A stretch of 64,000 bases of DNA, taken from contig NZ_CANMEZ010000001.1 of the NCBI RefSeq assembly GCF_947496985.1, positions 124,001 to 188,000 on the forward strand, given 5' to 3'. Positions 1 to 64,000 of the stretch are shown piece by piece; the first letter of the stretch is position 1, and every line of letters begins with the position of its first letter. The DNA comes from an uncultured Kordia sp. Its GTDB lineage: Bacteria; Bacteroidota; Bacteroidia; Flavobacteriales; Flavobacteriaceae. The notes below the pieces were generated by a model. That model was not told where the DNA came from. It saw only the letters and a list, made by a program, of their open reading frames with translations, and searched no databases. The translations under genes and the position numbers were made by a program.

Positions 1-379
1 AATTAACTCATTTACCCATTCAAATTGCGGCAATCCTTTGAATCTACTCAATACTAACATTGCCGATTTTATTTGATCGGCTTCACTATCATTTAACGGT
101 TGTTTTTTTATGGAGAATGATTGATCTTCATATCTATGATAGGTACGTCTTCCATCTTTTACTTTTTCTATCGGAGCTGAGAACCCTTGTGAAGATTCCA
201 TAAAACGAATGTCATCGTATAGTTGTCTTTTTTTTATTCCGTCTGACTTTGGATCAAATTCAAATAACGCTTCATTACAAGCTTCTAATAAATCTTCTAT
301 ATAATATCGCTTTCCTGCATTACTAAAACACCGATCTAATGTATTATATCTTATAATAACGTGTTTATTTGTTGCCATA
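1..379 (-). CDS. WYL-domain transcriptional regulator, N-terminal part (cut by window edge)
   Basis: Reading the minus strand from an ATG at 377-379 gives about 126 codons that stay open to the window edge. The protein starts MATNKHVIIRYNTLDRCF and continues with KRQLYDDIRFMES and KDGRRTYHRYED. This is the usual N-terminal winged-helix region of Bacteroidetes WYL regulators. The ligand-sensing WYL domain would lie outside the window. WYL proteins often control phage-defence operons, and this gene follows the Ubl operon on the same strand, 78 bp beyond its last gene. A role as the island's repressor is inference. The family call rests on sequence resemblance recalled from memory. Confidence 0.75.
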
Positions 380-457
380 TCTTTATTTTTTGATGCTTTT
401 GTAAAGATATGTAAAATGTGTGCGGTAGAAGTGCGTAGGTTTAATATATTGGACTAT

Positions 458-1396
458 TTACTCTGTAAGTAATGAATAGTGAATGTCGTAGAAGTATTGA
501 TAGTATCTTCTATCATTGTAGGTATTTATATCATTACTACATCCTACAATTTTTATTACATCATTCCTGTACAACTCATAATTTATATCTTTTAAATCAT
601 ACCATAAACCGGTATCCCCAACTTCTTTTAAATAGTATCTTCCTACAGTAGTGATTTTGAAGTTCAAATTTAATTTATTCCATTTTTGAGATTTATTTAA
701 TGAGAAACTTTTAGATTCAATAAATTCGTTATCGATACTATACAACTCAATAGTTACATTTCCTTTTTTTTGTGGTCGCACATACAAGTGATGGAGCTTT
801 ACAGGATGTTGAATATCTAAAAACATAAAATAACCATTATCATAGTTTCCTTCTTTACTCCGTCTATTTTTTCCAACTCGAAAGTTTAATCTTTCTACTG
901 TATTTTTTATATTAGATAAATTCGATTTTAGATTAGTCAACTCAGAATTAAGTATTTTTGTTTGTTCTTTAAATTTTTCGCGATTGGTCTTTTCATTGGA
1001 AATTTCATTATTCAGAGCATCAGCTCTTCGTTGTAAGTATTCTTTCTGGCCATGCTCATTATTGTAAATATTGTACCAATATAAAACAAGACCTAAAAAC
1101 AGGAATGTGGTTAATAGAAAAAATATAAAATGATTTTTATAACTTTTTTCTATTACTGGTGGAGTTTCTTTTACGCCATACTCAATATTTGGGATGTAGG
1201 GTAATGTTTTTGTTTGTTTGCAACATTGTCCTCTTTTGGTGTTTTTCCAAACTTCTTTTAAATATACTGTTTTACATACAGCACATACACAAACTTCATC
1301 GCCTACTTTTAACAATTGTTTTGTTACTGGATCTATACGATGATCTGCAAGGATCGAAGGATGTTTTTTTCTATTAATGATGATGGAATTACTCAT
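458..1396 (-). CDS. Membrane protein with N-terminal RING-like zinc module, TM helix and coiled coil
   Basis: The 312-aa protein opens with a cysteine cluster at C36, C38, C41, C58 and C59 in a VGDEVCVCAVCKTVYLKEVW context, preceded by H12 and H19. This resembles a treble-clef or RING-like zinc fold. One TM helix spans about residues 88-108, a charged coiled coil about 110-175, and a beta-rich domain the rest. It is the closest paralogue of the next gene upstream (1535-2524); a third copy of the module lies at 8999-9676. Beside an E1, E2 and Ubl, an E3-like or adaptor role is possible, but that is inference. It is the last gene of the long minus-strand operon. Confidence 0.7.
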   Translation of the reverse strand: MSNSIIINRKKHPSILADHRIDPVTKQLLKVGDEVCVCAVCKTVYLKEVWKNTKRGQCCKQTKTLPYIPNIEYGVKETPPVIEKSYKNHFIFFLLTTFLFLGLVLYWYNIYNNEHGQKEYLQRRADALNNEISNEKTNREKFKEQTKILNSELTNLKSNLSNIKNTVERLNFRVGKNRRSKEGNYDNGYFMFLDIQHPVKLHHLYVRPQKKGNVTIELYSIDNEFIESKSFSLNKSQKWNKLNLNFKITTVGRYYLKEVGDTGLWYDLKDINYELYRNDVIKIVGCSNDINTYNDRRYYQYFYDIHYSLLTE

Positions 1397-1534
1397 TTTT
1401 CTATAGTCCTATTTAAGACGGTAAACATTTTAATGTATTTATACCTGACTTATACAAAAAAGCATGATTAACCTTAATTAAGGTAATAAAAAGAACACAA
1501 CCTTTGGTTAATTAGATAGTTTTTCTATTGGTAT

Positions 1535-2524
1535 TTACAACGCTTTAATTTGATACTCCCATTCATAAAAGTTCATATAATATGTACCTTCATCTTGTGG
1601 ATCCTGAATAGAAATGGTATTATCTGAAATAGGGTACTCATCATAATCACTTATAAATGTTAAGCTAACATTTCCTTGATTCGTCATATAATATTCTCCT
1701 TTATTAATCATGCAGTAAAAATTTAAGACTCCTAAACCATCTTTTATAGAACCATTATATGCTTCACAAACCAGTCTGTCATTTGTATCGTAGATTAATG
1801 CTGTCATAAAACCCGAACCTTCAGCTTCAATTTTAACAGATTTAAAATAGATTGGCCGATGAACTGTAAAACGTATTTTAGTCGGAGTTTTACTAGATTC
1901 TAAAGAGTAATTATGAATTTCTTCATATTTAACTCCAGTTATGAATTTTTTAGACGATAAAACAGTATTTGCATTTTTCACTTCAGCAGATAGCCTTTCT
2001 GACCTTTGAGAAGATAAATTTAATCTAGTTTGCAATTCTTGTTTCTCTTTTTTAAGTACTGAGATTTTACTTTTTAGGTACGTTATGGTACTATCTAATT
2101 TATTTTTATCATAATGAGTAGAGGTATATTTATCTTGCTGCTGTTCAAAAATTGAAGTATATCTATTTTGTATTGTCTCATTTTCTGTATATAAATAGTA
2201 ACAACCTACACAAGCGATAAAAGTAGTTATAAAGAAAAAAACAAATATTCCTTTGTATGATTTTTTAGCTTTTTTGGAAGAACGTTTTTCCTTTTTGAAA
2301 TCAATATTCGTAGCATTTGGAATTTTTTTCAGTGTTAAATTTTGGCCACAACAACTATTTCTTTGAGTATTTGTCCAAACATCTTTCAAATAGACTGTCT
2401 TGCATTTAGCACAAACACATACCTCATCTCCAACTTCAAATAGTTTTTTAGTTATTGGATCAGTACGATGATCTGCCAACAAAGAAAGATGTTTTGACCT
2501 ACTGATGATAATTGAGTTATTCAT
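1535..2524 (-). CDS. Membrane protein with N-terminal RING-like zinc module (paralogue)
   Basis: The 329-aa protein has the same N-terminal module as its neighbour at 458-1396: cysteines at 36, 38, 41, 58 and 59, with VGDEVCVCAKCKTVYLKDVW. A basic segment (about 77-90) leads into a TM helix at about 92-112. A long coiled coil follows (about 115-200), then a beta-rich C-terminal domain different in sequence from the neighbour's. Its start overlaps the stop of the pseudo-E2/JAMM gene by 8 bp, which implies translational coupling. The shared module suggests a common zinc-dependent protein contact, and the divergent distal domains suggest different targets or sensors. No enzymatic function can be assigned from sequence. 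Confidence 0.7.
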   Translation of the reverse strand: MNNSIIISRSKHLSLLADHRTDPITKKLFEVGDEVCVCAKCKTVYLKDVWTNTQRNSCCGQNLTLKKIPNATNIDFKKEKRSSKKAKKSYKGIFVFFFITTFIACVGCYYLYTENETIQNRYTSIFEQQQDKYTSTHYDKNKLDSTITYLKSKISVLKKEKQELQTRLNLSSQRSERLSAEVKNANTVLSSKKFITGVKYEEIHNYSLESSKTPTKIRFTVHRPIYFKSVKIEAEGSGFMTALIYDTNDRLVCEAYNGSIKDGLGVLNFYCMINKGEYYMTNQGNVSLTFISDYDEYPISDNTISIQDPQDEGTYYMNFYEWEYQIKAL

Positions 2525-4055
2525 TTTTATTCACTAAAGAATCCTTAAGATTAGAATTTGGAATTGAAATAGGTTGCTTTATACTATCGATAAGTAAAGT
2601 ATCATTATAGATGATGTTGTCTAAATTAACATCTTGTATATGTGATTCTTTTATTTCTTTTAGAATGGGATCATTTTCTTTAATTACTTCTTCTTTTTGA
2701 ATCACTAGATAAATACTAAATACTAACATCGTCGGTAGAAAGATTGTTGAGATCAGAATTATCAAGCTTTTTTTTTTAAATCCATTATTATCGCTCGACT
2801 TTTCTTTGGTGTTATCTACATCCGTAAAATTTACATCATCATCTTTCAATATATACCCTTTACACTCTTCAGCCTCTTTACCTACGAAAGCTTTCCAAAT
2901 TTCCTTATGAGGATTTAATATAATAGCATAGTGCCAATTTTGATTAAAAAAACGATATTGGGTATTCATATCTGTTCCTGACATATATAAACTCAACTCA
3001 TTTGGATGTGTGTGATACCAACCGATTACTTGAATATTATCATTTTTTTCTTCAGCTATTTCATCTGCATCGTTTAACATTTGTGACCAAGTTTCATGAG
3101 ACATTTCTAAATACGTAGGATTTCCCTTAGCTGTTTTACCTATCACAACGTCCTCCACGATTGCAAACTGCATTTTTCTTTTTTTATCAAAAAATACTTT
3201 TCCCAGAAGAATACCTCCTTGTTCGTTTTTATTTATCGAAGTCTTATGATTCCCCCATTCAATATGATTCCATATTTGTTCTTTTGCTTTTTGAGATATG
3301 AACAGCAAACTATCAGATTGATTTTTTTTATTTCTAGAATTGAAATTTTCATCGATTTTAAAATCCTCTTCTGTTAGCTCTTTTTCTTCAAGTTCATATT
3401 TTTCATTAGCTGTTATATTGAATTTTTTTTTGATTGTAAACTGTGCTTTTTTGCTAGAACTTGTTTTGTTTTTATCTGAATCGATTTTGAACTTTGGTTT
3501 ATTTATTTGTTGATTTGAAGTAGAGTTTATGAGTTCCTCTAGAAAAATATCTGTTGGAAAAATATTCTCATCCCTAACTATTTTATCTGAGTACCACTGA
3601 TAAGCTCTTTTATTTCCAATATTATCAGGATTGATGTAATCTTTACGAAATTGTAGGGATAAAATCATTTCTTTCACATAGTCTACAACACCAGCGTGTT
3701 TTTTTGAAGAACCAACCCATAATGCCTTTTTACTAAATATTTCTGTAGAGGTATATTCATTTAATAAATCTAAACTAGGAACAGGACTAAGACGCCTGAA
3801 GTTTGGATGATAAGGTACTTCAAACCCTTTCTTTATGAAAATTTTATAAATAACTTCAGAATCATTGTTTTTTTCAAGTACTAGTTGAAATTTAAAACCT
3901 TTTCCGATTTCTCCTTTTGAAATGTAACTTTTTACTTTTAAGGCAAAATCTAAAGTACGAGTGTCCTTACTTACTTCTAAATACTCAATTTTATGTTCTG
4001 AAAAAAAATCTTTTATCTGCTGGAATTCTCTATCTATTTTTTGTTGTATTCCCAT
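2517..4055 (-). CDS. Pseudo-E2 / JAMM peptidase / TM fusion protein
   Basis: The 512-aa protein has three parts. Residues about 1-172 resemble the E2 encoded at 5881-6414: YHPNF at 82-86 matches YHPNW, and the helix plus IFPTD at 165-169 matches IFPCD. The catalytic-cysteine segment is replaced and has no Cys, as in UEV-type inactive E2s. Residues about 252-404 are a JAMM domain with E278, H348, H350, S359 and D362, all intact. A TM helix lies at about 430-452, followed by a roughly 60-residue tail. The linker (187-235) holds four K-F-x-I-like motifs. It could be a membrane-tethered deconjugase that docks Ubl or E2 through its dead E2 domain (inference). Confidence 0.85.
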   Translation of the reverse strand: MGIQQKIDREFQQIKDFFSEHKIEYLEVSKDTRTLDFALKVKSYISKGEIGKGFKFQLVLEKNNDSEVIYKIFIKKGFEVPYHPNFRRLSPVPSLDLLNEYTSTEIFSKKALWVGSSKKHAGVVDYVKEMILSLQFRKDYINPDNIGNKRAYQWYSDKIVRDENIFPTDIFLEELINSTSNQQINKPKFKIDSDKNKTSSSKKAQFTIKKKFNITANEKYELEEKELTEEDFKIDENFNSRNKKNQSDSLLFISQKAKEQIWNHIEWGNHKTSINKNEQGGILLGKVFFDKKRKMQFAIVEDVVIGKTAKGNPTYLEMSHETWSQMLNDADEIAEEKNDNIQVIGWYHTHPNELSLYMSGTDMNTQYRFFNQNWHYAIILNPHKEIWKAFVGKEAEECKGYILKDDDVNFTDVDNTKEKSSDNNGFKKKSLIILISTIFLPTMLVFSIYLVIQKEEVIKENDPILKEIKESHIQDVNLDNIIYNDTLLIDSIKQPISIPNSNLKDSLVNKNE

Positions 4056-4057
4056 AA

Positions 4058-4657
4058 TTAGCTTTTTAAAATATATCCATTACATTCTTTAGCTTCTGAT
4101 TCACTAAAAGCTCTCCATATTTGTTTTTGAGGATTTAAAACAATAGCAAATTGCCAGTCCTTAGAAAACATTGTTCGTTGCGTATTTAAGTCTGTTCCAG
4201 ACATGAATACAGATAATCTTCCTGGATGCGTATGATACCAACCTATCACTTGTAAGTCTTCATTTTTTTCAGAATCCTCATTCATAGTGTCAAGTATATC
4301 CATCATTAATTTCCATGTATGATGATCAAATTTCAAATATGCCATAGAACCTTTTGCAGTAAGCGCTGGAATTGCATTTTTAGCGTAACCAATGATTCTT
4401 TTATTTTCTTTATCTTCATAGGAATGACCTATTAACAACCCTCCTTGTTCTACTGAATTATTGGCTGTATCCTTATTCCAATCAATATGATCAAAAATAG
4501 CTTCCTTCGCTTTTTGAGAAAGAAATATCTTATTAGATGTTCCTAGTTTTTGAATATTCGAATCGTATTCATCATTCTTTTCTAGCGAAATGGTTTTTTC
4601 TAATAGTTTTGGAATATATTCACTAACCGTTTCGTGTATACTAAATTTCTTATTCAT
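4058..4657 (-). CDS. JAMM/JAB metallopeptidase, soluble
   Basis: The 199-aa JAB/MPN-fold peptidase has a complete zinc motif: E70, H142, H144, S153 and D156 (GWYHTHPGRLSVFMSGTD). In bacterial Ubl operons this family removes residues after the terminal glycine of Ubl precursors and cleaves conjugates. The N-terminus, MNKKFSIHE, carries the K-F-x-I motif shared by this operon. It lies 2 bp upstream of the pseudo-E2/JAMM gene and 13 bp downstream of the tandem Ubl gene. It has no TM or signal peptide, so it should act in the cytoplasm. It is one of three JAMM proteins here, and which one processes and which deconjugates is unknown. Confidence 0.9.
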   Translation of the reverse strand: MNKKFSIHETVSEYIPKLLEKTISLEKNDEYDSNIQKLGTSNKIFLSQKAKEAIFDHIDWNKDTANNSVEQGGLLIGHSYEDKENKRIIGYAKNAIPALTAKGSMAYLKFDHHTWKLMMDILDTMNEDSEKNEDLQVIGWYHTHPGRLSVFMSGTDLNTQRTMFSKDWQFAIVLNPQKQIWRAFSESEAKECNGYILKS

Positions 4658-4670
4658 GTTATTTTTAGTT

Positions 4671-5216
4671 TTAACAACCGCTTGTTGCTGGAATTAATCT
4701 AATAGTATCATTGTCTTGAATAGAATTTTGAGAAAGTGTCTTAGAATTATCTAACTGATTACCCCCTTTGAGAGCTAGATTGTATCCGTCATCACACGCA
4801 GACACAAAGTCATTTGCAATTAACTCTGCAACTATTTGTTGCCCAGTCATGATATCATCCAAAGTGACTGAAATTACTCTTCCATCAGTTGGGTGCATAA
4901 AATTCACATTGATACTTTGGATTTTAACAGCGTTTATCTTTTTGCTATTAACAGTATTTTTTTGATTTGTTTTTTCAGATGATAAGCTATTATTACCTAG
5001 CAGATTTCCTCCTATAAATATTAACTCATATCCTTGACTATTTGCAAGTATGAAATCATTTGCTATCAATTCACTTATAATTTCGCCTCCAGTCATTGTA
5101 TTATTTATAGTAATACTAATGAATTTACCATTTATTGGATGCATAAAATTTAAGTTGATAGATTCTTGATCGAGAATTTTAAATTTCTTTTTTAGTCTAT
5201 TCTTTAAAGTGTTCAT
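4671..5216 (-). CDS. Tandem ubiquitin-like protein with C-terminal Gly-Cys
   Basis: The 181-aa protein holds two beta-grasp Ubl units. The second (about 102-179) is a full copy of the Ubl at 6411-6689, sharing NVNFMHPTDGRVISVT, MTGQ, AELIANDFV and the final DTIR-IPAT strand. The first (about 19-82) has NLNFMHPINGKFISIT and GYELIFIGG but stops before the last strand, so it is truncated. The protein ends PATSGC: removing one Cys would expose Gly180. An N-terminal KKKFKI (9-14) matches the operon's linear motif. Bil-type systems also use a two-domain Ubl, though I cannot show this is an orthologue. It sits between two JAMM genes. Confidence 0.85.
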   Translation of the reverse strand: MNTLKNRLKKKFKILDQESINLNFMHPINGKFISITINNTMTGGEIISELIANDFILANSQGYELIFIGGNLLGNNSLSSEKTNQKNTVNSKKINAVKIQSINVNFMHPTDGRVISVTLDDIMTGQQIVAELIANDFVSACDDGYNLALKGGNQLDNSKTLSQNSIQDNDTIRLIPATSGC

Positions 5217-5234
5217 GTTCTTTTTTTGTGTTTT

Positions 5235-5819
5235 TTACTTGAGTACAAATCCTTGACATTCATAAGCCTTTTTTCCATTAAAAGCCTTCCAAGCTTGTTT
5301 TTGTGGATTTAAGACAATTCCAAATTGCCATTGTAATGGAAACATTTTCTGCATATCCATGTCCTTTTCTGACATGTAAACTGAACGGTTTCCTTTGTGA
5401 GTATGATACCATCCTACGACATATTCTTTATTGGCAATAGTTTTATTTTTATTATAGATATCTAACTTGTTCAGCATAGCTTGCCATGAATCAAATCCAT
5501 ACTTTTTTTCATTGATTGAATCCTCTTTGACAACTGCTGGAATAATTGACGTAACTATTGAATAATAGAATTTTTCATAACTATCGAAATATGGTTTTCC
5601 TATTAACAATCCTCCTTCTTCATGAGAATTAGTAGCGATATTAGCTCCCCAGTTTATTTCTTTAAATAATTGTTTTCTTGCTATTAATGAAATATAAATT
5701 CTACTTGAACAACTGTAAGTTGAATCCAAAGAATTAAATCTATCAAGTGTTTCAAAGTTTAATATACCATTCTCTTCTGGCTCATGAAGAATAGTTTTAT
5801 TTATATGAAAAAAACACAT
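5235..5819 (-). CDS. JAMM/JAB metallopeptidase, second soluble copy
   Basis: The 194-aa JAB-fold protein has E68, H139, H141, S150 and D153 in place (GWYHTHKGNRSVYMSEKD). It is therefore predicted to be an active zinc isopeptidase or processing peptidase. It differs from the other two copies in having HTHKGN instead of HTHP. The N-terminus (MCFFHINK) holds only a degenerate form of the K-F-x-I motif. It lies 61 bp after the E2 gene and 18 bp before the tandem Ubl gene. There is no TM segment. Three JAMM proteins beside two Ubl genes suggest division of labour, for example one processing peptidase per Ubl precursor (inference). Confidence 0.88.
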   Translation of the reverse strand: MCFFHINKTILHEPEENGILNFETLDRFNSLDSTYSCSSRIYISLIARKQLFKEINWGANIATNSHEEGGLLIGKPYFDSYEKFYYSIVTSIIPAVVKEDSINEKKYGFDSWQAMLNKLDIYNKNKTIANKEYVVGWYHTHKGNRSVYMSEKDMDMQKMFPLQWQFGIVLNPQKQAWKAFNGKKAYECQGFVLK

Positions 5820-5880
5820 ATTTCTGATGTAGTGAATGGTTGCTTAAAAAAGAAAAGGATGCTCTTTATACTGTTAAACC

Positions 5881-6414
5881 TCAATTTATTTTGAATTTTT
5901 TCTTTGCTTGAAATTGCATTGTCATTTTCTTCTTTGTAGGATCGGGAAGTATCGTATTATCACAAGGAAATATACCGCTACGTTTATTAGACTTGTACCA
6001 ACTGTTTGCGCTTGAATTGGCGGGGCTCTTTTCATTAGTAATGTCTAAATCGTACTGTAATGTACGTATCATTCTAATGATATGATGTCCTAAACCTTCG
6101 GACATTAACCATGTTCCGTAACACCATTTCCCAGCTCTATACCAATTTGGATGGTATACAATAGGTTTTGATATCATTTCAACCTGTGGTGCTGCAATCG
6201 GATAATTTGAAGGTAGCTTTACAGTAATAATATGTGAATTTCTATACTCAGGACCTTCTGCAATAATACCTCTTATATTAATGGTTACTTTATATTCCTC
6301 AACATATGGAGCAATACCTTTTGTAGCTTCCCAAGAAATTATGCTTCCTTTTATATTGACCATTTCCTTATAGTCATTTTTTAACCGTAAGTTTCTTATT
6401 TCTTGTGGTGTCAT
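5881..6414 (-). CDS. E2-like ubiquitin-conjugating enzyme
   Basis: The 177-aa protein has the UBC fold signature: a beta sheet ending in YPIAAP, the HPN motif at 88-90 (YHPNW) and a candidate catalytic Cys98 in GKWCYGTW, spaced as in E2 enzymes. It should accept the Ubl from the E1 as a thioester and pass it to a target. A second cysteine (C151, IFPCD) is replaced in the pseudo-E2. The C-terminus ends with KKKFKIN (171-177), an exposed copy of the operon's linear motif. The start overlaps the stop of the Ubl gene by 4 bp (ATGA), so the two are probably translated together. Confidence 0.88.
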   Translation of the reverse strand: MTPQEIRNLRLKNDYKEMVNIKGSIISWEATKGIAPYVEEYKVTINIRGIIAEGPEYRNSHIITVKLPSNYPIAAPQVEMISKPIVYHPNWYRAGKWCYGTWLMSEGLGHHIIRMIRTLQYDLDITNEKSPANSSANSWYKSNKRSGIFPCDNTILPDPTKKKMTMQFQAKKKFKIN

Positions 6415-6689
6415 AAGCTCTGATTTAAAAAATTTAGTTGTCCAGCATCTGTCGCTGGAATTACTCTAATAGTGTCGTTGTCTTTAACAGCATTTTGAAA
6501 AAGAGTTCTTGCATTATCTAATTGAGCACCGCCTTTCAATGCCAAATTGTATCCATCACCACTTACTGGCACAAAATCGTTTGCAATTAACTCTGCTACA
6601 ACTTCTTGTCCTGTCATAGTGTCTTCTATTGTTACAGAAATTACTCTTCCGTCTGTTGGGTGCATAAAATTTACGTTTACATCTGCCAT
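6411..6689 (-). CDS. Ubiquitin-like protein, single domain, with C-terminal extension
   Basis: The 92-aa beta-grasp protein has NVNFMHPTDGRVISVT, MTGQ, AELIANDF, GYNLALKGG and DTIRVIPAT, the strand-helix-strand order of a Ubl. After PATDAG (Gly83) come nine more residues, QLNFLNQSL, so the precursor must be trimmed to expose a usable C-terminal glycine. Adjacent JAMM peptidases are the obvious candidates. It lies between the E1 (10 bp upstream) and E2 (4-bp overlap). It is nearly identical to the second unit of the tandem Ubl at 4671-5216, which indicates gene duplication within the operon. Confidence 0.88.
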   Translation of the reverse strand: MADVNVNFMHPTDGRVISVTIEDTMTGQEVVAELIANDFVPVSGDGYNLALKGGAQLDNARTLFQNAVKDNDTIRVIPATDAGQLNFLNQSL

Positions 6690-6699
6690 AATTTTGATT

Positions 6700-7938
6700 T
6701 TAATTAATTGATTTTAAAATTGTGTTATCTGCTAGTTTATAATATTTATGTTCGTTTTGTTGATTCAATACTGCGAGAATCTGCATGTGCGGTACGCCTA
6801 ATTGGTGTAACGTAAAATTGAGGAGTTCTTCGTCTGAATTTTCTAGACTAAATTGTTCTTGAGAAATTTTATATGTTTGAGTTTCTTTATCCGTCTTTGA
6901 ATAATTACTGCCTCCATCTTTACACTTTTTACAAATAAATTCTTCTGCATCAATTCTAAAAGTGGGACGCATTAGTTTAATTTGTGAATCGCAAGTTCTA
7001 CATGAAACACTTTTGATAAAACTTCTGTCTCCTCTAAAGTCTAACGAAGCGTCTTTTCCTGAAAATTTATCTTGTGCTATATGTTCCAAGAAGTCTTTTA
7101 GTTTGATATTTACATCTACTGATAGCTCAGTTATACTATGATAGCTCGCGTGAGCTGTGCAACTTTCATTTATCTTTTTAGAAAATATATCAAAGTCATT
7201 GTTCTTGCCTTGAAAGTATATTTTTTTTCCGATGGCAACTTCCTGACCACATAAAAACTTAACAGCTTCTTGTACTTGTATGGCTGACACAATCGCTGAA
7301 GTAATTTGAGTTGTAGGCATTTTATCTTCTTCAAAAGCTTTTAATTTTGCTTGATCACAAGAATATCTTTTATTTGAGTTTGCGAGTTGATTAGGTGTTA
7401 GGTTACATTCGTAACATGGTAGTTGTGGCGGATGGTAAAATTCTACTCTCAAACCTAATTCATACATGCCACTATCAATCCACGGTGTATTTGTGAGCCA
7501 GCATTGCCTGTTGATAGACATACGAGCCTCTACATTGTCTAAACAACCTAATACTAGATCCATTTCATCATAAATTCCTGTTCCAAGTTCCCAAACTAAG
7601 TCTCCATGAAACCAGTCTATATTTATATCATCATTGAATGCTAGTTCCTTTACTCTTTTTGCAGCTACTTCTGCTTTCTTCTTTCCAACGTCACCTTTTC
7701 GAAATAGTACAGTTCTACTTAGATTAGAAGTATTTATAGTATCAAAATCTACAATAAATATATTTCCGATTCCTAGTAATGCTAAATTTTTTAGAGTTTC
7801 ATTCCCTATAGCTCCAGCTCCTACAACCATTATTTTTGCATTTTTCAGTTTGTCTTGACTCCACCATGATATTCGTTCTTGTCTATCAGTTGGATTTTCT
7901 TCAAAATTTATACTGTTTATAATCTCGAATTTTTTCAT
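6700..7938 (-). CDS. E1-like Ubl-activating enzyme, ThiF/MoeB/UBA fold
   Basis: The 412-aa protein has the Rossmann-type adenylation domain: GAGAIG at 40-45, IVDFDTI-(x)2-SNLSR at 63-75 for ATP binding, and GCLDN at 131-135. Candidate catalytic Cys194 lies in RYSCDQ, ahead of PTTQITSAIVSAIQVQEAVK. Two further CxxC pairs (313-316 and 336-339) form a C-terminal zinc module beyond the core, and C175/C178 make a third pair. It would adenylate the Ubl C-terminus and load it as a thioester. The protein starts MKKFEIIN, another copy of the K-F-x-I motif. It sits between the zinc-ribbon gene and the Ubl. Confidence 0.92.
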   Translation of the reverse strand: MKKFEIINSINFEENPTDRQERISWWSQDKLKNAKIMVVGAGAIGNETLKNLALLGIGNIFIVDFDTINTSNLSRTVLFRKGDVGKKKAEVAAKRVKELAFNDDINIDWFHGDLVWELGTGIYDEMDLVLGCLDNVEARMSINRQCWLTNTPWIDSGMYELGLRVEFYHPPQLPCYECNLTPNQLANSNKRYSCDQAKLKAFEEDKMPTTQITSAIVSAIQVQEAVKFLCGQEVAIGKKIYFQGKNNDFDIFSKKINESCTAHASYHSITELSVDVNIKLKDFLEHIAQDKFSGKDASLDFRGDRSFIKSVSCRTCDSQIKLMRPTFRIDAEEFICKKCKDGGSNYSKTDKETQTYKISQEQFSLENSDEELLNFTLHQLGVPHMQILAVLNQQNEHKYYKLADNTILKSIN

Positions 7939-7951
7939 TACTTAATTTTTT

Positions 7952-8260
7952 TTACCAGATAAAATCACATCCACCTTTTTCAATACTACACTTCCATCGA
8001 TTATTATGTTTAATAATTGTTCCGGATGAATTACATCTTGGGCAACTTCTAGGACGACTGCTATTTATAATATTAAATTTCTCATCTTTTACAGGAACTC
8101 TTCTCCGATTGGTGATCTGAAATTTTTTACTTGTTGGATTGTTGATGTTAAAGGTTTTTTTTTCTGTTTCAGTTATATCATTATAGATTTGTTCAGTATG
8201 TATTTCTTCTTCTGAAAACATATTCTTAATTTTTCGCCATGCTCGTGATAAGAAGTTCAA
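7952..8260 (-). CDS. Zinc-ribbon protein with three K-F-x-I motifs
   Basis: The 102-aa protein is mostly flexible and charged. It carries the linear motif three times: KKTFNIN (34-40), KKFQIT (45-50) and EKFNII (60-65). The C-terminus is a four-Cys zinc ribbon (CPRCNSSGTI, then CSIEKGGCDFIW). No enzyme domain is visible. The motif repetition suggests a scaffold that can engage several copies of one partner while the ribbon binds a nucleic acid or protein; that is inference. It lies 13 bp before the E1 gene and 1 bp after the two-TM gene. Confidence 0.7.
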   Translation of the reverse strand: MNFLSRAWRKIKNMFSEEEIHTEQIYNDITETEKKTFNINNPTSKKFQITNRRRVPVKDEKFNIINSSRPRSCPRCNSSGTIIKHNNRWKCSIEKGGCDFIW

Positions 8261-8261
8261 T

Positions 8262-8996
8262 TTATTCAGTTTTTTGATGTTGTTTTAGATTATGCACCTC
8301 TTTTATGAGAGTCTTGAGCATAAGAGTATTTTGCTTTTTCATACTCCATTCGTTGGGTCGAGGATGCCAATCAAATAGTACATCAAACAAACGAGCACAT
8401 GCTTTTTCTCTTTGATCTTGATTTACACATATTGCGTTTATTATGGCGGGATAACTTCCCATAATGTGTATAGACTCACATGCCTTGTGGTAATGTTTTA
8501 ATGCATTTCGATATTGATATATTAGTAATGCTATTATCGCACTGAACGGAAGTAATACCGAAGTTCTATAGATAATTTGAGTAGATATTTTTGAATCCAA
8601 CCAATTTTTATAATGTAAAGGAAGAATTAAAAGAAATATTAATGTTATAACAGTTATTATGGTTAAGCTAAAAAACAACCAATATTGAAGCGAATATTTA
8701 CGTTTATCTCTTTGAAAAGGTTTTTTTTCGGGCTCCAATAAATCTTTTACTTTTTTCATTTCTTGGCTTACTACATCTGTTGTACCGGGAGCTGTTTTTA
8801 ATAGGTTTATTTCTGCTTGCTTCTTTTCAATGATAAAGCGAATAATTTTCATAATGATTTCAGTCCCTTTTTCTTTATCAGTACACTTTGTTGAAATATA
8901 ATTATCCATTTCTTGACTGAAATCAGTTGGACAATCAATTTCCTCTATATTTACTTCATTTCGTATTGCAGTAATAGTATCAGAAAGTATTCCCAT
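8262..8996 (-). CDS. Two-TM membrane protein of unknown function
   Basis: The 244-aa protein has a soluble helical N-terminal part (1-95) and two TM helices (about 104-128 and 145-163). A helical C-terminal domain follows, with HYHKACESIH and a WHPRPNEW stretch. The layout resembles membrane effector or sensor proteins seen in conflict operons, but I recognise no family. It is tightly packed, 2 bp from the preceding RING-like frame and 1 bp from the zinc-ribbon gene. A role in membrane targeting or disruption is possible only by context. Confidence 0.6.
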   Translation of the reverse strand: MGILSDTITAIRNEVNIEEIDCPTDFSQEMDNYISTKCTDKEKGTEIIMKIIRFIIEKKQAEINLLKTAPGTTDVVSQEMKKVKDLLEPEKKPFQRDKRKYSLQYWLFFSLTIITVITLIFLLILPLHYKNWLDSKISTQIIYRTSVLLPFSAIIALLIYQYRNALKHYHKACESIHIMGSYPAIINAICVNQDQREKACARLFDVLFDWHPRPNEWSMKKQNTLMLKTLIKEVHNLKQHQKTE

Positions 8997-8998
8997 AA

Positions 8999-9676
8999 TT
9001 ATCTTTTTTTTGTTTGAAAGTTGTGGATAATTTTTAATAACAACTTGTAAAATTTTTTGGCTAAGAACTTATTCGTCACGTCATTTGATGTTAACAAAAA
9101 ACCTATTCTATCTTGCTGTTTAGAGCCTAACGTTATTCCTCTCTTATCAACTACCGATTCTAATAATAATGCAGAAGCATCCGTATTTGTAGATATAAGT
9201 TTACAAGAATTTAGGTTTATATAATTGAAATGTATATCAACATTTATAATCATTTTGTTTTCAATATGAAATTGAAAATTAAGTTGATCTTTATGACAAA
9301 ATACTTTATCAAATAACAAATCGGCATTAATGATATATAACTTAAAATGTATTAAAGGAATCATTTCATTTAACTCTTTAATTATTTTTTCAGAATTGGT
9401 TGAGATATAGTCTATATTCACATTTGGCAACTCAAGCAAGGTTTCGCTTTGGTTACAATGAATATTCTTTAAATGCTGTATCCAAACGTCCTTTAGGAAT
9501 ATAGACTTACATTTTTTACAAACGACAACTTCATCTCCAACACCAATTAACTCTTTACTGATAGGATCTATTCTTTGATCTGCTAAAAATGTTTCGTGTT
9601 TATCCCTGTCAATCTTTATTATGTTGGGCAGTAATCTTTCTTCTGAATTTACTTTTTCATCGTTAATTCTTTTTTT
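8999..9676 (-). CDS. Third RING-like zinc module, probably expressed as a frameshift fusion to the TIR gene
   Basis: This frame opens at 9676, just after a stop at 9677-9679, and runs to 8999. It encodes NIIKIDRDKH, LADQRIDPISKEL, VGDEVVVCKKCKSIFLKDVW and a later HC, clearly the same module as in 458-1396 and 1535-2524. No ATG, GTG or TTG precedes the module; the first TTG lies after it, at 9437-9439. The TIR gene overlaps this frame, and a run of nine A (minus strand, 9670-9678) sits exactly where a -1 shift joins the two. The rest (about 146 aa) is an unrecognised soluble domain without TM. Alternatives are a non-standard ATT/ATA start or a sequencing error in the A run. Confidence 0.65.
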   Translation of the reverse strand, partial: KKRINDEKVNSEERLLPNIIKIDRDKHETFLADQRIDPISKELIGVGDEVVVCKKCKSIFLKDVWIQHLKNIHCNQSETLLELPNVNIDYISTNSEKIIKELNEMIPLIHFKLYIINADLLFDKVFCHKDQLNFQFHIENKMIINVDIHFNYINLNSCKLISTNTDASALLLESVVDKRGITLGSKQQDRIGFLLTSNDVTNKFLAKKFYKLLLKIIHNFQTKKR

Positions 9677-10086
9677 TTAATTAATCTTTTATTGATAGTA
9701 TTAGCAACAGCTTTGGGGTCTGAATTCCACTTTATATATGCTATTTTTTTTATCTTAGTTGGAAGTTCTGTATTCTCACACAATATGGGAATAAAATAAT
9801 TTGAGTCTATTTTTAATCGCTCTAGTATAACCTTTAATTCAAGCTGCGTGTATTCTCCTAAAAGATATTCTTCTGAAAGAATTGCTAAAGCAATTTTAGC
9901 AGAATCTCTAAATAATTTAGCCAAATTATCTTCTAATTCAAACCCTGCATTCTCCTCTTGGTTATAAGGATAGTAGTAAGTCTTAATATTTAGTTTTTCT
10001 AAAGCGACGCAAATACCTACCGCAATATCCTTTTGAGCTTCCGAAAAAGAAATGACAACATCGTATGTATGAGTTAATATTTGCAT
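9649..10086 (-). CDS. TIR-domain protein (zero-frame product)
   Basis: The 145-aa protein is essentially one TIR domain: YDVVISFSEAQKDIA at the start, YYYPYNQEENAGFELEDNLAKLF in the middle, and a candidate NADase glutamate E83 in YTQLELKVI. TIR domains in bacterial immunity usually cleave NAD or make cyclic ADP-ribose signals; which applies here is unknown. The zero frame ends KKKELTMKK, eight codons after a nine-A tract that may shift ribosomes or polymerase into the RING-like frame. It is the first gene after a 113-bp gap in the operon (10087-10199), so an internal promoter is possible. Confidence 0.85.
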   Translation of the reverse strand: MQILTHTYDVVISFSEAQKDIAVGICVALEKLNIKTYYYPYNQEENAGFELEDNLAKLFRDSAKIALAILSEEYLLGEYTQLELKVILERLKIDSNYFIPILCENTELPTKIKKIAYIKWNSDPKAVANTINKRLIKKKELTMKK

Positions 10087-10199
10087 AAATCAATTAGAAA
10101 AATTAATACCTCAAATATCATAGATTAAACGATGTTTACTTTCATGAAATGTAGTGATTTCCTTCTCCCTACTTCTAATGACTTTTATCATCTTTAGTT

Positions 10200-12059
10200 T
10201 TACTCTTCTTCATAGTACTCGATACTTTTAACACTATCATCAGATTGACTTAAAGGCAACTCTAACGAGTTTTGTAAATTTACTTGTATACTCTCATTTA
10301 TCTTTTCAATACTCAAATTTAACTCTTCTTTATACTCTTCATCGCCAGACACTATAGCTTCTACAAGCTGTTCTGTTAATTCTTTTCTCTTTCTCGTTAA
10401 TGCTATTATTATACTATTATCGGCATCTCCATTACAAACTAATATTCTTGTTAAATGCGGGTTTCCCAAAAGAATTCCAAACTCTTCTGTAATACTAACT
10501 TGAGTATTTTGATACAATTTAGTAATGTAAAAATCGATATCTCTTGCGTTTTTCTCTTTTAAAGAACTACTATTATTGATTTTAAAATCTAATTCAATGT
10601 TGCTTTTTATATAGTTGGCGATATCTTTGTATTCTAATATTGTATTGCCATAATATTTGATATGATTCTTATGGAAACTGATCCAATTGCTAACATCTCT
10701 AACCCTAAATTTTACCTCGTAACAAGCTACATTATCTTTACTATTAATAATTATTCTACCCCTTTCTGCCCTAAGCAAATCAAATCGTTCCTTTATGTCA
10801 GTATCTAAAAGACTTATTGAAACACTAAAATCATTTTGATCAAGCTTAAAGTTTTTAAAAACATTTAAGGTAATTTTTTCTTTGATAGTACTAAAGACCT
10901 CTTTAGTTTTACTGTAATACCTTAAAGGGGTAACTTTTCTCATTTGTGTACTAATTGTTTCCCTAGTCATTTTTTCTACTTCATCAATAATAGATTTTTT
11001 TGGTTTTATATATTTTTTATCAATTCCATTGAGTTTTGTTCCTTTACCTTCCACAGTAACATTGAGCCGAACTTTAATACTTGCTTGTGAAGTCTCAAAG
11101 GTATCTTCCTCTCCTATAGTAAAAGTAAATCCATTCAAGAATTCTTCAATCTCTTCACTAGGAATTGAGATTATATGCTCAACTGAATATCCAATTTCTC
11201 TAACAACTTTTTCCAGTTCTTTACTAATACCCTTTTTATATCGTGATTTAAATTCATCCACAACATCTCGAAATGTTTTTTTGATTAATTCATTTTGGAT
11301 AATAGCATCTACTTTTTGCTTGATCCATTCTTCAGGGTTTTTAATATTCTTCAACGAAAAAATTCTTCTATTTTTGAGATTTAGAACAATTTTATTTTTA
11401 ACTTCAATAGTATTATCTCGAATTTCACAAGGTGTTGAATGAACAATTGTAATATGCTCAGGTGGAGAATCATTTTCACCTTCATCAACTATGAAAGGAC
11501 TTGTTATCATGTTAACTAAAGATAACCCGATATTTTTAGAGGATTTATCTACAATTTCTCTATTTAATACTTTTTCAAAACTTGCAAATTCTGAAATAAA
11601 ATTGGGGTGATCGATTACAAAACTACGAATCCAACTTGAAATTGTTCGTTTCAAAATAGCGCGAGATTTATCTAAGTTATTTTGAAAAAATAAGATTACA
11701 TCTTCTCCTCTTGACTCCATGCAACTTAGCTCAAATGACATTTTTAATTCTATTATCATTCCCGTTTCTGGATCACTAATTTCACAAATCAGATCATTTA
11801 TTCTTGAAAAACTAGACCAGTTTGCTACGTAATGGCTGTAAGTTCTCCCCATAAATGAATCTCTTATAATAGTAAATCCATTTTGCCTTTTTGGTTCTCC
11901 TGTCTTATTATCTACAGTAATTAGTTCTTCACTATCCTCATCAATCCTTATTTCACCGGGATTTACTTTTTTTATGATATTTTCTAATATGTTTATATTA
12001 TCTGAAGAAGAACTTTCGTTAATTGAAAATTTTTTAGGGTTGATATTAAATTTTGTCAT
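10200..12059 (-). CDS. Large protein with four predicted SPFH/band-7-like repeats
   Basis: The 619-aa protein starts with two K-F-x-I motifs (TKFNIN 2-7 and KKFSIN 9-14). I see four similar units, at about 105-190, 215-300, 325-420 and 445-545. Each is a beta segment followed by a long helix with regularly spaced I/V/L and a closing G-[IYF]-x-[VIL] strand, the layout of SPFH/stomatin domains. No TM helix is visible. SPFH proteins form large ring or cage oligomers on membranes. A scaffold role in the Ubl system, linked by the motif, is inference. No family is confidently recognised. It ends 3 bp after the start codon region of nothing else and begins 2 bp after the STAND-like gene. Confidence 0.55.
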   Translation of the reverse strand: MTKFNINPKKFSINESSSSDNINILENIIKKVNPGEIRIDEDSEELITVDNKTGEPKRQNGFTIIRDSFMGRTYSHYVANWSSFSRINDLICEISDPETGMIIELKMSFELSCMESRGEDVILFFQNNLDKSRAILKRTISSWIRSFVIDHPNFISEFASFEKVLNREIVDKSSKNIGLSLVNMITSPFIVDEGENDSPPEHITIVHSTPCEIRDNTIEVKNKIVLNLKNRRIFSLKNIKNPEEWIKQKVDAIIQNELIKKTFRDVVDEFKSRYKKGISKELEKVVREIGYSVEHIISIPSEEIEEFLNGFTFTIGEEDTFETSQASIKVRLNVTVEGKGTKLNGIDKKYIKPKKSIIDEVEKMTRETISTQMRKVTPLRYYSKTKEVFSTIKEKITLNVFKNFKLDQNDFSVSISLLDTDIKERFDLLRAERGRIIINSKDNVACYEVKFRVRDVSNWISFHKNHIKYYGNTILEYKDIANYIKSNIELDFKINNSSSLKEKNARDIDFYITKLYQNTQVSITEEFGILLGNPHLTRILVCNGDADNSIIIALTRKRKELTEQLVEAIVSGDEEYKEELNLSIEKINESIQVNLQNSLELPLSQSDDSVKSIEYYEEE

Positions 12060-12061
12060 TC

Positions 12062-14674
12062 TCAGTTATTTAATAAGTTTGTAAATTGAATCAAGTAGTT
12101 CCGCTCATCCTTGAAACGTTGTTTTTTAGAGTAATCTTTTGTAGAATTTATTTCTTTATTTAAAGATGAACGATTTCTCTTGAAACTCAAAGACATTGTT
12201 TTGTGCTGCTCTTTTGTCATAGAATTCAACAAAGTATCTACAAACATTTTTATTACATTTTTAATTTCCATATTCGAAGTGTCAGATTCTTCTATTCTCT
12301 TTAGAATTTGATACCAAAAAACTATTAATTCAGTTAACTGATTCTGAATTTCCTTGTAGTCATATATAATTTCTTCTTCTGATATCAAGAGCATCTTAAA
12401 TGTATTGCCCAACAACATGGCAAAGTTTTCTTTTTGTTCTAACTGATTTTGAAAGATTGCCTTATACACATCTGATTTTAATGGAGTTTCAACTTTTTCA
12501 TACTGTTTGTCTCTTAACATTTGGTTATTTAATACATCAAACAGTAGTGTTACAATGTGCTTTTCTAATTTTGTATACTTCTTTAGAGGCTTTTCAATTT
12601 CTGGGAGCCAACTCTTAATTTTAGAGAAGTACATATAAAAATCAGATGATTGCGCTAACAATAAATCACAAAATGCTACTGACGCAGTTTCGTTTACATT
12701 TTTATTTGAATGTATTAAAGATTGTTTATAGTATTCAAGAGTATTGAAATTTTCGTTTTTAATTTGGAATTTAGTTAGAATATCAAGTAATATGTAATGA
12801 TGATAAGTTGACTTCAATCCTTCTGTAAAAAAATCAGAAATGAGTTCATCTGATTCATCTTTTTCGTGTATGGTACTTAACAAATCAACATACAAATACA
12901 CATTTTTACTCAAATTATTGGATGCCTTATTATGGTCATTATTTGTTACATGTAGTTGATCTAAAAATGTTTTCTCTAAATCATAGAGTCCACTGAGCAT
13001 TTCTGTAATTGAAATATTTTCTGGAATACCTTCTTCTTTGTGAAATAGAAATCGCATGAATTGTAATTCATCCAATAAATCATCATGCTGTTGCCTAAAT
13101 CTAATTGGTGTAATTCTTTTTAATCGTTTGAGTTTATCTTCTTCATCTTTGATGTTTTTTAAAAATCGAAGTTCATTTATTTTATCTATAACACCTTTTC
13201 TATCTGCCTTTATTTTATTGAACTTTTTTTTGATATAAAGTATTTCTTTTCGTTCATCCTCCAACTGTATCAACCATTCCTTTAAAAGTTCATCTCCATA
13301 GTAATTTTTAAATTGCATTGCTAACTTTGCGATTATAGGATGCATTTTATAATGTAATTGGAGGGATGCGTTAGAAGTAAAAAGATATTGCTGTTCAATT
13401 AATAACCTAGCACTTCTTTGGGAAAAAAAAGTAAGTTCTTTAAATACTAAATATTCTCGTTCCGAATTTTCTTTAGAAGATTTGAAATCAACGAAATATT
13501 GATTATCGATTCGATATGTTTCTATATTACATTCCCCTAAAATTAAATCAGAATCATCTTCCCATAAATTCAACAACGAAATTTTTTCTCCATTTACATT
13601 AACTTTTTTTCTATGCGATACTAATATATTTACATACTCTATAAACTTATCTGGAGAAAGTTGAGGAAATAATGTTGCAATAAAAAGAACGTAACGACTC
13701 AAAGGTTCATTTTTATTTTTTAAAGACGTTAAAAAACTAGATGTATTCTCTTTTTTTTTATCCTTTATGATTTTATCGAAATTTGGATCTTCAATAATTT
13801 TATCCATATCTCTCAAAAATTTTCTATCATCATTACTCCATAAGTTCTCCTTTCGTTTAGCCTCTATAATATAGACTTGATTCTCCGTGATTTTATGAGT
13901 TTTTGCATAAATTTGAAAGGCAGCAATTGTATAGAAATGAAAACAAGATTCTTTAAAGTAATTTTGATGTTCTTGATATGTAATATAGATAATACAAATC
14001 GAATCTTTTATTTTAGTGAGTATATCATTTTTACCATTACTGTTTTCTGTTTTGAGGGATTTTAATAATTTTGGAGTACTATTATCCTTTGTATCATAAA
14101 TAAACAATAATAGTTTTTGATTCTCTTTTTGTAATATTCTCTTTTTACAATCTTCAATTAAGTCTTTAATATCTGAACGATCATATTCATCAAAAGAAAC
14201 TTCGTATTTAAGATATAATTTAAAACAATCGTCTTGAGCTATAGTTTGTTTTAAACTACTTGTAATTCCGTCATGCGCGCAGTTAATAATTAGAAAGTGT
14301 TCCTTAAGTAGAAGATTCACATATTTAGCACTTGCTTCTTCGACACTGAATTTAATCTTTTCTTTATCAATTAAATCAAAAAGTACTGGTAATCCAAATC
14401 TATCTTTTTCCTCTTTATAAGTTATATTCACATCTCCCTTAGTACCATATACTTGTGGGCTTTTATCATTATGCGTAACTTTTTCTATATCTGATTCTTT
14501 TTCCGTCTCTATATTTTTTTCCTCTTTTTTTACTTCAAAATTCTTTTGATCTTCTGTATAATCGGTTTTAGTGCCCATTTCAGAAGCTTCCAATTCAGGT
14601 TCCAAATTAAATTCTTTATTCTCTTCAGGTATCTCTCCATGCTCTTCTATAGTATTTTCGTTATCTTCTACCAT
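12062..14674 (-). CDS. Degenerate STAND-like NTPase-fold protein
   Basis: The 870-aa protein has an acidic disordered N-terminus (1-70) and a short beta motif, DKSPQVYGTKGDVNITY, at 70-86. A domain shaped like a STAND/AAA core follows: a strand HFLIIN where a P-loop should be (127-142) but with no GK[ST], a Walker-B-like LLLFIYD (188-194) and a sensor-like SICIIYIT. The rest is helical, as in the superstructure repeats of STAND proteins. Without Walker A it probably does not hydrolyse ATP, as in the inactive STAND (iSTAND) proteins described near caspases and TIRs. It would act as receptor or scaffold for the upstream TIR and caspase (inference). Confidence 0.6.
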   Translation of the reverse strand: MVEDNENTIEEHGEIPEENKEFNLEPELEASEMGTKTDYTEDQKNFEVKKEEKNIETEKESDIEKVTHNDKSPQVYGTKGDVNITYKEEKDRFGLPVLFDLIDKEKIKFSVEEASAKYVNLLLKEHFLIINCAHDGITSSLKQTIAQDDCFKLYLKYEVSFDEYDRSDIKDLIEDCKKRILQKENQKLLLFIYDTKDNSTPKLLKSLKTENSNGKNDILTKIKDSICIIYITYQEHQNYFKESCFHFYTIAAFQIYAKTHKITENQVYIIEAKRKENLWSNDDRKFLRDMDKIIEDPNFDKIIKDKKKENTSSFLTSLKNKNEPLSRYVLFIATLFPQLSPDKFIEYVNILVSHRKKVNVNGEKISLLNLWEDDSDLILGECNIETYRIDNQYFVDFKSSKENSEREYLVFKELTFFSQRSARLLIEQQYLFTSNASLQLHYKMHPIIAKLAMQFKNYYGDELLKEWLIQLEDERKEILYIKKKFNKIKADRKGVIDKINELRFLKNIKDEEDKLKRLKRITPIRFRQQHDDLLDELQFMRFLFHKEEGIPENISITEMLSGLYDLEKTFLDQLHVTNNDHNKASNNLSKNVYLYVDLLSTIHEKDESDELISDFFTEGLKSTYHHYILLDILTKFQIKNENFNTLEYYKQSLIHSNKNVNETASVAFCDLLLAQSSDFYMYFSKIKSWLPEIEKPLKKYTKLEKHIVTLLFDVLNNQMLRDKQYEKVETPLKSDVYKAIFQNQLEQKENFAMLLGNTFKMLLISEEEIIYDYKEIQNQLTELIVFWYQILKRIEESDTSNMEIKNVIKMFVDTLLNSMTKEQHKTMSLSFKRNRSSLNKEINSTKDYSKKQRFKDERNYLIQFTNLLNN

Positions 14675-14677
14675 AAC

Positions 14678-15241
14678 TTAATAATTAATATTAATTGTTC
14701 CTCCATCTGTAATAATAGGGCTTTTATCAAATGAAGAATTATTGATGATGATTTTGTCTGACTGCTTTTCACCTTCTGCTATTGGTAGCTCATCACTTTT
14801 TCTTTCCAAATTACATAGTAGTTCATGGATTAAAGTTGCCAACTTTTCAGGATTGTAATCCCATGCAAACGTAGTAATGCCTTCTAATTCTTCATGTACT
14901 TTTTTAACATCAGTTCCATCAACTATGATTGGTATGATATACACAGATTTCTCCATTAGATACCTTGGCATAAACGCATTAATCTCAGTTTGAACAAACT
15001 CATTATTCTTATTTACATAGTCTTTAGAAACAATAAGTATGACATATTTTGATTTGTGTCTGTATATTTCTTTTAATTCATTTTTAAGATTTCTCCCAAT
15101 CATTTCCGCTTGTTTATTTGGATAATAATACGCTTCAGATTCAGGTGTCTTTAACTTTAATGCCAAGTATATACATAGTGCTATACTTCTATCTGCGCGA
15201 GCAAAAGATATTGCTACATCGTGTTTATAGTTTTCATCCAT
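14678..15241 (-). CDS. TIR-domain protein with C-terminal amyloid-like tail
   Basis: The 187-aa protein has a TIR domain (about 5-142): HDVAISFARADRSIA, AYYYPNKQAEMIGRNLKNEL and E87 in QTEINAF as candidate catalytic residue. After a charged linker it ends DKSPIITDGGTININY (172-187). That tail matches residues 70-86 of the next gene's product. Paired short beta motifs at an effector C-terminus and a receptor N-terminus in adjacent genes are the hallmark of bacterial amyloid signalling sequences. Recruitment of TIR by the STAND-like protein is therefore a reasonable inference. Spacing is 3 bp on both sides. Confidence 0.85.
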   Translation of the reverse strand: MDENYKHDVAISFARADRSIALCIYLALKLKTPESEAYYYPNKQAEMIGRNLKNELKEIYRHKSKYVILIVSKDYVNKNNEFVQTEINAFMPRYLMEKSVYIIPIIVDGTDVKKVHEELEGITTFAWDYNPEKLATLIHELLCNLERKSDELPIAEGEKQSDKIIINNSSFDKSPIITDGGTININY

Positions 15242-15244
15242 AAC

Positions 15245-16201
15245 TCAAATTCTATTTTTAGCTACTAAATTCCAATAATGTTGACCGAGCGGAGTTAATT
15301 TGCATGATTTTGATTTCATAGCAGCATAATACATATGTACTGCTCCGACAGGGACAACTAAACCAACTCTATTGTAACGTTGCAGGACATAAAACTTTTT
15401 TGAATGTTTTGGAATCACATTCTTATAAGTATGTTCATAGCTTGGTGCAAGTTGAAATTCAGAAGTCTTAGTTTTAAATAATTTCACTAAACGTTTTAAA
15501 TCCTTCAAAGAAATAGCAGGTTTTACATTTTTTAAGTTTATAAAATATTGAACATTTGTTTTAAAAATTGGACGTTGATCCCATTCACCTAAAGATTGAT
15601 CAATGTGTGCATATACACTACCAGGTGTTACTTGTCCTACTAAATTTGCCGCACCTCCATTAAGCGCATCAACCAATAAAGTTGTAAAAACTCCCGAACC
15701 GTCGGTTTCTGTTGCATATTGTTCTTCTGAAGAAGCTGTTAAGATTGTCATACCTTCTGCTAATAATGCTTTATCATCAAGATCTCTTAGTGATCCTGTG
15801 ATTCCACTATGACAACAATCTAAAATGATTATTTTGTTTGTAGCTTTAGATTGATTTGCAAATATTAGAACATCGTTTAATGATACTCCTTCATGTCCTT
15901 TTTGGTTGTTTGATGCTAATATGAAACCTCCTGAATTTTCAACATGACCATGTCCTGCAAAATAGAATAGGACTGTATCTTTATTACTTTTAAAAAGCTC
16001 TTTTATATGTTTTCTTAATGTATTAGAAGATAATTCATCATCTTCATTTGAAGCAGTTAAGAGCTTAATTCCAAAGTTTTTTGTTCTATCACCATTCCTT
16101 TTCAATGTAGAAGCTACAGCTTTAGCATCATTTACCGCACCTTTTAAATTTTTATATTTTTGATAATAATCAATACCAACTATTAAAGCTTTCTTCGCCA
16201 T
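15245..16201 (-). CDS. Caspase-like cysteine peptidase (C14 family)
   Basis: The 318-aa protein has a caspase/metacaspase fold: KALIVGIDYY at the start, catalytic His84 in YFAGHGH and catalytic Cys130 in ILDCCHSG. GMTILTASSEEQYATE and SGVFTTLLVDAL complete the p10-like part. Residues about 230-318 form an extra helical or winged-helix-like domain. The active dyad is intact. In bacterial defence loci such peptidases activate a pore former or effector by cleavage. Substrate candidates here are the adjacent 263-aa protein and operon members. It lies 2 bp after the 263-aa gene and 3 bp before the TIR gene. Confidence 0.9.
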   Translation of the reverse strand: MAKKALIVGIDYYQKYKNLKGAVNDAKAVASTLKRNGDRTKNFGIKLLTASNEDDELSSNTLRKHIKELFKSNKDTVLFYFAGHGHVENSGGFILASNNQKGHEGVSLNDVLIFANQSKATNKIIILDCCHSGITGSLRDLDDKALLAEGMTILTASSEEQYATETDGSGVFTTLLVDALNGGAANLVGQVTPGSVYAHIDQSLGEWDQRPIFKTNVQYFINLKNVKPAISLKDLKRLVKLFKTKTSEFQLAPSYEHTYKNVIPKHSKKFYVLQRYNRVGLVVPVGAVHMYYAAMKSKSCKLTPLGQHYWNLVAKNRI

Positions 16202-16203
16202 AC

Positions 16204-16995
16204 CTATTTTTCTTTTGTGTGGTTAATTAATAAATCGTCTATTTTTACTTTTTTGAATTTTATTTTTGCTTTCTCTACTGCATTGCGATAACCTTCTGAT
16301 TCAAATACTTGCTTTTCAAATTTTACAACATCCATAAAGACGGTAACATCATCAGACCAGTTTTTGATGAAAACATCTCCTGTTTGATTTTTAAAATGAA
16401 ATTTTGAGCTAGCATTAGTTTTTAACGTACCTGATGAAATACCTGAAATATTACCTTCAATAGTAATTCCTGAAGATTTGGAACGTGATTGTAGTATTAA
16501 TGCTTTTTTTGCAATTGTTACAGAAGTCACTAAATAAGTATCGTCCCATAACATTTCCTTTCCTTTAACATTTACTGCATTTTCTATCGCTAGTAAATCA
16601 TTAAGTTCTTTTTTATCACAATCAATAGCTAAAAAGTAAATAGCTCCTTCTGAAGAAAATTCTACATGTATTGTCCCATCAGTTTTGAGTAATTTATCAT
16701 TTTGAAGATTAAAATTACTTTTAGATTTAGTATTGAATTCAACTGCTTTTCTACTTGTAAAGTAATAAGTATCGGGAGCATTAGAGAATATAGGTTTATC
16801 ATGTTTGATTCCGATCTTCTTCAAAGAAGTGATTTTTTTAAATGTTCCCATTGGTCTTGTTTTTCCAAATAGCGTTTTTCCGTATGGGAATTTTATAATA
16901 TCACCTACCTTCACTTGTTCACCAGGAAGACAGACTGCTATTTTACCTAATTCTTTGGCAATTTCTTTTGAATATTTAATTTGTAATTTTGACAT
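16204..16995 (-). CDS. Unknown beta-rich protein at the head of the caspase operon
   Basis: The 263-aa protein is the first gene of the minus-strand operon. It is beta-strand rich throughout, with DIIKFPYGKTLFGKT, DTYYFTSRKAVEFN and GAIYFLAIDCD, and ends in a lysine-rich helix. No signal peptide, TM helix or catalytic motif is visible. Its place beside a caspase-like gene makes it a possible cleaved effector, as bacterial gasdermins are. I do not recognise a gasdermin signature, and length plus neighbourhood alone do not prove it. The start ATG is at 16993-16995. Confidence 0.6.
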   Translation of the reverse strand: MSKLQIKYSKEIAKELGKIAVCLPGEQVKVGDIIKFPYGKTLFGKTRPMGTFKKITSLKKIGIKHDKPIFSNAPDTYYFTSRKAVEFNTKSKSNFNLQNDKLLKTDGTIHVEFSSEGAIYFLAIDCDKKELNDLLAIENAVNVKGKEMLWDDTYLVTSVTIAKKALILQSRSKSSGITIEGNISGISSGTLKTNASSKFHFKNQTGDVFIKNWSDDVTVFMDVVKFEKQVFESEGYRNAVEKAKIKFKKVKIDDLLINHTKEK

Positions 16996-17133
16996 CCTCT
17001 AATTTTTATTAACATCACAAATATTTAATTCTTAATCAACTATTACTATGGTAGTTATAATGATATTTTTATCCTCATAAGTAAGTAGAGCTTCTTATAA
17101 TTATTTTTCCAACTTTGTGTAAAAATTTTAATT

Positions 17134-17667
17134 ATGAAGCATAAAATATTTATTAGTTATCATCATGAAAATGATTTCAATTATCGTAAAAAATATGAAA
17201 AGTTGTTTAGCGAGAAGTTTGATATTCTAGATTCTCTTTCAGTTAAACCTGGAGAGATTAAAGATGTTAGTACAGAAGAATTTAGAAGACAAATTAGAGA
17301 AAAACATTTAAAAGAATCAACGGTTACTGTTGTTTTAATAGGAGAAGATACTTGGCGTAGACATCATGTTGATTATGAAATTTATAATTCTTTAAAGCAA
17401 ACACAGAGTAACTTAAGGTCTGGAGTTTTAGGAATTATTTTACCATCTTATACTACATATAGTCAAAATTTATATGACGAAAAAACAATTCCTAAACGTT
17501 TAGCTCAAAATATTTCTAATGGATATTTGGACATAAAGTTTTGGCATGGAAATCCTGAAATTAATCAACAGTGGATTCTTAAAGCTTTTCAAAAAAGAAA
17601 GAAAATAACGCCAAACAATTCTATGCCGCTAATGAAACGAAATTGGAAAGGTGATAAATGGCAATAA
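17134..17667 (+). CDS. ThsB-like / MTH538-type TIR-like protein
   Basis: The 177-aa protein starts KIFISYHHENDFNYRKKY and continues with IREKHLKESTVTVVLIGEDTW and HVDYEIYNSL. This is the DUF1863/MTH538 TIR-like family that includes Thoeris ThsB. ThsB proteins make a cyclic ADP-ribose signal for a ThsA effector, and no ThsA is visible in this window. The gene is divergent from the caspase operon (138-bp shared upstream region) and converges on the response-regulator gene. It may be an independent sensor or a third TIR arm of the island. Confidence 0.82.
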   Translation: MKHKIFISYHHENDFNYRKKYEKLFSEKFDILDSLSVKPGEIKDVSTEEFRRQIREKHLKESTVTVVLIGEDTWRRHHVDYEIYNSLKQTQSNLRSGVLGIILPSYTTYSQNLYDEKTIPKRLAQNISNGYLDIKFWHGNPEINQQWILKAFQKRKKITPNNSMPLMKRNWKGDKWQ

Positions 17668-17676
17668 AATTATTTG

Positions 17677-18303
17677 TTAATCATAACCATTTTCTCTAGC
17701 GTATATAATAAGTTTTTTAGAATTTTTAACACCTGTTTTTTCGATAATATTTTTACGATGCGAGTTTATAGTTGATTCTGCTCTACTCAACTTTTCAGCA
17801 ATTTCCGGAGATGATAAACCACTTGCGATAAGTTTTAACACTTCTTTTTCACGCTGCGTCAATCGTATTTCTCCATGGACATTTTTTGATCTGAGCCCTG
17901 CTACTAAAGCATTTTTAACGTCATCTCCTAAATATTCACCTTCATCATATATAGTTTTTATTGCAGTAACAAGTTCTTCTTTACCTTTATTTTTTAAAAT
18001 ATATCCATGTGCTCCAACCTCTAAGACTCTTCTAATGAATTTAACGTCTTTATACATAGTTAAAATAAGTATTTTGACATTTGGAAACTCACTACGAATG
18101 TAATTTGTCAACTCTACTCCATCCATTTTAGGCATATTTATATCTAAAACTGCTACATCCACATGATTATTTTCAAGCAATGGTATCACATCTTTTCCAT
18201 TATTTGCTTGTCCTATGACAGTAATACCGTCTTCTTCTTGAATTAATGATACTAAACCTTCTACGACAATTTCATGATCGTCTGCTATTATTATTTTTAT
18301 CAT
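17677..18303 (-). CDS. NarL/LuxR-family response regulator
   Basis: The 208-aa protein has a receiver domain with IIADDHEIV, phosphoacceptor D54 in AVLDINMPKMDG and K106-region conservation. The C-terminal LuxR HTH follows (LTQREKEVLKLIASGLSSPEIAEKL, split by family spacing). It should bind DNA when phosphorylated by the kinase encoded 2 bp upstream. Targets are not visible; nothing in the sequence ties it specifically to the island or to the tRNA array. It converges on the ThsB-like gene with 9 bp between stops. Confidence 0.93.
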   Translation of the reverse strand: MIKIIIADDHEIVVEGLVSLIQEEDGITVIGQANNGKDVIPLLENNHVDVAVLDINMPKMDGVELTNYIRSEFPNVKILILTMYKDVKFIRRVLEVGAHGYILKNKGKEELVTAIKTIYDEGEYLGDDVKNALVAGLRSKNVHGEIRLTQREKEVLKLIASGLSSPEIAEKLSRAESTINSHRKNIIEKTGVKNSKKLIIYARENGYD

Positions 18304-18305
18304 AT

Positions 18306-20402
18306 TTATATCTCTTTTATTGGAATATCTATTGAAATACTTGTTCCTTTTCCTATCATTGAATCTACATGCAATTCTCCTTCTAAAGATTCTACTCTTG
18401 AGGCTACATTAATCAATCCTATGCCTCTATTTCGTTCATCTTTAGTATCGAATCCAATTCCATCATCTTCTACAGAAACATTCAAATTATCTTCTCTACT
18501 TATTAACTGTATAGTAATATTTTTTGCCTTTGCATATTTCAAGGTATTGCTAATTAATTCTTGAATGATTCTATAAATGGTGATCTCAACATCATTATCC
18601 AAACGATTATCTAATCCGTGTGCTATAAACTCAACTTCTACCTGATTGGTTTCCTCCAAAGTTTCTTTTAAATCTTCTAAAGCAGCTACAAGACCAAATT
18701 TAGTAAGTACTCCTGAAGCCATATCATGTGATATTTTTCGAACTTCATCACAAGCATTATCTAGTAACTGATTTGCCTTTTCATATTGCTTTATGTTAGA
18801 GATTTTCAGGGTTTCTATATTTTCTTCAACTGATTTGAAATGTATTTTTACCATTGATAAAATACTTCCCAATCTATCATGTAAATCTCTTGCAATTCGT
18901 TGCCGTTCTCCTTCTTGTCCTTCTATCATTGCATTAATAGATTTCATTTCTTGATTTTTTAATAACTCAGATACTTTTTGTTTTTCAATTATCGCCAAAT
19001 CGGCTTTACGTTTTTGCTTGCTGCCTCTAATAATTGCCATCAAAAGTAATATGAGTAAAAAAAGACCTATGGAAAGTGCATAATTTTTAATTTTAGAGTT
19101 ATCTAATTCTTTTTGGGTTATTATTTTATCTTTCGCCAACGCATTTAATTCCATTTGCTCTTCTTCTAAACTCGCTTTCATCACAATAGCATTTTTCGTT
19201 TTAGTAAACATACTATCTTTTAGTTGTATATATTTTGAATTAAATTTTAATGCCTTATCATATTTCTTTAATCGTGTATAACTTAGTGCTAAATTTATAT
19301 TAGCTTCTAACTGAGTGTTTTTATTATTTGACTGTTCAGCAAAGTCTAAAGATTTTAAATAATAGTCAATGGCTTTTTGATACAAATTTTTCTTAAACTC
19401 AACATTTCCTAGATTACAATAGATTTCGGAAGTATAATCATTCAACTTATATTTTTTAATTATACTCAGGCTTTTCTGATAATACGATAAAGCTTCGTCT
19501 AGTTCGTTATTTATATAGAATAAAGCCCCCATAGTATTGTATATAGGAACATTCTTTTTTTCAAAACCTAACTTTTCATTTAATAATATAGACTTCTTAT
19601 TATACTCAGATGACAATGCTAGTTTATTCATTTTAAAATAAGCCATTCCTAAGTTAGCATAAACATTAGATAGTTCATAAACTTGGTCCGTTTTTTCTAA
19701 TATTAACTTACTTTCGTTTAAATATTCAAGAGCAGATGAATACATTTCAAGTTCAATATAAAGTCCGCCAATGTTAGACAATGTGTAAGCAGTTAATTGT
19801 TTATCTCCTAATTCTCTTCTAATTTTCAAGACTTCAAAATAATACGCTATTGCTTTTTTATAATTCTCACTTCTATCATGCAATACTCCAATATTATTAT
19901 TAATAGATGCTACTAAGGGTTGTAATTCTAGTGATTTAAAATGTTCTAATGCCTTCAAATAGTACGATATCCCTTTTTCAATATTATTTTGAAGTGTATA
20001 AATTCTTCCTAATTGATTTTGAGCTCTTCCAATTCCATATATATGCTCAATCTTTAATTCAACATCTAATGCTTCTAAAATAATGGCTTCTGCTTCTTTA
20101 AGTTTATTTTGATTTGTGTAGATTGTTCCTATCCTAATCTTACTTGTTGCATTGCCTTTCCAATTTGATATTTGTTTACTTATATTTTCTGCTTTCGTAG
20201 CATATTCCAATGCTTTATCCTCATTAATTTTAGTAAATTCCCATGCCAAATCATTTAATGTGTTTACTTTTAAGGAGTCATTTTTTTGATTAGTTTGCAA
20301 TGTTAAAAGTAAATCATTAATTATTTTATTTTGCCCTATTGTAGTATTCATAAAGAAAAGAAAACACACAAATAGAAATTTTAATTTAGAAGTTAAATAC
20401 AT
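18306..20402 (-). CDS. TPR-containing sensor histidine kinase (HisKA_3 type)
   Basis: The start at 20402 gives a clean signal peptide (MYLTSKLKFLFVCFLFFMN); an in-frame ATG at 20447 would add 15 residues. The periplasmic part has about eight TPR units (GNATSKIRIG, YALKALEHF-type helices, QKAIDYYLKSL). One TM helix (IGLFLLILLLMAI) follows, then a dimerisation helix with the phosphorylated His in RIARDLHDRLGS. The ATPase domain has the N-box ELISNTLKYAK and the G-box DDGIGFD. It pairs with the response regulator 2 bp downstream. The signal sensed by the TPR domain is unknown. Confidence 0.9.
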   Translation of the reverse strand: MYLTSKLKFLFVCFLFFMNTTIGQNKIINDLLLTLQTNQKNDSLKVNTLNDLAWEFTKINEDKALEYATKAENISKQISNWKGNATSKIRIGTIYTNQNKLKEAEAIILEALDVELKIEHIYGIGRAQNQLGRIYTLQNNIEKGISYYLKALEHFKSLELQPLVASINNNIGVLHDRSENYKKAIAYYFEVLKIRRELGDKQLTAYTLSNIGGLYIELEMYSSALEYLNESKLILEKTDQVYELSNVYANLGMAYFKMNKLALSSEYNKKSILLNEKLGFEKKNVPIYNTMGALFYINNELDEALSYYQKSLSIIKKYKLNDYTSEIYCNLGNVEFKKNLYQKAIDYYLKSLDFAEQSNNKNTQLEANINLALSYTRLKKYDKALKFNSKYIQLKDSMFTKTKNAIVMKASLEEEQMELNALAKDKIITQKELDNSKIKNYALSIGLFLLILLLMAIIRGSKQKRKADLAIIEKQKVSELLKNQEMKSINAMIEGQEGERQRIARDLHDRLGSILSMVKIHFKSVEENIETLKISNIKQYEKANQLLDNACDEVRKISHDMASGVLTKFGLVAALEDLKETLEETNQVEVEFIAHGLDNRLDNDVEITIYRIIQELISNTLKYAKAKNITIQLISREDNLNVSVEDDGIGFDTKDERNRGIGLINVASRVESLEGELHVDSMIGKGTSISIDIPIKEI

Positions 20403-20498
20403 TGAATAAATAGATAAATGTTTAATAAATAATGCTTTACATTTCATAAAGATAGTAAAGCATTAAGATATACTCTATAACAAAAGTAAGAATTAACT

Positions 20499-20753
20499 TT
20501 ATTTTTTCGGATTTTCTTCATCTTCATCTCCAGGTCTTATATCTACTACTGTCTTTACTGGCCTTACTACTGGTTTAGGATTTGTAGTTGACGATCCGGT
20601 GCTTGCGTCTGTTCCTGATTGCCCACTACTTGTATTTGTTGTTGTTGTTGTTCCAGATTGTCCATTAGTAGAATCTGTTTCCGATTGTCCATTCTTAGTG
20701 TTAGTTAATTCAGTACTTTCTGTTCCTTTAGATTTCTGAATAGAATTTTTCAT
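20499..20753 (-). CDS. Small Ser/Thr/Gly-rich low-complexity protein
   Basis: The 84-aa product is dominated by imperfect repeats of NGQS-[EG]-T and TNTSSGQSGTDASTG, followed by a short conserved-looking tail (VVRPVKTVVDIRPGDEDEE). No signal peptide or TM is evident. Composition is unlike its neighbours. It may be an unmodified or modified peptide substrate, but no enzyme is adjacent. It lies just left of the tRNA array, and a link is untested. The coding call rests on the clean ATG, an uninterrupted frame and third-position bias by eye. Confidence 0.5.
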   Translation of the reverse strand: MKNSIQKSKGTESTELTNTKNGQSETDSTNGQSGTTTTTNTSSGQSGTDASTGSSTTNPKPVVRPVKTVVDIRPGDEDEENPKK

Positions 20754-20968
20754 AAATTAGGGTTTATGGATTAATAAAGAGCAAATATCAAACTATCTAA
20801 AACACGAGAAACCACTACTAATAATGGTTATTTATAGTAACTTATTAGTATTTTTTTACTTTAAGCCTATTAGTAGGTTTTATAATTATCTTATTTTGAC
20901 ATTGATAGTATCAACTCCAAATCCTCCTCCAAAAAGTTCGAACTCCTTCTCTCCGACTCCACTAACAT
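20754..20968. other. AT-rich spacer left of the tRNA array
   Basis: No reading frame or RNA fold of note is visible. The stretch has repeated ATTAGTA and TTATTAG words (20817-20880) that could pair imperfectly. The promoter for the tRNA array should lie here, but I see no exact TAnnTTTG element. Confidence 0.4.
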
Positions 20969-21041
20969 ATAGCTATGGTGTAATTGGATAGCACCAGAGA
21001 TTTCTAATCTCTTAGTCTAAGTTCGAGTCTTAGTAGCTATA
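20969..21041 (+). tRNA. tRNA-Arg(TCT)
   Basis: A full cloverleaf: 7-bp acceptor 20969-20975/21034-21040, D stem gtgt/gcac, anticodon stem agaga/tctct, loop tttctaa with anticodon TCT at 21003-21005, T stem ctaag/cttag with loop ttcgagt, and discriminator A at 21041. CCA is not encoded (next bases caa). The variable region is short (4 nt). Confidence 0.88.
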
Positions 21042-21046
21042 CAAAT

Positions 21047-21118
21047 AGTATCGTGACTCAACGGTAGAGTGCTCGACTGTCTCTCGAGAAGTTGCGGGTT
21101 CGAATCCCGTCGGTACTG
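21047..21118 (+). tRNA. tRNA-Asp(GTC)
   Basis: The acceptor agtatcg/cggtact has one T-G wobble. D stem actc/gagt, anticodon stem ctcga/tcgag, loop ctgtctc with anticodon GTC (21079-21081), and T loop ttcgaat. Discriminator G at 21118 matches Asp identity. CCA is not encoded. It begins 5 nt after the previous tRNA. Confidence 0.9.
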
Positions 21119-21123
21119 CAAAA

Positions 21124-21196
21124 CTGAGAATAGAACAATTGGCTGTTTACCTGTTTTGGATACAGGAGGATGTAGGTTCGAATCCTGCTTCTCAGA
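21124..21196 (+). tRNA. tRNA-Pro(TGG)
   Basis: Perfect acceptor ctgagaa/ttctcag, D stem gaac/gttt with wobble, anticodon stem cctgt/acagg, anticodon TGG (21157-21159) and T loop ttcgaat. Discriminator A. Its last 15 bases plus downstream spacer are duplicated at 21262-21283. Confidence 0.88.
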
Positions 21197-21261
21197 CGAA
21201 AAAATCAAAATCAAGTATGCTTGAATTTGGTTTGCAATGAGACGTTGCAGGAACACTTTGT

Positions 21262-21283
21262 GAATCCTGCTTCTCAGACGAAA
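21262..21283 (+). pseudogene. Duplicated 3' fragment of tRNA-Pro
   Basis: Twenty-two bases are identical to 21180-21201: the T-stem 3' side, acceptor 3' strand and spacer of tRNA-Pro. The upstream sequence has gcagga/tcctgc pairing but no matching 5' acceptor (ctgagaa) or anticodon arm, so this is a broken copy. The inserted segment 21202-21261 is otherwise unassigned. Confidence 0.75.
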
Positions 21284-21293
21284 TAATTAAAAT

Positions 21294-21365
21294 GCTCCGT
21301 TGGTCAAACGGCGAAGACGCTACACTTTCTATGTAGAGTTAGGGGTTCGATTCCCCTACGGAGTA
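21294..21365 (+). tRNA. tRNA-Glu(TTC)
   Basis: Acceptor gctccgt/acggagt (terminal G-T wobble), a 3-bp D stem gtc/gac, anticodon stem ctaca/tgtag, anticodon TTC (21327-21329), T stem agggg/cccct and loop ttcgatt. Discriminator A; CCA is not encoded. Confidence 0.88.
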
Positions 21366-21371
21366 CAAAAC

Positions 21372-21454
21372 ACCTGTGTGATGGAACTGGTATACAAAAC
21401 AGTCTTAAACGCTGTTGTGCGAAGCACATGTGGGTTCGAATCCCACCGCAGGTA
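21372..21454 (+). tRNA. tRNA-Leu(TAA), class II
   Basis: Acceptor acctgtg/cgcaggt, anticodon stem acagt/gctgt, loop cttaaac with anticodon TAA (21406-21408), a long variable arm tgtgc/gcaca as expected for Leu, and T stem tgggttcgaatccca. Discriminator A. This is the only class II member of the array. Confidence 0.9.
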
Positions 21455-21460
21455 CAAAAT

Positions 21461-21534
21461 GCAGAGATGATGTAACTGGCAAACATACCTGACTTAGACC
21501 CAGGTTCCTGAGAGTTCGAATCTCTCTCTCTGTA
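21461..21534 (+). tRNA. tRNA with Leu anticodon (TAG) on a class I body
   Basis: Acceptor gcagaga/tctctgt, D stem atgt/acat, T stem gagag/ctctc with loop ttcgaat. The anticodon stem is cctg/cagg plus an A-C mismatch at 31-39, and the loop cttagac gives anticodon TAG (21495-21497), which reads CUA. The variable region is only 5 nt, unlike normal class II tRNA-Leu. Charging identity is therefore uncertain. Confidence 0.75.
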
Positions 21535-21561
21535 CAAACGCAATCTTGAAAGGAGTGCAAC

Positions 21562-21633
21562 AAGTTTATGGTGTAATGGATAGCACATTGGTTTACGAAG
21601 CCAAGAGTATAGGTTCGAATCCTATTAGACTTA
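21562..21633 (+). tRNA. tRNA-Arg(ACG)
   Basis: Acceptor aagttta/tagactt, D stem gtgt/gcac, anticodon stem ttggt/gccaa with a closing T-G, loop ttacgaa with anticodon ACG (21595-21597), and T loop ttcgaat. This is the second Arg tRNA of the array. A 27-nt spacer precedes it, longer than the usual 4-8 nt. Confidence 0.87.
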
Positions 21634-21638
21634 CAAAT

Positions 21639-21709
21639 TGACTCATGTTGTAATGGCAGCAGGCGAGACTTTGACTCTCGAGGTAAAGGTTCGAATCCTT
21701 TTGGGTCTA
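21639..21709 (+). tRNA. tRNA-Gln(TTG)
   Basis: Anticodon stem cgaga/tctcg, loop ctttgac with anticodon TTG (21671-21673), T loop ttcgaat. The acceptor pairs at positions 2-7 and has a T-T mismatch at 1-72; a weak first pair is typical of Gln tRNAs. Length is 71 nt. Confidence 0.85.
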
Positions 21710-21713
21710 CTAT

Positions 21714-21786
21714 AGCGATATAGCTTAATTGGTAAAGCACTGGTCTCATAAGCCAGAAGTTGAAAGTTCAAATCTTTCTATCGCCA
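21714..21786 (+). tRNA. tRNA with CAT anticodon (Met elongator or Ile2)
   Basis: Anticodon stem ctggt/gccag, loop ctcataa with anticodon CAT (21747-21749), D stem gctt/aagc, T stem gaaag/ctttc with loop ttcaaat. The first acceptor pair is A-C mismatched. The anticodon stem lacks the GGG/CCC of initiators, so it is not fMet. Lysidine-modified Ile2 cannot be excluded. Confidence 0.85.
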
Positions 21787-21794
21787 CTAAAAAT

Positions 21795-21867
21795 AGTGAT
21801 ATAGCTTAACTGGTAAAGCGTCAATCTGATAAGTTGGCAGATGAAAGTTCAAATCTTTCTATCACTA
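21795..21867 (+). tRNA. tRNA-Ile(GAT)
   Basis: Perfect acceptor agtgata/tatcact, anticodon stem tcaat/gttgg with wobble ends, loop ctgataa with anticodon GAT (21828-21830), and T loop ttcaaat. The D and T arms are almost identical to the preceding CAT tRNA, which suggests duplication inside the array. Confidence 0.88.
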
Positions 21868-21874
21868 CAAAAAT

Positions 21875-21947
21875 GGTGTCTTTAGTTTATTTGGTAAAAC
21901 GCCTCACTGTGAATGAGAAGAACAGGGTTCGAATCCCGAAGTCACCC
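21875..21947 (+). tRNA. tRNA-His(GTG), degenerate
   Basis: The loop ctgtgaa gives anticodon GTG (21909-21911), and the discriminator is C, both as for His. The acceptor has one T-T mismatch, the anticodon stem one C-A mismatch, and the T stem only three clean pairs. The encoded G(-1) needed by bacterial HisRS is not evident (T at 21874). Confidence 0.75.
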
Positions 21948-21951
21948 AAAA

Positions 21952-22024
21952 GGAATAATAGCAGAGTTGGTCAATGCGCTGGATTGAAGTCCCAGAGATA
22001 TAGGTTCGAGTCCTATTTATTCCA
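21952..22024 (+). tRNA. tRNA-Phe(GAA)
   Basis: Perfect acceptor ggaataa/ttattcc, anticodon stem ctgg/ccag plus one A-C mismatch, loop ttgaagt with anticodon GAA (21986-21988), and T stem ataggttcgagtcctat. Discriminator A; CCA is not encoded. Confidence 0.87.
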
Positions 22025-22031
22025 CAAAAAG

Positions 22032-22105
22032 AATGTAGTTTAAAATTTAAAACAGTGAGTGTATATCTCAAAGATGCAAGTAAAGACCTTGCCTTTCTTA
22101 CATTA
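22032..22105 (+). other. Degenerate tRNA-like unit at the end of the array
   Basis: The acceptor-like strands aatgtag/ttacatt, an anticodon-like stem tgag/ctca with loop tgtatat, and a T-like stem gcaag/cttgc can form. The T loop is taaagac rather than TTCNANN, position 33 is not T, and five extra bases separate the T arm from the acceptor. It follows the Phe tRNA by 7 nt, as array members do. It may be a decayed tRNA or a tRNA mimic. Confidence 0.45.
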
Positions 22106-22130
22106 ATAATTAACATAAAAACAAACAGTC

Positions 22131-22445
22131 ATGAGACAAGATGTATTACAAAGATTCTTCTATAGAACTGAAGATTCAGGAAGATTCCTCGTGACTTCAA
22201 AAAGAACAGGAGTCACCTATTTTGTAGAACCGATAGATTCTGGGAAACCAGCTATTTTATGGGGAGATGTAGACCCAGTTACAAAGAAACTAACTGGAGA
22301 TTATGGAAATAAACGAAGAGGCGCCGTTTTGGCTGAGCAATCTTTAATTACTGAAGAGAATGGCTTCAAAAACATTTCCACATTCAAAGGAAGTCCTTTG
22401 GGTGAAATTGATCGTAGAGATCGATTGTATGAAGAAAAAATATAA
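22131..22445 (+). CDS. Small conserved-looking protein of unknown function downstream of the tRNA array
   Basis: The 104-aa protein begins MRQDVLQRFFYRTEDSGRF and contains a Gly-Asp-rich middle (WGDVDPVTKKLTGDYGNK) and a charged C-terminus. No TM, signal or known motif is visible. The ATG is 25 bp after the last tRNA-like unit, so it may share a transcript with the array. A strong hairpin terminator follows at 22474-22518. The compact size and position next to a tRNA array recall phage or mobile-element genes, but there is no direct proof. Confidence 0.65.
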   Translation: MRQDVLQRFFYRTEDSGRFLVTSKRTGVTYFVEPIDSGKPAILWGDVDPVTKKLTGDYGNKRRGAVLAEQSLITEENGFKNISTFKGSPLGEIDRRDRLYEEKI

Positions 22446-22473
22446 CAATACATAATCACTATGTTTTTAATCC

Positions 22474-22518
22474 AGTCCTAGGACTGTTCAACCAAAACAG
22501 TTACTAGGACTATTTTTT
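22474..22518 (+). terminator. Rho-independent terminator after the 104-aa gene
   Basis: Arms agtcctag (22474-22481) with ctaggact (22504-22511) and actgtt with aacagt inside, followed by tttttt. It would end the tRNA array and 104-aa gene transcript. Confidence 0.85.
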
Positions 22519-22535
22519 ATATTTATCAAATAAAA

Positions 22536-22979
22536 ATGCTACGCTTATTAAAAAAAGGAATAGAATTCTTCGTGCGTTTTTTTAAGGGAGAACCGCAAAA
22601 AGCTGAAAATACAGTACTAGAAATTCAACAAGATGTCATATTAGATATCATGGACAGACTTTCTGATTTTGAGCATAAAAAAAGGTTCTTAAAACATACT
22701 TCTTTGCATTTATTAGCGAAGAAACTTCAAACAAATCCTAAGTATCTATCTAAAATCATTAATATTCATTATGAGAAAAATTTTAGTTCGTATATCAATG
22801 ATTTACGCATAAAATATCTCCTCAAAGAATTGCAAAAAGATAGTTTACTCAAAACATATACTGTAAAAAAATTAGCAAAAGAGTTAGGTTTCAATAATAC
22901 AGAAGTTTTCTCTAAAGCTTTCAAAAAACATACTGGTGTAAATCCTTCAAACTACTTAAACAGTTTGAAACATTCTTAA
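22536..22979 (+). CDS. AraC-type helix-turn-helix protein
   Basis: The 147-aa protein has a C-terminal AraC DNA-binding domain (about 45-145): HLLAKKLQTNPKYLSKIIN for the first HTH and VKKLAKELGFNNTEVFSKAF plus HTGVNPSNYL for the second. The short N-terminal part (1-40) is amphipathic and basic, with no ligand domain. It stands alone between two terminators and may regulate the adjacent RiPP locus (23343 on) or the array; the sequence does not show which. Confidence 0.85.
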   Translation: MLRLLKKGIEFFVRFFKGEPQKAENTVLEIQQDVILDIMDRLSDFEHKKRFLKHTSLHLLAKKLQTNPKYLSKIINIHYEKNFSSYINDLRIKYLLKELQKDSLLKTYTVKKLAKELGFNNTEVFSKAFKKHTGVNPSNYLNSLKHS

Positions 22980-23006
22980 TAAACACATAATTTCTCTAGA
23001 TTTCCT

Positions 23007-23054
23007 AAGTTCCTACATCTAATTAAATATAGATGCAGGAACTTTTCTTTTTTT
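23007..23054 (+). terminator. Rho-independent terminator after the AraC-type gene
   Basis: Arms aagttcct (23007-23014) with aggaactt (23037-23044), extended by catct/agatg, followed by a T-rich tail at 23045-23054. Confidence 0.85.
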
Positions 23055-23342
23055 AGTAGAACCAACATTGACCAATCACATATACTTTCCCAAATATTCT
23101 ATGACTGCATAATTCAAAATTAAGTTTTATTTCCACTCTACTTAACAAGAAACAACCACTGCGAAACAAGAGAATGTAATTAACTGAAAATCAACAACAA
23201 AAACTCTAAAAAACTATCGCTAAGTATTTTTAACTATTTAAAAAGTGATAATACTCAATCTCAAAACCAAGTGTAAATACGCATCTATATTATAGGTGTA
23301 TTGTGCAATTTTGAGAGTCTATAACCAACCTTATCTTTTTTT
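23055..23342. other. Non-coding region upstream of the S53 peptidase gene
   Basis: The gene-free stretch runs from 22980 and includes the terminator above. The remainder has no convincing frame or fold. It should hold the promoter of the RiPP locus; no exact TAnnTTTG element was found. Confidence 0.4.
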
Positions 23343-24875
23343 ATGGAAACAAGCCAAGAAAATACCCCACAAAACGATGTATTAGAAATCAAAGTATACG
23401 TGCCGATTAATGAAATTACGAAGCGACAACAAGGAATGATCGACAACGCACTTCACAAACATCCAAGAGATCGAAAATACTTATCAAACACATCACATTC
23501 TAAAATCTTCGCTCCTAGTAAAGATGATGCCGATGAAATTATTGAACACGCAAAAGCTAATAATTGGGATGTATCATTTAATAAAACAGCACGAGAGATT
23601 ACGATTAGAATAAAATCAGATGATATCGCTAATGAAGATAGCCCAGTAAGTATTGAAGCGTTAAAGTTTTTAAGTTCACAAGGAGATATTCATTTAGATG
23701 CAGCAGGTAATGAAAAACAAGAAAATGCAAGCGCAGAAGACATTGTAAATCCTAATCAGAAAACAGGTTTTGTGAAAAGCAATCAAGAAAAAAGAGTTGG
23801 TAATGGGTATACTGTTCCAATTCAGGAACCTGCACATGGACATAGTGCTATTGAAATTGCAGAGGCGTACAACTTTCCAGAAGGTGACGGAGCAAAACAA
23901 ACTATTGGAATCATAGAACTAGGAGGGAAATTTGAACAAAGTGATTTAGAAACTTACTTTGAATCATACAATTTGGAAGTTCCAGAAATTCAAGTAATTG
24001 GTAAGCCAGCTACAACTCCAATAAACGATAACGTAGAAGTAACCGCAGATATTCAAGTATTAGGATCATTAGCTCCAAAAGCAAAATTAGTAGTGTATTA
24101 TGGAACTACAATTTTACAAGCTATGAAAACTGCTTTAGCAGATACCAAAAATAAACTCACCGTAATTTCTATCAGTTGGGCAGGATCAGAATTAGGATAC
24201 TCGCAACAAGAAATCATAGAATTAAATACTGTTTTTCGTGAAGCATCTTTAAAAGGAATCACTGTTCTTGGTGCTTCTGGTGACAGTGGAGCTTTAAACA
24301 ATAAAGAATATGCGAATGTAAATGTTCCTGTAAACTTTAAAAATGTATTAGGCTGTGGAGGAACGCAACTTGAAATTTATGAGGAAAGAATCATCGCTGA
24401 AACGGTTTGGAATGAAACTACACGACAAGCACAAGTAGGAACTGGTGGTGGTTTTAGTCAACGCATTTCAGAAGCTCCATTCCAAGTAGAAGCTATTCAG
24501 GCTTACTTAGAAAAATTCCCAGAATTTGAACCATACCACAGAGCTGGAGGAACAGGTATTCCTGATGTTGCAGCAAATGCAGCAGACGCTACTGGTTATG
24601 CAATCTTCTTTGAAGGAAACTGGGCAAAAATTGGCGGCACAAGTCTAGCTACTCCACTTTGGGCAGCACTTATTGCTCGTATGAATCAAAACTTAGGCTA
24701 CAGACTAGGGTTCATTAATGAACACTTATATAAATTAATGAACTCAGAGGCATTTCATCAAATTACAGAAGGAAACAACAACTTATACATCGCTGCAGAA
24801 GGTTGGAATCCATGTACAGGTTTAGGATCTCCTGATGGGACAAAACTAATGGAAGCTATTGATGCTTTAGACTAA
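23343..24875 (+). CDS. S53 family serine-carboxyl peptidase (sedolisin/kumamolisin-like)
   Basis: The 510-aa protein has a pro-domain (about 12-95, KYLSNTSHSKIFAPSKDD) and a catalytic domain with E232 and D236 (NVEVTADIQ), oxyanion Asp314 (GASGDSG) and nucleophile Ser434 (IGGTSLATPLW). The C-terminal GWNPCTGLGSPDG segment fits the calcium site. All catalytic residues are intact. No signal peptide is seen, so export by classical Sec is unlikely. It is the first gene of the RiPP-like locus, 33 bp before the 134-aa gene, and could mature the repeat precursor (inference). Confidence 0.9.
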   Translation: METSQENTPQNDVLEIKVYVPINEITKRQQGMIDNALHKHPRDRKYLSNTSHSKIFAPSKDDADEIIEHAKANNWDVSFNKTAREITIRIKSDDIANEDSPVSIEALKFLSSQGDIHLDAAGNEKQENASAEDIVNPNQKTGFVKSNQEKRVGNGYTVPIQEPAHGHSAIEIAEAYNFPEGDGAKQTIGIIELGGKFEQSDLETYFESYNLEVPEIQVIGKPATTPINDNVEVTADIQVLGSLAPKAKLVVYYGTTILQAMKTALADTKNKLTVISISWAGSELGYSQQEIIELNTVFREASLKGITVLGASGDSGALNNKEYANVNVPVNFKNVLGCGGTQLEIYEERIIAETVWNETTRQAQVGTGGGFSQRISEAPFQVEAIQAYLEKFPEFEPYHRAGGTGIPDVAANAADATGYAIFFEGNWAKIGGTSLATPLWAALIARMNQNLGYRLGFINEHLYKLMNSEAFHQITEGNNNLYIAAEGWNPCTGLGSPDGTKLMEAIDALD

Positions 24876-24908
24876 GCAACACATTTAATCTCACTAAAAC
24901 ATAAAATC

Positions 24909-25313
24909 ATGGCAAAAAAGTTAGCATTAGATGAACTTCCAAAACGTTTAATTGTGGATGGAAAAAAAGTAGAAGATGTGATAATGATCTATGGGTTTGT
25001 TGCTGAAGGTCCTGATGAAGACAACATCACGTTTTATTTAGACACACTACTAAAAACTTCTGTAGTAATTAAAGATGAAGATATCATACACGATGTAAAC
25101 ATTACAAAAACACATAGTGCTATTGGTGGTACCATTATCTGGGTAAAAAATGCATCTTCCTACTTACAAGGAAATGGTATGCAATCACAACAAGATGATG
25201 CACAACAATTCTTTCAAGGCGATATCTATCAACAATATGCAAACACTGCACAAGGAAATAATCCTACGCAACCACAAGCTTCAGTATGTGGCTGTGGTCA
25301 ATGTGGAAAATAG
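24909..25313 (+). CDS. Small protein with Cys-Gly C-terminal tail, possible second substrate
   Basis: The 134-aa protein has a folded-looking N-terminal part (about 1-85, alternating strands such as RLIVDGKKVEDVIMIYG and AIGGTIIWVKN). A Gln/Asn-rich linker follows, then a tail ending SVCGCGQCGK. The tail could be a modifiable core or a metal-binding site. No homologous family is recognised. It lies between the S53 peptidase and the repeat precursor and is likely co-transcribed. It may be a partner or carrier of the repeat protein rather than a substrate. Confidence 0.7.
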   Translation: MAKKLALDELPKRLIVDGKKVEDVIMIYGFVAEGPDEDNITFYLDTLLKTSVVIKDEDIIHDVNITKTHSAIGGTIIWVKNASSYLQGNGMQSQQDDAQQFFQGDIYQQYANTAQGNNPTQPQASVCGCGQCGK

Positions 25314-25397
25314 ACAATTAAATAAGTCAAGCTCAATCAAAACATGAGAGTCATAAGGAATTAAAAATCATATTATTAACCTTTAAATTTAATTATT

Positions 25398-26780
25398 ATG
25401 TTTACATTTTTTCAAGGATGTGGAATACCTCCTGTTACCCTAACTTGTGGTAATGTTGGTGGCGCACATGCACAAAATGTAGGACCTACAGGGACATATG
25501 GTTGTACGCAACCAAGTCATTGTGTTGGACCTACAGGAACACAAGGGTGCACAATTGTTGGACCAACTGGTTACCAAGGATGCACACAACCAACAACTAT
25601 TTTAGGACCAACTGGAACGCAAGGTTGCACGCAGCCAGGTCATTGTGTTGGACCTACAGGAACGCAAGGTTGTACACAACCTCAAACAATTTTACCTCCA
25701 ACTATTGGATGTATCACTGTAACAACTACCGTTGCTACTACAATTGGAGGAGCACACGCTCAAGCGCAAACAATTGGACCAACTGGTACACAAGGTTGTA
25801 CACAGCCAGGACATTGTTTAGGGCCAACTGGAACGCAAGGTTGTACACAACCACAAACAATTTTGCCTCCAACATTACCGCCAGCATGTGTACCACACAC
25901 AGTTGGATGTACGGCTATTACACCTTGCCCAACAATACCTTGTCCTCAAGGTGGAAATGCGCAAGCACAAACTATTATACCGCCAACTATTGGATGTATT
26001 ACAGTTACGACAACTATTGCTACTACAGCTGGAGCACATGCACAAAACGTAGTACCAAATACAATAGGATGTACAGCAATTACACCATGCCCAACAATTA
26101 CTCCTCCATGTGGTGGAAATGCGCAAGCACAAAATGTTGGAGTTACTGGATGGAGAGGATGCATTCAACCAACTGGAACACCACCAGCTACTGTTTGCCC
26201 ACAACCAACAGGTACTGCGCAAGCACAAACTGTATTTCCTACTGAAATTTGTCCTACCTTAATAGGTTGCCCAGCTGCTGCACACGCACAAAATGTTGGA
26301 CCAACAGGAACACAAGGTTGCACGCAACCAGGTCATTGTGTTGGAGAAACTGCATATCCAGGATGTACTTTTGTAGGACCAACTGGTACACAAGGATGTG
26401 GTCAAGATAATGCTGCACAAGCACAAACATTAGGACCAACAGCTTACCAAGGATGTTCAGGAACTGCTGCTACTCTTTGTACACAAGTAACTTGTGACGG
26501 TGGAGATGCACAAGCACAAACCTTAGGACACACTGCGTATCCAGGATGTGGAGAGCATGGAACTGCTGCAACACTTTGCACACAACCAAGTATGTGTGGT
26601 GGACCAACTCATCTTTTAGGATGCACAGGTTACGAAGGATGTCACCAACAAGGAACTGCTGCTACAGTATGTACGCAAGTAGGATGTGATGGTGGAAATG
26701 CACAAGCACAAATCCATAGTATCCCAGTTGCTGATTGTATCCCTACACGTAGTTGTACAGGAGCATGGCCAGTATGTTAA
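25398..26780 (+). CDS. Thr/Cys-rich repeat protein, probable multi-core RiPP precursor
   Basis: The 460-aa protein contains about 42 cysteines. It is built from units such as GPTGTQGCTQP, QTILPPTIGCITVTTT, GCTAITPCPTI and GTAATLCTQV. Ten A-[HQ]-A-Q spacers (residues 23, 121, 188, 213, 242, 274, 295, 340, 371 and 435 on) divide it into segments of about 20-95 residues. There is no signal peptide or conventional leader; the start is MFTFFQGCGI. Thr preceding Cys fits dehydration and (methyl)lanthionine formation by the APH, HopA1 and LanC-like enzymes encoded next. A structural, unmodified Cys-rich protein is the alternative. A hairpin after the stop separates it from the enzymes. Confidence 0.8.
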   Translation: MFTFFQGCGIPPVTLTCGNVGGAHAQNVGPTGTYGCTQPSHCVGPTGTQGCTIVGPTGYQGCTQPTTILGPTGTQGCTQPGHCVGPTGTQGCTQPQTILPPTIGCITVTTTVATTIGGAHAQAQTIGPTGTQGCTQPGHCLGPTGTQGCTQPQTILPPTLPPACVPHTVGCTAITPCPTIPCPQGGNAQAQTIIPPTIGCITVTTTIATTAGAHAQNVVPNTIGCTAITPCPTITPPCGGNAQAQNVGVTGWRGCIQPTGTPPATVCPQPTGTAQAQTVFPTEICPTLIGCPAAAHAQNVGPTGTQGCTQPGHCVGETAYPGCTFVGPTGTQGCGQDNAAQAQTLGPTAYQGCSGTAATLCTQVTCDGGDAQAQTLGHTAYPGCGEHGTAATLCTQPSMCGGPTHLLGCTGYEGCHQQGTAATVCTQVGCDGGNAQAQIHSIPVADCIPTRSCTGAWPVC

Positions 26781-26819
26781 TAATAGCTTATCTTAATCAG
26801 ATATAGCTATTTTTTATAT

Positions 26820-26848
26820 AAAGCTGCCTGTAAATTACAGGCAGCTTT
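26820..26848 (+). terminator. Hairpin between repeat precursor and enzyme genes (attenuator-like)
   Basis: aaagctgcctgta and tacaggcagcttt form a near-perfect 13-bp stem. The T tract is weak (ctttc), so partial termination is likely. RiPP loci often use such a leaky hairpin to make more precursor than enzyme. Confidence 0.7.
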
Positions 26849-26872
26849 CAAAAAACTCAAAAAATTACTTTT

Positions 26873-27952
26873 ATGCGCTTAACAAAGAAAAATATTACTC
26901 ACTATCTACTAGACAAAGGTTTTTTAGAACCATCTTCTTTCATGTCTGGTGATTATATGCTTACGCAAACGCAAAGCAGAAATTCTATATTTAAAATTCA
27001 ACAACAACAAGCACAAGGATTGTTTGTTAAGCAATTGGTTGCCCAAGATTCTACAAATAGTTACTTAATGCAGAAAGATGCTACAAGTCACTATTTAATT
27101 CATAAATCAGATTTATACAAAGAAACTGCAAGCCATATTCCAGATTATTATGGGTATGATCCGTATCATAATATTTTAGTTACAGAATATTTTGCCAACA
27201 CAAAAAATGTACATGAAGTAACCTACAGAGACAAACAATTATCAAAACAACATGCAGTTAAAATGGCGCATATTTTAGCTTCTTTTCATTTTGATATTAC
27301 TGAAAAAATTAAAGACAATAGTTCGCTTCAGTTTTTTAGCAAACAATTACCTTGGATTTTAAACACAGGACAACTATTAAATTCAAGTTCGAATGGAATT
27401 ACAAATACGGTCATTGCCGAAATTCACAAACACCAAGATTTAGTTCAAAAAATAGAAAAAATAGCAACGAAGTGGGAAACAACTAGTTTAATTCATGGTG
27501 ATATCAAATGGATGAATTTTATTGTGATGCCAAACAATGAAGACGTAAAACTTGTAGATTGGGAAATTGCAGATTTAGGTGATCCTTTATGGGATGTTGC
27601 TGGTGTTTTTCAATCATATTTTAGTGCTTGGGTTTTAAGTTTCAACAATCAAAACATACAACAGCACCAACAAATACAAGGAAACGAATTTTTATCCATA
27701 GACGCCATTACACCAGTTGTAAAACTACTTTGGGATACCTATGCTGAGAAACAAGAATTTACTTCTATAGTATCCAAAGAAAAATTATTAAAAACACTTT
27801 CATACATGTCAGTTCGAATGATTCAAACTGCTTTTGAAAACAATGTAGCACAACAACAACTACATGCCAATTCCGTAAGAATACTACAATTCTGTAATCA
27901 CATTTTAGGAGATACAGAAGGAATTGCTAAACAATGGAATTTAATAGACTAA
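26873..27952 (+). CDS. APH-like kinase, class V lanthipeptide dehydration component
   Basis: The 359-aa protein has an aminoglycoside-phosphotransferase/choline-kinase fold. The catalytic loop is LIHGDIKWMN (H208, D210, N215), with the metal-binding KLVDWE (D229) and GDPLWDVAG after it. Paired with a HopA1-like protein, such kinases phosphorylate Ser/Thr of a precursor before elimination in class V lanthipeptides and thioamitides. Here it precedes HopA1 by 4 bp. Antibiotic resistance is an alternative function, but the neighbours argue against it. Confidence 0.88.
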   Translation: MRLTKKNITHYLLDKGFLEPSSFMSGDYMLTQTQSRNSIFKIQQQQAQGLFVKQLVAQDSTNSYLMQKDATSHYLIHKSDLYKETASHIPDYYGYDPYHNILVTEYFANTKNVHEVTYRDKQLSKQHAVKMAHILASFHFDITEKIKDNSSLQFFSKQLPWILNTGQLLNSSSNGITNTVIAEIHKHQDLVQKIEKIATKWETTSLIHGDIKWMNFIVMPNNEDVKLVDWEIADLGDPLWDVAGVFQSYFSAWVLSFNNQNIQQHQQIQGNEFLSIDAITPVVKLLWDTYAEKQEFTSIVSKEKLLKTLSYMSVRMIQTAFENNVAQQQLHANSVRILQFCNHILGDTEGIAKQWNLID

Positions 27953-27956
27953 GGAG

Positions 27957-29012
27957 ATGAAAGATACTATACATACAAAACAAATAAAGGAAATTACAAA
28001 AGCAATAGAAATTACTTCACTTAGCACTTATAAAGTTCATGGAGAAGAAGAATATGTGAAAAATCAAATGCCGTATCAAACATTTGCAGAAGATTTTAAA
28101 TCGTTCGGAAGTAACACTAGTGTTGATGCAAAACAACAACGTAGTAATCTTGTCAACGCATTAACAAATACCATCTATGCAAAATTTTATTGTGGCATCA
28201 AAAATGGAGATCATACTTCTAAAATTCCACCAAAAGCAGCACGTGACGCCTTCATGGAAACACTCTCTCAAGCAAACACTTCTACAAATGGATTTGATTA
28301 CCATTGGAATATATACAATGTAGATACTTCAACTGGTAATGCATACGTTCAAAAAAATGGTGAATTACGTTGGTTGCAACCAAATGGATATCAATTTGTA
28401 AATCCGCAACAAAAACAAGCTGCAGTTAATACAAAAGTAAACATCGCGCGTCAAAAAGAAAACAGAAACATTCAACCTGTATTTTATCATGTATTCAGTA
28501 ATGAAATGTTTCCACAAGAAGTAGAATTGGGAAGAATTTACTGGAATGTAACTCCTGAAGGTGCAGCGCCATTAATAAACTTACTCACAACAACACTCAA
28601 CGAATACAAAATTCCATTTCAGTTTAAATGTTTAAACCATCCTGATTTATATGTACGATCGGATGCTGCCGTTTTATACCTCAGCAAAAAACACGTACAG
28701 CTAGTTTCTATCATACTAAAAAGTGTAATTCCAAATTTAGAACCGTATCTTGTAGACGAAATTCCAATGTTCACCAAACAAATTTTTAAAGGTGTTGGAT
28801 ATGCGGAAGATCCAGGGAAAGGGCAAAGTTTTGGTATGAGCAGATCATCAACCATTGCAGAAGCATTAGTTGATGCTTTTCAACAAGAAAAAAACAAAAA
28901 GGAAACACTTACCAATGTAATCAACTTTTTATCAAGAAAAGGAATGACATTAGACCGTTTACACCTTAACAAACATACAACACTAACGCCAACCTTCCCA
29001 AGCTATGAATAA
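27957..29012 (+). CDS. HopA1-like protein, probable phosphate-elimination lyase
   Basis: The 351-aa protein resembles the HopA1/LanY family. Visible features are PKAARDAFMETLSQ near residue 90, RIYWNVTPEGAAPLI, and the C-terminal EIPMFTKQIFKGVGYAEDP. In class V lanthipeptide pathways this family acts with an APH-like kinase to remove phosphate from pThr or pSer and give dehydro-amino acids. No other lyase is encoded nearby. It starts 4 bp after the kinase gene and overlaps the LanC-like gene by 8 bp, so the three are translationally coupled. Confidence 0.8.
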   Translation: MKDTIHTKQIKEITKAIEITSLSTYKVHGEEEYVKNQMPYQTFAEDFKSFGSNTSVDAKQQRSNLVNALTNTIYAKFYCGIKNGDHTSKIPPKAARDAFMETLSQANTSTNGFDYHWNIYNVDTSTGNAYVQKNGELRWLQPNGYQFVNPQQKQAAVNTKVNIARQKENRNIQPVFYHVFSNEMFPQEVELGRIYWNVTPEGAAPLINLLTTTLNEYKIPFQFKCLNHPDLYVRSDAAVLYLSKKHVQLVSIILKSVIPNLEPYLVDEIPMFTKQIFKGVGYAEDPGKGQSFGMSRSSTIAEALVDAFQQEKNKKETLTNVINFLSRKGMTLDRLHLNKHTTLTPTFPSYE

Positions 29013-30270
29013 TATTGAAATCACTACAAAAACAGCTATAAATATGTACGTGAAAACAGCACACAACATTGGAAAGTATTTAGCAAAAGAAGCTATTTGG
29101 TATAAAAATATGTGCAACTGGGCTGGTCACGAAGTAAATATCGTTGGCGACAAATACGAAACTGTTGTAAAAGCCTGTAGTATTGATCTATACAGCGGAC
29201 TTACAGGAATTGCGCTATTTCTAACTGAGTTATATGACAAAACTCAAGACCCAATCATAATGCACACATTGCAAGGCACATTAAATACAATTGAATATAA
29301 CTTAGAAGGGGACAAAATAAACAACTTCGGGTATTACTCTGGAAAAATTGGTGCAGGATATACCTTATGGAAAATTGGAAAAAAACTAAGAAACAACGAA
29401 ATTGCCTCAAAAGGACTCGCCTATGTAAAATCTGTAAAAGACAAAGAAATTGCAAATCATGAAGTAGATATCATTTCTGGCGCTGCCGGATCAATTTCTG
29501 TATTATTAAAATTATACTATGCAGAACAAGATGAAGAATGTTTAGAAATAGCAAAAAAATGCGGTCAATTCTTATTAAACAAAACCATTAAAAATGAAGA
29601 CACCTGTGCATGGATGACGGTAGATGCCACCAATGCATTAACTGGATACTCACATGGAGCTTCCGGAATTGCCTCTGCATTAATGGAATTATACGCAACT
29701 ACCAAAAGTGAAGAATATTGGCATGCAGCAATGGGCGGATTCAATTACGAAAAAAAGTGGTTCAATGATCAAACACAAAACTGGCCAGATTTACGAGAAT
29801 ATAAAGGCGACAAACCGTTAAGTTATGGAACTATGTGGTGTCATGGCGCGCCAGGAATTGCCATTGCTCAACTCAAAGCATACGAAATGACGCAACATGA
29901 ATACTTTTTACAAGAAGCTAAAATTGCTTTAGAAACAACAAAAAGAGCAGTTATTCAAGAAACGAATCCTAACTCAAAAGCTAACTTTTCACTATGTCAC
30001 GGTTTGGCTGGAAATGCAGACATATTATTATACGGACATCAAATACTGAACATTCCTGAATATGTAGAAGTTGCAAAAAAAGCAGGTGACTTTGGTATTT
30101 CGCAATACGATGCAACAGGCGTTGTATTTCCTAGTGGCGTAAATGATCCTAGTGGGCTCACTATTGGGCAACAAGAAAATCAAGGGTTGATGTTAGGACT
30201 CTCAGGAACAGGAATGTTTTACTTACGTTTAGACGATATGATGAATATTCCTTCTGCGTTGGTTCCTTAA
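29005..30270 (+). CDS. LanC-like lanthionine cyclase
   Basis: The 421-aa protein is an alpha/alpha barrel with GxxG-type repeats (LYSGLTGIAL, GYSHGASGIAS, WCHGAPGIAIA, LCHGLAGNADI). The zinc ligands C279, C331 and H332 are all present, as in active LanC cyclases. It would catalyse addition of Cys thiols to dehydro-residues, forming (methyl)lanthionine rings. It is the last gene of the locus, followed by a strong terminator. No transporter is encoded in the locus, so how the product leaves the cell is open. Confidence 0.92.
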   Translation: MNNIEITTKTAINMYVKTAHNIGKYLAKEAIWYKNMCNWAGHEVNIVGDKYETVVKACSIDLYSGLTGIALFLTELYDKTQDPIIMHTLQGTLNTIEYNLEGDKINNFGYYSGKIGAGYTLWKIGKKLRNNEIASKGLAYVKSVKDKEIANHEVDIISGAAGSISVLLKLYYAEQDEECLEIAKKCGQFLLNKTIKNEDTCAWMTVDATNALTGYSHGASGIASALMELYATTKSEEYWHAAMGGFNYEKKWFNDQTQNWPDLREYKGDKPLSYGTMWCHGAPGIAIAQLKAYEMTQHEYFLQEAKIALETTKRAVIQETNPNSKANFSLCHGLAGNADILLYGHQILNIPEYVEVAKKAGDFGISQYDATGVVFPSGVNDPSGLTIGQQENQGLMLGLSGTGMFYLRLDDMMNIPSALVP

Positions 30271-30351
30271 AATATCCTCAACTTTTTTTGGTTGTATAGA
30301 TAAGTATTCACAAGAAAACAATTCTCAAAAACAAACCTGCAAAATCATACA

Positions 30352-30391
30352 AATCTCAATTTCTTAATCATTCAAGAAATTGAGATTTTTT
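30352..30391 (+). terminator. Rho-independent terminator after the LanC-like gene
   Basis: aatctcaatttctt and aagaaattgagatt form a 14-bp stem around a short loop, followed by tttttt. It is the only strong end signal of the RiPP-like locus. Confidence 0.9.
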
Positions 30392-30583
30392 AATTCCTAC
30401 AACCAAAACTTCATAACTAGGGTCATTTTCCCGTATAATTTTAAGGTATTCCCTAATGCAAACTTTTTTAGAAGCATATATTTTTACGAATTCAAGGTTC
30501 AAGAACTAAAATCATGTGTTTTATGAATAGAGGTTGTAGTCATTCATAGTTAATGAAACACATTGAATCATTGAATTTTGGAA

Positions 30584-30611
30584 AATCCTAAGTGTAATGC
30601 TTAGGATTTTT
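30584..30611 (+). terminator. Terminator-like hairpin with no gene upstream
   Basis: Stem aaatcctaag/cttaggattt with loop tgtaatg and a following T run. No coding gene ends into it, so it may close a small RNA. Confidence 0.6.
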
Positions 30612-30893
30612 TAGTTCAATTCAATTTTCGAAAAACTTGTACTGAACTTAATTCAGTATCTAAAACAAATACATTAGCAAAGACATTATTTTAGTAAGCA
30701 TAAAAATATAAACCATATACTGCAGTTAGTACCGTTTCTTCTTTATCCTTACATCTAAAAGCCTAGCGATCTTTTTCAAGCAACAGTAATTTTCTTTCAT
30801 TCCGGTGTAAAGTTTTAAAAAAAAACTCGTCTCAATGTAGACTATTTGATTTTGCGTATTTTAGCAATTCTCAAATATAAACACGCATACAAC

Positions 30894-31229
30894 ATGGATA
30901 AATCATATTATAACCCAAGAGACTTAAAAAAATTCGGATCAATTACAGAATGGAGTGAAGAACTTGGAAATAAATTCTTTGAATATTATGGTAAAGTCTT
31001 CGAAGAAGGCGCACTAACACCACGTGAAAAATCATTAATTGCTTTAGCTGTATCACACACAGAGCAATGTCCGTATTGCATTGATGCATATACCAAAGAT
31101 GGTTTACAACGCGGAATTACTAAAGAAGAAATGATGGAAGCCATTCATGTAGGTGCAGCTATCAAAAGTGGTGCAACATTAGTACATGGAGTACAAATGA
31201 TGAACAAAGTAAATAAATTAGAAATGTGA
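30894..31229 (+). CDS. AhpD-like carboxymuconolactone decarboxylase family protein of the arsenosugar cluster
   Basis: The start ATG at 30894 gives 111 aa (MDKSYYNPRDLKKFG). The AhpD-type redox motif is EQCPYCIDAYTKDG, with helical flanks GALTPREKSLIALAVSHT. Proteins of this kind are annotated as arsenosugar biosynthesis-associated peroxidase-like proteins and are found with ArsS and ArsM, as here. The CxxC should be redox active. An in-frame upstream extension to 30846 is less likely because it adds a non-conserved hydrophobic tail. Confidence 0.85.
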   Translation: MDKSYYNPRDLKKFGSITEWSEELGNKFFEYYGKVFEEGALTPREKSLIALAVSHTEQCPYCIDAYTKDGLQRGITKEEMMEAIHVGAAIKSGATLVHGVQMMNKVNKLEM

Positions 31230-31323
31230 TTTTTATAGTTTTCAATTATAAAAATCATTCTGAGCGCACTGCATTGAGTAAAATCGAAATGAAGTTGAAA
31301 GATCTCTAAAAACCGAAATACGC

Positions 31324-31331
31324 TAAATTTG
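31324..31331 (+). promoter_or_regulatory. Bacteroidetes -7 element upstream of arsS
   Basis: TAAATTTG matches TAnnTTTG exactly, 36 bp before the arsS ATG. A TTG at 31295-31297 is 26 bp upstream, longer than the usual spacing, so only the -7 box is well supported. Confidence 0.45.
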
Positions 31332-31367
31332 TGTATACAATCTAGAGGCGAAAAATAAAATTGATCA

Positions 31368-32423
31368 ATGGCGACAAAGTCCCTTAAGAAAAGAGAAAGT
31401 GAATTAGCAAATACACAACGACAATTAGAAATTCTATCTAACGGAATTTTTCAAAGTGGTGAATTGCCAACGTTCGCAAAAAAAATAAAAGAAACAAATC
31501 AATTTCCCCTAAAACCTAAAAAAATTGAAATATTACAAATCAATGTAGGTTATATGTGTAATCAGGTATGTTCGCATTGTCATGTAGATGCAGGACCTGA
31601 TAGAAAGGAAATTATGACGCGCGAAACCATGCAACAATGTTTGGATGTCATTGAAAAAACAGGTGCGCATACACTCGATTTAACTGGTGGAGCGCCAGAA
31701 ATGAATCCGCACTTTCGTTGGTTTGTAGAAGAAGCTTCAAAAGTTGGAGTAAAAGATTTCATAGTTCGATCAAACTTAACAATCATTCGCGCCAACAAAA
31801 AATACTACGATTTACCTGAATTCTTCAAAAAACACAATGTACATGTTGTTTCCTCAATGCCACACTGGACACGTGGAAAAACAGACAAACAACGTGGTGA
31901 TGGTGTTTTCGATAAATCAATAAAAGCATTACAAGAACTAAATGCCGTTGGGTATGGAATGCCAGATAGTGGCTTACGATTAGACTTGGTATACAATCCT
32001 TCTGGAGCGTTTTTACCAGGTGATCAAATGGCTATGGAAAAAGATTTCAAAAAAGCGTTATTGGACGATTTCGGGATTCAATTTCACAACCTATTTGCAA
32101 TCACAAACTTGCCAATCAGTCGTTTCTTAGATTACCTTATTGCTTCCGAAAATTATGAAGATTATATGTATTCTTTAGTAGAAGCATTCAATCCTGGCGC
32201 GGTTGCTAATGTGATGTGTACCAATACAATTTCTGTAAGTTGGGACGGTTGGTTATACGATTGTGATTTCAATCAAATGCTCGATTTAAAAGTAGCCAGT
32301 AAATCACAACACATATCAGAATACAACGAAGAAGATTTAAGCAAACGAAACATCATCATCTCACAACACTGTTATGGCTGTACAGCTGGTGCTGGAAGTA
32401 GTTGTCAAGGAACGGTTGCTTAA
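31368..32423 (+). CDS. arsS: Arsenosugar biosynthesis radical SAM protein ArsS
   Basis: The 351-aa protein has the radical SAM cluster motif CNQVCSHCHVDAGPDRKE and LDLTGGAPEMNPHF. The C-terminal cysteine-rich region, CYGCTAGAGSSCQG, is typical of ArsS. The family is proposed to convert an S-adenosyl-derived arsenic intermediate into the 5'-deoxyarsenoriboside core. It belongs to the cluster running from 30894 to 37049 with ArsM. Confidence 0.92.
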   Translation: MATKSLKKRESELANTQRQLEILSNGIFQSGELPTFAKKIKETNQFPLKPKKIEILQINVGYMCNQVCSHCHVDAGPDRKEIMTRETMQQCLDVIEKTGAHTLDLTGGAPEMNPHFRWFVEEASKVGVKDFIVRSNLTIIRANKKYYDLPEFFKKHNVHVVSSMPHWTRGKTDKQRGDGVFDKSIKALQELNAVGYGMPDSGLRLDLVYNPSGAFLPGDQMAMEKDFKKALLDDFGIQFHNLFAITNLPISRFLDYLIASENYEDYMYSLVEAFNPGAVANVMCTNTISVSWDGWLYDCDFNQMLDLKVASKSQHISEYNEEDLSKRNIIISQHCYGCTAGAGSSCQGTVA

Positions 32424-32668
32424 TTAATGACAATCCTAGTTTAAATTATGCACGGTAGTTTTTAATGTATCAATGATTGTAAACGACGATCTTCAGAAGT
32501 AATGAGTGAAAAGTGAAATTGCGATGCGTAGCAAGAACGAACGATGTGTAGCAATTTCCCATAGATCGTCTTGACTTTTTGGTTCGTTTTTGTGTCAAGA
32601 CAAAAATGATCATATAACAAAAAGCAAAAAAGGTCATCATTTCAGATAATATCAAACAATAACTAAAC
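32424..32668. other. Intergenic region with inverted repeat
   Basis: gtcttgac (32567-32574) and gtcaagac (32595-32602) can pair around a T-rich loop. The rest has no frame of interest. It may terminate arsS transcription. Confidence 0.4.
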
Positions 32669-33190
32669 ATGAAATACATTCTTTATATACTAACGTTTTT
32701 TACTATTGCTTTCGCGAATGGACAAACGGCGCTCGACAGCCTATTACAAAAAGAAAACCAAGAATCTATTCCATACATTACGGTGGAAGAATTAGCAAAA
32801 AAAGAAGATATTGTTCTATTAGATAGCCGTGAAAAAGTAGAATTTGAGACCAGTCATATCAAAAATGCTGTATGTGTTGGGTATGATAAATTCAAACTCA
32901 AAAAAATAAAAAAACTACTTCCAAAAGACAAAACTAAACCTATTGTTGTCTACTGTTCATTAGGAATTCGTTCAGAAGACGTTGCCGAAAAACTCAAAGA
33001 AGCTGGATATACCAATGTCTACAATCTCTATGGTGGAATATTTGAATGGAAAAACCAAAATCAAACAGTAATAGATACTAACGGACAAACTACTGAAAAT
33101 GTACACACCTTCAACGAAGATTGGAGTATTTGGCTAAAAAAAGGAATCAAAATCTTCGAAAAGGAAAAATCAAAAAAAGATCCACAGTAA
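32669..33190 (+). CDS. Secreted rhodanese-like protein
   Basis: The 173-aa protein has a signal peptide (MKYILYILTFFTIAFANG) and a rhodanese domain with the active-site loop VVYCSLGIRSEDVAEKL and LYGGIFEWKNQ. The catalytic Cys is present. Rhodanese genes are common in flavobacterial arsenosugar clusters; the exact step is unknown. The following glycosyltransferase starts 2 bp after its stop. Confidence 0.88.
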   Translation: MKYILYILTFFTIAFANGQTALDSLLQKENQESIPYITVEELAKKEDIVLLDSREKVEFETSHIKNAVCVGYDKFKLKKIKKLLPKDKTKPIVVYCSLGIRSEDVAEKLKEAGYTNVYNLYGGIFEWKNQNQTVIDTNGQTTENVHTFNEDWSIWLKKGIKIFEKEKSKKDPQ

Positions 33191-33192
33191 AC

Positions 33193-33798
33193 ATGCAAAA
33201 TAGTACAACGCTACTCATGACGTTTACACGAAATCCCGAAATTGGGAAAGTAAAAACGCGTTTAGCAAAAGGTATTGGAAAACAAGCAGCTTTAGAAGTC
33301 TACATCAAACTTTTAGAACATACCGAAAATGTCCTTCAAAAAATAAATACAGATAAATGTGTATGGTATTCGGTTTCTGTTCGACAGAACGATATATGGC
33401 CCGATGATTCATATCAGAAGAAGGCGCAATTCGGTAATGATTTAGGCGAACGTATGCTACATGCGTTTGAAGATGCTTTCCAACAGAATTACAAAAAAGT
33501 AATTATCATAGGAAGCGACTTGTATGATTTACAACCAAAACATATTGAAGAAGCTATCAAAGCTTTGGATACAAATGATGTTGTAATTGGCCCAGCACAA
33601 GATGGCGGATACTATTTATTAGGCATGAAAACACTTCACAAAAAAGCGTTTGCACCTAAAAATTGGGGAACAGAAACCGTATTAGCAAACACGCTGAACG
33701 ATTTAGACACTCAATCCATTCATCTTCTAGAAACATTAAACGATATTGACCACGCGGAAGATTTAGAACCATACGAGGCTTTTAAAAAGTATTTATAA
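33193..33798 (+). CDS. TIGR04282-type arsenosugar-associated glycosyltransferase
   Basis: The ATG at 33193 gives 201 aa: LLMTFTRNPEIGKVKTRLAKGIGK at the nucleotide-binding end (GT-A fold, cofC-like), IIIGSDLYDL and GPAQDGGYYLLGM. This family is named arsenosugar biosynthesis glycosyltransferase and occurs beside ArsS and ArsM. The in-frame codons upstream to 33121 overlap the rhodanese gene and are not needed. Confidence 0.88.
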   Translation: MQNSTTLLMTFTRNPEIGKVKTRLAKGIGKQAALEVYIKLLEHTENVLQKINTDKCVWYSVSVRQNDIWPDDSYQKKAQFGNDLGERMLHAFEDAFQQNYKKVIIIGSDLYDLQPKHIEEAIKALDTNDVVIGPAQDGGYYLLGMKTLHKKAFAPKNWGTETVLANTLNDLDTQSIHLLETLNDIDHAEDLEPYEAFKKYL

Positions 33799-33820
33799 TT
33801 CCTATTTAAAAAAGCTAACT

Positions 33821-34549
33821 ATGAAAACAAAATTACTCGTAATGTTATGCGCAGCATTTGGCGCTCTACAAATTAATGCACAATGTTCACGATCTGGAAA
33901 CTTTGTTCAAAGTGATCCTTCTTACAACATTAGCGGAACAGCCAGCGTAACTTTTCAAACAAACGGCTCAAAAGACATCGTTTTCGATGCAAACTTTATG
34001 ACGGTTCAAGGTGTCGACTTAAGAGTTTATTTATCAAAAGAAGATGATATCCTAGCAGTTGGCGCAGATGCAATTGAAGTCACTACTTCTCCACTATTAG
34101 GTGACAACGGGATGACATCGCCTGTATTGTCTCCAATTACTGGAATGAAAACATTTGCCATTAACCAAACCATGTATCCAAATGTAAACCTAAGCACATA
34201 TGATTATATTGTAATTCAATGTATCGGAATTAATGAACGTTGGGGATACGTAAATATGGCAGCAGCAAGTGGACCAGATTGTAACTTATTAAGCGTAGCT
34301 GAAAAAAGCTTAAAAGAATCAGTTGCTGTATATCCAAATCCAGCAAATGATTACTTTGAAATTACAAACAATTCTCAAAATGAAATTTCAGTAAACATCT
34401 ACGATATCTTAGGAAATAAAGTAATTACATCAGAAACATCTCGATTAAAAAAGCAATCATTTTCTTTAGCAAATTTAAATTCTGGTGTATATTTAGTCGA
34501 ATTAAAAAGCGACAATCAAAAACTTGTTAAAAAACTGATTAAGCGCTAA
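33821..34549 (+). CDS. Secreted protein with T9SS sorting domain (DM13-like)
   Basis: The 242-aa protein has a signal peptide (MKTKLLVMLCAAFGALQINAQ) and a beta domain resembling DM13 (SGTASVTFQTNGSKDIVF, VDLRVYLSKEDD). A C-terminal type A sorting domain follows: VYPNPANDYFEI, YDILGNKV, LNSGVYLVEL and LVKKLIKR. It should be exported by Sec, then the type IX system, and anchored or released at the surface. It sits within the arsenosugar cluster, but a role there is unproven. Confidence 0.85.
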   Translation: MKTKLLVMLCAAFGALQINAQCSRSGNFVQSDPSYNISGTASVTFQTNGSKDIVFDANFMTVQGVDLRVYLSKEDDILAVGADAIEVTTSPLLGDNGMTSPVLSPITGMKTFAINQTMYPNVNLSTYDYIVIQCIGINERWGYVNMAAASGPDCNLLSVAEKSLKESVAVYPNPANDYFEITNNSQNEISVNIYDILGNKVITSETSRLKKQSFSLANLNSGVYLVELKSDNQKLVKKLIKR

Positions 34550-34565
34550 AAACGCACATACATTT

Positions 34566-35378
34566 ATGTTAAAACACATTACAGAAACAACAGAATATTT
34601 AGTAAATAAAGGATTTGACAATCCTGAAATTGGTATTGTACTTGGTACAGGTTTAGGAAAACTTATTGATCATATTGATATCATTGCAGAAGCACATTAC
34701 AATAACATTCCATACTTTCCACTAGCAACAGTTGAGTTTCACACAGGCAAACTCATCTTTGGAACATTAGCCGGAAAAAAAGTAGTAGTCATGCAAGGTC
34801 GTTTTCACCTATACGAAGGTTATGATTTTGTAGACATTACCTATCCAATTCGCATCATGCATCAACTTGGAATCAAAAAATTATTGGTTTCAAATGCTGC
34901 TGGAGCCATCAATCTTGATTACAAAAAAGGTGACATCATGATTATTGACGATCATATTAATTTACAAGGTGGATCTCCTTTAGCGTTTAAAGGTGTGAGC
35001 GAATTTGGAGAACGTTTTGTTGATATGAGCGCTCCGTACAATGCTGATATGATTGCAAAAGTGGAAAAAATTGCCACTGATCAAAACATAAATATTCAAA
35101 AAGGAGTCTACGCAAGTGTAGTTGGTCCGCAATTAGAAACGCGTGCCGAATACAGAATGCTCAAAATCATTGGCGCTGATGCTGTTGGAATGAGTACAGT
35201 TCCAGAAGTCATAGTTGCCAATCATTTAAGCCTTCCATGCTTAGCCGTTTCTGTATTAACAGACGAATGTGACCCTGATAACTTAGCTCCTGTAAACATT
35301 GCAGAAATTATAGAAATTGCAGGGAAAACAGAACCAAAAATGATTACACTCTTCACTGAGCTAATCAAAACACTATAA
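34566..35378 (+). CDS. Purine nucleoside phosphorylase
   Basis: The 270-aa protein matches the inosine/guanosine-type PNP family: GIVLGTGLGKLIDHI, VVMQGRFHLYEGY, LLVSNAAGAINLDY, VGPQLETRAEYRM and GADAVGMSTVPEV. It cleaves purine nucleosides with phosphate. In arsenosugar clusters it is thought to remove adenine from the As-nucleoside intermediate, exposing the ribosyl arsenical. It lies 17 bp after the T9SS gene and ends before a strong hairpin. Confidence 0.93.
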   Translation: MLKHITETTEYLVNKGFDNPEIGIVLGTGLGKLIDHIDIIAEAHYNNIPYFPLATVEFHTGKLIFGTLAGKKVVVMQGRFHLYEGYDFVDITYPIRIMHQLGIKKLLVSNAAGAINLDYKKGDIMIIDDHINLQGGSPLAFKGVSEFGERFVDMSAPYNADMIAKVEKIATDQNINIQKGVYASVVGPQLETRAEYRMLKIIGADAVGMSTVPEVIVANHLSLPCLAVSVLTDECDPDNLAPVNIAEIIEIAGKTEPKMITLFTELIKTL

Positions 35379-35506
35379 AATAGTAGTGAGTTTTTAGTAA
35401 TGAGTATTGAGAAGTAAAAAATGTGATCTGAGGCATTCGAAGACCAAATTAACACTTTGACTAGCTCAGATAAACAAAAAATAAATAAAACAGATTGACA
35501 ACACTA

Positions 35507-35514
35507 TAAATTTG
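35507..35514 (+). promoter_or_regulatory. TAnnTTTG element before the DoxX/ArsM unit
   Basis: TAAATTTG lies just before the hairpin at 35524-35551 and about 140 bp before the DoxX gene. No well-spaced TTG box is seen. If active, the hairpin would lie in the leader of the DoxX-ArsM transcript. Confidence 0.35.
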
Positions 35515-35523
35515 GGCGTGTCC

Positions 35524-35555
35524 AAAACGCTTCACTAGTAGAGTGAAGCGTTTTT
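35524..35555 (+). terminator. Hairpin with T tail between PNP and DoxX genes
   Basis: aaaacgcttcact and agtgaagcgttttt pair closely and end in T, a clear intrinsic terminator shape. Confidence 0.8.
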
Positions 35556-35556
35556 G

Positions 35557-35581
35557 TCATGCTAAACTTGATTCAGCATCT
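35557..35581 (+). repeat. Interspersed flavobacterial repeat fragment, copy 1
   Basis: tcatgctaaacttgattcag is followed by catct. The reverse complement of 45426-45450 reads nearly the same, so two members of one family lie in this window in opposite orientation. Confidence 0.5.
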
Positions 35582-35653
35582 CATAAAGAGCTACAACAAA
35601 AGCTTGCACTGAGCCCAATCGAAGTGCCTTATCGCTCACGCAAAAACAACAAC

Positions 35654-36067
35654 ATGAATACCAACAAAAAAATTGCACTACTTACTATCAGACTTTTATT
35701 AGGTTTTATCTTTTTCTTTCAAGGATTGGGTAAAATCGTCAAATTCGGAGTTGACAACGTATACAATAACTTTTTTGCAAAAACTTACGATGGTATACTA
35801 CCAGACTTTTTATTATATGCAACTGCTTATTATACATCGTACATAGAATTTTTAGGTGGTGCACTGTTAATAATTGGACTAAAACGCGACTACACATTGT
35901 ATGCTTTGGCATCTGTATTAATAATTGTAACTTTCGGGCACGGTTTAGTAGAGCCAATCTGGGATTTATCACAGGTAATGTACAGAGCAATTTTACTGTT
36001 GACATTACTCCTATTACCTAAAGAATGGGATCAATATCGACTAGACACTTTATTAAAAAGAAAATAA
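35654..36067 (+). CDS. DoxX-family membrane protein
   Basis: The ATG at 35654 gives 137 aa with four TM helices and the DoxX signature LLLGFIFFFQGLGKIVKFG. The frame is open upstream to 35543, but that part covers the interspersed repeat and is unlikely to be coding. It lies 13 bp before arsM and recurs beside arsM in flavobacteria, as far as I recall. Function in arsenosugar metabolism is not established. Confidence 0.85.
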   Translation: MNTNKKIALLTIRLLLGFIFFFQGLGKIVKFGVDNVYNNFFAKTYDGILPDFLLYATAYYTSYIEFLGGALLIIGLKRDYTLYALASVLIIVTFGHGLVEPIWDLSQVMYRAILLLTLLLLPKEWDQYRLDTLLKRK

Positions 36068-36080
36068 ATAGAAACGATTA

Positions 36081-37049
36081 ATGAGTTATTTAGAAACTAC
36101 ACACGACGTATACAAAGAAGCGGCTTTAACCCCTGATGTTGGACTTTGTTGCACAACCAATCCTATTTGGGAATTGCCAGGTTTAAAAATTCCAACAATC
36201 ATGCAAGAAATGAATTATGGATGTGGAAGTACTGTACATGCCCGTGATTTAACAAACAATCCAACAATGTTATATGTTGGTGTTGGTGGCGGAATGGAAT
36301 TATTGCAATTTGCATATTTCAATCGTCAAAAAGGCGGTGTTATTGGTTTAGATGTAGTAGATGAAATGTTAGAAGCATCTCGCAAAAATTTCATTGAAGC
36401 GGAAGCACAAAACGATTGGTTCAAAAGTGAGTTTGTAGACCTTAGAAAAGGAGACGCTTTAAACTTACCTGTAGATGATAATAGTATTGATGTTGCAGCT
36501 CAAAACTGTTTATTCAATATCTTTAAAACAGAAGATTTAAAAAAGGCAATTGCCGAAATGCATCGTGTACTAAAACCACATGGAAGACTTGTGATGAGCG
36601 ATCCAACTTGCGAGCAACCAATGAACGAAACGCTTCGTAACGATGAACGTTTACGTGCATTATGCCTAAGTGGAAGTTTACCAATTGCTGAATATGTAAA
36701 AATGTTGACAGATGCAGGGTTTGGAACGATTGAAATTCGTGCTAGAAAACCCTATCGTATTTTGGATCCGAAAAATTACCCAACAGACGAACTTATCTAT
36801 ATCGAATCAATTGAAGTTGCAGCTATAAAAGATCCAATGCCAGAAGATGGTCCATGTATCTTTACAGGTAAAGCAGCTATCTATTTTGGTACAGAAGACT
36901 ATTTTGATGATGAAAAAGGACACATTCTATTAAAAAATCAGCCAATTGCTATCTGTGACAAAACAGCCCAAGCTTTAGCTGATTTAGGAAGAGATGATAT
37001 TTTCATTTCTGGTTCTACATATCATTATGATGGTGGCGGATGTTGCTAA
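36081..37049 (+). CDS. arsM: Arsenosugar biosynthesis arsenite methyltransferase ArsM
   Basis: The 322-aa protein has the ArsM-type N-terminus GLCCTTNPIWELPGL, the SAM-binding glycine loop YVGVGGGMELLQFA, and LRKGDALNLPVDDNSIDV. Cysteines in CCTTNP, MNYGCGS and DPTCEQP are arsenic-ligand candidates. It methylates arsenite with S-adenosylmethionine. The C-terminal domain ends YHYDGGGCC. It is the last gene of the cluster and is followed by a hairpin. Confidence 0.92.
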   Translation: MSYLETTHDVYKEAALTPDVGLCCTTNPIWELPGLKIPTIMQEMNYGCGSTVHARDLTNNPTMLYVGVGGGMELLQFAYFNRQKGGVIGLDVVDEMLEASRKNFIEAEAQNDWFKSEFVDLRKGDALNLPVDDNSIDVAAQNCLFNIFKTEDLKKAIAEMHRVLKPHGRLVMSDPTCEQPMNETLRNDERLRALCLSGSLPIAEYVKMLTDAGFGTIEIRARKPYRILDPKNYPTDELIYIESIEVAAIKDPMPEDGPCIFTGKAAIYFGTEDYFDDEKGHILLKNQPIAICDKTAQALADLGRDDIFISGSTYHYDGGGCC

Positions 37050-37154
37050 TCTTCTTATTACTTCAAAATGTCATTTTGAGTGATTTTTAGAAATAAAATG
37101 AAAAAATAGTATCGAGAAGTACTAAAAACATAAAAAATAATTACCAAACTATAC

Positions 37155-37189
37155 AAACAGCACAGTTCACACATTGAATTGTGCTGTTT
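37155..37189 (+). terminator. Terminator-like hairpin after arsM
   Basis: aaacagcacagttc and gaattgtgctgttt pair over 13 bases around a 7-nt loop. The T tail is short. Confidence 0.7.
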
Positions 37190-37224
37190 GCGTATTGGTC
37201 ATTTCCTAGTAATATAGAAGCGCT

Positions 37225-37232
37225 TAGTTTTG
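37225..37232 (+). promoter_or_regulatory. TAnnTTTG element upstream of the 37252 gene
   Basis: TAGTTTTG lies 20 bp before the ATG and is preceded by TTG at 37195-37197 at a longer than normal distance. Confidence 0.4.
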
Positions 37233-37251
37233 TTTCACAAAACGTAACAAA

Positions 37252-38667
37252 ATGAAAAAACTTCTGTGTATATTTTTCTGTTTACTTTCTTCACACATGA
37301 CTATTGGGCAAACTATATCTGAAGAAGCAAGAGTATTAAAGAGAAAAAAAGCAGCACATTACATTCCTCTAAAAGAAAGATTTATAAGTGTACACACACG
37401 CCAAAACACATACACAGTTTTTAGTGAAAAATTTAAATTATATAGACGAAAAATAATTGCAGATATATCATTACGCCAATTTTCGGGCAAAACAAATAAC
37501 CTACAAAATGTTGCAGACATTGTTCCTTATGATTTTGACAAACTACAACACAAAAAGTTCGTTGCTTATATAGGAAATCACAAATATGAACTATATCAAT
37601 TCAATAAAGAATTTTTCATTTTAGAAGAATTTCATACCGAGATTAATGATCTTGGAAAGAAAGAATGGAAATCTCATAAATTGGATGTACTACCGTTTAC
37701 ATTTATCAATCTAAAAGGTAAGAGAAAAATTTTGACGCTTATAAACCAAACTCATCAGAACTATATCATTCCTAAGAAAGACACATTGGTTTTAAAAGTT
37801 TGGACACGCTATCAAGGTCTAGGTATCGTACTTTTAGATTTCATCCAAACACAGTCATATACTCCAATATACGATAGTAAAAAACTACGCTATATTTCAT
37901 CACACTTATTTCAACTCGACAAATACTATCATATCATAACTAAAAAGAAAAAGAAATATTTGTACAACTATCGTGACGAAAATGTGTTGCATAAAAGTTA
38001 CGATTCTATTATTCTAGGAAGTTTTATTATTGGGATTAAAAATGAAAAATACGATGTGTACAATCAGACATTGAAAAAATTGAAACTACCAAATCTGCAA
38101 GCTGCTTATCATAACAACAACAATCGATACAACTTACAAATTATTCAACATAATAAACTAAAGTGTATTCCATTGTCTAATGATACTACTGAAGTTTATA
38201 CGCTTTCAAATCATACGCCACCTTACATGCCACAACTAACACTAGAAATGATGTTAAAAATAGAAGAACGTGCGGATACATTTGCTTTCATTCATGAATT
38301 CTCATTAGATACACTGAGTATTTCAAAAAGCGGTATAAAAGATATCTACTTTCTTGAAAATGAAAAAAAAGAAATAATAACAAATCATTATTCATATATT
38401 ATTGCCGCATTAAATAATGGGAAATATAGTATGCTAGATATTAGAAATCCAACATCATATATACTCAACGCAGTAGATGAAATTAAGCGTGTTGGAAACT
38501 ATATTTGTTACAAAAAAGATAATGTATATGGCTACTATGGAATTCATCAAAATGGGCGTTTTAAAAAACTAGATGCTTTTCAAGGTTTTTTTGCAAGATT
38601 TGAATTGCCTAACGGACAAAAAGGTTGGCTCAACAAAAACGGTAAAGAATATGTTGATATACATTAG
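37252..38667 (+). CDS. Secreted protein of unknown function with WG-like repeats
   Basis: The 471-aa protein has a signal peptide (MKKLLCIFFCLLSSHMTIGQ). The body is rich in Tyr/Lys strands. The C-terminal part has repeats reminiscent of WG repeats (KYSMLDIRNPTSYI, NVYGYYGIHQNGRFKKL, QKGWLNKNGKEYVDI). It has no T9SS tail, so it is probably periplasmic. No enzymatic motif is visible. It stands alone with its own upstream promoter-like element. Confidence 0.7.
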   Translation: MKKLLCIFFCLLSSHMTIGQTISEEARVLKRKKAAHYIPLKERFISVHTRQNTYTVFSEKFKLYRRKIIADISLRQFSGKTNNLQNVADIVPYDFDKLQHKKFVAYIGNHKYELYQFNKEFFILEEFHTEINDLGKKEWKSHKLDVLPFTFINLKGKRKILTLINQTHQNYIIPKKDTLVLKVWTRYQGLGIVLLDFIQTQSYTPIYDSKKLRYISSHLFQLDKYYHIITKKKKKYLYNYRDENVLHKSYDSIILGSFIIGIKNEKYDVYNQTLKKLKLPNLQAAYHNNNNRYNLQIIQHNKLKCIPLSNDTTEVYTLSNHTPPYMPQLTLEMMLKIEERADTFAFIHEFSLDTLSISKSGIKDIYFLENEKKEIITNHYSYIIAALNNGKYSMLDIRNPTSYILNAVDEIKRVGNYICYKKDNVYGYYGIHQNGRFKKLDAFQGFFARFELPNGQKGWLNKNGKEYVDIH

Positions 38668-38722
38668 CTAAAAACTATTATAATTAGGATATTTGACACT
38701 AAATTCGTTTAAACTTTCATAA

Positions 38723-39118
38723 ATGCACACGTTTTCATTCAATCATATTGCACTTTCCGTAAAAAATGTTGACAAATCTGTTGCGTTTTATCAAAAGGTT
38801 TTCCAACTCAAAGAAATTGAAAATACAGCTTCCAACTCTACAACGAGATGGTTAGCAATTGGCAATGGAAAACAACTGCATCTCATTCCACGTCCAGATG
38901 CACAAATAAAAACCAACAAAGCGGTTCATTTTGCGCTAACTACTGCAAGCTTTGATGCGTTTGTAATGTTTCTAAACGAATTAAACATTCCATATTCTGA
39001 TTGGCGCAATACGTCAAACAAAGATTACATCCGAAAAGATGGAATAAAACAAGTGTATTTTCAAGATCCTGACGATTATTGGATAGAAGTAAATAATGAT
39101 ACCCAACAAAATCAATAA
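38723..39118 (+). CDS. VOC (glyoxalase/bleomycin-resistance fold) protein
   Basis: The 131-aa protein has two beta-alpha-beta-beta-beta modules: FNHIALSVKNVDKSVAFYQKVF with His8-region metal ligand, HFALTTASFDAF, and the C-terminal YFQDPDDYWIEVNN with the usual Glu ligand. Members include glyoxalase I and various lyases and dioxygenases; the substrate is not predictable. It is monocistronic. Confidence 0.88.
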   Translation: MHTFSFNHIALSVKNVDKSVAFYQKVFQLKEIENTASNSTTRWLAIGNGKQLHLIPRPDAQIKTNKAVHFALTTASFDAFVMFLNELNIPYSDWRNTSNKDYIRKDGIKQVYFQDPDDYWIEVNNDTQQNQ

Positions 39119-39149
39119 TCACATCACTTTACAGGTAATCAAAAAAATA

Positions 39150-39329
39150 TTATTTCATAAGTTTCGAGCTCAGAAATTTATAAATAGCTAATGCTGTTAA
39201 AATTGATCCGACAACAATTATAGTATCACTTGCGGTTTCATCTTTAACAAAAGAAGATATTGGAAGCAAACCAAAAATTAATAAAGCCAAAACAAGCGAA
39301 CCTATACCTAAAAGAATTTTTTTTATCAT
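39150..39329 (-). CDS. Small two-TM membrane protein
   Basis: A 59-aa frame on the minus strand begins at ATG 39327-39329 (MIKKILLGIGSLVLALLIFG). Two hydrophobic helices (about 4-23 and 34-51) are separated by KDETASD, and the C-terminus is basic (KFLSSKLMK). Clean start, stop and membrane pattern support a real gene, but there is no recognised family. Confidence 0.55.
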   Translation of the reverse strand: MIKKILLGIGSLVLALLIFGLLPISSFVKDETASDTIIVVGSILTALAIYKFLSSKLMK

Positions 39330-39420
39330 ACCATAAATATATTTAAAAAAAACATTAAACCTGTAAGTTTTAAAGGAGTTTTGAGACTAAATACTCTAAT
39401 ACTGAATATCAAATTATTAC

Positions 39421-42400
39421 ATGAATTACACGTTAGTACGCATAACTTTATTATGCTTTCTTTTTCCCCTAATACTAAGCGCACAAGAAACTACAGGTCG
39501 TTTAGAAGGTAAAATAAATGATACCAAAAATCAACCTGTTGCTTTTGCCAATATTATCATTACAGATACCGAAACAAATTTCAAATACGGAAGTATTTCT
39601 CAAGAATCTGGATATTATCTAGTAAACAATCTTCCGCCTGGAAGCACCTATAAAATTGAAGTTAGTTTTTTAGGATATCGTACAGAAATATTAGAAAATA
39701 TCATCATTAATCTTGGTGCCACAACGACGAAAGACTTCACTCTAAAAGAAGAAGACGAAGCCTTAGACGCTGTTGTTTTAAGTGTTGATAGAAGAAACCT
39801 AAAAAAAGATAATGAACAACTCATTTCTAAAAAGATAATCACACAAACACCGACGATTAGCAGAAGTATTCAAGATTTAACCCGAACGCTTCCCGAAGCA
39901 AACTTAAACTCTTTTGCTGGTGCAAGTAATCGATTTAACAACTTAAACATTGACGGAGTTGCCAACAATGATGTGGTTGGTTTTCAAGAACCTGCAAGTG
40001 GTGCCGCCGGATCTTCCGCAAATGGTACACCTGGAAGTTTATCCAAAACACAGCCAATTGCTTTTGGAGCCATCAAAGAGCTTTCTGTAAAAACCACGCC
40101 TTTTGATGTGAGTATTGGAAACTTTACTGGAGCTAATATTAATTTGGTAACTAAAAACGGGACAAATACGACAAAAACGTCTATTTATGGCTTTGGAAAT
40201 AATCAGAGCTTAGTGGGTAAATATGCCGATGGAACAAGACAAGAAGTAGACAACTTTTATGACATTCAAGTGGGCGCAAGTATTGGTGGCGCGCTGAAAA
40301 AAGACAAACTGTTTTACTTTGTAAATGTAGAACAATCATTAAGTAGTTTACCTGTTTTAAACGCGCCCGGAAGTGCAACTTCTAATATTGATTTTGAAAC
40401 AGTTCAATTAATCTCTGAAACCTTAAAATCACGTTATAATTACGACCCCGGAACATTTACAAATGCAGAACTGAAAACAGCTAGCACCAAAATTTTTGCA
40501 CGTTTAGATTATAATATTTCAGACAAACATAAACTGACGCTCCGTAATAATTATGTAAATAGTTTTTCAGATAATTTAGAATGGAATGAATCTATTTTCA
40601 ACTTTGGAAATCAAGGATATCGACACAATAGTATTGCAAATAGTTTAACAGCCGAATGGAATGCAAACTTTAATAACAATACTTCAAATGTATTGTCTAT
40701 TGGATATAACAAAGTAACAGAAGACAGAGAGTTTGACGGACGTGTATTTCCACATTTGCTTATTCAAGATGCTTCTAACAGAATATTTGCAGGTACATAC
40801 CGAGAAGCTTCGGTGTACAATACCGATTTAAATACGTTTCAAATCACAAATAAATTTACGTACACAAAAGACAAACACACATTTACTTTAGGTGCATTAT
40901 TGCAATACAACGATATCGATTACGGGTTTTTATCTGCTTGGAACGGGCGTTGGCAATATAATTCTGTCGAGAATTTTATCAACGACAGACCTTCACGAAT
41001 TCGTGGTGTGTACAGAACTTCCAATAATAATTTTGATTTTGTAAGCAATACACCTTCGGCAACGTTAGACATTTTAACAACAGGATTTTATGCACAAGAT
41101 CGTATTCGCTTTAATGATCGATTAACAGTTTCTGCAGGAATCCGTTTAGATAGTCAAGCATTATTAGATGAATTACCTGTAAGTGATGAAGTTAAAAACA
41201 CACCTGAATTTAGTCGTTTTGAAAACACGATTAATGCAACACCACAAATCAATCCAAGAATTGGTTTTAACTATTATATCAACGACAGTAAAAAAATACA
41301 AATTCGCGGTGGAACCGGATTGTTTACAGGTCGTATTCCGTATTTATGGTTCGCTTACGCTGAATACATCTCGGGAACGGATTATTTCAATGTAGATATT
41401 CGCCCAACGGGAGAAACACAAATTGTTGAAAATGTAGAAGATTTGGCAAGTCAACAACCTGGTTTAACAGAAATCAATTTAATTGATAACGATTTCGATT
41501 TACCACGTGAATGGAAAAGTAATTTGGCAATTGATTTTAAGCTACCAAACAATTTCGGATTAACTGTAGAAGGAAGTTATACGAATGTAATCAATGGAAT
41601 TTTCTTCAAATCGATTAATAGAAAAAACGAAACTGCAACATTTTCTGGCGCTGATAATCGTTCGTATTTTACATCAACTGGAGAGGCTATCAAAATCAAT
41701 CCGAACTTTACAAATGTATTTTTATTGACAAATACAAACAAAGGATATCGTTACAACTTAACACTTGGTTTATCTAAAAAAACAGATCAATACAACGGTT
41801 TTCTTGGATACACATATGGAAAAAGCAAAGATATTTCAAGTACGGTTCGTAACTCACCTGCTGCTAACTTTGAGTGGAATCAATCGATAAACTCAAATAA
41901 TCCTGACTTATCGTTTTCTAACTTTGATTTACGTCATAAAATTGTGTCTTCACACAGTTATCAATTCAATATTTCAAATAAAAGTGATTTACTCGTTTCT
42001 ATGTTGTACAATGGAACTTCTGGAAGTCCATTTTCATTTGTAAACCAAGGAGATGTCAATAGAGATGGTTCTTCTAGAAATGATTTGGTATATGTACCAA
42101 ACGATCAAAGTGAAATTAATTTAGTTGACATTACAGATAGTAATGGAGTTGTGATTACAACAGCAGCAGAACAATGGGAAAATTTAAACAATTATATCAA
42201 TAACAATGATTATTTACGTTCACGTCGTGGACAATATACCGAACGAAATGGAGCAAAAACACCTTGGAATCACAGATTAGATGCACGTTTTGAATATGGT
42301 TTAAATTTAAAAGGAACGCACAGAATCAGCTTCTCATTAGATGTTTTTAATGTGTTGAACCTAGTCAATAGAAATTGGGGGAAACTTGTATTTGTACCAA

Positions 42401-42555
42401 ATGTGGTGAACTCAAGTTTTAGTTTACTAAATTTTCAAGGGATAGAAAACAACCAGCCTACATATCAGTTTAATATTGAAGATGCTACGCCTTGGGTTGT
42501 AGATACTGAAAGTTCTCGATGGAAAGCGCAATTTGGAATAAAGTATCAATTTTAA
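39421..42555 (+). CDS. Oar-like TonB-dependent outer-membrane receptor
   Basis: The 1044-aa protein has a signal peptide ending LSAQE and a carboxypeptidase-regulatory-like Ig domain (GRLEGKINDTKNQPVAFANI). A plug region follows (LNIDGVANNDVVGFQ), then a long beta-barrel ending in an aromatic residue (FGIKYQF). Oar-type receptors transport or bind unknown substrates, often peptides or proteins. It is monocistronic or precedes the desaturase-like gene by 28 bp. Confidence 0.92.
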   Translation: MNYTLVRITLLCFLFPLILSAQETTGRLEGKINDTKNQPVAFANIIITDTETNFKYGSISQESGYYLVNNLPPGSTYKIEVSFLGYRTEILENIIINLGATTTKDFTLKEEDEALDAVVLSVDRRNLKKDNEQLISKKIITQTPTISRSIQDLTRTLPEANLNSFAGASNRFNNLNIDGVANNDVVGFQEPASGAAGSSANGTPGSLSKTQPIAFGAIKELSVKTTPFDVSIGNFTGANINLVTKNGTNTTKTSIYGFGNNQSLVGKYADGTRQEVDNFYDIQVGASIGGALKKDKLFYFVNVEQSLSSLPVLNAPGSATSNIDFETVQLISETLKSRYNYDPGTFTNAELKTASTKIFARLDYNISDKHKLTLRNNYVNSFSDNLEWNESIFNFGNQGYRHNSIANSLTAEWNANFNNNTSNVLSIGYNKVTEDREFDGRVFPHLLIQDASNRIFAGTYREASVYNTDLNTFQITNKFTYTKDKHTFTLGALLQYNDIDYGFLSAWNGRWQYNSVENFINDRPSRIRGVYRTSNNNFDFVSNTPSATLDILTTGFYAQDRIRFNDRLTVSAGIRLDSQALLDELPVSDEVKNTPEFSRFENTINATPQINPRIGFNYYINDSKKIQIRGGTGLFTGRIPYLWFAYAEYISGTDYFNVDIRPTGETQIVENVEDLASQQPGLTEINLIDNDFDLPREWKSNLAIDFKLPNNFGLTVEGSYTNVINGIFFKSINRKNETATFSGADNRSYFTSTGEAIKINPNFTNVFLLTNTNKGYRYNLTLGLSKKTDQYNGFLGYTYGKSKDISSTVRNSPAANFEWNQSINSNNPDLSFSNFDLRHKIVSSHSYQFNISNKSDLLVSMLYNGTSGSPFSFVNQGDVNRDGSSRNDLVYVPNDQSEINLVDITDSNGVVITTAAEQWENLNNYINNNDYLRSRRGQYTERNGAKTPWNHRLDARFEYGLNLKGTHRISFSLDVFNVLNLVNRNWGKLVFVPNVVNSSFSLLNFQGIENNQPTYQFNIEDATPWVVDTESSRWKAQFGIKYQF

Positions 42556-42583
42556 CTTGAATCATCCGTATCTTTGTTAGCCT

Positions 42584-43465
42584 ATGGAAAAGTATATCGA
42601 CATCATCAAACAATCGTATAGCGACTATTGGAATTACTTTCAAGGACAAGTATTTTTTCAAAATTTGGAAAACTATTTTTATGGTTTAATTGTAATTTCA
42701 TTGATTGTTTGGGTGTTAGAAATAGCGTTTCCTTGGCGGAATAACCAATCAATTTTTCGAAAAGATTTTTGGTTAGATACGTTCTATATGTTTTTCAATT
42801 TTTTCATCTTTAACCTCATCATTTTTGTTGCGCTATCAAATACAGCTGCTGCATTTTTCAATGATATTTTAGGACTTATAGATTTATCTATTGATAGCTT
42901 TCAATTATTTGATGTTGATAATTTACCAACGTGGTTAGGTTTGATTATTTTCTTCGTAGTTGCAGATTTTGTACAATGGAATACACATAGAATGCTGCAC
43001 AGAGTTGACTTTTTATGGAATTTCCATAAAGTGCATCATTCTGTGAAGGAAATGGGCTTTGCAGCACATTTACGTTACCATTGGATGGAAACGCTTGTAT
43101 ACAAATCAATGTTGTACATTCCAATGGCGATTATTGGCGGATTTAGCGTAAATCATGTTGCTTTTGTATACTTCTTTACTATTGCTGTCGGACATTTAAA
43201 TCATGCAAATTTAGGCTGGGATTATGGTTTTTTAAAATACATTTTCAACAATCCAAAAATGCACATTTGGCATCATAGTAAAGAGCTTCCTGTAAGATAT
43301 GGTGTAAATTTTGGACTAACCTTAAGTATTTGGGATTATATATTTAAAACGAATTACGTTCCTAAAAATGGTCGCGATATTGAACTAGGTTTTACAAATG
43401 ATGAATTGTTTCCACAAGATTTCATTCAACAAGAAATCTATCCTATTAATCTAAAAAAAGAATAA
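42584..43465 (+). CDS. Sterol desaturase / fatty acid hydroxylase family protein
   Basis: The 293-aa membrane protein has four or more TM helices and the histidine boxes HRMLH, HKVHHS, HANLGW and HIWHHS that bind a di-iron centre. It would hydroxylate or desaturate a lipid. In Bacteroidetes such genes act on carotenoids or alkylglycerols; the substrate is not shown. It is followed after 1 bp by a DUF547 lipoprotein, implying an operon. Confidence 0.9.
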   Translation: MEKYIDIIKQSYSDYWNYFQGQVFFQNLENYFYGLIVISLIVWVLEIAFPWRNNQSIFRKDFWLDTFYMFFNFFIFNLIIFVALSNTAAAFFNDILGLIDLSIDSFQLFDVDNLPTWLGLIIFFVVADFVQWNTHRMLHRVDFLWNFHKVHHSVKEMGFAAHLRYHWMETLVYKSMLYIPMAIIGGFSVNHVAFVYFFTIAVGHLNHANLGWDYGFLKYIFNNPKMHIWHHSKELPVRYGVNFGLTLSIWDYIFKTNYVPKNGRDIELGFTNDELFPQDFIQQEIYPINLKKE

Positions 43466-43466
43466 A

Positions 43467-44486
43467 ATGAAATACACCATACTTCTTTTCTCTACATTCT
43501 TAATAATCTCTTGTGGAACACAGCAAAAAACAGTTGAGAATATGCCTAAAGAAACAACAACTCCTACTGCAAACTCAGCAATTATAGATTCTGTAAATGC
43601 ACAATATGATAAAGTTGCAGAAAATGATTCCTTAAACGTTTTTCAAAACAAAAACAACCATATTAAAAAGACTGACAGCGTTCTTTTTATCAAAAATGCA
43701 AAATTCACTACGACAGTAAAAGATTCAATCATTTTTAACGGAAATTCAAAAACTAAAAAAGGAACTACCGACGGTTATGTAACTAATGATGGGGAAACGG
43801 TAACTGTAGAAATTGCTGCAGATGAAGAAAAGAAAATAGCTTCTAATCATACTGCTTGGAATAATTTACTTCAAAAACATGTTTCAAAGCAAGGAAATGT
43901 AAACTATAAAGGTCTTAAAACAGATCATTCAAAATTGCGTGCATACATTACATATTTAGGAGAAAACACACCAACAGATATTTGGTCAAAGGAAGATAAA
44001 TTAGTGTATTGGATTAATGCCTATAATTCGATGACAGTAGATTTAATTCTGAGAAGTTATCCGCTAAAAAGTATCAAAGACATCAAAAAACCTTGGGATC
44101 AACGTTTATGGAAATTAGGTGAGAAGTGGTATAATTTAAATGAAGTAGAGCATAAAATTCTTCGTAAAATGAACGAACCTAGAATTCATTTTGCTATTAA
44201 TTGTGCTTCTTTTTCATGTCCTCCTTTATTAAACGAAGCTTTTTCTACTGAAAATTTAGAACAACAATTGACACAAGTTACCAAAGTATTTTTAGCAGAT
44301 TCTGAACGAAATACAATCGCAGCAAACAAAATTGAGATTTCTAAAATCTTTAAGTGGTTTTCAAAAGATTTTAAGCAAAATGGTTCTTTAATTGATTTTT
44401 TAAACCAATATAGCGACATCAAAATTAACGCAAACGCAAAAAAGAGTTATAAAGATTATAACTGGAATTTGAATGAACTTCGATAA
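43467..44486 (+). CDS. DUF547 lipoprotein
   Basis: The 339-aa protein has a lipobox (FLIISCGTQQ) and a Lys/Thr-rich spacer (30-120). The DUF547 domain has VYWINAYNSMTVDLIL, NEVEHKILRKM and HFAINCASFSCPPL. The Cys-rich motif is conserved with the second DUF547 protein at 55594-56313. Function of the family is unknown. The stop lies in a 20-bp tandem repeat (44480-44519). Confidence 0.85.
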   Translation: MKYTILLFSTFLIISCGTQQKTVENMPKETTTPTANSAIIDSVNAQYDKVAENDSLNVFQNKNNHIKKTDSVLFIKNAKFTTTVKDSIIFNGNSKTKKGTTDGYVTNDGETVTVEIAADEEKKIASNHTAWNNLLQKHVSKQGNVNYKGLKTDHSKLRAYITYLGENTPTDIWSKEDKLVYWINAYNSMTVDLILRSYPLKSIKDIKKPWDQRLWKLGEKWYNLNEVEHKILRKMNEPRIHFAINCASFSCPPLLNEAFSTENLEQQLTQVTKVFLADSERNTIAANKIEISKIFKWFSKDFKQNGSLIDFLNQYSDIKINANAKKSYKDYNWNLNELR

Positions 44487-44519
44487 ACTCAGTTACCATT
44501 CGATAAACTCAGTTACCAT
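44480..44519 (+). repeat. 20-bp tandem duplication over a stop codon
   Basis: The unit cgataaactcagttaccatt occurs twice in a row. The first copy supplies the stop codon of the DUF547 gene. Confidence 0.85.
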
Positions 44520-44581
44520 TTGACAGGTATAGCATAAAATGATATAAAAACCGTCAAACCAAAAGTTACGTATACAAAGTA

Positions 44582-45358
44582 ATGAAACAACCTAATATTT
44601 CTATTATCATACCAATTCTGAATGAAGCGCAACATATTACGCAGCATTTAGAAACGTTATTGGATCGAATGAAATATACATATCATGAAATTTTACTTAT
44701 TGATGGTGGAAGTACTGATGCAACTGTAGAAATTATAACTTCTTTTATTTCTAAATATCACAAACAACAATTTACGGGCAAAAAAAGATGTGTAGATTCA
44801 TTGTTTGAAACGGAAAAACCTACCATTCAAATACAATTGTTTTCTTCTGAAAAAGGCCGTGCAAAACAAATGAATTTGGGTGCACAAAAAGCCACGAAAG
44901 ACGTTTTGTATTTTTTGCATGCAGATACATTTCCTCCAAAGTATTTTGACGATCATATTCTTCAGGAAATCACAAAAGGAAACAAAGTTGGCTGTTTTCG
45001 TATGAAGTTCGATTATCCGCATCCTGTATTATTAGTTTCACAATTTTTCACACGTTTTAATGTCAATTGGTGTCGTGGCGGCGATCAATCTTTATTTATT
45101 GAAAAATTACTTTTTGAATCTTTAGGTGGCTTTGACGAATCGTATATTATTTATGAAGATTGCGAGTTTATAAATCGTTTATACGAAAAAGAAAACTTCA
45201 CCATCATTCCGAAAAGTGTCAAAACTTCTGCTCGAAAATACAAAGTAAAAGGAACTTGGAAATTGCAATATCATTTTGCCATGATTCACATTAAAAAATC
45301 AAAAGGCGCAACACCTGAAGAACTGTATGCATATTATAAAAAATATGTTGCTTCTTAG
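44582..45358 (+). CDS. TIGR04283-type family 2 glycosyltransferase (arsenosugar-associated)
   Basis: The 258-aa protein has a GT2 fold: ISIIIPILNEAQHITQHL, LLIDGGSTDATVEII, GRAKQMNLGAQKAT and the DxD-like FLHADTFPP. TIGR04283 members are named for arsenosugar biosynthesis and usually lie near the ars genes. This copy is about 7.5 kb from arsM, so it may serve the same pathway from a split location. A lone promoter is expected in the 95-bp gap before it. Confidence 0.85.
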   Translation: MKQPNISIIIPILNEAQHITQHLETLLDRMKYTYHEILLIDGGSTDATVEIITSFISKYHKQQFTGKKRCVDSLFETEKPTIQIQLFSSEKGRAKQMNLGAQKATKDVLYFLHADTFPPKYFDDHILQEITKGNKVGCFRMKFDYPHPVLLVSQFFTRFNVNWCRGGDQSLFIEKLLFESLGGFDESYIIYEDCEFINRLYEKENFTIIPKSVKTSARKYKVKGTWKLQYHFAMIHIKKSKGATPEELYAYYKKYVAS

Positions 45359-45425
45359 TCATAGATATACTTCGCTTATAGATTTTTAGAAAAACTAAAT
45401 ATTAGTTTTCATATAATAGTATGTG

Positions 45426-45450
45426 AGATTCTGAATCAAGTTCAGAATGA
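45426..45450 (-). repeat. Interspersed flavobacterial repeat fragment, copy 2
   Basis: agattctgaatcaagttcag is followed by aatga. It is the reverse complement of the 35557-35581 repeat with a few substitutions. It also folds on itself (attctgaa/ttcagaat). Confidence 0.5.
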
Positions 45451-45529
45451 CGTAAAGTAAATAAACTAAAATTTTAAATTCTAACGAAGGAACATCAACA
45501 TTTTAACTCGCGAAGTTGAATCCCAAAAA

Positions 45530-46153
45530 TCACTCTTCCATTTGTTTCAAAATTTCTTCTAGTTTTCGCACATGTATACCATACAATTTATCTGCCCATA
45601 ATACCGTAATATAATAAATAAAAACGCCTGAAAGTAAGTATCCAAAAATCACTAATAACAGTGTAGATGTTGGCATTTTCAATAAAAACCATTCTGAAAA
45701 ACTAGCGGTTTCAAGATGAAAAGTTCCCATTAAAATTGCTGCCATTGAAATTGGTAATAATAATGAACCTGCAATAATTCCTGTTTTATATACTTCCATC
45801 GTGAGTTTTATATCATGAATAAAATTCAAAATAGTCTCTTTTGTTTGTTGTCCTACATTTGAGGTTCTACGTAAAAACCAAATCATTTTTGCCAAATACC
45901 CTAAAGTCATTAAGCTGGTAACAAACATTAAAATTAGGTAAACAGCTCGTGGCAATTCTTCCATTTTTATAACCGCTGGAAAAGCAAAAAAGACGACAAT
46001 ACATACTAATTGCGTAACAATTTCGCCTTTCATCGTTTTACGAATCTTAGCAATTGGCATTTGGCTTTCTTTTAAGTTTTCTAAACTGGTTGGCAATTGA
46101 AAATCATCTTGATTTTCGTCGTCCATCAATTCTTTTATTTTATCAAAATCCAT
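45530..46153 (-). CDS. Membrane protein co-encoded with the ECF sigma factor, probable anti-sigma factor
   Basis: The 207-aa protein has an acidic cytoplasmic N-terminus (MDFDKIKELMDDENQDDF) and four hydrophobic helices (about 50-66, 71-88, 123-143 and 154-185). Its start overlaps the sigma-factor stop by 11 bp. Position and topology fit an anti-sigma or regulatory partner, but no zinc-binding anti-sigma motif is present. The homologue family is not recognised. Confidence 0.7.
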   Translation of the reverse strand: MDFDKIKELMDDENQDDFQLPTSLENLKESQMPIAKIRKTMKGEIVTQLVCIVVFFAFPAVIKMEELPRAVYLILMFVTSLMTLGYLAKMIWFLRRTSNVGQQTKETILNFIHDIKLTMEVYKTGIIAGSLLLPISMAAILMGTFHLETASFSEWFLLKMPTSTLLLVIFGYLLSGVFIYYITVLWADKLYGIHVRKLEEILKQMEE

Positions 46154-46646
46154 GATTCTGTAGTTTTATAATTTCTTTTAATTTTTTCTTTGTTCTGTTT
46201 AATTTCACACGTACATTTACAGTGGACATTCCTAAATTCTTAGCTATTTCTTCTCCTGAAAAACCTTCAATGAATTGAAATATGAGTGCTTTCTCAATTT
46301 TATTTAATTCCTGAACTGCTTTGTAAAAAGCTGCCAATTGCTGTTCTTTTTCATCAGAATAGTCTTCTTGTGCTAGTTGTACATCTGCAGGCATTTTATA
46401 AGCATCAGGCTTTCGTTTGTCTTTCTTAAAAAATACAATTGCCGTATTTAGTGCCACACGATACATCCAACTCGAAAACTGACTTTTTCCATTAAATGAC
46501 TTTAACGATTTCCAAAGCTGTAAAATAATTTCCTGCACCAAATCCTCTCGGTCAATCGCATCTTCAAAATAGATGCGAGAAACCTTATGGATAATCCCTT
46601 TATGGATTGTAATCGCTTTTAGAAATTCTTGTTCGGTTAATTCCAA
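46143..46646 (-). CDS. ECF-type RNA polymerase sigma factor
   Basis: The 167-aa protein has sigma region 2 (DAIDREDLVQEIILQLWKSL, FSSWMYRVALNTAIVFFKK) and region 4 (KALIFQFIEGFSGEEIAKNL, VNVRVKLNRTKKKLKE). It is followed by the membrane protein with an 11-bp overlap. The TraB/GumN gene lies 11 bp upstream on the same strand. Its regulon is not visible. Confidence 0.93.
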   Translation of the reverse strand: MELTEQEFLKAITIHKGIIHKVSRIYFEDAIDREDLVQEIILQLWKSLKSFNGKSQFSSWMYRVALNTAIVFFKKDKRKPDAYKMPADVQLAQEDYSDEKEQQLAAFYKAVQELNKIEKALIFQFIEGFSGEEIAKNLGMSTVNVRVKLNRTKKKLKEIIKLQNHGF

Positions 46647-46657
46647 TACATTTATTT

Positions 46658-47509
46658 TTAAAGTACAGGTGTTACTTTATACCCTTCTTTTCGCAACAAC
46701 TCAATAACGCCATTCTTTCCCACTAAATGTGCTGCTCCAACAGCAAATAAGTTCGATTGTTTTTTCATCATATCTGGCATTAATTTAATCCAATTTGTAT
46801 TGCGAACCGTTAACATCCAATGTTCAGCATTTTTGTTAAAAAAACGTTCGTCTTTCATACCTGCGAACAATGTACTAATATCTTCGTTTTTATAGTGTTT
46901 TACCATGTCTTTAAACATTAATTTGTATGCTGAATACAATTCTATTTGTTGCCATAAAAAATCTTTAGGGTACGCTTTCGCGAAGAAATCAAGTTGATCA
47001 TTTAAAGTTTCTAATCCAGCAATTGGTTTAGTTTTTGCTTGCGCTAGATTAATCAACTCAAACTCATACATTTTTTTAGTAGGACAGTTTAAGCCTTGCT
47101 GAGTCAACAGGCTATATACTGCCATTAGCGAATAGTTATTCACCATTTCTAATGTCATCTTTAGTTCTTTTTGTAATAAACTATCTAAAAATAGTTGTTG
47201 CTCTTGGGACAATTTTTCAGTCAACTTTCCAGAAGATATCATTTTTTGTTGCGCTTCTACTAATGCTTCTGTATTTGATAAATCTACTTCTAAAACTAAA
47301 TTTTCAGTTTCATTAAAAGCTTTTGTCACTTTCTCAGGAATGGAAAAATCATCTTCACATAAAATATGAATCGTTCCTAATAGATAAGATGGTTTTGCTA
47401 AATCTTTGTGTTCAATTTTCCACAATACCGAATTTTCAAGTTTTTGATCTTGTGCATTTACTAAAAAGTTGCTTATAATAAAGCAACAGATTACAGTTAA
47501 TTTTTTCAT
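46658..47509 (-). CDS. TraB/GumN family protein
   Basis: The 283-aa protein has a signal peptide (MKKLTVICCFIISNFLVNA). Family motifs are SYLLGTIHILCEDDF at about 40, ENLVLEVDLSN, and the C-terminal FAVGAAHLVGKNGVIELL. The GTxH and GxxH motifs suggest a metal site, as in the Tiki/TraB erythromycin-esterase-like fold. Substrate is unknown. It is encoded just upstream of the ECF sigma factor. Confidence 0.9.
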   Translation of the reverse strand: MKKLTVICCFIISNFLVNAQDQKLENSVLWKIEHKDLAKPSYLLGTIHILCEDDFSIPEKVTKAFNETENLVLEVDLSNTEALVEAQQKMISSGKLTEKLSQEQQLFLDSLLQKELKMTLEMVNNYSLMAVYSLLTQQGLNCPTKKMYEFELINLAQAKTKPIAGLETLNDQLDFFAKAYPKDFLWQQIELYSAYKLMFKDMVKHYKNEDISTLFAGMKDERFFNKNAEHWMLTVRNTNWIKLMPDMMKKQSNLFAVGAAHLVGKNGVIELLRKEGYKVTPVL

Positions 47510-47744
47510 GTTTTTGTTTTTTAGTCACAAAAGACTTTTCAGCTGAATAGATCTTAGTGTTCAATTAATTTCTATTTGCTCCGTAAGTATCAACTTTAAA
47601 AATATGTTACAAAAAAAATGACGTTATTTTTTAAAATTGCATTCAAAAGGGATTTTTCCCCGAATAAAAAGGTGTTTACATCTTCGTAAAATAGCTTTTC
47701 AACTATTACACAAAAATCTATCTGTATGTTTCTTTGCACTGAAA

Positions 47745-47957
47745 ATGAAAAAACAGAAAATCATTTCAGGATTACAATTAAAAAAATTAACAATTTCTGA
47801 TTTACAGACAAATCAAGTAAAAGGTGGTTTACCAACTACATTACAATCAACAGTAGTTACTATTACAGACATTCCACTACCTCCACCTTCAACAACAAAA
47901 GATCCAAGACCCATGACAATTAGCTATTCTAATTGTGGCAACTGTACTTCTTGGTAA
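47745..47957 (+). CDS. Orphan RiPP-type precursor with GG leader
   Basis: The 70-aa peptide starts MKKQKIISGLQLKKLTISDL and has QVKGG, the double-glycine site of the Bacteroidetes natural-product-precursor leader class. The core is Thr/Pro/Ser rich (TDIPLPPPSTTKDPRP) and ends SNCGNCTSW, with two Cys. No modifying enzyme or transporter is adjacent, so enzymes would act in trans or the gene is an orphan. The start at 47745 was chosen for the leader motif. Confidence 0.75.
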   Translation: MKKQKIISGLQLKKLTISDLQTNQVKGGLPTTLQSTVVTITDIPLPPPSTTKDPRPMTISYSNCGNCTSW

Positions 47958-47980
47958 TCAACCTATTAAGAGATGAAAAA

Positions 47981-48016
47981 GCAGCATGATAAATTTAGTT
48001 TGTCATGCTGCTTTAT
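47981..48016. terminator. Shared terminator between precursor and RidA-like gene
   Basis: gcagcatga and tcatgctgc pair around a 13-nt loop with T or A tails on both sides. It lies between convergent genes and can serve both. Confidence 0.8.
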
Positions 48017-48036
48017 TTTATTTTTGAGTTGCTTTT

Positions 48037-48477
48037 TTATTTCGCAGCAATCACGTCAATCTCAATTTTTGCGCCAATTGCAAGTCCGCCAGCAGCAAAT
48101 GTTGTACGTGCAGGTTTGTTTGGAAAGTATTGCACATACACGCTATTAAAGTCTTTAAAATCGTTAATATCAGCTAAAATTACCGTGCATTTTACTACAC
48201 GATCTAATGAAGAATTATGTTGCGCCAATACTGCTTTTATGTTTTCTAATGCTTGTTTGGTTTCTGCTTTTATTCCTCCTGATACTAAAACTCCTTTTTT
48301 GTGATCTTTTCCTATTTGACCAGATAAGAATAATAAATTTTCAGTTTCAACTGCCGCACTAAAAGGTGTATTTTGACGTTCTGCTAAATGCGAAGGATGA
48401 AAAGTGATGTCTTTTTGATTAGATTGACAACTTACAAATGTTAATGCTATAGCGAAAATGGTTATGATTGATTTCAC
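48037..48477 (-). CDS. RidA/YjgF-family lipoprotein
   Basis: The GTG at 48475-48477 gives a compact lipoprotein signal (MKSIITIFAIALTFVSC); an ATG at 48529-48531 would add 18 residues. The domain has FSAAVETENLLFLSGQIG, the conserved KAVLAQHNSSLDRVVKCTVIL and PARTTFAAGGLAIGAKIEID. RidA deaminates reactive enamine or imine intermediates. The lipoprotein form is unusual, since RidA is normally cytosolic. Confidence 0.85.
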   Translation of the reverse strand: MKSIITIFAIALTFVSCQSNQKDITFHPSHLAERQNTPFSAAVETENLLFLSGQIGKDHKKGVLVSGGIKAETKQALENIKAVLAQHNSSLDRVVKCTVILADINDFKDFNSVYVQYFPNKPARTTFAAGGLAIGAKIEIDVIAAK

Positions 48478-48614
48478 AAGATTTAGTTTTTGGTTACTAA
48501 CAAATTTAAGGAATTTACACTTCCATTCCATTCAGCATGAATGCTATATTTATTTTTTTGAAATATGATAATGATCAAATATTATAGTAATTCAAAATAT
48601 AGTATCTTTTTTGC

Positions 48615-49616
48615 ATGGAAAAAATTCTCATCTTTGGCGGAACACAATTTATAGGACGTACACTTGTTCAACAACTACAAAAGTTAAATAAGTATGACAT
48701 TACACTATTTAACAGACAACAAACACAAGCAGATATATTTCCTGATATACAAAAAATTAAAGGAGACAGAGAGACGAATGATGTTCGTCAAATTGAAAAT
48801 GAAGATTGGGATTATGTTATTGATGTATCTTGTTACTATCCTGATTCACTTGTAAATGTATTGAATTCTATAAAAAGTAAATTTAAAAAATACATTTTGA
48901 TTTCTACTTGTTCAGTGTATGATGACACCAATAATCAAGTTGATATGCGAGATGAAACAGCTCCTATACTAAATTGTACTGATAATCAACGTACAGATCG
49001 AACGCCAGCATCTTATGGAAACCGTAAAGCCGAATGTGAACGTATTTTAATGAATTTCACAGAAGACTATATTATGCTTCGTCCTGCGCTTGTGTATGGT
49101 GCTTATGATCATACAGATCGTTTTTATTATTGGTTATATCAAGTACAGCACAATCAAACATTATTACTACCTGATCGTGGGGAACGGGTATTTTCTATAA
49201 CGTATGTAAATGATCTTGTAAATACTATTATTGCTTCCATAGAAACACCGTTTACAGGTATTTATAATATGATGACAACTCCAAAAACTTCTATAAAACA
49301 GATTGTTGAGCATACAGAAAAATTACTCAACAAATCTCCTAATAAAATAAACGCAGCACCCGATTTTTTGTATCGAAATAATATCAAACAATGGACAGAT
49401 ATGCCATTATGGGAAGATGGAGATCATTTTACATATAGCACGCAAAAACTAAAGAAAGATCTCAAGATAAAACTCACTGACTTTAAAGAAAGCATAGAAA
49501 GTACTATTTCATATTACAATTCTCTTGGTTGGAAAGTACCCAAATATGGAATCACAGAACAAGTGAGACAAGAACTTATCTCAAAAATTAAAAATGAAGA
49601 ACTTTCTAAAAAATAA
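48615..49616 (+). CDS. NAD-dependent epimerase/reductase (extended SDR)
   Basis: The 333-aa protein has a Rossmann glycine motif (ILIFGGTQFIGRTLVQQL) and YILISTCSVYDD, and SYGNRKAECERIL supplies the YxxxK-like catalytic motif. C-terminal FSITYVNDLVNTII follows. Substrate is not determinable; the closest families are nucleotide-sugar epimerases and CSP41-like proteins. It stands alone. Confidence 0.85.
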   Translation: MEKILIFGGTQFIGRTLVQQLQKLNKYDITLFNRQQTQADIFPDIQKIKGDRETNDVRQIENEDWDYVIDVSCYYPDSLVNVLNSIKSKFKKYILISTCSVYDDTNNQVDMRDETAPILNCTDNQRTDRTPASYGNRKAECERILMNFTEDYIMLRPALVYGAYDHTDRFYYWLYQVQHNQTLLLPDRGERVFSITYVNDLVNTIIASIETPFTGIYNMMTTPKTSIKQIVEHTEKLLNKSPNKINAAPDFLYRNNIKQWTDMPLWEDGDHFTYSTQKLKKDLKIKLTDFKESIESTISYYNSLGWKVPKYGITEQVRQELISKIKNEELSKK

Positions 49617-49694
49617 CCCCTATACTGACTTCATTATTTAAGTAAAACGTTAAACTTAACATCTTGTTCACTATTCAGTAAGTTTCTGTTAATA

Positions 49695-49723
49695 TTGATT
49701 ACTCAACATTTTCTTTATTTTTG
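49695..49723 (+). promoter_or_regulatory. Bacteroidetes promoter upstream of the T9SS-secreted protein
   Basis: TTG (49695-49697) and TATTTTTG (49716-49723) are 18 bp apart, matching the TTG/TAnnTTTG consensus. The ATG is 26 bp after the -7 box. Confidence 0.65.
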
Positions 49724-49749
49724 CCCAAAATCCCTTAACAATATTCAAT

Positions 49750-50679
49750 ATGAAAAAAATTACTCTTTTACTATTTATCTTTATCACTTCTATTTCTTTC
49801 GGGCAAATTTTAGTGAACGAAGATTTTACTTATGCTGACGGAAACCTTGTAGGAAATGGAACTTGGGCAGCTCATTCTGGTGCAGGAGCTACTGCGATAC
49901 AAGTATCTTCTAATAAAATTTCATTGACACATGGAGGTGGTTCTAGAGAAGATGTAAGTATACCTTTTACTAGTGCTGCAACTGCAAAATACGCTAGTTT
50001 TGACTTAACAATTGCTGACCTTGGCGCTGCAATCGCAGGAACTGATTATGAATATTTTGCACATTTTAAAGATAATGGATTTACCTTTTTAGCACGTGTT
50101 GATATTGTATCACCAATTGGATCAGGAGATTTTAGAGTAGGAATCTCTACTAGTAGTTCTACTGCAGAAGCAGTTTGGGCAACTGATATGTCATACGACA
50201 CAACATATAGAATAACTGTTAAATATGATGAAACAGCTGGTCAAGCACAACTTTGGGTTGATGCTTCAGATGAAACAGATACAAATATAGCTGGATCTAC
50301 AGGCACTGGAATTGCAGTAACTAATTTTTCATTCAGACAATCTAATTCTACGTCAGATGAAACAATTACTATAGATAATCTTATTGTAGCTGAGAACTTT
50401 ACTAGTGCTAATACTTTATCGGTATCTGCTAATACTTCTAGTAAAGATTTTGCACTTTATCCAAATCCAGTAATTGACAATAGTCAGTTAACTATTAAAG
50501 GACTAACTACTAGTAAAGCTTCTATAAGTATACACAATATGCTTGGAAAAGAAGTAATAAATAGTACGATTACGAACAACACAGTGGATGTTTCTTCACT
50601 AACTACAGGTATATATATCGTAAAAATACTTGAAGCAAACAGTAATAAATCTATTGTAAAGAAACTTATTATAAAGTAG
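49750..50679 (+). CDS. Secreted protein with T9SS sorting domain
   Basis: The 309-aa protein has a signal peptide (MKKITLLLFIFITSISFGQ) and a beta-sandwich domain (about 22-215; GNGTWAAHSGAGATAIQ, YEYFAHFKDNGFTFLARVD). A type A sorting domain follows (FALYPNPVIDNSQLTIKGL, HNMLGKEVI, TGIYIVKILE, IVKKLIIK). It should be exported to the cell surface or medium. The domain resembles a lectin-like fold, but no ligand motif is clear. Confidence 0.85.
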   Translation: MKKITLLLFIFITSISFGQILVNEDFTYADGNLVGNGTWAAHSGAGATAIQVSSNKISLTHGGGSREDVSIPFTSAATAKYASFDLTIADLGAAIAGTDYEYFAHFKDNGFTFLARVDIVSPIGSGDFRVGISTSSSTAEAVWATDMSYDTTYRITVKYDETAGQAQLWVDASDETDTNIAGSTGTGIAVTNFSFRQSNSTSDETITIDNLIVAENFTSANTLSVSANTSSKDFALYPNPVIDNSQLTIKGLTTSKASISIHNMLGKEVINSTITNNTVDVSSLTTGIYIVKILEANSNKSIVKKLIIK

Positions 50680-50714
50680 TTAAGATTACTAAAACACCAA
50701 GTTTTAATAAAAAA

Positions 50715-50748
50715 AACACTTCTTAGAAATAGGAAGTGTTTTTTTAGT
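50715..50748. terminator. Terminator between convergent genes
   Basis: aacacttc and gaagtgtt pair around a 10-nt loop; A- and T-tracts on both sides fit bidirectional use. Confidence 0.85.
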
Positions 50749-50756
50749 TTATATTT

Positions 50757-52019
50757 TTAAAAGTACTGGCCAATTCCAAAAACGATTCCATTACTTGCAT
50801 TTTTAGTCACTCCGTAACCATAGTCTATTCTAAAAATTGCATTAAAAATTCGTTTGTGAATAAAACGCAAACCAACTCCTGGGTAGATTCTGAAGTTTTC
50901 ACTGTTGGTAAAATCACTAAAAGTTCCTCCTGGATTTCTCCAAGTTCCAGCATCTACAAATCCATTTCCTTGTAAAATAAACCAACCTTTTTCATACAAT
51001 GTATATCGATATTCAGTATTTAACACCAAGCTCGCTGTTCCACGATCAATGATGTTTCCTACTCCGCGAACATTCAAATTATTATCTACAGAGAAAGGTG
51101 CAAACGGACTAGCATTGTTTGAAGCAACTCCAAATCGTAAACGGTTTGCCCAGTTTCCTTTTTCACCAATACGCTTGAAGTACATAAAATCACTCCAACC
51201 TATCAGGAAGTTATCTTGAAAGTCATTTTCTGTCGTTACGTATTGTAAATACAAGGTGTTTTTAATTCCTTCAATGTATTGATAATAATAGTTTAGGTTA
51301 TCATATTCATACACAAATTTCAACATTTGCTTGTCTAAAGATAAACTTTGCGGAATGGCGTTAGATGTAACTCCACTGAGATAATCATACTCTTCCTTGA
51401 AAATATTAATCCCAAATTGCAATCGATTTTTAAAGTTGATTTGATACAATGCCAATATTTCAAACGACGTATTACTATACTTATAATTAGCCGAACCTTG
51501 ATCAAAATACAATGGTTCTTCACTTGTCCAATTTTGATGATTTAACGCAATTCCAAAGTTCCGTGTAAATAAATTTGGCGCGCGTAAATTGATTCCATAA
51601 GAGTCAAATCCGTTATTTTGATAAAATCCGCCAAAAGCGATATTTCGACCTAAAAAATTATAATCGTACAATCCAATTTTATAAGCCAATTGTTCATTTG
51701 TCGTAGTCCAAACATTCACATTTGGAATCAATGTAAAGTTTTCTTCTATGTTAAAAAACACATTATACAAGTTGTCATGCGAATAAAATACTTGATAATA
51801 CGCATGCGAAACTCCTGCCAAACGTTTTAGCAATACTACATCTTGTTCTAGTTGAAGTGAATCTAGTTTATCTCCTTTCCGGACACTTACATATTTTTTT
51901 AAGAAGCCAATTTTATTTTTTTTATGCCCTTGAAATTTTATATCGTAGACTTCTTTTTCTTGAGCAATTCCTTGAAAAGCTAAAGAAAGAAACGCAATTA
52001 ATAGGAGTATTTTTTTCAT
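50757..52019 (-). CDS. BamA/Omp85-family outer-membrane protein
   Basis: The 420-aa protein has a signal peptide (MKKILLLIAFLSLAFQGIAQ) and one POTRA-like domain (about 23-90, VYDIKFQGHKKNK and LKRLAGVSHAYYQV). A beta-barrel follows with RGVGNIIDRGTASLVLNTEYR, a VRGF/Y-like element, and a final Phe (FGIGQYF). It may insert or translocate proteins or lipids at the outer membrane. It heads a minus-strand group with two lipoproteins. Confidence 0.88.
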   Translation of the reverse strand: MKKILLLIAFLSLAFQGIAQEKEVYDIKFQGHKKNKIGFLKKYVSVRKGDKLDSLQLEQDVVLLKRLAGVSHAYYQVFYSHDNLYNVFFNIEENFTLIPNVNVWTTTNEQLAYKIGLYDYNFLGRNIAFGGFYQNNGFDSYGINLRAPNLFTRNFGIALNHQNWTSEEPLYFDQGSANYKYSNTSFEILALYQINFKNRLQFGINIFKEEYDYLSGVTSNAIPQSLSLDKQMLKFVYEYDNLNYYYQYIEGIKNTLYLQYVTTENDFQDNFLIGWSDFMYFKRIGEKGNWANRLRFGVASNNASPFAPFSVDNNLNVRGVGNIIDRGTASLVLNTEYRYTLYEKGWFILQGNGFVDAGTWRNPGGTFSDFTNSENFRIYPGVGLRFIHKRIFNAIFRIDYGYGVTKNASNGIVFGIGQYF

Positions 52020-52021
52020 GA

Positions 52022-52798
52022 TTATTCGGCTTCAAAACCTACAACAAGAAGTCTATTTATCCAGTTGTCTTGACCTATGTCTAATAAATTAATGTAATAA
52101 TATTCACCTTGTGTGAGCGCTGGTGGTGTTCCCTCTGTAATATCTAAACCAACATTGGAAGTATCATAATACTGAAATTGATTCTCATTTGTATGCGTTG
52201 CAGAAAGCACATTTCCGGCTTGACTTACTATTTGAAAATATACTGCATTGGAATTCGTTGGATTCACATCCCAAGTAAATGCTGGCGATCCTGAAACTTG
52301 TTGATCAATCGTAATACCATCACTTTCCCAAATTGTCGGTTGTTGTTCGTGTTTGATTCGAATTGGATTCGAAATTTTCGTTACATTGTTTAGTCTGTAT
52401 GTAATAATCATCCATTTTTCTGTAGCATTAAATTCTACAACTTGTTGAAAAAAACCATTGAAAACCGATTGCCTCTGATAGATTACTTGTTGGTAATTTG
52501 AATATTCATTTTCATCAACATCAAGTGATTCCGTTTCGTAGAACTTTATATTAAATGCATCATCTTCTACGTAATACATAAGATATACATCTTCATGATT
52601 TGTAGTTGCATCAGAATAAGCATAGGCAAGTACGCCACCTTCTTCTATGGCAAGATTGTTTAGTTGATTTGATAGTATTCCATAAGTATCTAATTCAAAA
52701 ACTTGATCGTCATTACTACAAGAGGAAGTTCCCAATATTAAAATACAGACGGAAAATATACAAAGGGATATTTTTCTTAAATTCATAATATTTTTCAT
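52022..52798 (-). CDS. Lipoprotein of unknown function, copy 1
   Basis: The 258-aa protein has a lipobox (LILGTSSCSNDD). The mature part has EEGGVLAYAYSDAT, QQVVEFNATEKWMIITYRLNN, KISNPIRIKHEQQPTIWESD and FTWDVNPTNSNAVYFQIVS. It aligns along its whole length with the next gene's product. It is probably a beta-sandwich surface lipoprotein. It is 2 bp from both neighbours, so part of an operon with the BamA-like gene. Confidence 0.8.
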   Translation of the reverse strand: MKNIMNLRKISLCIFSVCILILGTSSCSNDDQVFELDTYGILSNQLNNLAIEEGGVLAYAYSDATTNHEDVYLMYYVEDDAFNIKFYETESLDVDENEYSNYQQVIYQRQSVFNGFFQQVVEFNATEKWMIITYRLNNVTKISNPIRIKHEQQPTIWESDGITIDQQVSGSPAFTWDVNPTNSNAVYFQIVSQAGNVLSATHTNENQFQYYDTSNVGLDITEGTPPALTQGEYYYINLLDIGQDNWINRLLVVGFEAE

Positions 52799-52800
52799 AG

Positions 52801-53556
52801 CTATTCAACTATAAAGATACTCTGAAATACTGTATTTACCCAATTATCTTCGCTAACATCCATCACTAAAAACTGATACGAATTGCCAATAGTGAGTGTC
52901 AAAGGATTTTCGGGAGTAATGTTTAAAACTACATTAGATGTATTGTAATATTGAAATTGATTCTCATAGGTATACGTTCCTGAAAGCAATCCATTATCAA
53001 CCGTAGAAACTACTTGAAAATAAATAGCATTGTCTCCATTTGCGTTGTGTTCCCAAGTAAATTTTGGCATTTTGGAATCTTGCTGACTAATCTCAACTTC
53101 TTCAGACCAAACTGTAGCTTTCGTTATATTTTTCGTTCGAATCGGATTAGAAATTTTCACTTCCCCATCCAACTCGTATGCAACAATTACCCATTGTTCT
53201 TGTCCAAAAGGTCGTTTGAATTGTTGTATAAATCCTTCAAAAAGTGGTTCTGAATTAATATCTAATTTTCTATAATTGGAAAAATCATCTTTATCAATAG
53301 CTGCTGTATTTGTTTCAAAAAACTGAATATTTGTTGCGCCAGCTTCTAAATAATAATACACATTAACAATTGCTGAATTACTTGCATCACTTGCGGCACA
53401 AGCAATGACAGCGCCTGTTTCAATAGTACGATTTTCAATTACTTCAGATAATGTAGTAGCATTTATAACATTGATATCTGTAGTAACATCATCAGATACG
53501 CAGGAGACAATTGTAAAAAATGATATTATGTATACAATTGTTTTTATGGCATTCAT
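52801..53556 (-). CDS. Lipoprotein of unknown function, copy 2
   Basis: The start MNAIKTIVYIISFFTIVSC at 53556 gives a good lipobox; the frame is open further up, but that part overlaps the next gene. The mature protein has ETGAVIACAASDASNS, QFKRPFGQEQWVIVAYELDG, KISNPIRTKNITKATVW and FTWEHNANGDNAIYFQVVS. It shares these segments with copy 1, showing tandem duplication. Function is unknown. Confidence 0.8.
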   Translation of the reverse strand: MNAIKTIVYIISFFTIVSCVSDDVTTDINVINATTLSEVIENRTIETGAVIACAASDASNSAIVNVYYYLEAGATNIQFFETNTAAIDKDDFSNYRKLDINSEPLFEGFIQQFKRPFGQEQWVIVAYELDGEVKISNPIRTKNITKATVWSEEVEISQQDSKMPKFTWEHNANGDNAIYFQVVSTVDNGLLSGTYTYENQFQYYNTSNVVLNITPENPLTLTIGNSYQFLVMDVSEDNWVNTVFQSIFIVE

Positions 53557-53566
53557 GACTTTTTTC

Positions 53567-54571
53567 TTATTGATGTAATTTATAATGCTGCCGAACAATT
53601 TCTTCTGCAGGTTTATTTTGTGGTGTAAATTGTGTATTCTTAGTACCTCCTGATTTTTCATAGTTGTGAAACCATTTCCAAATGAATCCGCCAGCAAACC
53701 ATTCTTCTTTCCAAAACGCATCATACATAGCTTGCAAAGCAATTTCTTGCGCTTCTAAATTGAGCGTTTTTCCTTTTCTGCTAGAATCCCAAGGTTCTTT
53801 TCCTGTGTAATCCATACTGCGGTATCCATATTCAGTAAAAATCACTTTTCGATCTAGCTTTTTTGTCAATGCTTCAATCTTTTCCTTATGTGGTTTCCAA
53901 CCTTTTTGCAAACTTTGTAAAGAAGGCATTTTTTCATCACTTAGTGGAAAATACGCATCAACTCCTATAAAATCAAGTTGTTTCCAAAACGGAACTTTAT
54001 CAAAAGAATCCCAATTTTCTGCGTAGGTCAACTTTCCTTTGTATACTTTTTTAACTTTGGTAATAAACTGTTTCCAAAATTCTGGTCGTGCGGCTACAAA
54101 CTTGTGCAATTCGGTTCCAATACAAAGTACTTCTGCGTTGATTTCTTGAGCTAAACTTGCATATTCTAAGATGAAACTTTCATATGATGCTTCAAACTGT
54201 TTCCAATCTTCCTCATTTTCCATTGCAATGAAACCTGTAAACTCACCATTCCAAACCCAGATTTGTGGCTTGATCATGATTTTAATATTGTTTTTTTTCA
54301 AAAGTTCAGCATACTGCTTCGCTCCTTTTCGAGTTTCACCAAACCATTGTCGGTCTGTATTGTGAATAACTTCGGTTGCCGTTAACTTTTTAAGAAAACC
54401 AAAAGGCATTATTGCAGCGTAATTTGCGTTTAACTTAATTACAGGTTCAATATTTGTTTGATCTATTGCTTGTGGAGCCGCTACAAAGCTTACACCATTC
54501 ATTTTTTGGACTTGACTTGTGCATGAAAATTGCAACAAACCAATAAATATACAAAGGAGTCTAAATTTCAT
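53567..54571 (-). CDS. GH113-like glycoside hydrolase lipoprotein
   Basis: The 334-aa protein has a lipobox (LLQFSCTSQ) and a TIM-barrel pattern: IKIMIKPQIWVWNGEFTG, EVLCIGTELHKF (candidate acid/base Glu), FIGVDAYFPLSDE, KVIFTEYGYRSMDY (candidate nucleophile Glu) and WFAGGFIWKWFHNY. This fits GH113-type beta-mannanase-like enzymes or related GH families; the substrate is unproven. It is anchored outside the inner membrane. Confidence 0.8.
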   Translation of the reverse strand: MKFRLLCIFIGLLQFSCTSQVQKMNGVSFVAAPQAIDQTNIEPVIKLNANYAAIMPFGFLKKLTATEVIHNTDRQWFGETRKGAKQYAELLKKNNIKIMIKPQIWVWNGEFTGFIAMENEEDWKQFEASYESFILEYASLAQEINAEVLCIGTELHKFVAARPEFWKQFITKVKKVYKGKLTYAENWDSFDKVPFWKQLDFIGVDAYFPLSDEKMPSLQSLQKGWKPHKEKIEALTKKLDRKVIFTEYGYRSMDYTGKEPWDSSRKGKTLNLEAQEIALQAMYDAFWKEEWFAGGFIWKWFHNYEKSGGTKNTQFTPQNKPAEEIVRQHYKLHQ

Positions 54572-54607
54572 TGATGAATTTTTTAGACTCCTAATGTACT
54601 ATATTTA

Positions 54608-55531
54608 TTAAAAAAGTGCTCTTAAACCTATACTAAAAGTTTGTCCTAATCCTTGGAAATTATTACCTCTTACAAATTTATCAAAAGAAGCTTCCACGTT
54701 TAATACATCGTTTAACTGATATTTAGTTCCAACTCCTACTGATGTAGAGTTTTGCGCAAAATCGTTTCCTAAATCAATTAAGAATGCTTGTTTTGCATTA
54801 ACGTATACCGTTGATTCTGCTGATGGAAAATAACTTAAAAATGCTGCTAAAGGCAAAAATAAACTATTGTTTGCAAAACGCTCACCCACGTTAGAATCTG
54901 TTGGATTTGCATCTTTGCCTTTTTCTCCAAAGTTGAATCCGAAATCAGCTTGTGTAAATACCTGCCATTTGTCTTGTCCGAATGTTTTATCGTAGAAAAA
55001 TTTTGTTTCCCAAAACACACTTCTTTTATCTAAATATGGAGCGTTTGCTTTGTCCTTAAATATTGGCAAGTAAACAGAACTCGTAAATGAGAAGTTCGAA
55101 ATATTTTTGAAAGGTTGCACACGAATAGAAGGAGCTATTGTTGTTAATCCGCTTCTTGCTTGCCCGTTATCTTTAAATTTAAAAACATCTAAAGCGCCTG
55201 CGCCACCAAATGTATTTGATCGTACTTGAAAGATAAATCCAATGTTAATTCTTCTATTATCACTAATACCTGTATAAATCTCCGTTGTATTTGTAAAAAA
55301 TGTTTCTCTTGGAATGGTTACAGAATTACTTCTTTCGTCTGTACGTTCTGTTTGTGTATAAATACTATTGAAGAATTTAATATCCCATTGTCCTTTTTTC
55401 AAAAGTTTCGAAGGTGTATATTCCTGAATATTACTCTTTTCATCCGTTGTTTCATCATCTTGATCTTGTGCAAAAGAGAAGCTTACAAATAATAAGGCAA
55501 GCATTGTTAAAATTAGATTGTTCTTTTTCAT
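54608..55531 (-). CDS. Outer-membrane beta-barrel protein of unknown function
   Basis: The 307-aa protein has a signal peptide (MKKNNLILTMLALLFVSFSFAQ), then alternating hydrophobic strands (GQWDIKFFNSIYTQTER, NRRINIGFIFQVRSN, WQVFTQADFGFNFGEKG) and a terminal aromatic pattern (SIGLRALF). This fits a 10-14-strand barrel. No specific substrate motif is seen. It lies between the GH gene and the DUF547 gene on the same strand. Confidence 0.75.
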   Translation of the reverse strand: MKKNNLILTMLALLFVSFSFAQDQDDETTDEKSNIQEYTPSKLLKKGQWDIKFFNSIYTQTERTDERSNSVTIPRETFFTNTTEIYTGISDNRRINIGFIFQVRSNTFGGAGALDVFKFKDNGQARSGLTTIAPSIRVQPFKNISNFSFTSSVYLPIFKDKANAPYLDKRSVFWETKFFYDKTFGQDKWQVFTQADFGFNFGEKGKDANPTDSNVGERFANNSLFLPLAAFLSYFPSAESTVYVNAKQAFLIDLGNDFAQNSTSVGVGTKYQLNDVLNVEASFDKFVRGNNFQGLGQTFSIGLRALF

Positions 55532-55593
55532 TTTAGTGTAATTTAATAGTGTAATTAGTTTTATAATTTGTCACATCGAGCAACGTCGAGATG

Positions 55594-56313
55594 TTATTTA
55601 GTTTGATTCAATTTCCAGTTGTATGGATAGTAACTGATTTTAGATTTTGCAGCTATTTTTTCTTCTCTATATTTATTGATAAAGTCGATTTCATTACCAT
55701 TTTGTCTAAAATCTTCTTTATACCATTTCATAATTTCAGAAAGTTGCACACGTTTTTTACGAGTATTTACTTTGATAAATTCGTCATTATTTAAAGCAAT
55801 TTTTGTTTGCCTATCTAACTGTTTATCAAGTGTATTTGGCATGTAGGCTTCGGCAATAATTGGGGGACAACCTAAGCCTGCGCATACCAATACAAAGTGA
55901 AAACGTGGATCGCTATTAAATTGTCCGCGTAACAACTTATGTTCTATATCATTTAGGGTAATTTTTTTACCTCCAACATTGTGTTTTGTCTTATCGAAAA
56001 AACCTTTAACATCTAAAGGAGATTTTACAGGGTAATTTTTCACAATTCCCTTAATAACAGATAAGTTATAAATGTTTATCCAAAATGCTTGATACGTATT
56101 TGCCTCACTTTTATTTACCGTAATATTATTTGTAGAAGCTAAGATTTTGTCTAATTCGGCAGTATTCTTTTTAATAGCTTTATAATTTACCTTTCCATCC
56201 TTTACATGCGCTTTGAAAAAAGCATCCGAAGCTTTAAAGAAAGTATCTGTATTTTGTGCAAAACCAAAAGTGGTCATAAATACAGTAATGAGTGTAATAG
56301 TTATATGTTTCAT
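55594..56313 (-). CDS. Secreted DUF547 protein
   Basis: The start at 56313 (MKHITITLITVFMTTFGFAQ) gives a signal peptide; a longer frame begins at 56427 but adds an unlikely N-terminus. The DUF547 domain has QAFWINIYNLSVIKGIV, LNDIEHKLLRGQF and HFVLVCAGLGCPPI, and ends SYYPYNWKLNQ. It is a paralogue of the 43467-44486 lipoprotein, without the lipid anchor. Function is unknown. Confidence 0.85.
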   Translation of the reverse strand: MKHITITLITVFMTTFGFAQNTDTFFKASDAFFKAHVKDGKVNYKAIKKNTAELDKILASTNNITVNKSEANTYQAFWINIYNLSVIKGIVKNYPVKSPLDVKGFFDKTKHNVGGKKITLNDIEHKLLRGQFNSDPRFHFVLVCAGLGCPPIIAEAYMPNTLDKQLDRQTKIALNNDEFIKVNTRKKRVQLSEIMKWYKEDFRQNGNEIDFINKYREEKIAAKSKISYYPYNWKLNQTK

Positions 56314-56592
56314 AGCAATCATTTTCAATTTAATTTCAATTTGTAATGCTGGGTAAGTCCGCAAAAAGATTTGGAACTTACAAACTTTTAAAAAAAAATT
56401 AAACTCATTTATATAATTGATTATCAAGCGTAAAACGGGTTGTTATTTTCTCAAAATCCTTACAAAAAAAAATAATTTATAATTATTCTAAATTCAATGT
56501 CCCGATATAAGTTCTTAACTTTACTATCGACAGAACTTCCGACACAAACCAATTCTTGCACGGACAAGAATTATAAAACCAATCACATTCTC
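56314..56592. other. Divergent intergenic region
   Basis: The region separates the minus-strand DUF547 gene from the plus-strand oxidoreductase. A frame from 56497 joins the oxidoreductase gene, but its first 32 codons look non-coding. No clear fold or operator is seen. Confidence 0.4.
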
Positions 56593-57939
56593 ATGGAACA
56601 CATTGTAATTATAGGTAATGGAATTTCTGGCGTTACAGCTGCCAGACATATCCGAAAACTTTCCGATAAAAGAATTACTATCATTTCAGCTGAAACGGAG
56701 TATTTCTTCTCACGTACAGCTTTGATGTATGTATATATGGGACATATGAAATTTGAACATACACAACCGTATGAAAATTGGTTTTGGAAAAAGAATCGTA
56801 TCGAACTTAAAAAAGGATACGTTGAACAAGTAAAAGATTCTACTAAAGAATTGGTTTTTACAAGTGGAGAAACCTTGAAATATGACAAATTGATCATTGC
56901 TACAGGATCAAAACCTAACAAATTTGGATGGCCAGGACAAGATTTAGATGGAGTTATGGGCATGTATCATCGACAAGATTTAGAAAACTTGGAAAAATAT
57001 GCGCCAAATAAAGAAGTATGTAAACGCGCTGTAATTGTTGGTGGTGGTTTGATTGGAATTGAATTGGCTGAAATGCTTCAAAGTAGAGATATTCCTGTTA
57101 CTTTTTTAGTTCGTGAAAATAGTTTTTGGAATGGTGTGTTGCCTGCTGGCGAATCAGAAATGATTAATAAACATATAAAAGAACATCATATTGATTTACG
57201 CTTAGGCGTGAATTTACAAGAAATAAAAGCAGACGAAAACGGAAAAGTAAAGTCGATTATCATTAAAGAAACTGGTGAAGAAATTCCATGTACAGTTGTT
57301 GGATTAACAGCTGGAGTATCTCCAAATGTTGACTTCTTAAAAGATTCAAATATTGAACTCGGACGCGGTGTCAAAGTGAATCGAAGATTAGAAACAAACG
57401 TTAAAGATATTTATGCAATTGGCGATTGTGCTGAACAACATGAACCAATTGGACAACGCAGACCAATTGAAGCTGTTTGGTATACAGGACGCATGATGGG
57501 AGAAACATTAGCACAAACGTTGTGTGGAAATCCTAGAGATTATAATCCTGGACATTGGTTCAACTCAGCGAAATTTTTAGACATCGAATATCAAACATAT
57601 GGTTGGGTTTTTGGTGAAAGAGGACGACCTAAATATGAAAAGCATTTTCATTGGAAACATCCTAAAAAACATATCTGCATTACAATCGCTTATCACAAAG
57701 AATCTAACAAATTTTTAGGAATCAACACGTTTGGAATTCGTATGCGTCATCACAGTTTTGACACATGGCTCAATGAAGAACGTTCGGTTGAATATGTTTT
57801 AGAACATTTAGCAGATGCCAATTTTGATCCTGAATTCTACAAGCTTCACGAAAAAGATATTGTAGCTCAGTTTAATCAAGAAAATAATACCAACGTTCAA
57901 CTGAAAAAGAAAAGTTGGAGACGAATTTTCAGTTACTAA
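56593..57939 (+). CDS. FAD/NAD(P)-dependent pyridine nucleotide-disulfide oxidoreductase
   Basis: The ATG at 56593 (MEHIVIIGNGISGVTAARHI) puts the FAD-binding GxGxxG at the N-terminus. Further motifs are LIIATGSKPN, the second dinucleotide site AVIVGGGLIGIELAEML, and DIYAIGDCAEQ for FAD. The roughly 110-residue C-terminal part (FLGINTFGIRMRHHSF) is family-specific. It resembles nitrite-reductase or rubredoxin-reductase-type enzymes. It is encoded 24 bp before the 4Fe-4S membrane protein, a likely electron-transfer pair. Confidence 0.9.
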   Translation: MEHIVIIGNGISGVTAARHIRKLSDKRITIISAETEYFFSRTALMYVYMGHMKFEHTQPYENWFWKKNRIELKKGYVEQVKDSTKELVFTSGETLKYDKLIIATGSKPNKFGWPGQDLDGVMGMYHRQDLENLEKYAPNKEVCKRAVIVGGGLIGIELAEMLQSRDIPVTFLVRENSFWNGVLPAGESEMINKHIKEHHIDLRLGVNLQEIKADENGKVKSIIIKETGEEIPCTVVGLTAGVSPNVDFLKDSNIELGRGVKVNRRLETNVKDIYAIGDCAEQHEPIGQRRPIEAVWYTGRMMGETLAQTLCGNPRDYNPGHWFNSAKFLDIEYQTYGWVFGERGRPKYEKHFHWKHPKKHICITIAYHKESNKFLGINTFGIRMRHHSFDTWLNEERSVEYVLEHLADANFDPEFYKLHEKDIVAQFNQENNTNVQLKKKSWRRIFSY

Positions 57940-57963
57940 TCACCATATTTTAAAAAACATATT

Positions 57964-59817
57964 ATGAAATTCATACGAATTGCAGGACTCTATATATTTA
58001 TTGCATCAGTGTTGTTATTTATTGCAACGCTATTCATGGGTAATTATACCTTAACTGAAACATCTATTCAACAATCATTCAGTGGAAAAAAAGCGAGAGT
58101 TACCGAAACTTTTGCTGCTGTTGCTAAGGAAAATGGTGTTTTAGACAACACATATAATAGTCAGTTTTCTTTTATGAACGATGTTAAAGCATTGTTTGAC
58201 AAACACAATCAACGTGTTGCGGAAGCAGTTGCTGAAGAAACTGGGGTTTCCAATACAGAAACGACTAAAATTATTACTTCAGCTTCACAAAGTGGGAAAG
58301 TGGTTTATACGAAAGAACTTTTACAACAAGTCTTACCAGAAGCTAAAGTTACATTACTTGATAATGCTACCAATTGGATGTACAGTCCTGGAAAAACATA
58401 TGATTCTGTTGATGCTTTCAAAAACGATTTAAACAATAAAATTTCTGAAATCAATCGCAGTCAGGCTGGAGAGTTTTTATTGTACGATAATAAATACTCA
58501 CGTTTTGATATTACCGAACGTGCAGCCACAGGAATCATTGCAAACAACAAAGCACTATTTTTATTCTTAACATTTGGTTTAGGAATTATTGGATCACTCA
58601 TATTTATCATTGCCGGATTGTTTTTAAAACCAATTCCAGGTATTAAAAACAATGGCATTTATTTACACAATGCAACTAATCGTGGTTGGGTAGGAATTGC
58701 TGTCTTTGGATTCTTAGTAGCATTTTATGTATTATTATACTTTCACCCATATATTATTGCCAATTGGACAAATATTGTCGATCCACTAAAAAGCGCATTC
58801 ATTAAAAATGGTTCGGCTTCACAATGGTTTTTATACGGAATCTTGTATTGTGTATCTATGATTGTGATGGGAATTCGCATGTTTATCAAATATCGTCACA
58901 ATCAATATCAAGTGGTTAGAACTGCAAGTGTATTATTTTTCCAAATCATCTTTGCTTTCTTATTAGTAGAAATATTACCATTATTTGATTTACCAGGTGT
59001 CGATTTAAAAAATGCTTGGCCATTAGATTATAATTTCTTAACCGACTGGAATGTAAAGAATTACTTAAATGCAGGACATTTAGGGAAATTCATGTTCTTT
59101 TGGGGATTCATTCTTTCTATAATTGTTGTACCAACTTTAGTATATTTCTATGGAAAGCGTTGGTATTGTTCATGGGTTTGTGGTTGTGGAGGATTAGCTG
59201 AAACATTAGGAGATCCATATCGTCAACTATCTGACAAGCGTTTAATAGCATGGAAGATAGAACGTTGGTTGATTTATCCAATCTTAGTTTTTGCAATTAT
59301 CATGACAATTGTTGTGGGTTACAATACTTATAATATTATATATAATCCTACGGCAGTTGGAGATAGTACTTTATTCGGAATCAACGCATATAAAATTAAC
59401 GAATGGTATGGTTTCTTAATCGGTTCTATCTTTGCAGGTGTTATTGGAACGGGTTTCTATCCAATTTTAGGAAACAGAACTTGGTGTCGTTTTGGTTGTC
59501 CATTAGCCGCTTATATGGGAATTGTACAACGTTTTAAGTCTAAGTTCAGAATTACGACTAATGGAGGACAATGTATTTCATGTGGAAACTGCTCTACCTA
59601 TTGTGAGCAAGGAATTGATGTAAGAGCTTATGCGCAAAAAGGACAAAACATTGTACGTTCGTCATGTGTTGGCTGTGGTGTTTGTAGCGCAGTTTGTCCT
59701 AGAGGTGTTTTAAAGTTAGAAAATGGAAGTGATGATGGTGCAACACGTCATGAAGTTCCTGAAGTAATTTTAGGAAATGATATGGATTTATTTGAAATGC
59801 TTGAGAATAATAAATAA
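57964..59817 (+). CDS. 4Fe-4S membrane protein, NosR/NapH-like
   Basis: The 617-aa protein has an N-terminal TM helix, a periplasmic domain (about 35-190), and six or so TM helices. Cysteine motifs are WYCSWVCGCGG and TWCRFGCPL, then two ferredoxin sites, CISCGNCSTYCEQG and CVGCGVCSAVCPRG. The layout matches membrane ferredoxin-type NapH/NosR proteins that move electrons across or along the membrane. The FAD oxidoreductase upstream is a likely partner. Confidence 0.88.
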   Translation: MKFIRIAGLYIFIASVLLFIATLFMGNYTLTETSIQQSFSGKKARVTETFAAVAKENGVLDNTYNSQFSFMNDVKALFDKHNQRVAEAVAEETGVSNTETTKIITSASQSGKVVYTKELLQQVLPEAKVTLLDNATNWMYSPGKTYDSVDAFKNDLNNKISEINRSQAGEFLLYDNKYSRFDITERAATGIIANNKALFLFLTFGLGIIGSLIFIIAGLFLKPIPGIKNNGIYLHNATNRGWVGIAVFGFLVAFYVLLYFHPYIIANWTNIVDPLKSAFIKNGSASQWFLYGILYCVSMIVMGIRMFIKYRHNQYQVVRTASVLFFQIIFAFLLVEILPLFDLPGVDLKNAWPLDYNFLTDWNVKNYLNAGHLGKFMFFWGFILSIIVVPTLVYFYGKRWYCSWVCGCGGLAETLGDPYRQLSDKRLIAWKIERWLIYPILVFAIIMTIVVGYNTYNIIYNPTAVGDSTLFGINAYKINEWYGFLIGSIFAGVIGTGFYPILGNRTWCRFGCPLAAYMGIVQRFKSKFRITTNGGQCISCGNCSTYCEQGIDVRAYAQKGQNIVRSSCVGCGVCSAVCPRGVLKLENGSDDGATRHEVPEVILGNDMDLFEMLENNK

Positions 59818-59911
59818 GTAATGAGAAATCAGCATTGAGTATTGAGATTTTCACTATTTATTAAAGACATAAACTATTAAACCTATAAACACATAACAGA
59901 AAAAAGAAATC

Positions 59912-60388
59912 ATGAAATATCTATTTATCATTATATGTTTCTGTGTAACATTCAGCATAAGCGCACAAAAAGAATATCAAAAAACCTATTATGATAATGG
60001 GCAACTCAAAGAAGAAGGTTGGATAAAAAAAGGACTGAAAACAAAATACTGGAAATTTTATTATTCAAATGGAGTAGTTCAAAAAGAAGGACGTTTTAAA
60101 AATGGGAAACCAAACAAATATTGGTACTTTTATCGCGAAAATAAAACAAAACAACGCGAAGGACATTATGTAAATGGTGTAAAGAGTAAATGGTGGCTTT
60201 TTTATGATGAAAATGAAAAAGTAAATCATAAATGCCAACTCAAAAACAATCAGAAAAACGGATATTGTTTACGATATGAAAATGAAAAACTCGTTCGAGC
60301 CGAAAAATATAAAAACGGTCAAAAAATTGGCGAGTGGACTGATTTGAAAAGCTTTAAAAAAGAAAATAGCGTTTGGGATTTACAATGA
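59912..60388 (+). CDS. Secreted MORN/YwqK-like repeat protein
   Basis: The 158-aa protein has a signal peptide (MKYLFIIICFCVTFSISAQ) and five repeats of about 23 residues with the core G-x-[WY]-x-[FY]-[YF] (GLKTKYWKFYYSNG, GKPNKYWYFYRENK, GVKSKWWLFYDENE, and degenerate ones). This is the YwqK/MORN-type beta-repeat. In Bacteroidetes such proteins are common and of unknown function. Confidence 0.85.
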   Translation: MKYLFIIICFCVTFSISAQKEYQKTYYDNGQLKEEGWIKKGLKTKYWKFYYSNGVVQKEGRFKNGKPNKYWYFYRENKTKQREGHYVNGVKSKWWLFYDENEKVNHKCQLKNNQKNGYCLRYENEKLVRAEKYKNGQKIGEWTDLKSFKKENSVWDLQ

Positions 60389-60479
60389 TAATTGAAAGGT
60401 TTTATTGAAAACGCACACTAATAAACACATAAAAATCCAAAAGCCAACGGCTAACTAGCCAAAAGCGAAATAAAAATAT

Positions 60480-61166
60480 ATGATTATAAAAGTCATCATT
60501 CCTGCATACAATGAAGAGGATTCTATTGCAAATGTTATACAGGAAATCCCCAAAACTGTAAATGAAGTTATTGTAATCAGCAATAATTCAACTGATAACA
60601 CAGAAATCAATGCTAAAGCGGCTGGTGCAACGGTTTTAAAAGAACATCAAAAAGGCTATGGCTATGCATGTTTAAAAGGAATGGAATACATTTCTAATCA
60701 AGATGTAAAACCTGATATTTTAGTCTTTTTAGATGGCGATTATTCAGATTATCCAGAAGAATTAACAAAAATAGTAGCACCAATTATTCAAGATGATATC
60801 GATTTTGTGATTGGTTCCAGAGTAAAAGCATTACGCGAAGATGGTTCTATGACACCGCAACAAGTATTCGGAAACTGGTTAGCTACGTTTTTAATGAAAT
60901 TATTTTTTGGAGCAAAATTTACAGACTTAGGTCCTTTTAGAGCAATCAAGTACACAAAGCTTTTAGACTTAAACATGGAAGACAAAACCTATGGCTGGAC
61001 CGTAGAAATGCAACTCAAAGCATTGAAACAGAAACTATCGTATGTAGAAGTTCCTGTAAAATATAAAAAGAGAATTGGCGTCTCAAAAGTTTCAGGAACC
61101 GTAAAAGGTACTATATTTGCTGGCGTAAAAATTTTAGGTTGGATTTTTAAATATAGTTTTAAATAG
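60480..61166 (+). CDS. Family 2 glycosyltransferase, dolichyl-phosphate mannose synthase-like
   Basis: The 228-aa protein has the GT2 core: VIIPAYNEEDSIANVIQEI, VISNNSTDNTEINAK, the DxD-type LVFLDGDYSDYP and the catalytic loop FTDLGPFRAIKYTKLL. It would transfer a sugar from an NDP-sugar to a lipid or glycan acceptor. It is immediately followed, with no gap, by a second GT2 gene and then by a mannosyltransferase-like gene, forming an operon. Confidence 0.9.
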   Translation: MIIKVIIPAYNEEDSIANVIQEIPKTVNEVIVISNNSTDNTEINAKAAGATVLKEHQKGYGYACLKGMEYISNQDVKPDILVFLDGDYSDYPEELTKIVAPIIQDDIDFVIGSRVKALREDGSMTPQQVFGNWLATFLMKLFFGAKFTDLGPFRAIKYTKLLDLNMEDKTYGWTVEMQLKALKQKLSYVEVPVKYKKRIGVSKVSGTVKGTIFAGVKILGWIFKYSFK

Positions 61167-62672
61167 ATGGGATTTGATGCAGAATTTTTTAAACTAGCGT
61201 TGTCTTTTTTTGTAATGGCAATATATGCAATTGCGCTGATACTGATTTTAATGTACAGCTTGGCACAATTGAACCTATTGATCAATTACCTTAAAGCAAA
61301 AAAGAAAAAAGATACATGTCCGAGGTTCGACTTAAACAATCCAACTGAAGTTCCGTATGTAACAATTCAACTTCCTGTATACAACGAGTTGTATGTTATG
61401 GAACGCTTACTCGATAATATTGCCGAAATTGACTATCCAAAAGATAAACTTGAAATTCAAGTATTAGATGATTCTACGGATGAATCTGTAATTTCTACTG
61501 CTGAAAAAATTGAAGAAATTAAAGCAAAAGGACTTGACATTTCGCATATTCGCCGTGAAGATAGAACTGGTTTCAAAGCTGGTGCCTTAAAAGAAGGTTT
61601 AATTGACGCAAAAGGCGATTTCATTGCCATATTCGATGCAGATTTCTTACCGAAAAAAGATTGGCTCAAACAAACGATTCCCTATTTCAAAAATGAAGAA
61701 ATTGGCGTGGTACAAACACGTTGGGGACATATTAACCGTGATTATTCATTATTAACTAAAATTCAGGCATTCGCGCTTGACGCACATTTTACACTAGAAC
61801 AAGTTGGACGAAATTCCAAAGGTCATTTTATCAACTTTAATGGAACCGCTGGAATATGGCGAAAAACCTGCATTATTGATGCAGGAAACTGGGAAGGCGA
61901 TACTTTAACTGAAGATTTAGATTTAAGTTACCGTGCACAGTTAAAAAATTGGAAATTCAAATACTTAGAAGATGTAGAAACACCTGCCGAATTACCTGTA
62001 GTTATTAGTGCTGCACGTTCGCAACAATTTCGATGGAACAAAGGTGGTGCAGAAAATTTCCGCAAAATGGTAAAACGTGTTATTTTTTCAAAAAACATCT
62101 CTTTCAAAACAAAAATTCACGGAATTTTACACTTACTCAACAGTACTATGTTTTTAAATGTACTGATTGTTGGCGTATTAAGTATTCCAATGTTATACAT
62201 TAAAAATACATACGGGCATTTAGAAATTTACTTTACAATTTCGAGTTTCTTTATCATCAGTACTGTTATATTTTTCATCTGTTTTTGGTTTCCATATAAA
62301 CGTGTACAAGGTGGCGGTTTCTTAAATTTTGTTGATTATATAAAAATGTTTTTTACCTTTTTCTCGGTCGCGATGGGATTCTCTGTACACAACTCTGTTG
62401 CCGTATTAGAAGGTCATATGGGAAAAAGAAGTGAATTTGTGCGCACGCCAAAATTCAACATCAAAAACTTGAAAGATTCTTGGAAAAACAACAAATACAT
62501 CAAAAAGAAAATCTCAGCAAATACAGTTATTGAAGCCTTATTAATGGTGTATTTCTTATTTGGAATGTATAGCGCGTATCCGTTAAATGATTTTGGATTA
62601 TTCCCATTTCACTTAATGTTATTCTTAGGTTTTGCTTTTGTATTTTTTAACTCGATTCGTTCCAAAGTGTGA
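61167..62672 (+). CDS. Processive GT2 glycosyltransferase, cellulose-synthase-like
   Basis: The 501-aa protein has an N-terminal TM helix and the GT domain: VTIQLPVYNELYVMERLLDN, VLDDSTDESV, AIFDADFLP (DxD) and the product-binding QxxRW-like QQFRWNKG at about residue 290. GDTLTEDLDLSYR gives the TED motif. Three to four C-terminal TM helices follow. It probably makes a beta-linked glycan or glycolipid. It starts directly after the preceding stop. Confidence 0.9.
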   Translation: MGFDAEFFKLALSFFVMAIYAIALILILMYSLAQLNLLINYLKAKKKKDTCPRFDLNNPTEVPYVTIQLPVYNELYVMERLLDNIAEIDYPKDKLEIQVLDDSTDESVISTAEKIEEIKAKGLDISHIRREDRTGFKAGALKEGLIDAKGDFIAIFDADFLPKKDWLKQTIPYFKNEEIGVVQTRWGHINRDYSLLTKIQAFALDAHFTLEQVGRNSKGHFINFNGTAGIWRKTCIIDAGNWEGDTLTEDLDLSYRAQLKNWKFKYLEDVETPAELPVVISAARSQQFRWNKGGAENFRKMVKRVIFSKNISFKTKIHGILHLLNSTMFLNVLIVGVLSIPMLYIKNTYGHLEIYFTISSFFIISTVIFFICFWFPYKRVQGGGFLNFVDYIKMFFTFFSVAMGFSVHNSVAVLEGHMGKRSEFVRTPKFNIKNLKDSWKNNKYIKKKISANTVIEALLMVYFLFGMYSAYPLNDFGLFPFHLMLFLGFAFVFFNSIRSKV

Positions 62673-64000
62673 TCGCTTTCGTAGAGAAATATCATAAACT
62701 CTCCATCGTACTTGTGCTTATCAGCGCCTTTGTATATTATTACATTGGCTATCCGTTAGTGCGGACCGATGTCACGATTTTAATTTCATTATACGGAATT
62801 GCTTTCTTAAGTTTTTTTGGATTGATCCGATTAGAAAAATCTAATGTTGTTTTCCTTACGGGAATTGCCATTGTGTTGAGATTGGTTTTTATGGGAAATA
62901 TTCCAAACTTATCACAAGATTTCTATCGCTTCATTTGGGATGGAAGAATGCTCATTGCTGGCTGGAATCCGTATTTATACTTACCAAATGATTTAATGGC
63001 GTCTGGAACGGCTCCAATTGCGGAAGCACAAGAATTATTTAACGGAATGGGAGATTTGAGTGCTTCGCACTATACCAATTATCCACCAATCAATCAATTG
63101 TGTTTTGCTATTGCTGGATTCATTTCTGGAAAAAGTATTATAGGCTCTGTATTTGTTTTACGAATAATCATCATTTTAGCAGATATAGGAACTTTATACT
63201 TTGGAAAAAAACTATTAGAACGTTTAGGGATTCCTATCAAAAATATTTGGCTTTATATTTTAAATCCATTTATTATTATTGAACTCACAGGAAACCTTCA
63301 TTTTGAAGGTGTGATGATCTTCTTTTTAGTTTGGAGTTTATATTTATTACACAAAAGTTCTTGGAAATGGGCGGCTGTTTTATTGGCTTTATCAGTTTCT
63401 GTAAAATTAATTCCGTTGATTTTTTTACCAATACTATTTCAATGGTTTACCAAGTATAAAGCTTCTGAAATTTCTAAAAATACATTTCCTACAATCTGGA
63501 AAGGCATCTTAAAACTAATTGCTTTTTACGGAATTGTCATTGGTACAATCGCGCTGTTATTTATACCATTTATCTCCAAACAATTCATTGAAAACTATCA
63601 AGCTACTGTAGGTTTATGGTTTCAGAATTTCGAATTCAATGCAAGTATATATTACATCGCCCGTTGGATTGGTTATAAAATTGTAGGCTGGAATATGATT
63701 AAAGATATTGGGAGAGTGACACCGATTATTGTCTTAGTTTTTATTACAGGAATTAGTTTATTTCGGAATAATAAAGATTTTCAAAAAACAATTACAGCAT
63801 TACTTTTTGGGCTTTCTTTTTACTTTTTTACAACGACAACAATGCATCCTTGGTATTTGGCAACATTACTTATTTTGAGTGTATTTACAAACTATCGATT
63901 TACAATTGTTTGGTCATTTATGATGATTTTTAGTTATACAGCATATCGAAATGAAGGATATGCCGAGAACTTAGGTTTTGTGGCTTTTGAATATATTATA
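62669..64000 (+). CDS. Multi-TM glycosyltransferase, mannosyltransferase-like (cut by window edge)
   Basis: GTG at 62669 overlaps the preceding stop (GTGA) and opens a frame of 444 codons to the edge. The protein has about ten TM helices. Motifs include SQDFYRFIWDGRMLIAGWNP with the Asp-containing first loop of GT-C enzymes, NYPPINQLCF and NPFIIIELTGNLHFEG. It resembles polyprenol-phosphate-dependent mannosyltransferases of GT-C type. The GT2 pair upstream could supply and extend its substrate. Confidence 0.8.
   Translation, partial: MIAFVEKYHKLSIVLVLISAFVYYYIGYPLVRTDVTILISLYGIAFLSFFGLIRLEKSNVVFLTGIAIVLRLVFMGNIPNLSQDFYRFIWDGRMLIAGWNPYLYLPNDLMASGTAPIAEAQELFNGMGDLSASHYTNYPPINQLCFAIAGFISGKSIIGSVFVLRIIIILADIGTLYFGKKLLERLGIPIKNIWLYILNPFIIIELTGNLHFEGVMIFFLVWSLYLLHKSSWKWAAVLLALSVSVKLIPLIFLPILFQWFTKYKASEISKNTFPTIWKGILKLIAFYGIVIGTIALLFIPFISKQFIENYQATVGLWFQNFEFNASIYYIARWIGYKIVGWNMIKDIGRVTPIIVLVFITGISLFRNNKDFQKTITALLFGLSFYFFTTTTMHPWYLATLLILSVFTNYRFTIVWSFMMIFSYTAYRNEGYAENLGFVAFEYII

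What the first reader, a model, noticed from the sequence alone, without database searches (positions are those of the whole stretch)
23343..30270. Candidate new RiPP system: giant Thr/Cys repeat precursor with class V lanthipeptide enzymes and an S53 peptidase
The APH-like, HopA1-like and LanC-like genes form the class V dehydration and cyclisation set, best known in actinobacteria with small precursors. Here they follow a 460-aa, about 42-Cys repeat protein rather than a short peptide, in a Bacteroidetes, with a sedolisin-type peptidase at the head. A repetitive lanthionine-bridged polymer or a multi-product precursor would be new to me.
Basis: partly seen in the sequence, partly recalled or inferred. 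Interest (0 to 1): 0.95.

Follow-up and report, generated by a model that had tools for sequence, protein, structure and literature searches.

The report
Putative giant repeat lanthipeptide precursor operon
A marine bacterium carries a small operon that appears to make a large protein built of many threonine-cysteine repeat units, together with enzymes of the kind that staple threonine to cysteine; such a giant, apparently leaderless substrate would be unusual for this chemistry, and it has not been tested in the laboratory.

Summary
The set is present in 10 of 11 genomes of the genus and, without p134, in one other Flavobacteriaceae MAG. In 299 family genomes sampled, lyase and repeat protein occur in the same three. 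Across 11 repeat proteins 269 of 395 Cys have Thr/Ser five residues upstream (shuffles 72). Units end in A-x-A-Q. The N-terminal block recurs internally in 5 of 11 proteins, which speaks against an ordinary leader. Best reading: a multi-unit substrate for Thr dehydration and thioether ring closure; p134 may be a leader in trans and S53 may cut at A-x-A-Q (both inferred). Not class V proper: no second APH-like gene in the operon and no extra Cys decarboxylase. HopA1-kinase-LanC sets are already predicted in print, with short precursors. New here: the giant, fast-evolving repeat substrate, p134 and the S53 partner. New variant of a known kind; chemistry untested.

The parts
22536..22979 (+). AraC-type HTH protein (147 aa), likely regulator; may or may not be part of the system
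   Evidence: PF12833 3.3e-16; upstream of S53 in 9 of 10 Kordia loci, the tenth contig begins too close to tell
23343..24875 (+). S53 (sedolisin/kumamolisin-like) serine-carboxyl peptidase; no hydrophobic N-terminal signal seen
   Evidence: kumamolisin 1e-70, catalytic Glu, Asp, Asp, Ser aligned by eye on the printed alignment, roles recalled; Pro-kuma_activ 2.1e-4, 22.0 bits, just below cut-off 23.5; simple hydropathy
24909..25313 (+). p134: small protein with invariant C-terminal CxCxxC; candidate trans-acting leader/recognition protein
   Evidence: 10 of 11 genus genomes; invariant residues; modest similarity to the N-terminal domain of a putative Deinococcus precursor
25398..26780 (+). Repeat protein, proposed multi-unit lanthipeptide-type substrate (460 aa, 42 Cys, 87 Thr), units ending in A-x-A-Q
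26782..26811 (+). Hairpin with T-run right after the repeat gene (terminator/attenuator-like)
   Evidence: In 10 of 10 Kordia loci; 94.2% of 120 cells paired, 3 pairs with changes on both sides, 0 of 500 shuffles reach the covariation score
26820..26848 (+). Second, strong 13-bp hairpin before the kinase gene
   Evidence: Folded; a second strong hairpin in 9 of 10 stretches as cut, of another sequence in two of them; the tenth stretch was cut short by the start codon chosen
26873..27952 (+). APH-like kinase (LanK/LxmK-like)
   Evidence: PF01636 2e-7; NCBIfam LxmK 4.1e-19 but 68.9 bits, far under its 315 cut-off; HGDxxxxN and DW/GDP motifs invariant (motif roles recalled)
27957..29012 (+). HopA1-like phospho-Ser/Thr lyase (LanY-like)
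   Evidence: PF17914 1.4e-37; Arg193, Lys224, Arg234, Tyr241 in the pattern of the CaoY residues
29005..30270 (+). LanC-like cyclase with zinc ligands Cys279, Cys331, His332; overlaps the lyase gene by 8 bases
   Evidence: PF05147 3.9e-66; closest NCBIfam model is the cyclase end of LanM, TIGR03897 6.3e-82, 275.7 bits under the 304 cut-off; ligands invariant in 10 of 10, roles recalled

Best explanation
The operon makes a thioether-bridged repeat peptide. The APH-like kinase phosphorylates Thr of the repeat protein, the HopA1-like lyase removes the phosphate to give dehydrobutyrine, and the zinc LanC adds the Cys five residues downstream, closing six-residue methyllanthionine rings (T-x4-C), with a minority class at T-x2-C. 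The repeat protein seems to have no ordinary leader: its N-terminal block is itself a repeat module in several homologues. The enzymes probably find it through a recognition element in trans (p134, which resembles the leader-like domain of a putative Deinococcus precursor) and/or through the recurrent A-x-A-Q motif. The S53 peptidase probably cuts at A-x-A-Q and frees some 7 to 11 units of about 14 to 108 residues. Conserved hairpins between repeat gene and kinase gene probably keep the substrate in excess over the enzymes. Shown: genes, domains, conserved active-site residues, linkage, selection, Thr-Cys geometry, motif recurrence, hairpin covariation. Inferred: every chemical step, lack of a leader function at the N-terminus, the role of p134, the cutting and its site, export, and biological function.
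For: Operon present in 10 of 11 genus genomes; S53-repeat-APH-HopA1-LanC in one other Flavobacteriaceae MAG; lyase and repeat protein in the same 3 of 299 family genomes. Thr/Ser at -5 of Cys: 269 of 395, shuffles 72.3, and 126 of 191 distinct contexts; 65 distinct hexamers, four Thr codons; in five other operon proteins 18 of 141 Cys. A-x-A-Q 6-10 per protein, shuffle mean at most 0.37. N-terminal block recurs internally in 5 of 11. Thr 715 against Ser 45. Active-site residues kept in lyase, cyclase and peptidase. Median dN/dS 0.07-0.13 for S53, APH, HopA1, LanC. Hairpin covariation.
Against: No product, mass or expression data. In the window's own protein the N-terminal block does not recur. 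p134 is absent beside the repeat gene in DT_35 and was not found in that 81%-complete MAG, so it cannot be strictly needed there. The p134-Deinococcus similarity is modest (E 1.8e-4 among 846 segments); 5 of 10 p134 sequences find it by blastp, and a different segment reaches 0.004 for one query. The p134 model is weak (pLDDT 60) and has no fold match at E <= 0.001. No transporter among the seven genes; neighbours further off were not searched for one. No signal peptide on six window proteins by simple hydropathy. A-x-A-Q as a cut site is a guess from recurrence, and three of the units so cut in L020 hold no Cys. Repeats share ancestry, so the shuffle score overstates independence. The number of pair types in the hairpin is not above shuffles (196 of 500). 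The LxmK match is far under its curated cut-off.
Confidence: 0.65

Rival explanations
1. The repeat protein is modified as above but stays whole: a lanthionine-bridged structural or surface polymer. The S53 enzyme and A-x-A-Q serve another purpose (export, assembly, turnover; spacers between ringed blocks).
For: Length varies (282-585 aa in ten Kordia proteins) while the two ends keep their protein sequence (first 17 residues in ten, last 22 in nine), as expected if the whole protein is the functional unit; units cut at A-x-A-Q are very uneven, 14-108 residues, three of them without Cys.
Against: A-x-A-Q recurs far above chance, and a peptidase gene heads the operon in 11 of 11 loci. No surface-anchoring or sorting domain was matched in the repeat protein.
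Confidence: 0.22
2. The true RiPP substrate is p134 (Cys-rich tail CGCGxC), and the repeat protein is an unmodified Cys-rich structural or metal-binding protein in the same operon.
For: p134 resembles the N-terminal domain of a putative precursor in Deinococcus; its three tail Cys are invariant in 10 of 10.
Against: No Ser/Thr at a fixed distance from the tail Cys (T/S at -5 of 2 of 30 Cys; alignment); DT_35 keeps enzymes and repeat protein without p134; the Thr-Cys geometry sits in the repeat protein.
Confidence: 0.08
3. Ordinary bacterial collagen-like or exosporium-like repeat protein lying by chance beside RiPP enzymes.
For: Weak match to collagen-like adhesin Lcl, 20.2 bits against a cut-off of 500; GPTGTQ-like stretches.
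Against: Longest run of G-x-y triplets is 3-4 in ten Kordia proteins, and no reading phase holds more than 28% Gly; strict linkage to the enzymes.
Confidence: 0.03

Closest known systems
HopA1-phosphotransferase-LanC RiPP-like clusters (Family 11/20 and 22 of PMC8153245; section on genome mining read)
   Same: Same three enzyme types side by side; the authors suggest dehydration by the HopA1-phosphotransferase pair and lanthionine formation by LanC
   Different: That mining looked for short peptides; here the substrate is a 282-585 aa repeat protein without evident leader, with p134 and an S53 peptidase. The section read gives no product for the LanC families
Class V lanthipeptides / lanthidins (cacaoidin, lexapeptide, pristinin A3)
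   Same: LanK (APH) and LanY (HopA1) dehydratase pair with matching lyase residues (PMC9486802, section 6)
   Different: They have a second APH-like protein and AviMeCys (passages); here a zinc LanC and no decarboxylase in the operon; their precursors have a leader (CaoA)
Putative Deinococcus sp. QL22 plasmid cluster (L037)
   Same: p134-like domain, APH, HopA1-LanC and a serine peptidase in one run of genes
   Different: p134-like domain is joined to a short Cys-rich tail; HopA1 and LanC are fused; the peptidase is annotated S8, not S53; no giant repeat protein among the frames listed
Multi-core RiPP precursors (cyanobactins, fungal dikaritins, freyrasin; recalled, not looked up)
   Same: Several product units in one ribosomal precursor
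   Different: Those carry a leader or signal peptide and other chemistry, as recalled

Membership tests
Class V lanthipeptide system | APH-like kinase LanK | tested here: met
   PF01636 31.5 bits over cut-off 23.2; best NCBIfam hit LxmK 4.1e-19 but 68.9 bits, under its own cut-off 315
Class V lanthipeptide system | HopA1-like lyase LanY with catalytic Arg/Lys/Arg/Tyr | tested here: met
   PF17914 129.6 bits; R193-K224-R234-Y241, spacings 31/10/7, against CaoY R187-K219-R229-Y236, 32/10/7; spacing match, not an alignment to CaoY
Class V lanthipeptide system | Second APH-like protein (LanX/CaoX) | tested here: not met
   One APH-like gene in the operon, LanC beside it; the rest of the genome was not searched for one
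Class V lanthipeptide system | Flavin Cys decarboxylase for AviMeCys | tested here: not met
   Only one PF02441 gene found in the genome, on another contig
Class V lanthipeptide system | Thioether rings in the product | not testable with these tools
   Needs mass spectrometry
HopA1-phosphotransferase-LanC RiPP clusters (PMC8153245) | The three genes adjacent | tested here: met
   10 of 10 Kordia loci
HopA1-phosphotransferase-LanC RiPP clusters (PMC8153245) | Short precursor peptide next to them | tested here: not met
   Between S53 and the kinase lie p134 (134 aa) and the 460-aa repeat protein
LanC cyclase | PF05147 domain and zinc ligands Cys, Cys-His | tested here: met
   (ligand roles recalled)
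Class II LanM synthetase | N-terminal LanM dehydratase domain | tested here: not met
   Only model positions 548-931 of 932 match
S53 sedolisin peptidase | Catalytic Ser/Glu/Asp residues | tested here: met
   Kumamolisin alignment, 1e-70, read by eye
S53 sedolisin peptidase | Pro-kumamolisin activation domain | tested here: inconclusive
   E 2.1e-4, 22.0 bits against cut-off 23.5
Bacterial collagen-like protein | Long G-x-y triplet runs | tested here: not met
   Longest run 3-4 triplets in ten Kordia proteins

The most novel reading that the evidence does not exclude
A split-leader lanthipeptide system: a leaderless, several-hundred-residue multi-unit substrate with dozens of six-residue methyllanthionine rings, recognised through a separate leader protein (p134) related to a precursor's own leader domain, then cut by an S53 peptidase at A-x-A-Q into a family of different ringed peptides, with fast repeat turnover giving each species its own product set.
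Probability: 0.35. Interest if true: 0.9.

Novelty: new variant of a known kind. Interest (0 to 1): 0.76.

Why it matters
RiPP mining commonly looks for short peptides with a leader (as in the section read of PMC8153245); a substrate of 282-585 residues without one would be missed. If the chemistry holds, three synthetase genes install dozens of rings in one chain, the largest lanthionine-type substrate that I know of (recalled, not searched exhaustively), and the genus offers ten natural variants for learning how recognition works without a leader. It would also make the undefined HopA1-LanC synthetases testable in cultivable marine bacteria.

Tried and rejected
Class V filing was rejected on the second APH-like protein and the decarboxylase. 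Collagen-like reading rejected. Virus link: no relative of the lyase confirmed in viral contigs. p134: no Pfam family and only a chance-like NCBIfam hit, nothing in plasmids by tblastn, two chance-like matches among solved structures, weak model with no fold match at E <= 0.001. Repeat protein: nothing in plasmids (that search filters low-complexity sequence). PF17914 and the APH profile across the phylum: 1 of 395 genomes each, the window's own. tblastn of the Deinococcus putative precursor found only itself. The downstream ArsS and peroxidase-like genes look like arsenosugar genes and are kept in the one Kordia genome without the operon, so they are not counted as parts. Papers: ten searches of the open PMC library; I recognised no paper on this operon in their listings, which is no proof of absence. 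PMC7477175 reports a lanthipeptide cluster in K. antarctica, PMC10734526 Kordia-specific RiPP clusters with a proteusin-like example, PMC11118758 a LanC with nucleotidyltransferase in Kordia (passages of all three, and one section of the last); the text seen does not describe this operon. PMC7794033 and PMC10604976 were seen as passages; PMC10885120 holds no mention of sedolisin, S53 or kumamolisin in its main text.
Full report
WHAT IS THERE. The window lies in a genome whose same-genus relatives are named Kordia; it holds 5.48 Mb in 61 contigs. On the + strand lie: AraC-type HTH 22536-22979, S53 peptidase 23343-24875, p134 24909-25313, repeat protein 25398-26780, APH-like 26873-27952, HopA1-like 27957-29012, LanC-like 29005-30270. 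The repeat protein has 460 aa with 42 Cys, 87 Thr, 5 Ser, 2 Lys+Arg.

CONSERVATION. The lyase is found in 10 of 11 genomes of the genus, the window's own included, p134 in the same ten, the repeat protein in the same ten and only at this locus. All ten loci have the order S53-p134-repeat-APH-HopA1-LanC; the AraC-type gene precedes in 9 of 10, the tenth contig starting too close to tell. The eleventh genome, G003, lacks lyase, p134 and repeat protein; its other operon genes were not searched genome-wide, but the 8 kb around its ArsS gene show ArsS and the peroxidase-like neighbour with an 856-aa protein gene upstream and none of the operon. In 299 genomes of the family, lyase and repeat protein occur in the same three: the window's own, another Kordia and G089. 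Its lyase frame holds one TAG and its kinase frame runs of N, which may be assembly faults. In the phylum PF17914 (E <= 1e-3) and the APH profile (E <= 1e-10) each match 1 of 395 genomes sampled, the window's own; a Runella plasmid also carries HopA1 and phosphotransferase genes.

THE REPEAT PROTEIN. Ten Kordia homologues are 282-585 aa, DT_35's 308. Over these 11 proteins Thr or Ser stands at -5 of 269 of 395 Cys; 300 shuffles that keep the Cys in place give 72.3, sd 7.3. At -3 it is 117 against 79.3. Of 191 distinct contexts (Cys with eight residues before it), 126 have T/S at -5, 178 have one at -2 to -5, none lacks one within eight. Thr outnumbers Ser 715 to 45 (all). The T/S-x4-C hexamers come in 65 forms in the ten Kordia proteins and use ACA, ACT, ACG and ACC for Thr. 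In five other operon proteins it is 18 of 141 Cys. The repeats are related by descent, so the shuffle score overstates independence; a crude clustering of the inner four residues gives 8 groups, one of them large. In the window 28 of 42 Cys have T/S at -5; of the other 14, nine have Thr at -3 or -2, three at -4 and two have T/S only at -6 (counted from the list). A-x-A-Q occurs 6-10 times per protein, shuffle mean at most 0.37. The first block, CG-x-PP-[VI]-T-xx-C from residue 8, recurs further in within 5 of 11 proteins (L015, L019, L020, L023, L032), not in the window's own; I infer that the N-terminus is a repeat module and not a leader. The last 22 residues vary little in nine Kordia proteins (median pN 0.040, pS 0.50; the tenth, L020, ends early and was left out), the first 17 in ten (0.026, 0.43). 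Cut at A-x-A-Q, the proteins give 7-11 units of 14-108 residues; three units of L020 hold no Cys.

ENZYMES. The lyase has Arg193, Lys224, Arg234 and Tyr241, invariant in ten, at spacings 31/10/7; CaoY uses Arg187, Lys219, Arg229, Tyr236 (32/10/7), of which the first three were mutated with loss or weakening of elimination (PMC9486802, section 6). This is a match of spacing and context, not an alignment to CaoY. LanC has C279, C331, H332 invariant in ten and matches LicM2 and NisC chains; its best NCBIfam model is the cyclase end of LanM, 275.7 bits under the 304 cut-off. The kinase profile matched no solved structure. The peptidase aligns with kumamolisin including the Glu, Asp, Asp and Ser that I recall as catalytic. 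Median dN/dS: APH 0.071, HopA1 0.092, LanC 0.096, S53 0.130, p134 0.173, over 45 pairs each, 44 usable for LanC. Six window proteins show no obvious signal peptide by simple hydropathy.

P134. It has no Pfam match. Beside a kinase/HopA1-LanC/S8 gene set on a Deinococcus plasmid, an unannotated frame just upstream of the kinase encodes a p134-like domain followed by a Cys-rich tail. Two-sequence BLASTP gives E 4e-6, hhalign 4.9e-5 at probability 68, and a profile search of 846 stop-to-stop segments from seven plasmid loci gives E 1.8e-4 for this frame, next best 3. By plain blastp 5 of 10 p134 sequences find it (8e-6 to 0.004), and one other segment reaches 0.004 for one query. I read this as probable, not certain, homology, and p134 as a candidate leader in trans. 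Against: DT_35 does without it. The structure model is weak (pLDDT 60, pTM 0.51) and finds no fold at E <= 0.001.

RNA. Between repeat gene and kinase gene all ten Kordia loci have a hairpin followed by at least four T: 12 pairs, 94.2% of 120 cells paired, 3 pairs with changes on both sides (3 of 500 shuffles reach this), covariation score 0.135 (0 of 500); the number of pair types is not above shuffles (196 of 500). The tool warns that such shuffle counts are not probabilities for related sequences. A second strong hairpin follows in 9 of 10 stretches as cut. I infer partial termination that keeps substrate above enzymes.

MECHANISM AND LIMITS. I take kinase, lyase and LanC to dehydrate Thr and close T-x4-C rings on the repeat protein, p134 or A-x-A-Q to provide recognition, and the S53 enzyme to cut at A-x-A-Q. 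No chemistry is shown. The rival that the protein stays whole is live.

KNOWN OR NEW. Kinase-HopA1-LanC sets are predicted in print: 1,340 HopA1 proteins, 96% with a phosphotransferase, 20% near or fused to LanC, mined with short peptides (PMC8153245, section read). Class V clusters carry a second APH-like protein and a decarboxylase for AviMeCys (PMC9486802, passages). Related plasmid loci have short putative precursors, for example a three-repeat one of 80 aa in Aliiroseovarius and one of 101 aa in Rhizobium. I saw the giant repeat substrate, p134 and the S53 partner in none of the text read, and recognised them in no listing of the ten searches. I rate it a new variant of a known kind.

Noticed in passing
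L037:5117-5683 (Deinococcus sp. QL22 plasmid): Unannotated frame with a p134-like domain and Cys-rich tail just before APH, HopA1-LanC fusion and S8 peptidase genes.
   Followed up: partly
L039:5413-5655 (Aliiroseovarius crassostreae plasmid): 80-aa putative precursor made of three CxxVxFTAxC repeats with no evident leader, beside separate APH, HopA1 and LanC genes.
   Followed up: no
L020:4504-5748 (Kordia aestuariivivens, by contig match): The repeat gene ends before the C-terminal block that the other nine Kordia proteins keep; a diverged remnant lies beyond.
   Followed up: partly
L032:8001-9053 (Flavobacteriaceae MAG DT_35): The lyase frame holds one in-frame TAG and the kinase frame has runs of N; possibly assembly faults.
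   Followed up: no
L002, L003 and L004 (same genome, contigs C15, C1 and C5): Three further LanC-like matches in the genome, the last only partial; L002 has a nucleotidyltransferase-like gene before it, as PMC11118758 notes for Kordia.
   Followed up: no
window 20969-22025: Cluster of 12 tRNA genes on the + strand, close upstream of the operon.
   Followed up: no
window 30846-32423: Peroxidase-like protein and radical SAM ArsS, arsenosugar-type genes, directly downstream; also in the Kordia genome without the operon.
   Followed up: partly
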